Virus record (IMG/VR): IMGVR_UViG_3300035430_000018
Location: 1-28,127 of that record
Strand: one strand, 5' to 3'
Source of the DNA: a virus
Length of the DNA: 28,127 nucleotides
Below the pieces are notes generated by a model. It was given only the letters and a program-made list of their open reading frames with translations. It was not told where the DNA came from and made no database searches. The translations under genes and the position numbers were made by a program. Shown here one piece after another: positions 1 to 28,127 of this stretch. Within the stretch, counting starts at the first letter, position 1. Each line of letters starts with the position of its first letter.

Positions 1-1
1 T

Positions 2-70
2 TCCTCGGCCGAACGCCCAGTAATCTCTGACAAAAAAGTAGATGAGGGGACACACGGAATGGTTTTGTAG
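2..70 (+). CDS. possible 3' end of a plus-strand gene (partial)
   Basis: An open plus-strand frame enters from the left edge and stops at the TAG at 68-70, giving 22 visible residues ending in EGTHGMVL. No start is visible. The only support is position: a strong plus-strand terminator lies 75 bases downstream (144-170), which would suit the end of a convergent transcription unit. The other two plus frames stop at once (21-23 and 28-30). It may equally be non-coding. Confidence 0.25.
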   Translation, partial: SSAERPVISDKKVDEGTHGMVL

Positions 71-72
71 TG

Positions 73-170
73 TATAATCCATTCATCTTCTTACTTGACC
101 CTTTGAAGATACCACCGTCCGCTCCCTTGGACAAGAAAAGTTTAGCCCCCGTAACTGGGGGCTTTTTTTT
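73..170 (+). ncRNA. candidate small RNA or structured 3' UTR
   Basis: A perfect TATAAT lies at 73-78 on the plus strand. It is followed by three successive hairpins: ATCTTC (85-90) with GAAGAT (105-110), GTCC (117-120) with GGAC (129-132), and a strong intrinsic terminator at 144-170. A transcript starting near 85 would be about 85 nt and fully structured, as expected of a small RNA. No good -35 hexamer sits 16-18 bases upstream, so an alternative reading is the structured 3' UTR of a gene ending at 70. This is inference from structure only. Confidence 0.3.
144..170 (+). terminator. strong Rho-independent terminator, plus strand
   Basis: A perfect 7-bp stem (144-150 paired with 157-163) closes a 6-base loop and is followed directly by a run of T to position 170. 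On the minus strand the same hairpin is preceded by the A-run and followed only by a weak T-rich stretch, so its main direction is plus. It separates the minus-strand operon ending at 169 from plus-strand transcription entering from the left. Confidence 0.85.
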
Positions 171-447
171 ACCATTGGTTAGCGATCTTAAACTTCTTCG
201 ATGGATAACGACTTTCGCCGCCATTGTTCCACTTGAAGTAGATAGTCCTGCCGTCTTTTTTCCAGCAACCGGATTCAGTATTACCCTCAGCGTCGTACCA
301 ATAGGCTCGTTGCATACCGCCAGCAATCATGCACGAGTCATCTGTTAGGACTATCTCGCCGCCGTTCTTCAAGCCTTTGTACGCTTTGGTGTCCGCTACT
401 GCTTGGACTGATAACACACTAATTAACACTGCAATAAAAACTCTCAT
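169..447 (-). CDS. small secreted protein of unknown function
   Basis: This 92-residue protein has a clear Sec-type signal peptide: a short basic start (MR), a hydrophobic stretch to about residue 15, and a cleavage site after the AVA near 16-18. The mature part has about 74 residues with two cysteines (near 39 and 61), which could form a disulfide in the periplasm. Its GGEIVLTD, GCWKKDG and YFKW stretches resemble a small GCW-containing secreted protein seen in proteobacteria and phages, but I cannot name the family. A GGGAG ribosome site lies about 8 bases before ATG 447. It is the last gene of the 2277-to-169 operon. A secreted non-structural protein in such a position may alter the host envelope or block superinfection; that is inference. 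Confidence 0.75.
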   Translation of the reverse strand: MRVFIAVLISVLSVQAVADTKAYKGLKNGGEIVLTDDSCMIAGGMQRAYWYDAEGNTESGCWKKDGRTIYFKWNNGGESRYPSKKFKIANQW

Positions 448-460
448 TTTACTTCTCCCT

Positions 461-661
461 TTACTTCGCTTTTTTAAGCAAGTGATACTTTGCGTAACGC
501 TTGCCGTCCTTTTTGGCTATCTCCGTATGTATCTTGTGACCACTCATGCGAAGGTCATTGATACGTGCGGCCAGCCTAAAACACCCATAGTTGTTTAGGG
601 CCTCCATAGCCGTGATCGGGCTTTTGGTTAAATGGTTAAGAATCTGCGTTGAATGGCTCAT
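461..661 (-). CDS. small helix-turn-helix protein
   Basis: This 66-residue protein looks like a winged-helix/HTH domain of the small phage type (HTH_39-like). It has an amphipathic first helix (TQILNHLTK), an SPITAMEALNNYG turn, a recognition-helix-like FRLAARINDLRMSGHKI, then a basic tail ending KYHLLKKAK. The ATG at 661 overlaps the stop of the upstream XRE-type gene (ATGA), so the two are probably co-translated. It most likely binds DNA and regulates transcription; no ligand or catalytic motif is visible. Family assignment rests on pattern, not on a search. Confidence 0.75.
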   Translation of the reverse strand: MSHSTQILNHLTKSPITAMEALNNYGCFRLAARINDLRMSGHKIHTEIAKKDGKRYAKYHLLKKAK

Positions 662-882
662 TCTTCCTCCTTGTATGGCAGATCAAGGAACGTATCAAAG
701 TCCATATCGAAACGCTCCGCGAAATCAACTATGCGGCCAAGGCTTGCATCCTTGCTCTTACGCCATCTGCCGATAGTTATATCAGTGACTCCGAAGTCCT
801 GCGCCAGTTGTTTATTACTGACGCGGAACTTCTTTTGTGCTGTCCGCAAAGACAGGCCAATGTCAAAATGGAATGTCGTCAC
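658..882 (-). CDS. XRE/Cro-like DNA-binding regulator
   Basis: The frame contains a Cro/C1-type helix-turn-helix: SLRTAQKKFRVSNKQLAQDF is followed by GVTDITIGRWRKSKDASL, with the QLAQ and TIGRW positions typical of helices 2 and 3. The acidic tail ends DLPYKEEE. The start is uncertain. The frame is open back to ATG 1023, but residues encoded upstream of about 882 run out of frame inside the SSB gene and look like a shadow. A GTG at 882 gives 74 residues and overlaps the SSB 3' end by 20 bases; it lacks an obvious ribosome site. It lies between the SSB-like gene and a second HTH gene. It may be a repressor of the phage's early promoters. Confidence 0.65.
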   Translation of the reverse strand: MTTFHFDIGLSLRTAQKKFRVSNKQLAQDFGVTDITIGRWRKSKDASLGRIVDFAERFDMDFDTFLDLPYKEEE

Positions 883-1165
883 TGAACTGGTCTGTGGCGG
901 CTGTGGATTCAATGGCGCTTCTGACTTGCTGAACGCCATCTGCATGAACTTTTGCCGGGTCTGGTTCCCATGTATCGAGTTTGGCATATAACTTATCGCT
1001 CGCTTTTGCTTTAAGGATTTCAATGTTTACCCAGTCACCTGACTGAGCGTTTAGGAATGGCACCATCTCTGACTTCTTGATGGATAGTTTGCAAATAGCG
1101 TAGTCGGGTGCCTTTGCGTTTCTCTTGCAGATCATTCCATCCACAAAAACTATGTTGCTACTCAT
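863..1165 (-). CDS. putative single-stranded DNA-binding protein
   Basis: This 100-residue protein has a beta-rich N-terminal part of about 70 residues (VFVDGMICKRN, AICKLSIKKSE, GDWVNIEILKAKASDKLYAKLDTW) compatible with an OB fold. A flexible linker leads to an acidic tail ending DDIPF. That tail is the hallmark of bacterial and phage SSBs, used to dock partner proteins. It is shorter than E. coli SSB (about 178 residues), and the core does not show clear SSB family motifs, so the call depends on the tail and context. The ATG overlaps the stop of the annealing-protein gene (ATGA at 1165) with a GGGAGAGA ribosome site. The pairing suggests recombination or replication. Confidence 0.65.
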   Translation of the reverse strand: MSSNIVFVDGMICKRNAKAPDYAICKLSIKKSEMVPFLNAQSGDWVNIEILKAKASDKLYAKLDTWEPDPAKVHADGVQQVRSAIESTAATDQFSDDIPF

Positions 1166-1755
1166 GTTGTCTCTCCCAAGATTAGCTTTCTGGCTTCGTT
1201 AAATTCATCAGATTTAAGATCACTACGCTCAGCAGTCGTGAAGATGCCGCCCTTGCTAGGTGCAACCCACAATGCCTTCTTGTCGTCGTTAGTAATCTCG
1301 CCCCATGCCTCTGCTACGGCCTCCCATGCCCGTAATGCGAGGTGTTCTTTGATGAAGTACACAGACGCATAGTTGCGCTGTAATGCTTCGTTGTGAGCCA
1401 TGATCGGCCCGGTGTCTTGCTGTTGTTGAATAGCGTTGGCAACCTCATCGGCTGACGCATACTCAGTGCCGCCAAAGCCTATAGCTGACAGACAGCGACC
1501 GATAGCGGAAGTCTCTGCATTCTCTAAGGCTGAAGTAGCATTGATCTTACTAGAAGCCCGTACCTCTTCTGAGTAACCAGTAGCCAGTAGACGGCCCTCG
1601 TCATTCAAGATACTTGCCTTCATGATGACCAGCACATCGTTAGCTTCTACAAGCTCAGTCGATATTGTGTAGTCGGGATGGGCGGCTCTAAACTCTGTGA
1701 CCCTTAGTGCCACGGTTTTATATTCTTTGCCGTGGATTTTTACTACGCCATTCAT
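1162..1755 (-). CDS. putative single-strand annealing recombinase (Rad52/Erf-like)
   Basis: The ATG at 1755 gives 197 residues. It overlaps the previous stop as ATGA and has a strong GGAGAG ribosome site; the open frame continues to 1863, but that extension overlaps another gene and is arginine/cysteine-rich, so it is rejected. Residues about 40-60 (beta strands, ILNDEGRLLATG) and 75-101 (SALENAETSAIGRCLSAIGF, then GGTEYASADEV) match the pattern of the Rad52-like annealing core, where a conserved A-E-T/K-A-R helix ends in a G-F-G turn. The rest is an acidic C-terminal extension. Such proteins anneal complementary ssDNA in phage recombination. The next gene encodes an SSB-like protein, which fits. 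Function is inferred from motif resemblance. Confidence 0.6.
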   Translation of the reverse strand: MNGVVKIHGKEYKTVALRVTEFRAAHPDYTISTELVEANDVLVIMKASILNDEGRLLATGYSEEVRASSKINATSALENAETSAIGRCLSAIGFGGTEYASADEVANAIQQQQDTGPIMAHNEALQRNYASVYFIKEHLALRAWEAVAEAWGEITNDDKKALWVAPSKGGIFTTAERSDLKSDEFNEARKLILGETT

Positions 1756-1970
1756 AGCGTCTCTCCTGCGTAAGATGCGGCATCGCGCATCTGGGTTAAG
1801 GCATAGCCGTCGGCATAGCCTGATAGGTACATATCGGTAGCGGGGTATCGCTGGCAGTTGCAAGCCAAGCCATCCTCGAACCCATGACGGAAGTCACGAC
1901 TAGCAATCCTCAGCCAGTCTTTGAAACGCTCTTCCAAGAAGTCGTCGTCGGACTTAGACAGATCAATCAT
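1752..1970 (-). CDS. hypothetical protein, 72 aa
   Basis: This small acidic protein has two cysteines close together (CNC near residue 37) and aromatic residues (DMYLSGYADGYALTQ). I do not recognise it. The start is well supported: GGAGG lies six bases before ATG 1970, which overlaps the end of the upstream gene by 8 bases. Its own stop overlaps the annealing-protein start (ATGA), so the three genes are translationally linked. No membrane segment or signal peptide is visible. Confidence 0.7.
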   Translation of the reverse strand: MIDLSKSDDDFLEERFKDWLRIASRDFRHGFEDGLACNCQRYPATDMYLSGYADGYALTQMRDAASYAGETL

Positions 1971-2277
1971 CGTAAGCCTCCGCGTGGCGCGCGGCCTCAG
2001 TCTCGATCAGGTCAATGATTATCGACTCGGAATAGTTCCATAGAAGCTCGCGGGTTTTCTGGACTACAACAGACGGATCAACATCATCATTAAAGATAAG
2101 GTCTACCCATTCAATCTCACTGCCAGTCTGTTGCATTGCGGTAGGTGCGATCTCGGATGAGACCTCTTCAACATCACACATGATGTCCCGACGGATATCA
2201 GGATCGGTAATGTCGTGGTAATTCTCCTCCCATGAAGGGTGGTTAATCATGATTTCGTAGAAATCGAAACGTGCCAT
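1963..2277 (-). CDS. hypothetical acidic protein, 104 aa (first gene of the early operon)
   Basis: The protein is strongly acidic (many D/E, for example DDVDP and the C-terminal EAYDD), with predicted helices in the second half. I recognise no family. It is the first gene after the promoter at 2297-2345; the leader carries a hairpin and a good AAGGGAGA ribosome site 7 bases before ATG 2277. Acidic small phage proteins at such positions are sometimes DNA mimics or inhibitors of host enzymes; here that is only a possibility. The downstream gene overlaps it by 8 bases. Confidence 0.7.
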   Translation of the reverse strand: MARFDFYEIMINHPSWEENYHDITDPDIRRDIMCDVEEVSSEIAPTAMQQTGSEIEWVDLIFNDDVDPSVVVQKTRELLWNYSESIIIDLIETEAARHAEAYDD

Positions 2278-2296
2278 TTGTCATCTCCCTTGGTTA

Positions 2297-2345
2297 GTTC
2301 CACATGGAACACAAACATTATGCGTTTGTTTTAGGGAGAATGCAA
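2297..2345 (-). promoter_or_regulatory. sigma70-like promoter and leader hairpin of the early operon
   Basis: On the minus strand a TTGCAT (2345-2340) and a CATAAT (2322-2317) are separated by exactly 17 bases. The -10 is framed by an inverted repeat ACAAAC/GTTTGT (2311-2316 and 2324-2329), a possible operator. Just downstream, at the expected 5' end of the mRNA, the palindrome GTTCCA-CA-TGGAAC (2297-2310) would form a leader hairpin before the AAGGGAGA ribosome site. The upstream element on the minus strand (2361-2350) recurs before the plus-strand gene at 27603. Confidence 0.7.
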
Positions 2346-2355
2346 ACAGTTTTTG

Positions 2356-2706
2356 TTAGTTAGTGTATGTCCACAGCACTGGCGTGGTTGTTCGGGCGTC
2401 AACGTGGATAAATGTGCGAGACACACCGATAGAGAATCCCATCTTGAGCGCTTCGTGTACGATGTTCATGCGCTCGACGCCATTAGACACAGCTATGTCT
2501 GCGGCTATGCCTTGGTTGTGAGTACCGGGGACTGGCTTTCTAGCCTCGTATGGATGGGACGCATCTCTATAACCAGAGGTAATGCGGAGGGGGAAGCCTA
2601 CTTTCTCACGTAATAGGTCTAGCCTTTCGATGAATGCAGAATCCATGCGGTTTAACCCGGTGTGCGTACAGTCAAACTCGCGTATGTCGAAGAATTTGTA
2701 TGTCAC
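2356..2706 (-). CDS. endolysin, M15 family peptidase
   Basis: This 116-residue single-domain protein matches zinc D-Ala-D-Ala/L-Ala-D-Glu-type peptidases of family M15 (Peptidase_M15_3). Visible motifs are RITSGYRD (41-48), GTHNQGIAADI with zinc ligands H63 and D70, and FIHVD with H101. It has no signal peptide, so it depends on a holin to reach peptidoglycan. The start is GTG at 2706, overlapping the holin stop as GTGA. It is the last gene of the late operon; its stop codon lies inside the upstream element of the next promoter. Length is typical for phage M15_3 endolysins. Confidence 0.88.
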   Translation of the reverse strand: MTYKFFDIREFDCTHTGLNRMDSAFIERLDLLREKVGFPLRITSGYRDASHPYEARKPVPGTHNQGIAADIAVSNGVERMNIVHEALKMGFSIGVSRTFIHVDARTTTPVLWTYTN

Positions 2707-3098
2707 TTACGCGCCACCTTCTGTGTCTTCTCGTAGGTTCTTAAACCACCAAGGCCCAGCATACCAAGTAGTACAGGCATCATCTCACTAAGATCCAGCG
2801 AAGGAATAAGTAGGGGAGAGCCAGATACACTAAGACCAAAATTTGCAAAAGGAACCACAAGAAAGTTAGAAGCGAGGCCAAAGCAACATACCCAGCCGAC
2901 AGCAGGACGCCAGCCAGAGACAAACATTGACGCATGACCTGCCTCTTCTTTGTTGACAGCGATTTGAGCCTTGGCGATTTCATGTGCCTGTCGCTCCGCT
3001 AGTGTGGCTATCTCATGTGCTAGACGGCTACGCTCATCCGCATCCGGGATAACCTTATCTAACAGCTTTGCAATAGGACCGACAAGCAGATCAAGCAT
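2703..3098 (-). CDS. holin of the 3-TM (GTA holin) superfamily
   Basis: This 131-residue protein has an amphipathic helical N-terminal half (DADERSRLAHEIATLAERQ, KAQIAVNKEEA) followed by the conserved WRPAVGWVC motif and hydrophobic segments at about 63-85 and 105-122. It ends with GLGGLRTYEK, a signature of the Holin_3TM family. It would form inner-membrane lesions that release the downstream M15 peptidase. The start is ATG 3098, one base after the stop of the preceding gene, with no strong ribosome site of its own, suggesting coupling. Confidence 0.88.
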   Translation of the reverse strand: MLDLLVGPIAKLLDKVIPDADERSRLAHEIATLAERQAHEIAKAQIAVNKEEAGHASMFVSGWRPAVGWVCCFGLASNFLVVPFANFGLSVSGSPLLIPSLDLSEMMPVLLGMLGLGGLRTYEKTQKVARK

Positions 3099-3099
3099 A

Positions 3100-3375
3100 T
3101 TAAGTTCGGACGTAGTATGAGGCTAGGCCGATAACCGCAGAGATCAGAATCCATACGAAACGCTCTGCAATCTTTACTGACTGCGTGTTATAGCCAACGA
3201 TTCCCTTGACGTTATCAAGGTCTGTCTCGTATTCATCAAGACGGTATTCAAGTCGATCAATCCTCGCACTGCCAGCCGTTAGCTTTTCATCAACGCGAGC
3301 GATCATGGTCATCGCTTCGGCCAGCTTATCGAGCTTGTTCTCAATCCGATTAAGACGTACCGCTTGATCGTCCAT
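3100..3375 (-). CDS. XhlA-like membrane protein (holin-associated)
   Basis: The 91 residues form a long heptad-rich coiled coil (about 5-60, with repeated NRIENKLDKL, DEKL and IDRLEYRLDEYE patterns) followed by one C-terminal membrane segment (about 73-88). This architecture matches haemolysin XhlA-type proteins, which help holins permeabilise the membrane. It lies directly upstream of the 3-TM holin and the endolysin, supporting a lysis role. It could also be an Rz-like partner, but no N-terminal anchor or lipoprotein signal is present. Confidence 0.75.
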   Translation of the reverse strand: MDDQAVRLNRIENKLDKLAEAMTMIARVDEKLTAGSARIDRLEYRLDEYETDLDNVKGIVGYNTQSVKIAERFVWILISAVIGLASYYVRT

Positions 3376-3378
3376 GAC

Positions 3379-3534
3379 TTATCTCTTCTTAGCAGTCTTG
3401 GCCGCATCTTTAAATGCTTGGGCTGTAGGCGCACCAGCAGTACCGGGCTTACGCATACGCTCGCCAGAGCCTCCAGCGATACGCTCACGCTTCTTCATGA
3501 TGTTGTAGTACAAACCTTTCTTTGGCTTCTTCAT
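3379..3534 (-). CDS. small basic phage protein, 51 aa
   Basis: The ATG at 3534 overlaps the stop of the preceding gene (ATGA), and TAA at 3381-3379 ends the frame four bases before the next start. The product is rich in lysine, arginine and glycine (MKKPKKGLYYNIMKKRERI, then GGSGERMRKPGTAGAPTAQA, then FKDAAKTAKKR). I recognise the GLYxNIxxKRxRIxxGSGExMRKPGxxGAPT pattern as a small conserved protein of many podoviruses and related phages. Its function is not known to me. Being highly basic, it may bind nucleic acid. Confidence 0.85.
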   Translation of the reverse strand: MKKPKKGLYYNIMKKRERIAGGSGERMRKPGTAGAPTAQAFKDAAKTAKKR

Positions 3535-3812
3535 GCCCACTTTTCCTTGTTTGCCCAATAAGCCGCAGACATCTTGCCCTTGGCTATGTTACGCGCATGA
3601 CGCGCCTTAAATGACTTCCTACGCATCCTTGCCTTCTCAGACTCGCCCTCTCTAGGCGGGGAGCCTGTCTTGCCTTGCTGTCCAAAGCGTATCGTCTCGA
3701 CCTGATCGCCTTCCTTAGCCACAACAACGTGCGACTTGGTAGGGTGATTAGGTGTCCTCTTGGGCTTATTATAGCCTGAGACACCAATACGATCTAAAAG
3801 AGATTCAGACAT
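3531..3812 (-). CDS. conserved basic phage protein of unknown function, 93 aa
   Basis: The strongly basic protein has the pattern GYNKPKRTPNHPTKSHVVVA, RFGQQG, then SFKARHARNIAKGKMSAAYW near the C-terminus. I recognise this as a widespread small phage protein (a DUF6321-type family, name from memory); no function is established to my knowledge. The repeated KAR/RKS/KAR spacing suggests nucleic-acid or structural contacts. The start ATG 3812 shares one base with the upstream stop (TAATG), and the end overlaps the 51-residue gene. Confidence 0.82.
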   Translation of the reverse strand: MSESLLDRIGVSGYNKPKRTPNHPTKSHVVVAKEGDQVETIRFGQQGKTGSPPREGESEKARMRRKSFKARHARNIAKGKMSAAYWANKEKWA

Positions 3813-4210
3813 TACGGATCTATCTTAGCCCATAGCATTTTGAATGCTACGGTTGTTGCAATAGTTGTTTTGTACAAGGGCCAGAAGTTATGGCCCAAGC
3901 CCTTCATGTGATCCCTGTCTACCCATTGCTTTGTCCAGTTGTCTATATAGTCATTGTGAAAGCGTAGAACAGCATGGCCTCCGCCGTTCTTTGTGTAGCA
4001 ACCACATAGATGCGCTTGGAATGTAATCAGATAAAACCAAAACTTTAGCCATGACTCGCGACTCACAACGTAGTACAAGACAGATAAAGAATAGTCTTCG
4101 CAGTCTCCACGAAACATACCATCCGCATCGGGCTTTAGTACGCGCCAACGATCTCGGCTTTTGGCGTCATACTTGTACTCGTATCGAATATTGAAAGAAT
4201 CAAGATTCAC
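3812..4210 (-). CDS. transglutaminase-like cysteine peptidase
   Basis: From the GTG at 4210 the protein has 132 residues. A GDCEDYSLSVLYY motif places a catalytic cysteine at residue 37, GGGHAVLRF places histidine at 79, and YIDNW gives aspartate at 90. This is the Cys-His-Asp triad order of transglutaminase-like (BTLCP-type) peptidases. It is short for that fold, so it may be a minimal version. A more distal TTG at 4213 is possible, but GGAG is better spaced for the GTG, which overlaps the upstream stop as GTGA. Placed between tail-fibre-associated genes and lysis, it may cleave a phage or cell-wall peptide, or cross-link proteins; the substrate is unknown. Confidence 0.78.
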   Translation of the reverse strand: MNLDSFNIRYEYKYDAKSRDRWRVLKPDADGMFRGDCEDYSLSVLYYVVSRESWLKFWFYLITFQAHLCGCYTKNGGGHAVLRFHNDYIDNWTKQWVDRDHMKGLGHNFWPLYKTTIATTVAFKMLWAKIDP

Positions 4211-4521
4211 CAAGGAACTCCGTCTTCAGTAGTTGGCTTCTTCTGCTCTTCGATGTTGCTATGCAGAGACTCCTGAATGCGAACAACCTCATCAACGCCC
4301 ATGCTATCCCATACCCATTGAAGTACAACTTGCTCAGTCAGTTGATCGTAAGGAATAAAATCAGGACTAGATGCGTCATAGGTAAACGAAGCAGTGCCGT
4401 AAGCAGAAGCAGAGAAGGTGTCTTCACCGACAGTCTCTGAGTCACTGACACGCCAGTGAGCAACGATGACGCCGCCGTCAGCCGTGTTGTGTTCCATTGT
4501 AGATATAGTCCATGTAGCCAT
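4207..4521 (-). CDS. conserved phage protein of unknown function, 104 aa
   Basis: The pattern MATWTISTMEHNTADGGVIV, AHWRVSD, SASAYGTASF, and DFIPYDQLTEQVVLQWV is typical of a small protein family common in marine phages, often next to the tail fibre (DUF7936-type, named from memory). The first half is predicted beta, with a short helix near 65-85 and an acidic tail. Its role is unknown; a small virion or fibre-associated role is plausible from position. AAGGAG lies 8 bases before ATG 4521. Confidence 0.8.
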   Translation of the reverse strand: MATWTISTMEHNTADGGVIVAHWRVSDSETVGEDTFSASAYGTASFTYDASSPDFIPYDQLTEQVVLQWVWDSMGVDEVVRIQESLHSNIEEQKKPTTEDGVPW

Positions 4522-4533
4522 TAGTCATTCTCC

Positions 4534-7500
4534 TTAATTTTCAAATACAAGTTTTTCGCCGCTAATGCGTTCTAAAAGACGAATGGCTTTTAACATATCT
4601 ACGTTAATTCGCTTCCCATCTTTTTCAGAAAAATACGCCCAAGCCATATCTTCGGATGGTCCTTCCGGTATTAGATCAAAGTTGTGAGGGGATAATGTGG
4701 TAATGTTTCCCGCTTCATCCCTAACTTTCAATTCGGAACTAGACGAAACGTCCTCTGCATAAAGAACAATACCATCTGTAACGCTTCCAGTTGGAACCAC
4801 GCCGTTAAATAACGCTAAATTTCCTTGCGAAGATGCTGGAGTCAAGTTGCCGCCCACAAGCAAGTTGCCAGACGCATCTAGCGTCATTCGGTTAGTAGTG
4901 GCCGTAGCAAAATGAATGGGTGTATTGCCGTTGGTGTAAATTAAAGCGGCTGAAGTGTTCTGAAAGCTTAACGTTCCAAGATTAGCGTTAGAAAGCCCCG
5001 CCGTAGTCCCTGTGGCTGTTGAGCCGTATTGACCGATGGCTGTGCCTGTGTAGGTTGCACCGCTCCAGTAGTTTTGTACTTGAGCTTCAATTTGCGCTCG
5101 TCCTGTTGAGTCGTGGGTACTCATTGCTATTCTATCGTCAGCGCCAGAGGCTTTGACTTTCAGTCGATTCGCGACGCTATCTGTGGTGGTGTCTCCAATA
5201 GCGACAGTGCCATCGCTTGTTATGCGCATGCGCTCAGCGCTGCTTAATGTATAAAATTTAATAGAGTCTGTAGAAACCAAGCCTACATTAGCCGCACGCC
5301 AAACTACGGTATTATCTGGCGTTACCGCACCTGTCATTAAACGAGGGTCACCACCAGAAAACGTAAGATTGGCGTCAGCAGTAATTGCCGCAAAGGTAAA
5401 AAACTCTTCGTGATCAATTGTTGTTGGGGATGCGTCAACATCAGTTTGGCTAGTAATCCCTTTTGACGTTGTGCTATCGTAAACAAATAACTTTGAAGTG
5501 GCCCCCGCAGTCCCTATGCCGACATTGCCACCTGCTTCATTAAGCGTGAGGTTATACGCCGTGGCAGTACCGTCAGTCCGCTGTGCTTGTAGCCATGCGT
5601 GTCCATCAAAGGTGTTTGTGCCTGCAACAAGTCCGTAAGCTGTATCGCTGTTTGTCAGATATAACGGTGCGTTGGAGCTAACAGAGCCTAGTGCTGGAGC
5701 GTTAGCCGTACCTGCGCCACTAGACTGCAAACGAGCTTTAGGCAACGTAGCCCCCAGACCTAGCCGTGAAGTGCTTGCGTCCCAGAAGAAGTCATCAGAT
5801 GTTGCCGCCGAGTTTTCAAAGATTACATCGCCGCCACGAACATTAAAATCGCCATTAGACTGGAGTTGCATACGAACATCGCCAGCGGCCCTAGTACCCC
5901 ACCAGTTGCGATCATTAATAGGATCGTAAGTATAAACAACTTGGTTGCCACTACCGTCAGACGCCCTAGTCTGGATGTTTATTCCGCCGTATGTTGTTGT
6001 ACTGTCTCCATATAAAGACTGGTACAACGTAGGCTCAAAACTACCAGATGTTGCCCACGCCATACGCATACGAGAGCCGCTGTTATCACTCTCGACAAAC
6101 TCAAGGCCGGGAGTGGCACCAGTAATAAACACGTCTTCCGTAGTGCCATCTACAGAAAGGACTGTGTTAATAGTCCCTGTAAAATCTAAGTTTCCAGTAC
6201 CAGTAATGTCATTGCCGTTAAGGTCAAGATCACCACCAAGCTGTGGCGTAGTGTCCTCTACAACAGCAGTAATACCTGTACCAGCGACAGTGCCAAACGT
6301 AAGGTTTCCCGAACCGTCTGTGATTATCGACTGCCCGGAAGTGCCGTCTGCTGTTGGGTAGGTAAGGCCGTCAAGCGTTAGACCAGCAAGAGTATCAATT
6401 CTGCTCTCACCTGACGCGCTGTCGTGGTAGATTTCTAGATCCCCAACGGATTTTGATATTTTTACTTCTTCACCAGAAGCGGTGGCTGTATCTAAAGTAA
6501 CCAGTTTGGTTGATAGATTGACTGTAAAATCAAAAGTTTTTACAAAAGACCCGCCGCTAAGTTTTCTTTCAACCGATATTTCAGCTTCTGTATTAGGGCT
6601 ATCAAAAGTATAAGTAAACTGTGTTTCAGGCGTTGCAGGAGTAAAAGTTTCTTGGTCTTGAGAGCCTCGACCAATTGAAATCTTTTGATTGTCAAAAAGC
6701 TCAACATCGTGATTAAACGTGCGGCCCATGTACTTCCACTTTTTAGTGTTCTTGCCATCAAAAACAAAGATTCCGGTTTGTCCGGGCGCAAGGCGCTCAA
6801 GAATTACAGCGGGATTGTTTCCGGGCGATTCAGACAAGTTGTAAACAGCGAGGTATTTGAAATCCCCAACACCGCTTGACTCATTGTTTTTGATAAAGAT
6901 AACTCTGCCGTCGTTGACTTCAGAGCTAGCGCCTATATCTCTAAGGTGTACCGCCTGACCGAATGTGGTGCTGTGGGTTATGTCATAATAAGTTCGGGAG
7001 TCAGAAGAGCCAATTTCATAAGCTCCTGATCCTGTTCCACTTGGTGGAATAGTAATAACTTTAGTATCCCCAAAGCTAAACTTAGAAAAGCCGGTGTCGC
7101 CTTGGTATCCAGTGTAAGCAATAGGGTAGTTTTCAGACGTATTAAATAGCTGAATATCCTGAGTATCGTCGTAAAACCCAGTGGTATACCCGCTATAAAC
7201 TACATTATGAGGATTTGGTATGACACCTGTAAGTATGTAAAGAGGGAGGTCTAACCCGCTTATATCTTCGTCATTGAAGATGTTGCTGTTCTTAAACTCA
7301 CCAATTGATTTTTGAAAGTTTGTGGCTTTATCAATATTGATATAGGTTTGCTTCGGTCTAAATACGTAAGCGCCTTCGTTATTAAAGGTGTTAATAGAGT
7401 TGATGTCGATAATAGGCTGACTGAGCTTTACACCATAGTTAAAGCAGTTAGTCATTGTAAGGGTACGGATAGGCGCTTTATCTTCAGACACTTTAATTAC

Positions 7501-10452
7501 GTCGTCTGTAGTTGCGCCTGTGACTAACGTTACTGTCTTATTAATAAGGTCTATGGCGTAAGCAGAAGAAGCTAAAATAGCTCCATTCTGTCGAACAACA
7601 AACTCGTTATCTCTAAACGCTCGCACTCTTACGTATTCGTTGACGTTTAATCCACTGCTAAATGCGACTTTTTGATACTTTACAGTCGATATGACTACAG
7701 TATCGCCAGCAGTTGCTCCAGCATTTAAAGTTACTGTTTTAGCGTTTAAATCAACGGTGTAATCATCAGAATCAAGCGTTACTCCTTCCTTGGTAATAAC
7801 GATATAACTAGATACTGGAGGGCTAGTAAAAGTGTATGTAAAGACCGTTTGCCCAGAAGTTGCTGTAAACGACTGGCTGTCGTCACCTTCATTAGTAACA
7901 ACATAATTTGCAGGATTTATTAATGCCCAGTTTTTATATACGTCATATTCGTTTGTACCCCAATAGTTAGTAACTTTGAAGTGAACAAAATTATTCGACG
8001 CTTCAGTGCTATTAACAGTGCGGTTATAGTTTACTGCCGGGTTTGTAAAATCGTATGTAAATACTGTCTGGCTATTTGTTGCCGTGAAATACTGCGCCCT
8101 TCCGCTTTTTATAGTAGAGACGCCTTGAGTTTTTACGTTTTCCGTATAAACATTATCTAGCAATACTTGTTGAAGCGTTCCTTCTTCAGCGTAAAAAAGG
8201 TGCTCAGAACAGTTTTGGATTGCCGTGTCTCTTATAGAGACATTAACAAATTGGCCTTCATCCCATCTCACACCGTACTTAAAGGAATCAATTAGTCCTG
8301 CTTTGATATTCCAGAGACCTGCAAAAAAACCTGTTGCTCCAGACACGCCAGTACCATGACTCGCTATACGCATCCTTACGCGGTCTCCAGTAGTAGCCGC
8401 CGAAGTTAGAGTAATAGTTTTGGTAGCTGTATTAATGCTGTAGTCAGCAGGATCTACAAGTTCTTCTGTGCCGCCACTAGGCCGCAGATATACTTCAATT
8501 TCTGATTTTTGTGTAACTCTTTCAAAGTCATAAACAAAATCTGATTGTGGTGAGTTAGCAGAAGCTACCGTAATCGTTGTTTCAGCACTTGGGCCATGAA
8601 TAAAACACTCATCCATAGAAAAGAACCAGTTGTTTCTGGCCCTTACACCACTACCTTGTGGATTAAACTGCTTAAATGCACAGTTGCTAAATGACATTGC
8701 TGGGCAAGACTGCGACGTTATAATGTAACCGTCGTTATCCGCAAAGAACGTCATGTTTTCACCACGGAAAGCTCTTGCGTCTGTACCACCACTAGCGGCT
8801 GTAAATACACCTACTGGCTCAACAATGATTCCGTCGCCAGCAGAAGTTGACTCAAGAACAGATCCGTAAATACGTTGAGGGGTAGCTTCAACTCTGGCTA
8901 TATCCGCAATCGCTAAACGGCCAGTGCCTAAGAATACAAATCGACCGTCACGATTGGCGACTGTAAATGAAATTGAAGCACCATTGGCAGGAGCGGTAGT
9001 AAACGTAACAGTACCACCAGCGTTAGAGCCAACGCCTGATACTGTGTAGTCAGTGGTAAGCTCTTGAGTAACGTCGTCTACTTTTACTATTAAGTTAGAA
9101 TCCTTTTCTATAAACCAGTCATAACTAAAGTCATCCTCTATCCCGTCGCCAGTATGTGAAGCGCTAGATCCTTGGAAATCAGGGTTGTCTGTTGCGTCAT
9201 GGTACAAGCGAAGCGTGGTGTACTTGTAGTGACCTTCTGGGAAGAAGATAGTCTGGATTTCACGATTAGACGCATAGTTAATTGCGTTCTGGATAGCAGT
9301 CGTATCGTCAGTTGTGCCGTCACCTGTAGCGCCAAAGTCTTTAACGTCAAGATAGGTAGAGCTAGGCATGTCCTCGAACGCGGCAACGCCAGCGCCATTG
9401 GTCATCAATACCTGTCCGTCTGTACCGTCTGTGCTTGTGTACGTTACAGCGCCTAAAGTTGCACCGGCAAATGTGGGGCTATCAGTAGTAGCTACGCCTT
9501 GGTTAAGCGCTTTTACAGCGGCTTCATTGGTTAGCTCACTGTCCATTACAGCGCCAGCGGTTGTGACGTTAAGAGTGTCTGTTACGTCTGCGCCAGCTTC
9601 GATACCGTCTAGCTTAGCTCCATCGGTAGCTACGTCACGTCCATCAAAGGTGCTGTTAGTCGTTATAGGGCCAGTCATTGCACCGCCGGATCTAGGCAAT
9701 GCCGCATCTGCTGTCGTGCCTTGTGCGGCAGTAGCGTAGTCCGTCTCATCGAACGCTTTGACTTGATCTAAGTTAGTAACCTCGCTGTCCATCAATGCGC
9801 CGGCCGCAGTGACGTTAGCCGTATCAGTTACGTCAGCGCCAGTCTCGATAGTATTTAGCTTTGCAGTATTGGCTGTTAAGTCTGCGCCTACCTCTTGCAG
9901 TGCGCCTTCTACGTTGTCAGACGTGTAGTAGTTTCCAGCATCACTTATTGTTACCGAATCGGCAGTTGCAGTTACAGTAGCGCTAGCAACATCAACCGCG
10001 CCGGTAGCATCAAACTTTACAAACTTGTTCGCACGAGTCGCCGCCTCGGGTAGCTCCATAGAGATAGAGTCAGAGTCGGTAATAGGCTTGCGAATAGACT
10101 GAGAGAATGCACGATCAGTTTGCTCGCCTGCTAACCACAACTCATCGAAGTCGCTATTAACTTCAGAGGCAAGAAAGTCACCAGAGTTTGTGTAGTTCTG
10201 GGTTCGCGAGTAGGGCATATCCCTGTAAAGGGTAAGGATGTCGCCTGTGGTCGCGCCAACGGTAAGGGTTACGTTACCCCCATTGTCGTTGCCTACGTTC
10301 GACACAGTGTAATCTGTGCCCTCTGAGAGCGCCGTACCGTTTTTTAAGACAACAATGTGGTCTTTGTCTACGATCTCAAACGTATATGCGAATACTGTCT
10401 GACCAGAAGTCGCGGTGTATTGGTTACGGCTTGTGTTGTCTGCTACGGTCAT
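4534..10452 (-). CDS. tail fibre/tailspike protein, 1972 aa
   Basis: The first about 150 residues match the T7 gp17-type attachment domain (QYTATSGQTVFAYTF, then SRTQNYTNSGDFLASEVNSD). Residues about 198-320 contain two copies of a GADVTDT...AGAxMDSExTN repeat. At about 367 a pectate-lyase-3 type beta-helix begins (VKDFGATGDGTTDDTTAIQN). The spike region is interrupted by about six further copies of the N-terminal beta module. The last third has fibre repeats such as NVGIGTAGATSKLFV, ending in a short helical segment (MLKAIRLLERISG). No S74 autochaperone motif is seen at the C-terminus. It would bind, and perhaps degrade, a surface polysaccharide. It follows the gp16-like gene by one base, as in T7-like order, and is far longer than T7 gp17 (553 residues). 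Confidence 0.93.
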   Translation of the reverse strand: MTVADNTSRNQYTATSGQTVFAYTFEIVDKDHIVVLKNGTALSEGTDYTVSNVGNDNGGNVTLTVGATTGDILTLYRDMPYSRTQNYTNSGDFLASEVNSDFDELWLAGEQTDRAFSQSIRKPITDSDSISMELPEAATRANKFVKFDATGAVDVASATVTATADSVTISDAGNYYTSDNVEGALQEVGADLTANTAKLNTIETGADVTDTANVTAAGALMDSEVTNLDQVKAFDETDYATAAQGTTADAALPRSGGAMTGPITTNSTFDGRDVATDGAKLDGIEAGADVTDTLNVTTAGAVMDSELTNEAAVKALNQGVATTDSPTFAGATLGAVTYTSTDGTDGQVLMTNGAGVAAFEDMPSSTYLDVKDFGATGDGTTDDTTAIQNAINYASNREIQTIFFPEGHYKYTTLRLYHDATDNPDFQGSSASHTGDGIEDDFSYDWFIEKDSNLIVKVDDVTQELTTDYTVSGVGSNAGGTVTFTTAPANGASISFTVANRDGRFVFLGTGRLAIADIARVEATPQRIYGSVLESTSAGDGIIVEPVGVFTAASGGTDARAFRGENMTFFADNDGYIITSQSCPAMSFSNCAFKQFNPQGSGVRARNNWFFSMDECFIHGPSAETTITVASANSPQSDFVYDFERVTQKSEIEVYLRPSGGTEELVDPADYSINTATKTITLTSAATTGDRVRMRIASHGTGVSGATGFFAGLWNIKAGLIDSFKYGVRWDEGQFVNVSIRDTAIQNCSEHLFYAEEGTLQQVLLDNVYTENVKTQGVSTIKSGRAQYFTATNSQTVFTYDFTNPAVNYNRTVNSTEASNNFVHFKVTNYWGTNEYDVYKNWALINPANYVVTNEGDDSQSFTATSGQTVFTYTFTSPPVSSYIVITKEGVTLDSDDYTVDLNAKTVTLNAGATAGDTVVISTVKYQKVAFSSGLNVNEYVRVRAFRDNEFVVRQNGAILASSAYAIDLINKTVTLVTGATTDDVIKVSEDKAPIRTLTMTNCFNYGVKLSQPIIDINSINTFNNEGAYVFRPKQTYINIDKATNFQKSIGEFKNSNIFNDEDISGLDLPLYILTGVIPNPHNVVYSGYTTGFYDDTQDIQLFNTSENYPIAYTGYQGDTGFSKFSFGDTKVITIPPSGTGSGAYEIGSSDSRTYYDITHSTTFGQAVHLRDIGASSEVNDGRVIFIKNNESSGVGDFKYLAVYNLSESPGNNPAVILERLAPGQTGIFVFDGKNTKKWKYMGRTFNHDVELFDNQKISIGRGSQDQETFTPATPETQFTYTFDSPNTEAEISVERKLSGGSFVKTFDFTVNLSTKLVTLDTATASGEEVKISKSVGDLEIYHDSASGESRIDTLAGLTLDGLTYPTADGTSGQSIITDGSGNLTFGTVAGTGITAVVEDTTPQLGGDLDLNGNDITGTGNLDFTGTINTVLSVDGTTEDVFITGATPGLEFVESDNSGSRMRMAWATSGSFEPTLYQSLYGDSTTTYGGINIQTRASDGSGNQVVYTYDPINDRNWWGTRAAGDVRMQLQSNGDFNVRGGDVIFENSAATSDDFFWDASTSRLGLGATLPKARLQSSGAGTANAPALGSVSSNAPLYLTNSDTAYGLVAGTNTFDGHAWLQAQRTDGTATAYNLTLNEAGGNVGIGTAGATSKLFVYDSTTSKGITSQTDVDASPTTIDHEEFFTFAAITADANLTFSGGDPRLMTGAVTPDNTVVWRAANVGLVSTDSIKFYTLSSAERMRITSDGTVAIGDTTTDSVANRLKVKASGADDRIAMSTHDSTGRAQIEAQVQNYWSGATYTGTAIGQYGSTATGTTAGLSNANLGTLSFQNTSAALIYTNGNTPIHFATATTNRMTLDASGNLLVGGNLTPASSQGNLALFNGVVPTGSVTDGIVLYAEDVSSSSELKVRDEAGNITTLSPHNFDLIPEGPSEDMAWAYFSEKDGKRINVDMLKAIRLLERISGEKLVFEN
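6440..10422 (-). repeat. about seven diverged copies of a beta module inside the fibre gene
   Basis: Copies of about 65-75 residues share a start like (Q)xFTATxxQTVFTYTF and an end like TVxLxxKTVTLxxGATTGDxVxI. Approximate nucleotide spans are 10422-10219, 9150-8951, 8568-8366, 8100-7886, 7883-7672, 7671-7468 and 6655-6440. The first is the N-terminal attachment domain; copies four to six are in tandem. Identity at the DNA level is low by eye, so the duplication is old or selection acts on protein structure. Boundaries are estimates. Confidence 0.7.
9502..9862 (-). repeat. two-copy GADVTDT repeat in the fibre gene
   Basis: Two copies of about 39 residues, spaced 82 codons apart, read KLNTIETGADVTDTANVTAA / KLDGIEAGADVTDTLNVTTA and continue GAxMDSExTN...VKA. 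Such GADVT repeats are common in trimeric fibre shafts of marine phages. They lie between the attachment domain and the beta-helix. Confidence 0.8.
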
Positions 10453-10453
10453 A

Positions 10454-13400
10454 TTAGCGTCCCAGTAGTTGCTCTACTCTTTGCTCTTGCGCGAGCGTGA
10501 TTTGATTAGTTAGTTGGTCATCCTCAGCCAACATCTGTTGTTGCGCCATGTCTCTGTATGCTGTGAATACCGATTTTATCATTAAAGCCTTGCCACCTTC
10601 AGGCCCATCTGTAGCATTTTTATAACTACGTGTGTCAAACATTGCTCTAAGTTGCTTTTTGAGAGACATCTGCGCCTCGATGCCACTATACAAAAGCACA
10701 TATCGGTCATACTGCTGTGCATCCAACTCGATGCCTTGGATCTGTCTGCGCGGCATACCAACAGCTACCTGCTGGCGCACCATCTCATCTGCAACAGGAT
10801 CATCTTTAACTGTAGATTCGTAGATGGGCGACATGATATCTGGACCAATACCGCCCTCCAATACGATGGGTTCACCAAAGATATTACGACGTGGCGGCAA
10901 GTCTTCAGAGTATCCGGGTATGCGTGACTTGATTCGATCAAGATAACCATAGGTCGCACTTAGCTCAGGGTTTAGTGTGCGTTCAATGTTCGCCACACTA
11001 GCTGGAATAATCGAACTAGCCATGCGCTGTAAGTACCGGTCTAGCTTGTAGTTCTTTGCTTCGGGGTCTGTGCTTGCGCCAAAGAAAGCATCAAAGAAGT
11101 CAGTTACCCCGGACATATATGTCTTACTCGCCATATTCTGGGCAACAGATAGTGCCGCCGCAGTAGCAAGCTGTGACGCCTCCGCTTCACTTGTTTGGCC
11201 GATAATCTCTGTGACATCTGCTGATAGGCCCAGCAATGCGCCTACAGGATCAAGGCGATTGTATGCGTAATACTTGTCACCAACTTTAAGAGAGTACGGT
11301 TGCCAGCCAGTAGCTCGCATGATGTTTCTCATATTGGGATTAGTTGGCCCTGCGCCTGTTACCGATCCACTCAATACAAGGTCAGCAGATACAGCCATAA
11401 CCATCGAGCCAGCAATCAGCTTACCCATAGCTAGGTCACGACGCGCGCCACCAGCCGCAATCTCTTCACGGAATGCGCCAGAGAGAGGAGCCAGCGGTGT
11501 TCGCTCAAAGGTATAGGACATGATGTTTACAGGCGTTCGCACAAACGGCATAACCACACGAGCGTATGGGATATTATTCCGTACCTGTTCAACAGCTTTG
11601 CCCGTCTTACCTAGCTGGTTAGTGAATGTCTGATAGCGTGACGCATCGACCGCCGCTTGCTTAATGTTCTCAGGCGGGTTCTCGATAATTTGAACAACAC
11701 GCTTTGCCGCCGCTTCATCGCGTAAACCTTCGTTAAATGCTTGACGGTATGCTTGCGAGTACAACTCCATGCGGTAGCCGACAGACTTGAAGAACTCATC
11801 ACCAGCCGTTAGCAAACGACCGGGGACACGAACCGCCTCACCCATGAAGTCAGCAAAGCGACCAGCAGGACCAGCAATATTCAGGTTCTCTGAGGTTATA
11901 GCGCGGAACTTCTCAGCTTCTACCTTCTGAAGCGGATCGGTAGGCTCTCCAGTTTTTAGCACATTCCATGCCAATCTGAAGCCGTCACGCGCACCATCAA
12001 CGACGCCTTTAAGCTGTGCAGACGTTTCGCCGGGCGGTATGTTTCCACCAATAGAACTTGCAATCTTTCGCTCGCCAACAGTAAGACCGACGACCATGAC
12101 GTTAGATAGTATGTTCACCATGTGAGTCGTAGGTGACGACAGCAAGCCGTTAATCCATATCTCGTATAACTGATCTTTGGTAGTCGCTCGGTTCGCATCC
12201 TTAACAAAGCGCCCGATCTTCTCAGGGCTATCTAGCTCTGACAGCATAGCCGCCATGTCACGCGATACAGCTTCGCCACCTGTAGTTTGAAGCGCCTCTT
12301 TGATCAACCGCTCTTGCTCTCTTGAGCTTGCCGCTACAATCCTAAATGACTGTAATGCACGACCAGCCTCAGCCGTCATGCCTGATACCTGTGACTGAAT
12401 AGCTCGATGCTGTGCCATAGCTCTACGGAATAGTGCAAGATCCATCTCGCTTCCGTTCTTTGCCGCACCAGCTAACTTGACTAGGTTTTCACCAGAAGCC
12501 ACTAATACTTTACGAGCCGCTAGGATCTGTTCTGCGTTAAACGCCTCGCCTTGCCGACGCGCTAACAAGTCCTCGACAGTCATGCCAAGGTCATCGGCTA
12601 ACTTGGGCAACTCATCATTCGTAATCTTCTGGCGACGTGCCTCATTAATGTTGGGCGCGTCAGCCTTAGCCACCTCATCAATGAGGGTTGATACATCCTC
12701 AGTCGTGTTGAGGTTAGCTAGATTGATATTACGTGCGGCCTCTGGGTCTGCCTCGGTAGTGCCGGGCTTAAACTCAGGAACGCGGATAGTAGGCTGTACG
12801 GCTTCAGCCGCTTCATCAAACGGAATGTACTCTTGACCGGGTGGCATCTCACGAGGGGCTGGCGTTCCGCCCTTCATGGTAGCCATAGCCTCTTCGATCA
12901 TCTGCTCGACTGGCTTACCTTCTGCCTCAGCTACCTCTACAAGCGCCCTGCGGCTCTTCACGAGCTTAATGCCTTGGAGTACGCTATCTACTGCACCACC
13001 TAGCGCAAGCCCTTCTATGGCGTTTTTAAGCCGTCCCTCAGCGTCCGTATCTTCTGGACCAGCCGCAAGGTATTCAGTCACGGGGTTTTGTAATGCAGGA
13101 ACTTCTTGAATGAGGTTAGACAGCCTGTCTTCCTGCGGATCAAACACTGTAGCGTCAGCGATAGCGCCTGCCGCCGCCGGAGCCGCAATACCTGTGACAC
13201 CAAGAGCCTTGACACCACGCAATGCAGGGATAAAGCCTGTGACAAACTGGCTGATAGCACGTACACCTGCGCCCGTTACGGTGCGAGGATCAGCTTCAAT
13301 CTCTAAGTATTCTGGTTCTGCTCCGCTAATAGTGCCTAGCGGGATAATAGACTCCATCATACGAGCCGCTTCAGCAGTCGCATCAAGGAAGCCAGCCACG

Positions 13401-15034
13401 GCTTGACGTGGTGCTTCGATCAATCCACCAGCAATATCACTAATCGCAGGTATGGTTACTTCGCGAGCAAATCGTTCAGCCCTTGCAGGTATAGCCTCGA
13501 AGGGGGTCATTGGCTCTTGCTTGACTTGAGCCTTCATCATAGCCCGGTCGTATGGCGATAGGTCTGCGCCTTGTCGCGCTTCAAGCACCTTGCCGGTAAC
13601 ATCGTCGTTTTGGAACGTAGGCTGATACGTTTGAGGCAACATATCTACAGACATTAATTGCGAATCATAGACCTCAGGCTGTGCAGTCTGCCCGTACATT
13701 GTTGCATAAGCGTTTTGAATCTGCATATATCGAGATACGCTTCCCAATTGTTCGTCAGTAAGCTCCCCATCAACCGAAGAATAAACAGCATCGATTGCTT
13801 CCGCTTGTGCTTGTTGCGGATCAAGCAACATTAAGGCAGGTAATGGCAAGCCCATTGCGTAAATAGCCGCCTTCATTCCCTTTTTGGGGTTGTCTTCAAG
13901 CCACTTAGAAACCGAATCCGACCATCGGGCATCAGCAATTTGAAATAAATCTTTGCGCTTAGATAGCGCATCTACCATCTGAGCATAATTTAAAGGCTTA
14001 GGAGCGCCACCTTTTGTTGGCTTTGTTAGCTCCTCTCCAAGCTTTTTCCATGCATCAGGGAATAACACGTCTGGAGGGACTTGACGCTCAAACCCACCAA
14101 GATATCGACCTCTTATTCCGGTGTTATACGAGGGATGCGTATCAATTGGAGTCAAACCAAAGTCGCCACCAATTTGGCCTACCGTATAACCAGCCTCTCC
14201 AAGCTGTGCGCCGACGAGATCAGGATCAGTCAAAGCCTTTTCTAGGTTTCCAATTGTTGCAAAGCCTTGATCTCTGTATCTTGCTTTTTGTATTTCACTT
14301 ACAAATGTACTTCTTAGCTTTCCCGCCCCTTCCATTTTAAAGCCACCAACACCAAGCAATTGGCTTCGTGCTTCCGGGCTTCTGATGCCTACCCAATCTG
14401 GACGCGACTTCCGTATCTCAGCATCAAACTGATCCATTGCGGATTTTGGCGGGTTAAGTGCTTGTGTTTTTTGCAATAACGCATCTGCAAATGCTTGGTT
14501 GAAGTAGTTACCTTCACGACCCATAGACATATATACGGCGCTAACAGGCATATCTTGAACAATCTCAAGAACTTCCGCTTTGTTTTGCAACGGGGTTGCG
14601 GCGCTTTTCATTGAGGCCCAATATACTTCTGCCTCTTTGTTTCTAGCCATTCTTGGGAAGTTGGCACCGCCAAACGACGTGACTTCCTCAGGAAGCTCAA
14701 TGCCACCAAGTTCTTTTATGGTTACATCGGTAGCAGTGATATCGCCTTTGTGTGCAACTAAAACCGTATCCTCTATATCCTCCGGCCTCAAAGTCGGTCG
14801 CTCTTCTAGTTGTCCTCGACTAACTACCGTTTCACCTTCGATATTTGATTTTTCTCTAAGAAGTTTTGCCTCAGAAGTTTTTAATGCCTTCTCATATTTT
14901 GTTCGAGCAGACTTAACAGCACGAGGATTCTGAGCCGATTCTTCAGTTAGATAGCCAAGGCGCTTTAAGTTTTCAACGTCAGAGCCGGAGCGAATAATTC
15001 CTTCGGCAATTGCGGAAGCTACTTTGCCAACCAT
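10454..15034 (-). CDS. large internal virion / ejection protein, gp16-like
   Basis: The 1526-residue protein occupies the T7 gp16 position, after the gp15-like gene and before the fibre. An N-terminal domain of about 380 residues contains LVAHKGDITATDVTIKELGG (about 90-110) and YNTGIRGRYLGGFERQVPPD. A hydrophobic alanine-rich segment follows (about 388-412). Further on lie a second hydrophobic/alanine stretch near 595-640, coiled-coil-like regions, and a C-terminal domain with INGLLSSPTTHMVNILSNVM (about 960-980) and MPFVRTPVNIMSY. The last two resemble the large polyvalent-protein domains (LPD38-like) found in podovirus ejection proteins. I see no lytic transglycosylase motif. It should enter the cell with the DNA and help build the trans-envelope channel. 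Confidence 0.85.
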   Translation of the reverse strand: MVGKVASAIAEGIIRSGSDVENLKRLGYLTEESAQNPRAVKSARTKYEKALKTSEAKLLREKSNIEGETVVSRGQLEERPTLRPEDIEDTVLVAHKGDITATDVTIKELGGIELPEEVTSFGGANFPRMARNKEAEVYWASMKSAATPLQNKAEVLEIVQDMPVSAVYMSMGREGNYFNQAFADALLQKTQALNPPKSAMDQFDAEIRKSRPDWVGIRSPEARSQLLGVGGFKMEGAGKLRSTFVSEIQKARYRDQGFATIGNLEKALTDPDLVGAQLGEAGYTVGQIGGDFGLTPIDTHPSYNTGIRGRYLGGFERQVPPDVLFPDAWKKLGEELTKPTKGGAPKPLNYAQMVDALSKRKDLFQIADARWSDSVSKWLEDNPKKGMKAAIYAMGLPLPALMLLDPQQAQAEAIDAVYSSVDGELTDEQLGSVSRYMQIQNAYATMYGQTAQPEVYDSQLMSVDMLPQTYQPTFQNDDVTGKVLEARQGADLSPYDRAMMKAQVKQEPMTPFEAIPARAERFAREVTIPAISDIAGGLIEAPRQAVAGFLDATAEAARMMESIIPLGTISGAEPEYLEIEADPRTVTGAGVRAISQFVTGFIPALRGVKALGVTGIAAPAAAGAIADATVFDPQEDRLSNLIQEVPALQNPVTEYLAAGPEDTDAEGRLKNAIEGLALGGAVDSVLQGIKLVKSRRALVEVAEAEGKPVEQMIEEAMATMKGGTPAPREMPPGQEYIPFDEAAEAVQPTIRVPEFKPGTTEADPEAARNINLANLNTTEDVSTLIDEVAKADAPNINEARRQKITNDELPKLADDLGMTVEDLLARRQGEAFNAEQILAARKVLVASGENLVKLAGAAKNGSEMDLALFRRAMAQHRAIQSQVSGMTAEAGRALQSFRIVAASSREQERLIKEALQTTGGEAVSRDMAAMLSELDSPEKIGRFVKDANRATTKDQLYEIWINGLLSSPTTHMVNILSNVMVVGLTVGERKIASSIGGNIPPGETSAQLKGVVDGARDGFRLAWNVLKTGEPTDPLQKVEAEKFRAITSENLNIAGPAGRFADFMGEAVRVPGRLLTAGDEFFKSVGYRMELYSQAYRQAFNEGLRDEAAAKRVVQIIENPPENIKQAAVDASRYQTFTNQLGKTGKAVEQVRNNIPYARVVMPFVRTPVNIMSYTFERTPLAPLSGAFREEIAAGGARRDLAMGKLIAGSMVMAVSADLVLSGSVTGAGPTNPNMRNIMRATGWQPYSLKVGDKYYAYNRLDPVGALLGLSADVTEIIGQTSEAEASQLATAAALSVAQNMASKTYMSGVTDFFDAFFGASTDPEAKNYKLDRYLQRMASSIIPASVANIERTLNPELSATYGYLDRIKSRIPGYSEDLPPRRNIFGEPIVLEGGIGPDIMSPIYESTVKDDPVADEMVRQQVAVGMPRRQIQGIELDAQQYDRYVLLYSGIEAQMSLKKQLRAMFDTRSYKNATDGPEGGKALMIKSVFTAYRDMAQQQMLAEDDQLTNQITLAQEQRVEQLLGR

Positions 15035-16620
15035 TATTGTCCTCTCTTAATATCAGCCATCATGTTCTGGAAATTTCTTATGCGAGTCCTGTACTGATCC
15101 AGCTCTGATATTTTCTGGTTGTAGTCAGAAGCATCCATAGTCTGGACTTGCGCCTCTAAACGCTCAACGGCCTTGTCAATGTCAGATTCAGTCGTGAACT
15201 GAGGCGGGATGTCGTTGATATCCAGCAACTGCTCCGCGACAACAGACGGATCTTCACCAGCTAGTACCTTCTCATCAAACGCCAGCATCAAGTCAGCCGC
15301 ACGCTCCTTTGTACCTGCGCCAGTAAACTTACCAGTGATCGGGTCAACAATGCCCACGCTCGTACTAACATAATTGCGATACCGCGTAGCCTTCGGAGTG
15401 CTAAGGATAGGCTCGCCGTCAAGCGTAGTTAGCAGTGATTGCGCCTTAGATGCGGTCAGCCGGGTGCCGGTATTAGTGACAATCAAATTACGCGCCATCT
15501 CTGGGTTCTGATACATTTGCGTCTGTATGTCATAAACCAACTCAAAGTCATCAATGCCTTGACCGCGAGTGTTCATTACGTTGGTTAATGTAGTCAGTTG
15601 TGACTGCGTGAGATTGCCAGCCATAGCAGTACGTGTAATGTCCGCCACGTCCGTTTCGCCGTTAATGATGCCAACGTACAGGCTTGTAAAGTTCTCGCCT
15701 TGACGGGCCTTCAGTGCGTCCTCAGCCTGCTTCTCTTGGATGTTGGTCAGTGCAATGTACTCATTCAAGTCAGCGCGTAGAACATCCGCAAGATTTTCCT
15801 GCTGGTCAAGCGTGAAGTTACTAACAGGCGTCTCAGCTACCGCATTGATAAACTCAGCCGCCGCATACGCGCCGCGATTCTTGATAATAGCTTGCAATCC
15901 GCCTCTAGCCTTCTCGCCCTCAGTCGCCACGATGATGTTTTGCTTGAGTGTTTCACCTGCCGCCGGAGATATAGTGCCAGCCTCAACACGCGCATCAATA
16001 CTAGAGAACGCATTCATTCGCCCAATCAATGCTGACTCATCATCACCTAATCGTGCCGCCTTCAATGCCGACTCGGTTGCTATTTGAGCAGAGCGAATTA
16101 GCGTGTCATCTGCGTTCTTGAGGTTCTTAGCTGTTTGAGATTGGTGTACCTGAGACCGCGCACTAGAAATCATCTGATCCATTGACTGGTCAATCAGTGG
16201 TCGGAACTCTTCGGCTATGTTCTGTGTGACTCCGTTGCGATAGGCAGTGACAGCTTCATCAAATGACTCGATGTCATCCGGGTTATCAGTCAGCAATCGG
16301 TTAATGTTCTCTCGTGCATCGTTATCAACGCCAGCCACATAAGCCTTTGACAGTGCATTGTTGTACGCCTGATCGAATATAGAGATTTGAGATAGAAAGC
16401 CCTTTTGAGTCTCAATGATCTCGCCTTTCTCTGCCGCTTGTTGTCCAGCCGCAAGTCCAGCCTGTAAGCCTCTGCGCTCGGCAATGTTGGAAGCAACACC
16501 AAACGCAACATCTCCGACTTGTTCAGCCAAGCCAGAGAGAGCCTGCAAGCGTTTAGCCTGAGAGGTGTCTACCCCTGTAGGCGTAAACTTGCCGTAGTAT
16601 TCAATGCGTTTCTGAGCCAT
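15034..16620 (-). CDS. internal virion protein, gp15-like
   Basis: This 528-residue, mostly helical protein is rich in Q, A, E and D with no enzymatic motif that I can see. The N-terminus (RIEYYGKFTPTGVDTSQAKR, LQALSGLAEQVGDVAFG) and position between a gp14-like and a gp16-like gene support an internal core/ejection protein like T7 gp15 (747 residues); it is shorter. A GGAG ribosome site lies in the end of the upstream gene, 8 bases before ATG 16620. The stop overlaps the next start (TAATG). Confidence 0.8.
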   Translation of the reverse strand: MAQKRIEYYGKFTPTGVDTSQAKRLQALSGLAEQVGDVAFGVASNIAERRGLQAGLAAGQQAAEKGEIIETQKGFLSQISIFDQAYNNALSKAYVAGVDNDARENINRLLTDNPDDIESFDEAVTAYRNGVTQNIAEEFRPLIDQSMDQMISSARSQVHQSQTAKNLKNADDTLIRSAQIATESALKAARLGDDESALIGRMNAFSSIDARVEAGTISPAAGETLKQNIIVATEGEKARGGLQAIIKNRGAYAAAEFINAVAETPVSNFTLDQQENLADVLRADLNEYIALTNIQEKQAEDALKARQGENFTSLYVGIINGETDVADITRTAMAGNLTQSQLTTLTNVMNTRGQGIDDFELVYDIQTQMYQNPEMARNLIVTNTGTRLTASKAQSLLTTLDGEPILSTPKATRYRNYVSTSVGIVDPITGKFTGAGTKERAADLMLAFDEKVLAGEDPSVVAEQLLDINDIPPQFTTESDIDKAVERLEAQVQTMDASDYNQKISELDQYRTRIRNFQNMMADIKRGQ

Positions 16621-16623
16621 CTA

Positions 16624-17094
16624 CTAATCTCCACCGCCCGATGAACCGCCAGAAGAGCCTCCTGCTGATCCACCGCCGCCACCGCCTGCTAGTTGAGCAA
16701 GTTGTAGTCCCGATTTAAGCAAAGTGCTTGTCGCCGCCAATTGACCTGCTTGTTTTGCATATCCGGCTTGTCGCTGTAATGACGCCCTTCGTAGGCGTTC
16801 TGATAGGTCGATAGTCATTTCGCTAAGACCTACTTGCTTGGCGCTTTCCAATGCCAGACTTGCTGGCGTACCTTCCCCAGATATTCCTGCTGTTGAGAGT
16901 GCCGCCACGTTAGCCGCTAATGCTCGGTTCAATTCCTGCCGACGCTGTAACTCCTGACTCTGAGCCGCTACCTCTTCTTGTCTAGCCTGTTCTTTTAGCT
17001 GTTGCTCCTGCGCTTTACCAGCTTGAGTTTGCCCGTACATCTGCACCCCGGTAGATGCGGCAGTCACAATAGCCAATATAGTAAACGGGTCCAT
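16624..17094 (-). CDS. internal virion protein, gp14-like
   Basis: The 156-residue protein starts with a hydrophobic helix (PFTILAIVTAASTGVQMY), continues with a glutamine-rich coiled coil (about 25-60) and an ISGEGTPASLALESAKQVG stretch, and ends in a glycine/serine-only tail. This layout and the position between gp12-like and gp15-like genes are typical of T7 gp14-like ejection proteins, which form the outer-membrane part of the channel. The ATG directly follows the stop of the nozzle gene. T7 gp14 has 196 residues. Confidence 0.8.
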   Translation of the reverse strand: MDPFTILAIVTAASTGVQMYGQTQAGKAQEQQLKEQARQEEVAAQSQELQRRQELNRALAANVAALSTAGISGEGTPASLALESAKQVGLSEMTIDLSERLRRASLQRQAGYAKQAGQLAATSTLLKSGLQLAQLAGGGGGGSAGGSSGGSSGGGD

Positions 17095-19587
17095 CTAGTT
17101 ACCCTCAACTTCGTATTCAATCATCTGTATGTGCATGGGAGTAGGATCAGGACACGTAATCGTCGGTATGACCTCTCTACCCCAGCCGTTAATATCGTAA
17201 ACGTCCTCTATTATGCCACTTACCGGCGTAATAGACTCAGGACTTAATGGTGACGTATCCCCAGCAGGGCCAAACGCCCGGATGGGTACAGGAATGCCGT
17301 CAATGTGTATGCCAGAAGACTCGTAAACACGTACGTTCATACGTACGATTTTCTTCAAGCGCATTTGATTCTGGCCTGATCCAATGTTTGTGTTCAGCGG
17401 CATCGGCTTGATAGTAGGTGTGAACAAAATACCTACCTCATAATTACCGGAATACTCTTCACTTGAGTCCAAAACAATCTTATTTGACGACACAGTACGT
17501 CGGTCTAACACGTAATTTTCTGTATCGACAAGAACGCTTACCTCTTCTCCGTTCAAATGCTCCAGCCCGGTGACATCTGAGCCGGTTCTTGTGTTTTTTA
17601 CTGAGCAATCCAGCAGATAATTGAAGTCCCAACGCTCAACAAACTGTTTAGTAGAGCCGTCAATACTTCGTTCAACAACCATATACAGCTCATCATCTAC
17701 AACATTGACGCTTTTAATTTGTCCGCTCGTACCCCACCTAGTAAAGCCGTTAATATCTTGACTTCTCAGGGTGTTTAGAATGCTTGCAGAGCCATCAGAA
17801 TTGACAATAAACAACCAGTTAGCGTCGTCACTTGCAGTACCCGCCAGAAGCGCCATATCGACCGGCTGGTTGATTAAGTGCGAGGCTAGTACCGATCTAT
17901 CGTCCGTGGTGTAAGCGTCCTCGTTGAACGAATACAAGAAGCTCAGAATAGATTTGCCATGACGGTCAACAAATATGGTCGAGCCATCAACATCTTGTAC
18001 TTCCACATTGCCAGATCCATGCGAAGTTTGTGGCTGAATAGTGATCGAGCTAGGCGTTACTGGCTTGCTCGTTACTGCAAACTCTGCACCAGACGTAAAT
18101 ACCTGCAAGTTACGACCGGGGTACACGTCAACAATGTCATTTAATGTGCGGGATGAGATAGTCGCAAAGATTGCCTCATCATCGTCACCATCATCAATGT
18201 CGAAGTCGAAGAATGCGCCAGTCTTAGACATGAATATAGACTGGGGTTTTGACTTTGTGCCGCCTAAAACAAGACGGCCCTCATAAAAGCAAATGCTTTG
18301 CGGAAAGCCGCGCTGGGTAGACCATACATCTTCTTTACGGGGCGAGCCTGACTGTGTTTTTGTAAAGCTAATCTCGTGATTGGCAGAGCCTTCGGTTACA
18401 TAGGCAGAGAAAAGCTCAAAATCCTTGGTCGATTCGCCAGATATCGTAATTGTGTACTGCTGGCTCCCTGTTCTTGTAACGGCTACACCCGTCTCACCAA
18501 AAACAGGCATCTCTTGCAGGTTCTTCTGGATGTTGAATACCGTAGCGGCTTGCTCATCGGCAGTTGAATCACCCGCATAGCTAATAGACTTTGAGACTAC
18601 GCTTTCGATATCTACTTCAAATCGGTCGCCTTTTTTCCATTGACCCGATCCAGTATGCCCTAGCGTCATTACCTGTATCTCATTAATAGGCGTAGGGCTA
18701 TTGCTATCATCAAAGTCGTATTGAGGTACATTGACAAACGGAATGTCATCCAGCACCCATTCATCATCTGCGCCAAGATTGACAAGACGCTGGGGTCTGA
18801 GATTTTCTTGCACGATTAGCATTACGTTTTCAATTTGAGCAACTCTAAGAGTCGTAGGGAATCCAACCTCTAACTTGATATCTGCTACATAAGTGTTTGG
18901 AGTTCGATAGATCCGCAGGTTATCTTGCGTAAACTCAAGCAAATAATGACGATCATCTTCGACACTGAAGTTTTCAATGCGGCACTTTCGTATAAGTCCG
19001 AGAGGTTTTTGTAAATTAAACTCTGCGAGCGTAAGCGTTGCAGTGCCTAGATCCGAAGAGCCAATTCTGACCAACTGCCAATAACGGGCGCTGTGGTCTA
19101 TGCGGATTCGAAAGTCTTGAGAATTAGTGCCAATCAAAGGGACGGATGCAATGGTTGTGTAAGTCACATCATCGTCTGAATATTGAATTTTAAACTGGCT
19201 AGAGCTACCACTTGAAAGCCTGATCTTTCGCAAGTCCACAAACTGAACCGTCTGCGCTGTAGTGATATCGTATTTTGCGACAACAAAGGGATTGGTTGTA
19301 CCAATAGCGCCTGTGGTTGTAGTCGTAAAATCAAAGCCATCATTGATCAGCAACCCACTGCCGCCATTAGGCATTGTTGGTATTCCGGTTTGAGCAGTTA
19401 AACCACCAACAGTTTCACCGATAAACTCAGTGCCGGGGCGTCTACGCATCCCGCCTTGAGGAACGATCACAACATTATCGGCAGTCTCTACCGCCTGATA
19501 ATACTGGTTGATGTCTGTACGGCCCTTGAGTAGCGGGGATAACTCGCCACTTACGAAGCTAGACTGAATGAATCGAGTCTTAGCCAT
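17095..19587 (-). CDS. tail nozzle protein, gp12-like (tail tubular protein B)
   Basis: The 830-residue protein starts with KTRFIQSSFVSGELSPLLKG and DINQYYQAVETADNVVIVPQ, then GGMRRRPGTEFIG, a classic N-terminus of tail tubular/nozzle proteins of podoviruses. Interior motifs include QRGFPQSICFYEGRLVLGGT and VDRHGKSILSF, also typical. It would form the tube end carrying the fibres. T7 gp12 has 794 residues. The start overlaps the stop of the gp11-like gene (TAATG). Confidence 0.9.
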   Translation of the reverse strand: MAKTRFIQSSFVSGELSPLLKGRTDINQYYQAVETADNVVIVPQGGMRRRPGTEFIGETVGGLTAQTGIPTMPNGGSGLLINDGFDFTTTTTGAIGTTNPFVVAKYDITTAQTVQFVDLRKIRLSSGSSSQFKIQYSDDDVTYTTIASVPLIGTNSQDFRIRIDHSARYWQLVRIGSSDLGTATLTLAEFNLQKPLGLIRKCRIENFSVEDDRHYLLEFTQDNLRIYRTPNTYVADIKLEVGFPTTLRVAQIENVMLIVQENLRPQRLVNLGADDEWVLDDIPFVNVPQYDFDDSNSPTPINEIQVMTLGHTGSGQWKKGDRFEVDIESVVSKSISYAGDSTADEQAATVFNIQKNLQEMPVFGETGVAVTRTGSQQYTITISGESTKDFELFSAYVTEGSANHEISFTKTQSGSPRKEDVWSTQRGFPQSICFYEGRLVLGGTKSKPQSIFMSKTGAFFDFDIDDGDDDEAIFATISSRTLNDIVDVYPGRNLQVFTSGAEFAVTSKPVTPSSITIQPQTSHGSGNVEVQDVDGSTIFVDRHGKSILSFLYSFNEDAYTTDDRSVLASHLINQPVDMALLAGTASDDANWLFIVNSDGSASILNTLRSQDINGFTRWGTSGQIKSVNVVDDELYMVVERSIDGSTKQFVERWDFNYLLDCSVKNTRTGSDVTGLEHLNGEEVSVLVDTENYVLDRRTVSSNKIVLDSSEEYSGNYEVGILFTPTIKPMPLNTNIGSGQNQMRLKKIVRMNVRVYESSGIHIDGIPVPIRAFGPAGDTSPLSPESITPVSGIIEDVYDINGWGREVIPTITCPDPTPMHIQMIEYEVEGN

Positions 19588-20147
19588 TAGAACCTCACAT
19601 TAGTAAATGGATTGCTTCTTACTTGTTGCGTAGGATACTGCTGAGAGTCCGTGAATCGCGCCATACGGGACGCATTCACATAAGCCGCCGCCATCTCACC
19701 CCTAGCCGCAGAGCTATCTCTAATGCTTGCCGCGAAGTCCATAGCCAGCGCGTACTCGATCATCTTTGCGAAGTACACAGGCCACTCATCTTCTGGCGTA
19801 TTAGCAATGTAATCAGCGTATAGGGCTTGAGATGAATTGCTATATACCTTGTCACCGTATATCTGATAGTTCGCATCGGGAGAAACAGTGACCAGAAACA
19901 GTAAGTCAGTCGGTAACTGGTAGATTGTTGCCCATTGATTGGGGTTCACAGGCACGTCCGTCAAGCGGGACATCTGTTCTTGCCTACGAGCAAAGCCCCA
20001 ACGATGCTTGGTCAGCTCGTTCTGGACAATGTTGTCGTAGAGATTGTTAGCGACAGTCTCTCGCCGTGATCCACCAGTAAGTGAATTAATCGGAGTGTCA
20101 CCAATTAGAATAAGCGCATTGCTAATTAAGTCGATCTTGCTCGCCAT
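19587..20147 (-). CDS. tail adaptor, gp11-like (tail tubular protein A)
   Basis: This 186-residue protein shows the pattern of T7 gp11-like adaptors: an N-terminal helix pair (IDLISNALILIGDTPINSL), NNLYDNIVQNELTKHRWGFA and QWATIYQLPTDLLFLV. These proteins form the dodecameric ring between portal and nozzle. T7 gp11 has 196 residues. It lies between the capsid and nozzle genes, as in T7 (gp10-gp11-gp12). The UUCG hairpin upstream lies between it and the capsid stop. Confidence 0.9.
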   Translation of the reverse strand: MASKIDLISNALILIGDTPINSLTGGSRRETVANNLYDNIVQNELTKHRWGFARRQEQMSRLTDVPVNPNQWATIYQLPTDLLFLVTVSPDANYQIYGDKVYSNSSQALYADYIANTPEDEWPVYFAKMIEYALAMDFAASIRDSSAARGEMAAAYVNASRMARFTDSQQYPTQQVRSNPFTNVRF

Positions 20148-20167
20148 AATCCACCCGGAAATAGAAT

Positions 20168-20183
20168 GGCCCCCGAAGGGGCC
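20168..20183 (-). terminator. UUCG-tetraloop hairpin after the capsid gene (leaky terminator)
   Basis: On the minus strand GGCCCC-TTCG-GGGGCC forms a perfect 6-bp stem closed by a C(UUCG)G tetraloop, one of the most stable RNA hairpins. It is followed by ATTCTATTT, only partly U-rich. It begins 10 bases after the capsid stop and ends 21 bases before the gp11-like ATG. It may act as a leaky terminator or a 3' mRNA stabiliser to raise capsid expression over downstream tail genes. Confidence 0.7.
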
Positions 20184-20192
20184 GTGTAAGAC

Positions 20193-21026
20193 TTATGCAG
20201 TCTTGTTGTACTGGACCTTAACCAAACCACCTTCGTCACGTACAACAGAGCCAGCCTTCAGCATACCGTTGGTAAGCCAAGAGGTTTTCTCAGGGACGTA
20301 GTTGATTTCAGTCTTCATGTCGATACCGATAGCAAGGCCAACCGCTGGACGCTGGAAGAACCAAGAGTCAACGATGTTAGCCGCTTCTGTCAGACCGCCT
20401 TCGGCACGAGTCTCAAGGATGATGAACTGGAAGCCAACGAGAGTGTTGATCTCACCAGATACAAGAGCCTTGATAGCCTGATAGTCACCAGAAGTTGCCT
20501 TCTCGTCGTTCAACAGACCGCCCAAACCACCGGCTTCGATTACAGCGAAAAGCTCAGTGTTAGGTACGCCCTGATCACGCAACTCAACCTGCGCTGAGTT
20601 TACCTTAGCGATAGTCAAGTTAGTGCCACCAGCCGCTACTGTACTAGTCAGTGGAGTAGAAGCGTCCATTGCGTCGATAACGAGCTGATCGCAACGACGA
20701 CCCAAAGCGCCAGCGATTGTAGTCGCCAACTCTTGCTTCTCGTCGAAGTTTACTTCCTGCGCGTCAAAGATGTCAGTGAACTCAGGTGCGTTCCAGTTTG
20801 CGAGAGTCGCAGTCTTGAACTCGTGTCCTACGTTCATTGGAGTTACGTCAACAGAGCTAGCCTTCTGGTTAGCAAGACCTTTACCCATGCGACGGAATTT
20901 GTAGGTATCACCTACGACGTTGTTTCGGAGTGTGACAGCGTTCTTGAGCAAGCCAGCGTTCGCATAAGCGTGCTTTACCATGCTGTCAAATTCAGTTACC
21001 GCTACTGCGGAGAGATTAATTGACAT
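20193..21026 (-). CDS. major capsid protein
   Basis: This 277-residue protein directly follows the scaffold gene and precedes the tail adaptor, the place of the major capsid gene in T7-like phages. The sequence is compatible with an HK97-type fold: FTDIFDAQEVNFDEKQELAT in a spine-like helix, DSWFFQRPAVGLAIGIDMKT near the C-terminus, and a final beta strand (VVRDEGGLVKVQYN). T7 gp10A has 345 residues, so this is on the short side. GAGGAG lies 8 bases before ATG 21026. A private upstream region (21027-21373) and a downstream hairpin suggest separate, high expression. Confidence 0.88.
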   Translation of the reverse strand: MSINLSAVAVTEFDSMVKHAYANAGLLKNAVTLRNNVVGDTYKFRRMGKGLANQKASSVDVTPMNVGHEFKTATLANWNAPEFTDIFDAQEVNFDEKQELATTIAGALGRRCDQLVIDAMDASTPLTSTVAAGGTNLTIAKVNSAQVELRDQGVPNTELFAVIEAGGLGGLLNDEKATSGDYQAIKALVSGEINTLVGFQFIILETRAEGGLTEAANIVDSWFFQRPAVGLAIGIDMKTEINYVPEKTSWLTNGMLKAGSVVRDEGGLVKVQYNKTA

Positions 21027-21083
21027 GATTCAGTCTCCTCTATGTCAAATTGTAAAAATGATTAAGAGGTTTTGGACTGAGTA

Positions 21084-21122
21084 CCCGGCAGTCGGTCAGT
21101 CGTTCAACCTAAAACTACCGGG
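21084..21122 (-). promoter_or_regulatory. stem-loop in the capsid gene leader
   Basis: CCCGGCAG (21084-21091) and CTACCGGG (21115-21122) pair over 8 bp with one G-U, leaving a 23-base loop. Within the minus-strand RNA an alternative stem GACTGA/TCAGTC competes with it. It ends about 58 bases before the capsid start and may affect mRNA stability or translation. No riboswitch family is recognised. Confidence 0.5.
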
Positions 21123-21150
21123 CCTTGTGAAAGGGGTATCCGATGCGCCG

Positions 21151-21180
21151 ATGATACCACTTATTAGTAATCTATGAAAA
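21151..21180 (-). promoter_or_regulatory. candidate promoter for the capsid gene
   Basis: On the minus strand TTTTCA (21180-21175) is followed after 18 bases by TATCAT (21156-21151) with an extended -10 TGG just before it. A start near 21144 would give a leader of about 118 bases containing the stem-loop at 21084-21122. The match is moderate; the phage might instead use its own polymerase. Confidence 0.35.
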
Positions 21181-21198
21181 CATCTAGAAGAGATAGGC

Positions 21199-21220
21199 AC
21201 TGGGCGTTGGCGCGCCCAGT
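21199..21220 (-). terminator. hairpin between scaffold and capsid genes
   Basis: ACTGGGCG (21199-21206) and CGCCCAGT (21213-21220) form a perfect 8-bp stem with a 6-base loop. On the minus strand it is followed by a pyrimidine-rich but not pure U stretch, so it is a weak or Rho-assisted terminator at best. It lies after the scaffold gene and just before the candidate capsid promoter. Confidence 0.45.
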
Positions 21221-21274
21221 ACCTTGACTAGATATTCGAGTATCCAGCCAGTTGATACCAAAACCCAAGGCATC

Positions 21275-21311
21275 ACGGTTACCGGAGAACTGCGCAAACA
21301 GAAGTAACCGT
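21275..21311. repeat. 8-bp inverted repeat in the scaffold-capsid gap
   Basis: ACGGTTAC (21275-21282) and GTAACCGT (21304-21311) are perfect reverse complements 21 bases apart. A CATAAT lies next to it on the minus strand (21323-21318) without a convincing -35. It may be an RNA hairpin or a protein-binding site. The rest of the 347-bp gap 21027-21373 shows no supported gene. Confidence 0.5.
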
Positions 21312-21373
21312 TCAACTATTATGCACTAAACAACGTGCAAAACACCACCTGAAAATATATTTAAATGTGAGTG

Positions 21374-22108
21374 TTAGCCAACAATGCGCTCGTATGGCTT
21401 ATCACCGCCAAATTCCTTCATCATGCGCTGAATCTTACGCTCATGGTTAGGATCGACTGCACGAAGCATCTGACCGCTCTCGTGCTTCTTAAACATCTCA
21501 GCCTCGATGTCTTGCCACGTAATACCACCCGGCTCAATGTAGCCATCAATCGGTAGCTTTGCAGGTGCGGTTGACTTGATCAGCGCCTCGATTAGTTGCA
21601 CAGACTTGGCACTGTCCACAGCGTAGCGAAGCTCTTCGTATGTATCCGAATCGAGATTGTTCTTCATGTACTGCTCGACAACCTTGATGCGCTCAACAGC
21701 GTTATCGCCTAGCTTCTGCATTTCCATCTCAACAGACACTTCCTCAACAGCCTGTTCTTGTGCTGATAGGATTTCCCATGCGTCATTCAATGCAGACTGA
21801 GACATATTGGTCTTCTCGCCAAACGACACAAGCTCCTGCCATAGCTCATCATCCTGCTCGACACCCTCGACAACGGAGTATCCGTCTTTAGGTGCGCCGG
21901 TGAATCCGCCGAACTTCTTTTCTAGCTCGGTGTATGCCTTCGCTTGCTCTGCGACTGACTTGTACTTTTCGGCTTTGTACCACTCGGGCATATCGCCAAC
22001 GCCTTTCACATTGTCAGATAAGAAGTATTCACCCTCGCCCAACGTAGGCTCAGCGGCATCTACTAATGATGTCAGGGTATCGTTACTTTCTACGGCCTGT
22101 TCGTCCAT
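21374..22108 (-). CDS. capsid assembly scaffold protein
   Basis: The 244-residue acidic, mainly helical protein lies between portal and capsid genes. The pattern MPEWYKAEKYKSVAEQAKAY and FGGFTGAPKDGYSV is typical of podovirus scaffolds. A long central helical region (about 100-160) is followed by the charged C-terminal end (HERKIQRMMKEFGGDKPYE) that would contact the capsid. The frame is open to TTG at 22120, but GGAG lies within that extension, 6 bases before ATG 22108, so 22108 is the start. It should be absent from the mature virion. Confidence 0.88.
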   Translation of the reverse strand: MDEQAVESNDTLTSLVDAAEPTLGEGEYFLSDNVKGVGDMPEWYKAEKYKSVAEQAKAYTELEKKFGGFTGAPKDGYSVVEGVEQDDELWQELVSFGEKTNMSQSALNDAWEILSAQEQAVEEVSVEMEMQKLGDNAVERIKVVEQYMKNNLDSDTYEELRYAVDSAKSVQLIEALIKSTAPAKLPIDGYIEPGGITWQDIEAEMFKKHESGQMLRAVDPNHERKIQRMMKEFGGDKPYERIVG

Positions 22109-22110
22109 GA

Positions 22111-22428
22111 TTATCTCCAAGGATAGTTAATGATCGCCCTCTTTGGGCTTAGTGGTTGGTGTTGCATAGGGATTGCTTCCAGTCTTCGCTTTCCATTAAT
22201 CAGGGCTAGGTTATTCACGTCGATCCAATCAACGTGTAGCCCGTCTTTATAGCAACGGAAGGCTCGGAATTTGTGGATATACTCGAACTTCTCAAAGCCA
22301 TACCGCTCATGTAGCGGGGTTAGCCAGTCAAGTTCACAGCCAATCTTATCGAGATGGTCGGTATGTTCGCAGACGACCTCGTACTTGGGCTTTGCTTTGC
22401 GCCCACGCTTCTTGGTTTCTTCGGTCAT
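22111..22428 (-). CDS. hypothetical protein, 105 aa
   Basis: The N-terminus is lysine/arginine-rich (KKRGRKAKPKYE), followed by a mixed charged region with CEHTDHLDKIGCELDW, two cysteines and several histidines. The C-terminal half (GLHVDWIDVNNLALINGK) looks beta-rich. I do not recognise the family. It lies between the Bbp19-like gene (ATGA overlap at 22428) and the scaffold gene, two bases from its start, so it is probably made with the head proteins. Confidence 0.75.
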   Translation of the reverse strand: MTEETKKRGRKAKPKYEVVCEHTDHLDKIGCELDWLTPLHERYGFEKFEYIHKFRAFRCYKDGLHVDWIDVNNLALINGKRRLEAIPMQHQPLSPKRAIINYPWR

Positions 22429-22700
22429 AGTCTCTCGGCTTGCTGTATGTAGTGGATGATCATACGGATAACACCTGCCTCGCCATTGTGATACGCCGCT
22501 TCATACGCGACGTTTTGGCTGGATAGGGATGTTGAGTTATCGAAGAGAAAGCGCCGTGTCAGATCCTCTAAAACCTTTTGCCCGTCTTCAGTATTGAAGC
22601 ATCGGGCATAGGCTTTGGTTATTTCGTTGATCTGCTCTTGTGCTTTGGCTTTCTGTCTCTTGGCGTCCGGGCTTGCGCCCTCAATTGTTTCCCAAGTCAT
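22425..22700 (-). CDS. Bbp19-like phage protein, 91 aa
   Basis: The pattern KAYARCFNTEDGQKVLEDLT, RRFLF, and EAAYHNGEAGVIRMIIHYIQ matches the small family typified by Bordetella phage Bbp19, found beside the portal gene in many podoviruses. The function is not established to my knowledge; a head or assembly role is inferred from location. It is helical, without a membrane segment. The ATG overlaps the portal stop (ATGA) and its own stop overlaps the next ATG. Confidence 0.75.
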   Translation of the reverse strand: MTWETIEGASPDAKRQKAKAQEQINEITKAYARCFNTEDGQKVLEDLTRRFLFDNSTSLSSQNVAYEAAYHNGEAGVIRMIIHYIQQAERL

Positions 22701-24259
22701 TCAGCTTCCATTGGTTGTTGTTGTTGCATCATCTGAGCTTGCGCCCCGGCTTGGATAATCTGCTGTTTCTCTACCTCAGATCGCACCAATTCCGATGGCA
22801 TCCCTGTTTTCTCTGCCGCCCATGTACCGAAGTCCTCGGTTTTGTACGCCATGAGTACCTGTTCTGGGCCAGACGTACCCAATACGAACTGAACCGCTTG
22901 CTGAACAGCTAACAGATCCTCACCATCTTGCGCTCGTGCTAGTGGTGACGTGAATTTGACCCTTACATCGCGCCCATCAAGCTCGATAGGTACGATCAAG
23001 CCGCGTCGAGTCAGTATAGCGACGACACGCTTGAGTATTGGTATGAGTACCTCGGTCTGAAGTCGCCCAAAAGCCGACCCGATCCGCTTTGCAAGCTCTC
23101 TGGATTCAATAGCAACTTCAGTGGCGCTACGAACAGGACCAGCAGGATCACGCAGGTCGTTGAACAGTGCCAGTTTAATAGCGTTTTGCAACTCGATGAT
23201 TTCAAACTGCGCGAGAGCAAGGTTCGATCCTGTGTCGAGACGTTGAATAGAAGGGTTGTTTGTGTTGTTTGATCCGACTGGAATCACAACACCCGGTGCA
23301 ATGACCATATTGTACGGGTTAGTCACGCCATCGTCAGTAGCCGTGTACATTCCTGCCAAATCTATTGCGGCCTTTTGCAAGACAAACTCTTTGGCTTTGT
23401 TCAATGAGCGCACATCGGGCAATGTCTGCATCGCTGGGCCGCGTCCACGTATCTCGCCAGCCACTTTCGTGTACCGACCAGTAACCCAAGGGCTTGATTC
23501 CCCGAAGTCCTCAGTCCATGAGAAACTGTTTTCCTCTGCAACCCACAGACATCCGTAGTACCGCTTGCTCTTAGGGTCAAAGATGACGCCCTCAGATACT
23601 CGAACCTCACTGTTAGGACTGTTCTCGATCATGTTTCGGACTTTCTGTGAAGCCTCAAAGCCCTTCCACATACGCTCAAGCAGTCGAGCCTTGACCTCAA
23701 ACCGTCGCCAATGCGTCTCAACGCCACCATACGGCCCCTCTTCAAACGCAATGCCCTTCTGCGGGATCGTGTTGAAGCAGATAGGGTTGGTCTCATCGTC
23801 CGTTTCCTCGATCTTCATGGTGGCAGTGCCTACCAATAGATCAAGTGCCGCCTCATAGAACTGCGTATGGAAGTTAGATCGGTTGATATAGTCGAATACA
23901 AGCTCACACTGCTGGTCTAGGTTCGCCCGGATGTCCTCTTCAGACACATCAAACTGGCCTGATTCGAGTAATCGGATGATCTCTTCAGTCGGTTGGAAGG
24001 TAGCCCAGCGCGACCAGATCGGAGCGATGTTCTCTTGTAGCTTGCTCGCACCCTGCTGAATAGCCGTCAACGCAGTCGAATCAAAGATGCGATCCATCTT
24101 CTTCTGACCACGATCATCACGGTCAAACAAGTTGCGCTGAGGCAAGAAATACTCATACACATCCTGCAGTTGGTCGTGCCACATTGCTTGTGTGTTGAAT
24201 GCTTTAGCTTCTCGTTCCTTGATATCTTGGATCGAGCCTAGATGCGGGGGCAAGCTCAT
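22697..24259 (-). CDS. portal protein (head-tail connector)
   Basis: The 520-residue protein matches T7 gp8-type head-tail connectors: MWHDQLQDVYEYFLPQRNLF near the N-terminus, FDSTALTAIQQGASKLQENI, GAVET-like hydrophilic loops, PDVRSLNKAKEFVLQKAAID in the middle, and a glutamine/methionine-rich C-terminus (AQAQMMQQQQPMEAE). It forms the dodecamer at the capsid vertex through which DNA is packaged and ejected. T7 gp8 has 536 residues. The start is ATG 24259, nine bases after the stop of the preceding gene, with a modest AGGT ribosome site. Confidence 0.93.
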   Translation of the reverse strand: MSLPPHLGSIQDIKEREAKAFNTQAMWHDQLQDVYEYFLPQRNLFDRDDRGQKKMDRIFDSTALTAIQQGASKLQENIAPIWSRWATFQPTEEIIRLLESGQFDVSEEDIRANLDQQCELVFDYINRSNFHTQFYEAALDLLVGTATMKIEETDDETNPICFNTIPQKGIAFEEGPYGGVETHWRRFEVKARLLERMWKGFEASQKVRNMIENSPNSEVRVSEGVIFDPKSKRYYGCLWVAEENSFSWTEDFGESSPWVTGRYTKVAGEIRGRGPAMQTLPDVRSLNKAKEFVLQKAAIDLAGMYTATDDGVTNPYNMVIAPGVVIPVGSNNTNNPSIQRLDTGSNLALAQFEIIELQNAIKLALFNDLRDPAGPVRSATEVAIESRELAKRIGSAFGRLQTEVLIPILKRVVAILTRRGLIVPIELDGRDVRVKFTSPLARAQDGEDLLAVQQAVQFVLGTSGPEQVLMAYKTEDFGTWAAEKTGMPSELVRSEVEKQQIIQAGAQAQMMQQQQPMEAE

Positions 24260-24268
24260 AGGGATTAC

Positions 24269-24583
24269 CTATCGGAGTTGTGGCGTTACGCCGTTATATG
24301 GACCAGAGCGTGATCCGCCTCGTGTTCCTCGTGGAGCGACTCCGCCCATTCCGCCCATGCCTAGCATGGTTCTAGCTGGTGCGGCACGTCCTGCGCCTGT
24401 ACCTGCGGCTTCTGCACGGCTACGTGGTACACCGCCAAGAAGTGACTTAGTGCCCAGCTTACCGCGAGCCATTGCCGCAAAGCGTTCTTCCTGCTCTCGG
24501 ATCTCTTCATCTAGTGCCGCCGCTTGACGACGCTCAACAGCGATTTGCTGTGCTGTGGGCTTGGGTGCTTTCGGTGATTTCAT
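24269..24583 (-). CDS. hypothetical protein between terminase and portal, 104 aa
   Basis: An N-terminal proline-rich start (MKSPKAPKPTAQQ) leads into a charged helix (about 15-45), then a glycine/arginine-rich, probably disordered C-terminal half (GMGGMGGVAPRGTRGG). I associate such KAP-starting small proteins with the terminase-portal gap of podoviruses, but no function is known to me. It overlaps the end of the preceding gene by 50 bases, unusually long for this operon; coding character is still good. Confidence 0.7.
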   Translation of the reverse strand: MKSPKAPKPTAQQIAVERRQAAALDEEIREQEERFAAMARGKLGTKSLLGGVPRSRAEAAGTGAGRAAPARTMLGMGGMGGVAPRGTRGGSRSGPYNGVTPQLR

Positions 24584-24917
24584 TTCGCAAATACCTATAT
24601 AGTTGATAAGGGGTCAAGATAAACGGGTTGTTGATCCCTAGCACTTGTTTAGTATGGCCTACGCAAGTGTTCAACATGAACAGCCAGCGTCGGGGTTCTC
24701 TAATTACAGCTTTCACGATGATATCATTTTCGACCACATCGGTCACATTATCCGTCGTGTACATTTCGACGCCCTTTGTCGTCTTGGAATGCACGATCCA
24801 TCTGCCGCCTTCTGGCTTGATAACATAGCAGTGTCGGATGGCCGGGTGCAGTATTGGACTCCACCAATGCTTGCTGTCACCCGTGAACACTACATAGCAA
24901 TCAGAAGACACGGACAT
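24534..24917 (-). CDS. possible permuted papain-like (NlpC/P60-type) protein
   Basis: The 127-residue protein lies directly after TerL (17-base overlap). It has an N-terminal SPILHPAIRHCYVIK with histidines 24 and 29, a central GGRWIVHS, and NTCVGHTKQVLGI with cysteine 85 at the start of a helix, followed by TPYQLYRYL. A histidine in an early strand and a cysteine at a later helix start is the order of circularly permuted papain-like enzymes (LRAT/YiiX type). I recognise it as a podovirus gene that often follows the terminase; catalysis is unproven and the substrate unknown. The C-terminal 16 codons overlap the next gene. Confidence 0.6.
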   Translation of the reverse strand: MSVSSDCYVVFTGDSKHWWSPILHPAIRHCYVIKPEGGRWIVHSKTTKGVEMYTTDNVTDVVENDIIVKAVIREPRRWLFMLNTCVGHTKQVLGINNPFILTPYQLYRYLRNEITESTQAHSTANRC

Positions 24918-26361
24918 CCATCTTCATCTGTCGCACTGGTCGCCTTACCTGACCACTCGTTAATGCCTGTCTGCCTTCGCCTTCACCCTGCAATGCGTAC
25001 TCCAATGCCTCGACCGGGTGACTGTATTCGTTCTTGTCTGGCTCATCGGTGTACTTCTCGCCCGATACTTGGATACGTCGATAGCAGAAGCCGCCCTGCA
25101 ATCCCTTGCGAATCATCTTCGCCTTCGGGCTGATTAGGAATCGAGGCTTGCCATCCATGCAAAGCTCTTTCATGGGTAGTTCCAGAGCCGCACGTCGCAA
25201 TGCCGGGTCATTCGTCAGCGTAGGTGTACAGGGTATGCCAGCCGCTCGCATGATCTTAAATGGTGTGTCAGCATTCGCTTGGTTCTTGTTGTCGCCGGAG
25301 GGATCGCCCCAGCCACGGAACCTGCCTTTAGGATAGTTCGCATCGATGTACCGCTTGAGACTGGGCGCAAAGTCCACAGCCCCGGAGTCCGTCATACAAA
25401 ACTCATCAAAGCAGATCCAGCGCCCCATACCGTCTCGCTGAAGAAACGCGCAAGCAGGTGTGCGACCGAAATCAAAACCCAATACGATAGGCTGATCAGG
25501 ACTAGGCTGATAAACGTCGCCCAAGCAATGAATAGAGTCAGTGTATAAGGGATGGACCGGCTTGCCACTTGAGACAAAACCGTACTCATTCGCGAGATTA
25601 ACCTTGATCCAATCATCTGTTTTGCCTTGTAAGCCACGTCGGTAATAGTCTTCGGGTAGGTTATGAACGTTCTCTGCCTTTGGGTTGAGGTACCATCCGT
25701 CGCCTTCCCGATATACACCACCCGGTTGACGGTGAAACTTCCATCCTTCTGGACGTTCATCTTCAGCCAGTCGGTAATACCAGTGATCCTCATCCGGTGC
25801 ATTGGAGTCCCCCAGCATTCCGTAGTGCGTAGGCTTGACGCCTTCCTTCATCGACGGGTATCGACCGCATCGCAGATCAAGCATATCCACAACGCTCTTA
25901 GAATGCTCCTTAGCCTCGTTTAGCCATACCCATGTAGTCTGTATACCCCTAGCCTTCTTTACGTGATCAGGTCGATCAAAGGCTATGAAGATGACTTCAC
26001 TGCGTACAGTCGTGCCATCCTCCAGTTTGAACTCAATCCGATGTGTTGGCGGCTCCTTGTTGCCCTGCTTGAACTCACCCAGATCGCCATGCACCTCGAT
26101 CCAATCCTTGATGGTCGTAGAGAATAATTCGCTGTAGGTATTACGTGCCGCAATGATGCGTGACAGCCTTACACCGTAGTTAGGATGGGTCTCACGAGTG
26201 ACTGGCGCTTGCTCGCACATCAACTCTAGGAACTTGAGGATAACTTGGACGGTCTTGCCGGAGCCTAGCGGCCCCATGATAAATGAGTTTCTAGCCCTGC
26301 AATCGGCAAACTCTTCGAGCACCTTGCCTTGCGGCTTCATGACGTACTCAATCGTCGCCAT
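24901..26361 (-). CDS. terL: terminase large subunit
   Basis: The 486-residue protein shows both parts of a DNA-packaging motor. Walker A is GPLGSGKT (30-37); the Walker B strand with catalytic glutamate is TTWVWLNEAKE (about 142-152), where Asn 148 takes the usual Asp place. The RNase H-like nuclease has VLGFDFGRTPACAF (Asp 297), CFDEF (319-320) and GDPSG (Asp 353). It drives ATP-powered DNA translocation and cuts the concatemer. T7 gp19 has 586 residues. The ATG at 26361 overlaps the small-terminase gene by 14 bases, and a weak AAGAGA lies upstream. Confidence 0.95.
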   Translation of the reverse strand: MATIEYVMKPQGKVLEEFADCRARNSFIMGPLGSGKTVQVILKFLELMCEQAPVTRETHPNYGVRLSRIIAARNTYSELFSTTIKDWIEVHGDLGEFKQGNKEPPTHRIEFKLEDGTTVRSEVIFIAFDRPDHVKKARGIQTTWVWLNEAKEHSKSVVDMLDLRCGRYPSMKEGVKPTHYGMLGDSNAPDEDHWYYRLAEDERPEGWKFHRQPGGVYREGDGWYLNPKAENVHNLPEDYYRRGLQGKTDDWIKVNLANEYGFVSSGKPVHPLYTDSIHCLGDVYQPSPDQPIVLGFDFGRTPACAFLQRDGMGRWICFDEFCMTDSGAVDFAPSLKRYIDANYPKGRFRGWGDPSGDNKNQANADTPFKIMRAAGIPCTPTLTNDPALRRAALELPMKELCMDGKPRFLISPKAKMIRKGLQGGFCYRRIQVSGEKYTDEPDKNEYSHPVEALEYALQGEGEGRQALTSGQVRRPVRQMKMDVRVF

Positions 26362-26638
26362 CGAATCTCTTACGCTGGACAGCTATGACTAAATCACCGC
26401 CGTTCGATCCAGTAATCTCAGTGGATTTTAAGTCTGGCATGAACTTAGCCATCATCTTGATAGACAAGTCAGCCGCAGACTTCATACGCTGTACGTCGAT
26501 AGCGTCAAACTCCAGCTCTGGATTAAGCAATTTCTTAACAACTTCATGGACATGGGTTTCATACCCAGACGCTTCGATCTTCTTCCGCATCTCGGCTTGG
26601 CGTGTCTCTCTGTTAAGTTGCGCTCTTGTCTTTGCCAC
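26348..26638 (-). CDS. terS: probable terminase small subunit
   Basis: From the GTG at 26638 the product has 96 residues (MAKTRAQLNRETRQAEMRKK...). AGGA lies 6 bases before this GTG. An upstream ATG at 26719 would give 123 residues, but that stretch overlaps the 55-residue gene and looks like an out-of-frame shadow. The protein is helical and basic at the N-terminus, with AADLSIKMMAKFMPDLKSTE, a pattern like the helix and exit of small terminases, and a beta tail DLVIAVQRKRF. Its position directly before terL supports DNA recognition for packaging. Clear HTH motifs are not visible. Confidence 0.65.
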   Translation of the reverse strand: MAKTRAQLNRETRQAEMRKKIEASGYETHVHEVVKKLLNPELEFDAIDVQRMKSAADLSIKMMAKFMPDLKSTEITGSNGGDLVIAVQRKRFDGDD

Positions 26639-26780
26639 CGAAGATCCTATCCCAGTTATCAGCGTATGCCTTCCGGGTTTCTGCTGTTGATTTACGCGCT
26701 CTTGATCCTTTCCCGCCATTCCACTCTGGAAAGTGTCTGTCCCGCGTTTCCTTGTCTAGTTTACCACGTTGATCAGCCAT
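26613..26780 (-). CDS. small phage protein, 55 aa
   Basis: ATG 26780 lies inside the end of the preceding gene (8-base overlap) and TAA at 26615-26613 ends it 26 bases inside the small terminase gene. The product is charged (MADQRGKLDKETRDRHFPEW), with a basic middle (GGKGSRARK) and an end RKAYADNWDRIFGGKDK. The YxDNWDxIFG ending recalls small proteins at the same place in other podoviruses. The function is unknown. It fills the otherwise empty space between the HTH gene and terS. Confidence 0.75.
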   Translation of the reverse strand: MADQRGKLDKETRDRHFPEWNGGKGSRARKSTAETRKAYADNWDRIFGGKDKSAT

Positions 26781-26955
26781 CACTTACCTCAGTTGGATAG
26801 CGTCCCCAGAATGACTCGCCATACCTGTGATAGGCTCTGAGGTATTTACTCATAGTCATCTCGTGGACATCGAATATCTGTGCCAATGCCCATAGCTTTA
26901 CGCCTTCGCCTTCCATCTTGGCGGCATCCTTTACCTGCTTATACGATAGCTTCAC
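26773..26955 (-). CDS. small helix-turn-helix protein
   Basis: The 60-residue protein reads as one HTH domain: KQVKDAAKMEGEGVKLWALA, QIFDVHEMTMSKYLRAYHRY. The A-x-x-F-x-V-x-x-x-T-M-S-K-Y-L pattern fits the turn and recognition helix of homeodomain-like or resolvase-type HTHs. It may regulate the late operon or assist the terminase, given its place three genes upstream of terL. It overlaps the membrane-protein gene by 17 bases. Confidence 0.75.
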   Translation of the reverse strand: MKLSYKQVKDAAKMEGEGVKLWALAQIFDVHEMTMSKYLRAYHRYGESFWGRYPTEVSDG

Positions 26956-27154
26956 AATCTAGCCCCTTGTAATCAGGATGACCATTGCGCCCGTCGGATT
27001 CCTTCCAGATTTCTACGTTCTCGCAGTACCACTCTTGCTGATCAATCTGATCCTGCATATCAGCGTTACCCGCCAAGCCTAGAATGATTACAACGAAAAT
27101 AATCACGGCTATGACTAAGCCCGGATTCTTGTTAAATATTTCTTGCTCGTACAT
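26939..27154 (-). CDS. small single-pass membrane protein
   Basis: The 71-residue protein has a short charged N-terminus, one hydrophobic helix (about 12-30, LVIAVIIFVVIILGLAG) and an acidic periplasmic or cytoplasmic tail with two cysteines (WYCENVE, GLDCEAIV). No lipobox or cleavage site is evident, so it is probably anchored. It is the first gene after the 27155-27217 gap; AAGGGATGG lies 3-11 bases before ATG 27154. The function is unknown. Confidence 0.75.
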   Translation of the reverse strand: MYEQEIFNKNPGLVIAVIIFVVIILGLAGNADMQDQIDQQEWYCENVEIWKESDGRNGHPDYKGLDCEAIV

Positions 27155-27172
27155 GACCCATCCCTTTTTTAG

Positions 27173-27230
27173 GGGGCAAGAAGCCCCGCGACCTTTTCGG
27201 CCTGTTATTCCCCGGTCTTAATGACTGGGG
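27173..27230. promoter_or_regulatory. two hairpins before the late operon
   Basis: GGGGC (27173-27177) pairs with GCCCC (27183-27187), and CCCCGGTC (27210-27217) pairs with GACTGGGG (27223-27230) with one G-U on the plus strand (a mismatch on the minus strand). The stop codon of the gene ending at 27218 sits in the loop of the second. Neither has a proper U-run on the minus strand. They may attenuate read-through from the early to the late genes. No clear late promoter is visible here. Confidence 0.4.
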
Positions 27231-27388
27231 TAATGTTTTGCCAGTTGTAACGCCCGCATATTTTCCAGCTTACTGACAGCACATAAATCGAGATACTCGG
27301 ACTCTGTGAGTCCTTTCAAACGCCCGACAAGTACGCATACTTTATCGAGGTTCTCAATGTGCTTCTCGCCGTTACGAGCGCAGAACAT
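27218..27388 (-). CDS. hypothetical small protein (start uncertain)
   Basis: From ATG 27388 the product has 56 residues (MFCARNGEKHIENLDKVCVL...), helical, with the stretch LKGLTESEYLDLCAVSKLEN. The frame is open up to 27445, but that ATG lies inside the -35 box of the candidate promoter at 27419-27445, and the ATG at 27412 would be almost leaderless. An AGAGAG precedes ATG 27388 at short spacing. I do not recognise the family. It is probably an early gene read from its own promoter. Confidence 0.55.
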   Translation of the reverse strand: MFCARNGEKHIENLDKVCVLVGRLKGLTESEYLDLCAVSKLENMRALQLAKHYPSH

Positions 27389-27418
27389 AGCTCTCTTCAC
27401 AGTAGTACACATTCGATA

Positions 27419-27445
27419 AGTATAACACATTTTGTATGAATGCAA
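27419..27445 (-). promoter_or_regulatory. extended -10 promoter, minus strand
   Basis: On the minus strand TATACT (27424-27419) carries an extended TGT before it. A TTGCAT (27445-27440) lies 15 bases upstream of the -10, slightly short, but the extended -10 would compensate. It would start transcription near 27412 and read the small gene and perhaps the late operon. Confidence 0.55.
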
Positions 27446-27461
27446 CTATTTATGTTTGTCA

Positions 27462-27488
27462 CGGACAAGAATAGGGGGTTCGTGTCCG
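27462..27488. promoter_or_regulatory. imperfect inverted repeat, candidate operator
   Basis: CGGACAAGAA (27462-27471) and TTCGTGTCCG (27479-27488) match as reverse complements in 9 of 10 positions around TAGGGGG. The site lies between two divergent promoters (27419-27445 and 27528-27556), the expected place for a regulator that controls both. A smaller palindrome TTGTC-ACG-GACAA overlaps its left arm. Confidence 0.5.
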
Positions 27489-27512
27489 CTCTGAATCTAC
27501 CCTACTAAAAAA

Positions 27513-27556
27513 AACTAACAAAAAATGTTGCTTTTTGATTTTAGATGTGTTTTAAT
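27513..27556 (+). promoter_or_regulatory. sigma70-like promoter with A-rich upstream element
   Basis: TTGCTT (27528-27533) and TTTAAT (27551-27556) are separated by 17 bases, with an extended TGT before the -10. Directly upstream AACTAACAAAAA (27513-27524) matches the minus-strand element at 2361-2350. The leader then forms the hairpin GGCTG/CAGCC (27566-27570 and 27577-27581) before an AAAGGGAGA ribosome site. Confidence 0.7.
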
Positions 27557-27602
27557 GTGTTCATCGGCTGGGGACACAGCCACTAACAAAGGGAGACACA
27601 CA

Positions 27603-28112
27603 ATGGCTAAAATTACTACTCAATGCGGTCGTCAGATCGTCCCAAGCTACCACGCTAAAGTTGTCGAGTACGCAACCATGATGGCAAACGCGCTTATGCT
27701 TGAGTTTGGTCACGACTTTGATCTTCATATCAAGACCAAGACTGGCGGGCGATCATGGGGCGGCGTAAAAGGCATCAGTATTGCTGACACATTGAGCGGT
27801 AACCGCGCCGTTTACAAATTCACTGAGTACAGCAGTATCGCGGACAGCAAGACTATAGGCACTGTGCGTGGCGACCAGGATTACTGTATTCGCGCACTTG
27901 TGGCACACGAAGTTGCCCATTGGTGGCACCATAACCTTTGCCGTGAGCAGTACGGTGCAAAGTGGGGTCGTCACCCAGAAGGCCGCAAAGGTGTAAACAA
28001 ACCTCATGGTCAACGCTGGCAGATGATTTACCGCGACTTGCGATTCTGGTTTGTCAATCCAGATACACGCGGTATTAATCCGTTTGATGCTATCGAATGC
28101 GAGGCCGCATAA
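27603..28112 (+). CDS. SprT-like zinc metalloprotease
   Basis: From ATG 27603 (ribosome site AAAGGGAGA about 8 bases upstream) the product has 169 residues; an in-frame ATG at 27525 lies in the promoter and is rejected. HEVAHWWHH gives zinc ligands H102 and H106 and catalytic E103, and NKPHGQRWQ gives the third ligand H135. This order and the HG-x-x-W element match SprT/Spartan-like proteases. The N-terminal 100 residues would form the beta/alpha part of the domain. It is the only complete plus-strand gene here and faces away from the late operon. Possible roles are cleaving DNA-protein crosslinks or host proteins early in infection; that is inference. Confidence 0.8.
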   Translation: MAKITTQCGRQIVPSYHAKVVEYATMMANALMLEFGHDFDLHIKTKTGGRSWGGVKGISIADTLSGNRAVYKFTEYSSIADSKTIGTVRGDQDYCIRALVAHEVAHWWHHNLCREQYGAKWGRHPEGRKGVNKPHGQRWQMIYRDLRFWFVNPDTRGINPFDAIECEAA

Positions 28113-28121
28113 GCGGCCTTT
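28102..28121 (+). terminator. hairpin overlapping the stop codon of the SprT-like gene
   Basis: AGGCCGC (28102-28108) and GCGGCCT (28113-28119) form a perfect 7-bp stem around ATAA, so the TAA stop codon (28110-28112) is in the loop. It is followed by TT only. It may act as a weak terminator or protect the mRNA end; the rest may continue beyond the window. Confidence 0.5.
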
Positions 28122-28127
28122 ACCAAG

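Follow-up and report, generated by a model that had tools for sequence, protein, structure and literature searches.

Sigma70-type promoters with a predicted 5′-hairpin leader recur in a marine podovirus and other phages

The two sites and their place in the genome

The window, that is, the whole stretch of DNA analysed, is a 28,127-base IMG/VR virus record from a marine phage. The phage is a podovirus whose T7-type head-tail connector is matched in the window (PF12236, E=1.5e-79). Its portal shares at most about 35% identity with the best deposited-phage matches, of which the top one is Methylophilales phage MEP301. Two sites, designated A and B, are built on a common plan. On direct reading each contains, between -47 and the start codon and in the order first described, an AACA-N5-TGTT dyad that leads into a -35 element, a 17-base spacer, a -10 element, six bases, a hairpin (at B, preceded by AUC), (A)CTAAC, AAGGGAGA, and ATG. 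The features of site A and its operon are as follows.

2357-2275, minus strand: site A as a whole, with sigma70-type promoter, hairpin, ribosome site, and ATG, read directly
2357-2345, minus strand: AACA-N5-TGTT dyad AACAAAAACTGTT, overlapping the -35 of promoter A
2317-2345, minus strand: promoter A; -35 TTGCAT (2345-2340), 17-nt spacer, -10 CATAAT (2322-2317)
2311-2329, minus strand: operator-like dyad ACAAAC-GCATAAT-GTTTGT, with arms on either side of the -10
2297-2310, minus strand: hairpin A, GTTCC-ATGT-GGAAC, at the predicted +1, with covariation in relatives
2284-2291, minus strand: AAGGGAGA, the leader A ribosome site, some of which pairs with the start of the coding region in the predicted structure
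1963-2277, minus strand: first gene behind A, 104 aa, ATG at 2277
658-1970, minus strand: rest of operon A in the window, with a 72-aa ORF and ERF-like, SSB-like, and HTH ORFs
1162-1752, minus strand: ERF-like annealing protein, labelled from sequence pattern and position, no curated family match
863-1165, minus strand: SSB-like gene, labelled from sequence pattern and position, no curated family match
658-1023, minus strand: HTH ORF of operon A

Site B is composed of the following features.

27517-27605, plus strand: site B as a whole, with sigma70-type promoter, AUC, hairpin, ribosome site, and ATG, read directly
27517-27529, plus strand: AACA-N5-TGTT dyad AACAAAAAATGTT, overlapping the -35 of promoter B
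27528-27556, plus strand: promoter B; -35 TTGCTT (27528-27533), 17-nt spacer, -10 TTTAAT (27551-27556)
27563-27581, plus strand: AUC and hairpin B, GGCTG-GGGACA-CAGCC (hairpin 27566-27581), predicted +1 to +19
27582-27596, plus strand: ACTAAC and AAGGGAGA (27589-27596), the predicted unpaired link and ribosome site of leader B
27603-28112, plus strand: first gene behind B, 169 aa, with an HExxH motif, weakly SprT-like

The start sites at both promoters are predictions from sigma70 geometry. The two hairpins have 5 bp each and begin no more than 3 nt from the predicted +1. At site A, GTTTGT separates the -10 from the hairpin, which begins 0 nt from the predicted +1 (2310). At site B, the -10 is followed by GTGTTC, ATC, and the hairpin; the predicted +1 is the A of AUCGGCUG (27563), and the hairpin starts 3 nt further. 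The ribosome site is open in the predicted fold of the B leaders. The predicted fold of leader A contains the hairpin, but some of its ribosome site pairs with the beginning of the coding region. For the G020 and L212 variants, the predicted fold of lowest energy has the 5′ arm bound to the ribosome site rather than within the hairpin. Leaders this short have folding energies no different from those of shuffled sequences.

The 104-aa first gene behind A has no Pfam or PHROG match. The first gene behind B had been called SprT-like; the HExxH motif of that label is present, but the match to PF10263 (E=0.056) falls below the Pfam cut-off.

Six related contigs share one gene order, M15 endolysin, site A, ERF operon, then site B, a small ORF, terminase, portal, and major capsid protein, and differ in their break points. 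The portal of one (G002) spans the contig ends and another (G003) carries terminase at both ends. In the relatives, A and B are convergent, with about 6-6.6 kb between them, and flank one early region. Both ends of the window contig fall within this region, so A and B are convergent neighbours on a circularly permuted contig. The earlier description of genes 25 kb apart is an artefact of the break point of the permuted circular map.

The A operon of the relative G001 comprises ERF-like, SSB-like, HTH, HNH, NinB-like, phosphoesterase, and NinG-like genes. Its B operon is short and is closed by a 66-aa ORF (L336, 6223-6423, minus strand) that is barely more than a sigma-70 region 4 (PF04545, E=3.1e-12), possibly a transcription regulator. 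A one-way intrinsic terminator lies at 144-170 of the window, plus strand, where AGCCCCCGTAACTGGGGGCT is followed by a T-run. It is oriented against the A operon, as if stopping transcription from the B side, and a terminator occupies the same place in the relative (L336, 2707-2690, minus strand). The endolysin-ERF-SSB-HTH early module (window 658-2706) is also found in G001, G003, G004, G012-G015, G019, G020, and G022. It is common to podovirus contigs and siphovirus-like contigs whose structural genes are unrelated, which is a clear case of module exchange. No integrase was found in the 26 records.

Recurrence and conservation of the leaders

Further copies had been expected in relatives, and both leaders do recur there, with one to three occurrences of the hairpin per record. 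In a scan of the record, AACTAACAAAAA occurs once per strand and its backwards control 0 times. The literal pattern AACTAACAAAAANTGTT gave 87 matches, most of which lie in unrelated viruses and reflect chance or coding sequence. Of 19 A sites, 18 carry the AACA-N5-TGTT dyad, against an expected 0.07; of 47 B sites, 23 carry it, against an expected 0.77. Since the leaders recur in relatives and the dyad counts are far above expectation, the likeness of A and B exceeds chance. That promoter and leader arose by duplication, as first proposed, is unproven, given how short the shared parts are and that the two hairpins are different.

Promoter A retains its -35 in relatives, and the spacer is variable. 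Many A promoters carry a perfect dyad over or around the -10, with clade-specific spelling (ACAAAC/GTTTGT, AAACATA/TATGTTT, ATAGAC/GTCTAT, or AGATAAC/GTTATCT); four sites lack it (L214, L272, L283, and L279). From their sequence, the -35 and -10 dyads look like operators, and a candidate for binding them is the product of the HTH ORF in operon A.

The B leader, AUCGGCUGGGGACACAGCCACUAAC(C)AAGGGA, is about 33 nt long. A pattern with 23 specified bases, ATCGGCTG..GACACAGCCACTAAC, matched 53 viral stretches, essentially all of which have promoter-like sequence before the leader and a start codon after it. Among 51 distinct sites, identity is 98% at +1 to +20, a value partly built in as the sites were found via the hairpin and mitigated by the hairpin-blind scan below, and 86% at +21 to +33. 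The promoter segments of the same sites are 40-50% identical, and the far flanks and coding parts 27%, near random level. In a scan that left the hairpin blank (TTCATC-N12-20-ACTAACCAAGGGA), the GGCTG...CAGCC/T stem was present in every match except a few from one repeated sequence family, coding-like and without a hairpin. Variants have the loops GAGACA, GGAACA, AGGACA, GGTACA, or the 5-nt ACGGA, or a terminal G-U; the stem is broken in none. G008 (the record of L015, around 8572, minus strand) has lost exactly the 16-nt B hairpin and kept the rest, leaving CTCATCACTAACCAAGGGAG.

The genes behind the B leader are diverse. Fifty distinct first genes fall into about 34 unrelated families, mostly ORFs of 50-130 aa; 18 distinct first genes behind A form 4 families. 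Phages that carry the B leader include podovirus relatives of the window, siphovirus-like contigs whose capsid is a different one (G012-G015 and G022), and other backbones (G011, G018, and G019). In the P2-like Aeromonas phage 59.1, a 28-nt exact match lies one discriminator length past a -10 and just before a gene. The exact leader is absent from about 85,000 bacterial species genomes, and plasmids contain weak partial matches at most. A host-derived leader is unsupported: a looser pattern gave one bacterial match, which reads as coding.

Covariation of the 5′ hairpins

Twelve relatives of site A were found by the downstream protein, and the hairpin is present in all nine that were aligned with the window. 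In siphovirus-like contigs, the same 14 bases precede the ERF operon behind a different promoter and with a different link (TTTGAAGGGAG). The least biased test is a sample of 80 loci that encode an ERF-protein relative, picked by protein and blind to the leader. A promoter, 5′ hairpin, and ribosome site stand in register at 38 of them, the hairpins including GTTCC-ATGT-GGAAC, GTCCC-GTGT-GGGAC, GTTCT-ATGT-AGAAC, TGTGC-AATGTC-GCACA, TGTGCA-ATGT-TGCACA, and GGCTG-GGGACA-CAGCC. More distant ERF loci have CGGTC...GACCG and ATGGC...GCCAT hairpins. By their spacing from the -10, hairpins A and B and most of the unrelated ones begin between +1 and +4. Among leaders picked on promoter score alone, a 5′ hairpin occurs in 7 of 10 distinct ones, against 0.51 expected from shuffling; for single leaders the shuffled chance averages 8%.

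When 12 hairpins are placed in one register, 96.7% of cells pair (79.4% shuffled) and 8 double changes are observed (2.2 shuffled), counts that sequence relatedness inflates and that support structure but fall short of proof. One stem pair occurs as U-A, G-C, C-G, and U-G. The conserved structure and the covariation anticipated in relatives are thus seen as compensatory stem changes at the A position, and the defined class of promoter plus 5′-hairpin leader is borne out by its recurrence. It had also been stated that the hairpins differ in bases and not in position. Different hairpins do occupy the same place, but within a class they are not free in sequence: the B stem is invariant except for the terminal G-U, and three of the five A pairs are invariant. 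The ERF gene of G011 has no such leader. Given this gene and the G008 site without its B hairpin, the hairpin is dispensable in some phages.

Function of the leader and comparison with known systems

The architecture is well supported in its anatomy, position, conservation, covariation, and downstream gene exchange. We consider it an even chance that each site as a whole is a sigma70 promoter-plus-leader cassette whose 5′-terminal hairpin shields the mRNA and leaves the ribosome site free. Host RNA polymerase would use A and B as sigma70-type promoters, each driving one of two convergent operons of a single early region, and both operons would be expressed early. Each transcript would start no more than 3 nt before a short hairpin of 5 bp with a loop of 4 or 6 nt, which would be followed by a largely unstructured link and a strong ribosome site. 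The hairpin would most probably shield the 5′ end from attack by pyrophosphohydrolase and RNase E. It would also hold structure off the ribosome site, so that any downstream gene would be expressed strongly and durably. The B leader would be passed on and swapped as one constant stretch of about 33 nt, ahead of a locus whose first gene keeps changing. This reading draws on the 5′-end position, short stem, and immediately following ribosome site that all members share, with a stem sequence specific to each class.

Stem-loops that stabilise mRNA from the 5′ terminus are known from E. coli ompA and papA, engineered bla, and the T4 gene 32 leader. In ompA-type stabilisers, the hairpin is at or near the 5′ end and a single-stranded ribosome site follows. 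The A and B leaders share the hairpin position, and in their predicted folds the ribosome site is open in B leaders and partly paired in A. Few unpaired 5′ nucleotides precede the hairpin, namely 0 nt at A and 3 nt at B counted to the predicted +1, and the unrelated hairpins are similar. The A and B leaders differ from the ompA type in forming a recurring cassette of early phage promoters, in which stabilisation would apply by analogy, and the B leader differs further in being fixed in sequence and exchanged between phage types. According to a review (PMC3997798), bla mRNA is made more stable by a hairpin at its 5′ end, which hinders RppH; for T4 gene 32 mRNA, the same effect is ascribed to a 5′ CUUCGG hairpin (PMC8948821).

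Compensatory changes would likewise be expected if the palindrome at +1 were a DNA operator at which a phage or host repressor shuts the promoter, with the RNA hairpin a by-product of the dyad. This is the main rival to 5′-end protection, possible though not probable. As DNA, A-type sites read almost perfectly as palindromes, loop included (GTTCCA-TG-TGGAAC), and that of L391, GTTCCACGTGGAAC, is perfect; the dyads at -35 and -10 and the HTH ORF in the operon suggest that the promoters are regulated. However, the loop measures 4, 5, 6, or 8 nt, with a change from 6 to 5 within B, which a dimer would not easily tolerate. One-sided stem changes are mostly G-U on the sense strand (L347, L289, L325, and L408), conservation in B extends through ACUAACCAAGGGA, well beyond the palindrome, and the position is always at the RNA start. 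The loop-length variation, the sense-strand G-U pairs, and the conservation through the ribosome site weakly favour RNA.

Protection alone does not explain the near letter-perfect B stem; shared recognition or frequent exchange must be added. A pure stabiliser is disfavoured as the sole account because it has no need for an invariant stem sequence. We regard as doubtful a further proposal, that the B leader acts as a regulatory RNA unit carried by phages, whose sequence is specifically recognised by a common factor of host or phage origin, and that horizontal exchange has distributed it among podoviruses, siphoviruses, and P2-like phages. It would mark an accessory-gene port at which ever-changing early genes, serving host takeover or counter-defence, enter a single expression cassette that is already in place.

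It is unlikely that the leaders in general constitute a shared early regulon, read as RNA in a sequence-specific manner by a trans-acting factor, through antitermination of the boxB or put kind or through regulation of translation. Stem and link of the B leader, and the greater part of its loop, hardly vary across unrelated phage backbones, and two fixed spellings of boxB-like size, A and B, coexist in one genome. Like lambda nut boxB and HK022 put, they are short hairpins opening early phage operons. Unlike those elements, they lie at +1, with many different and unrelated hairpins at the A position. No boxA was recognised by eye in the leaders, their loops are not uniformly GNRA-like, and no Rfam family matches them. 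The sole strong intrinsic terminator in the A-B region of G001 faces the opposite way, and in the A direction that region (L336) gave weak terminator-pattern matches only, leaving no evident target for read-through.

It is highly improbable that the leader is a mere recombination joint, maintained by gene shuffling as a mobile cassette or patch of homology in which the hairpin has no RNA role, since the sharp conservation edges, the 34 or so downstream families, and the spread over several phage types including Aeromonas phage 59.1 come with a promoter side that diverges like the gene side, stems kept while loops change, and hairpins of unrelated sequence at the same spot, none of which recombination alone predicts.

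Two other candidates were rejected. An N4-type single-stranded DNA hairpin promoter does not fit, as a sigma70-type promoter precedes the hairpin, which occurs also in a P2-like phage. The ERF-operon leader hairpin of L391, GTTCCACGTGGAAC, is identical to what we take to be the chromosomal parS core, from which the window version differs by 1 base. The core is not kept: GTCCCGTGTGGGAC, GTTCTATGTAGAAC, the TGTGC family, and the B hairpin all depart from it. As the relatives diverge from the core, the likeness is probably a coincidence. T3 and T7 promoters end in a AAGGGAGA-like sequence, as the leaders do; a T7-type polymerase (PF00940) was found in 0 of 26 records in a search without a positive control.

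According to PMC4503421, which cites Arbiol 2010 and Comeau 2014, the PeSLs of T4-type phages are small units of a sigma70 promoter and a stem-loop, tied to the shuffling of small variable genes, and their stem-loops are terminators in composite promoter-terminator motifs. Sites A and B resemble them in a strong sigma70-like early promoter (a match in sequence only) and in the exchange of neighbouring small genes, as in the many first-gene families behind B. Unlike PeSLs, the A and B hairpins start the mRNA downstream of the promoter, have no T-run, and number one to three per record. In archaeal viruses, conserved early regulatory sequences precede many unrelated small early genes and have been used to find anti-defence genes (PMC11065993). 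In both cases, the regulatory sequence is better conserved than the genes behind it. The conserved part is the BRE/TATA promoter in the archaeal viruses, whereas here it is the transcribed leader, and the promoter diverges.

Each ingredient is thus already known. Among the papers searched, none described a transcribed leader that is conserved above both its promoter and its genes and common to several phage types, the nearest being the T4 PeSLs and the archaeal-virus motifs. The fixed 33-nt B leader offers a sequence bait for genes whose expression probably comes first in phages of uncultured marine hosts; such genes may act in host takeover and counter-defence. The covarying natural leaders are test material for whether 5′-terminal hairpins are a general protection of early mRNA in phages.

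The motif ACTAACNAAGGGAGA is confined to the A and B sites in the window. It is unspecific on its own, being shared by a second, longer leader in other phages. An Rfam search with two examples of the longer leader (L109 and L137) gave no match. This longer leader looks structured, carries AGACTGGTAG..ATAGCC ... GGATTGCGAATACAACTAACAAAGGGAGATAGGTAGATG with repeated pairing segments, and is present in L109, L115, L127, L137, L151, L153, L166, and others.

Follow-up and report, generated by a model that had tools for sequence, protein, structure and literature searches.

The window analyzed here, a virus record of 28,127 bases, encodes a T7-like tailspike in which a small β-jellyroll module of the virion-attachment type is present at the base and again within loops of the β-helix core. 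There are five solid additional copies, located at sites designated S1, S2, S3 (outer copy S3-A and inner copy S3-C), and S7, and one weak additional copy (S3-B). We propose that the loop-inserted modules are accessory domains that shape the binding surface of the spike, a reading to which we assign a probability of about 0.5.

The structural genes of the window are carried on the minus strand in a T7-like order: terminase, portal/head-tail adaptor, major capsid protein, two tail proteins, internal virion proteins, fiber, holin, and endolysin. The fiber gene comes after an internal virion protein gene, as is expected for this order, and the length and location previously given for it correspond to a single minus-strand open reading frame (ORF) (Table 1). 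Residues 1-124 match a PHROG tail protein family (phrog_1640, E = 4e-39), and a further PHROG tail protein family matches residues 188-264. The C-terminal third of the protein (residues 1338-1972; window 4537-6441) is rich in repeats of the NVGIGT and DASTSRLGLG types. In six relatives (L002, L003, L004, L021, L024, and L128), the C-terminal stretch resembles a chaperone of the Peptidase_S74 type, and the end of the window protein differs from it.

Table 1. Tailspike gene of the window and the modules recognized within its product.
Feature	Residues	Window coordinates	Strand	Basis or score
Tailspike/tail fiber gene	1972 aa	4534..10452	-	ORF, PHROG tail protein matches, T7-like gene order
Base module, virion-attachment type	11-80	10213..10422	-	LME-1 orf22 match
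Pectate-lyase-type β-helix core with inserts	about 366-1121	7090..9357	-	PF12708 and AlphaFold model
Inserted module S1	432-500	8953..9159	-	51.7 bits
Inserted module S2	626-698	8359..8577	-	36.7 bits
S3 outer module A, left part	787-806	8035..8094	-	23.4 bits, confined to profile positions 1-20
S3 middle module B, left part (weak)	807-858	7879..8034	-	16.8 bits joined with right part; pLDDT about 45
S3 inner module C, complete	860-926	7675..7875	-	69.5 bits alone; pLDDT about 97
S3 middle module B, right part (weak)	927-945	7618..7674	-	as for left part
S3 outer module A, right part	947-992	7477..7614	-	profile 20-60, 28.4 bits alone; strands at pLDDT 83-89
Inserted module S7	1267-1336	6445..6654	-	50.0 bits

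The base module has a homolog in a solved tail, LME-1 orf22 (PDB 9efk_AE), which matches fiber residues 5-106 with an E value of 1.4e-11. For the core, the Pfam family PF12708 matches residues 369-411 (E = 4.2e-11; 43.5 bits versus a cut-off of 27). An AlphaFold model of residues 366-1345, made with 14 aligned sequences, has a mean pLDDT of 71.9. Residues 1-756 of this first model superpose on solved β-helix enzymes and spikes with Z scores of about 26-32 (VIA), and the AlgE6, Sf6, and CBA120 TSP3 spikes give values of about 29-32, in a list that is dominated by the helix core and is uninformative on the inserts. The top Foldseek match of the same model in the PDB was a GH110 galactosidase (8yk1_A, E = 3.5e-10), a likeness that was set aside in view of its gapped alignment and its rmsd of 26. 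A search of a viral structure library returned 150 matches at E values up to 0.001, mostly spikes and tail proteins and given without ranges. Among the carbohydrate-binding families of Pfam, none reaches its cut-off (CBM_X2, 15.1 bits versus 28.9).

The internal copies were detected with two profiles. One drew exclusively on six relatives (L002-L007), whose base domains were used without that of the window, and was searched against window residues 101-1972. It matches S1 (E = 1.3e-7), S2 (3e-4), the inner S3 copy (8.5e-11), and the right part of S3 (2.3e-5), where the best of 500 shuffled controls scores 6.8 bits. This profile misses S7 (-2.8 bits), and it matches the left piece of S3 only in part, with 5.4 bits, which is in the range of the shuffles. 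The other profile was refined in rounds over the fetched loci, the window excluded, and its seed contained five window copies without S7 and the left S3 piece. In its last round, this profile, which was trained on the same spike family, yields 69.3 bits for the base, 51.7 for S1, 36.7 for S2, 13.3/55.9/16.9 for the S3 pieces, and 50.0 for S7, compared to 7.9 for the best of 500 shuffles and 5.9 for the best reversed ORF. Moreover, in the first model each of the six internal pieces has, at the corresponding position, a short helical turn and then a strand. Thus, the copies score above background, and the count of about six further modules made in the earlier note was a fair one.

It might be argued that a sequence this rich in Thr, Gly, and Val produces such matches by chance, or that the repeats are an artifact of assembly. 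We give this explanation almost no credence, given the shuffled and reversed controls, the structural match of the inner copy described below, and the presence of the same architecture in contigs from independent metagenomes.

In Pfam, the family for the T7 gp17 N-terminal domain (PF03906) matches S1 alone, with 13.9 bits versus a gathering threshold of 25.2, and is not listed for the base or for the whole protein at E values up to 1. Likewise, neither the protein nor any of the seven copies matched an Ig-like family of Pfam at E values up to 1, in a search that a weak match could escape. Residues 865-922 of the inner copy (window 7687-7860) give a weak match to DUF2460 (E = 0.0028; 17.6 bits versus 30.4), which may mean that further tail proteins use this fold.

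At S3, three copies had been described as lying in tandem. A simple tandem arrangement is rejected and nesting is preferred because the two outer pieces cover complementary parts of the profile. When joined at residues 806 and 947, they form one complete module (profile positions 1-60) that scores 57.0 bits, whereas controls in which one half was shuffled and the best join was taken reach at most 37.3 bits (n = 80). The complete copy C is located between these left and right pieces. The remainder of the site, comprising approximately residues 806-856 and 927-946, scores 16.8 bits when joined, compared to 12.5 for the best of 60 shuffles, and is a weak candidate for a third module, B. A two-level nest is also present at S3 of L116, a separate contig, with an outer module of 61.6 bits when joined and an inner module of 43.2 bits. 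A second model, covering residues 783-996 (mean pLDDT 75.6), assigns pLDDT values of about 97 to C, 83-91 to the outer pieces of S3-A, and about 45 to B, and the strand order of both S3-A pieces is that of C. These findings strongly suggest that S3 consists of one module split around another. Joining was also evaluated for the adjacent S1a and S1b copies of L012, L014, L015, and L016, in which it shifts the score by +2.5, -2.4, +2.5, and -2.0 bits, respectively.

In the second model, the inner copy of S3 superposes equally on the T7 gp17 N-terminal domain and on domain XD2 of the CBA120 tailspike TSP4. Comparisons with gp17 yield a Z score of 9.0 for 7boz_b (rmsd 2.4 over 67 residues) and 9.7 for 7ey9_a, while TSP4 (7rfv, chain residues 187-250) yields 9.2 with an rmsd of 1.8 over 64 residues. 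Resemblance to gp17 had been proposed for the internal copies in general, and is borne out here for S3-C, the internal copy that these superpositions cover. Other solved relatives of this fold include LME-1 orf22 (Z 11.3), HRP29 (10.5), cyanophage P-SCSP1u (10.0), the baseplate cup of KP1 (8.7), and T4 gp10 (5iv5_AC, 6.3). A profile made from 14 copies, when compared with solved chains, recovers LME-1 orf22 (4.6e-8), the P-SCSP1u fiber (4.8e-4), and residues 118-168 of a K1-specific depolymerase (9k4a, 4.8e-5).

According to published work on TSP4, its XD2 and XD3 domains are jellyrolls in which the first strand runs antiparallel to, and next to, the last, and they serve as docking motifs for trimers (PMC8825819). 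With end strands arranged in this manner, a module of this type could be plugged into a loop. One possibility is therefore that the internal copies of the window spike are docking sites for further trimeric proteins, which would generate a branched receptor-binding complex like those built on the XD2 and XD3 domains of T4 gp10 and TSP4. The superposition on XD2 is as good as that on gp17, and the best Foldseek match for the S3 model is TSP4 (7rfo_B, E = 2.1e-5). However, XD2 and XD3 lie in line at the N terminus and present trimeric surfaces, whereas the copies examined here are in core loops. Furthermore, PHROGs revealed no second receptor-binding gene among the 18 ORFs scanned in the window fragment, and copy number varies among relatives without visible partner genes. 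We therefore consider docking to be unlikely. An elaborated version holds that a mobile jellyroll entered nine loops and then the loops of its own copies (A[B[C]]), with the exposed copies serving as docking pegs for a side-branched array, and this version we judge to be slightly less likely still.

The distribution of the inserts was established using 16 spikes that share the core, namely that of the window and those of L002, L003, L010, L011, L012, L014, L015, L016, L020-L024, L116, and L128. Family membership was assigned from BLAST and alignment. Duplicate contigs were counted once, and L001, L008, L009, L013, L017-L019, L125, L126, L129, L133, and L135 were excluded for this reason. Because the contigs end there, L015 was scored at S1 alone and L016 was not scored at S5-S8. 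Inserts occupy nine loop sites in total: S1 in 10 of 16 spikes, S2 in 6 of 15, S3 in 2 of 15, S4 in 3 of 15, S5 in 2 of 14, S6 in 3 of 14, S7 in 1 of 14, S8 in 2 of 14, and S9 in 1 of 15. The number of internal copies per spike ranges from zero to six, and double inserts occur in L012, L014-L016, L021, and L022. For example, S1 is empty in L003, L020, L021, L022, L023, and L128, and S2 is empty in L002, L010, L011, L012, L020, L023, L024, L116, and L128. Thus, the copies in the spike region are indeed inserted domains, at sites that are vacant in the core alignment of relatives, and the 16 spikes differ both in the number of inserts, a comparison suggested in the earlier note, and in their placement. 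The fewest changes that explain this pattern on the core tree are 17 over the nine sites, a count in which gain and loss are not distinguished.

The module-bearing core is combined with various bases and tails. Six fibers (L010, L011, L012, and L014-L016) begin with MTDYTKTTDF or MSNYTKTTDF, unlike the window base. Four others (L021, L024, L116, and L128) have a short start, MALTKV, and the start of L022 is of another kind. The bases that accompany the module are therefore of at least four kinds, and base type requires four changes on the core tree (L020 omitted). The neighbor of the L116 spike is a gene with matches to tail sheath families, and that of L128 encodes a protein with matches to fiber and baseplate families, whereas the L023 spike comes after a T7-like internal virion protein. 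Thus, the spike core crosses tail types, from T7-like to contractile. Upstream of the L022 spike, an ORF at 439-2625 partly resembles by eye the internal virion protein of the window, and carries a YHGT...GVYTS stretch that may resemble ADP-ribosyltransferase-type motifs.

Searches for the core elsewhere returned little. No isolate phage carrying it was found, with no match for the L023 core and with 47 records for the L020 core, none of which covers 80% (the best covers about 53% at 26% identity). A tblastn search of phages with the whole protein gave 12 records, again none at 80% coverage. A scan of genome contigs gave 18 loci, none of them close, the best of which by E value has 49% identity over the helix start. 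A scan with the C-terminal core alignment A1 retrieved only two contigs, both already in the set.

It is possible, though distinctly less probable than a role in binding, that the spike merely tolerates the inserts as passengers or passive spacers, where an easily inserted fold has been left in loops by recombination and adds little beyond bulk or stability. Presence is patchy at eight of the nine sites, and internal copies are absent from the available sequence of L020 and of L023, the latter of which has a gp17-like base. In addition, the close pair L011 and L012, which share 58-60 of every 60 bases over long stretches, differ at S5, where the alignment shows a clean gap about 190 bases long. 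The patchy sites other than S1 fit passengers as well as they fit function. In contrast, S1 is retained in 10 of the 16 spikes and has a single line of descent in eight, and repeated gain or loss of inserts may itself indicate selection. Also, the fetched loci contain 96 further pectate-lyase-type ORFs with 300 or more residues, of which nine have a module before the helix and none has one after the helix start, which argues that insertion is not simply easy everywhere. In the core family, a module is present after the helix start in 14 of 16 spikes, a proportion that is biased by L116 and L128, which had been retrieved through a module query, and that becomes 12 of 14 when these two are omitted.

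The module is also present outside of spikes, as it is carried by non-spike proteins of approximately 940-970 residues. These are encoded by L123, L124, L127, and L130-L132, and have one module near the C-terminal quarter (about residues 712-795). In addition, L010 (63-644), L014 (3-416), and L134 (6767-7387) encode a separate small ORF with one copy (VPSPGTTTLNYTF...). The three versions are nearly identical and have no PHROG match, and that of L010 is located directly upstream of the terminase gene.

The ancestry of the copies was examined with a tree of 52 copies and 69 columns, in which many forks are unresolved and L116 S1 is not included. The S1 copies of eight fibers form one clade (support 97/97), whereas L024 S1 is on a long branch outside of it. 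S1 is the only site with a long shared history. S7 of the window forms a clade with L010 S5, L011 S5, L011 S8, and L012 S8 (100/98), and thus a single module subtype occupies three sites (S5, S7, and S8). Grouping all S2 copies into one clade is not rejected (p-AU 0.26), yet this clade is absent from the best tree.

We also considered whether the internal copies arose from the fiber's own base module by repeated duplication inside the gene, which is the origin that had initially been suggested. S3-C is 51% identical to the window base over aligned residues, and there is one 33-base family of DNA similarity (70-73% identity) between the base and two S3 pieces. This family is the full extent of self-similarity at the DNA level, and recent duplication was rejected as a candidate on this basis. 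Tree tests oppose this origin: placing all seven window copies in one clade is rejected (log-likelihood 156 lower, p-AU 6e-99), as is one clade for the six internal pieces, and grouping S3-C with bases is disfavored (p-AU 0.015). Moreover, the base, S1, and S7 have closest kin in other phages, with best identities of 96%, 62%, and 68% (the last to L010 S5, at a different site), compared to at best 51%, 31%, and 36% with other copies of the window. For S2, pairwise identity gives a near tie between the closest kin inside and outside the window. Inserts are also found on spikes whose bases are unrelated. The only base-like internal copy in the set is L010 S4a, which is 65% identical to the window base and resides in a spike without such a base.

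Judged from these sequence comparisons, own-base duplication is largely refuted, and we regard it as very unlikely. Closer kin elsewhere together with rejection of the clades instead point to exchange between phages, with no sign of the base as a donor. Hence, the earlier proposal that the attachment-type module is reused stands with regard to the fold of the inserted domains, but not with regard to their source in the base of the same fiber. Some copying between internal sites is nevertheless likely, considering the subtype shared by S5, S7, and S8 and the 48% identity of S3-A and S3-C, which have identities of 45% and 52%, respectively, to L116 S3-C.

Returning to the accessory-domain reading, we propose that the β-helix of a T7-like tailspike, of the type found in sugar-degrading enzymes, acquired in several of its loops a phage β-jellyroll module, the same kind of domain as is found at the base of T7-type fibers and as XD2 and XD3, the docking domains of T4 gp10 and TSP4. 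Because its first and last strands lie side by side, this fold could enter a loop, and even a loop of another copy, and leave the host fold unbroken. Inserts would be gained and lost through recombination among phages that share hosts, with some internal copying from site to site. In each chain of a presumed trimer, the inserts would constitute lateral accessory domains that shape or extend contact with cell-surface polymers.

The insertion domain of KP34gp57, a β-barrel, is located 46 residues into the helix and helps form the catalytic pocket (PMC10653864). S1 lies near the helix start, 66 residues in, and may serve in the same manner as the pocket-walling insertion domains of Klebsiella depolymerases. 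The likeliest role appears to be an accessory one, in binding or in shaping the groove, at about even odds, because S1 occupies the position of a depolymerase insertion domain and the copies reside in core loops. For the latter reason, of the three functions that had been suggested for the internal copies, merely making the shaft longer fits least well.

The family constitutes a natural insertion series, in which one spike core carries or lacks the module at nine places and is joined to various bases and tails. This series makes it possible to test how phages add domains to β-helix spikes without breaking them, and whether inserts alter spike binding. It can also be asked whether a single reusable part underlies the attachment fold of T7 fibers, the docking domains of T4 gp10, and the depolymerase insertion domains. 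The differing insert sites hint at how phages rebuild their host-binding parts. Each ingredient of this architecture is known. However, in a literature search with limited reach into subscription papers, we found no description of this spike family, of nested or multi-site gp17-like inserts, or of a multi-site, partly nested attachment-type jellyroll in a spike core.

Ig-like domains are spread among phage structural proteins, and both these and BACON domains are mostly terminal or in line. Like the module described here, they are small β domains of variable number, but their fold class differs. BACON repeats in particular are a promiscuous small β domain that occurs in variable number in phage proteins (PMC6949934). 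Ongoing domain exchange in phage spikes and fibers is well established (PMC10684548), but that account is not known to include movement of one module between loop sites of one spike family, or nesting.

Among known systems, the T7 gp17 N-terminal domain and its kin (LME-1 orf22, the P-SCSP1u fiber, and the Peru-2 hybrid tailspike) are homologous to the window base and share the fold of the inner copy. In these proteins the domain is located at the base, whereas the window fiber has a base copy and further copies between residues 432 and 1336. The tailspike of Vibrio phage Peru-2 is described as a T7-like base joined to a β-helix spike (PMC13320782), and the window spike is similar in this regard. 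The XD2 and XD3 domains of T4 gp10 and of CBA120 TSP2 and TSP4 also share the fold of the inner copy, and likewise occur as several copies per spike protein. As described, XD domains precede the spike in line and bind other trimers (PMC8825819, PMC11721090), and CBA120 forms a branched complex (PMC11721090). In contrast, the window copies are inserted into loops and are partly nested, in a 28-kb fragment in which no partner gene was recognized.

Depolymerases offer a parallel in placement. Their extra β domains are reported to leave the β-helix at mid-helix or close to either cap 1 or cap 2 (PMC10653864, PMC13385381), and DepoCatalog classes 2A-2D distinguish the positions of insertion domains, including double ones (PMC13385381). 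The insertion domain of KP34gp57 resembles S1 in position, and LKA1 gp49 is a further enzyme with such a domain. Depolymerases are described as having one or two insertion domains each, whereas four sites are occupied in the window protein and nine across its family. Unlike depolymerase insertion domains as described, all inserts in this family belong to one module family, which is shared with the base.
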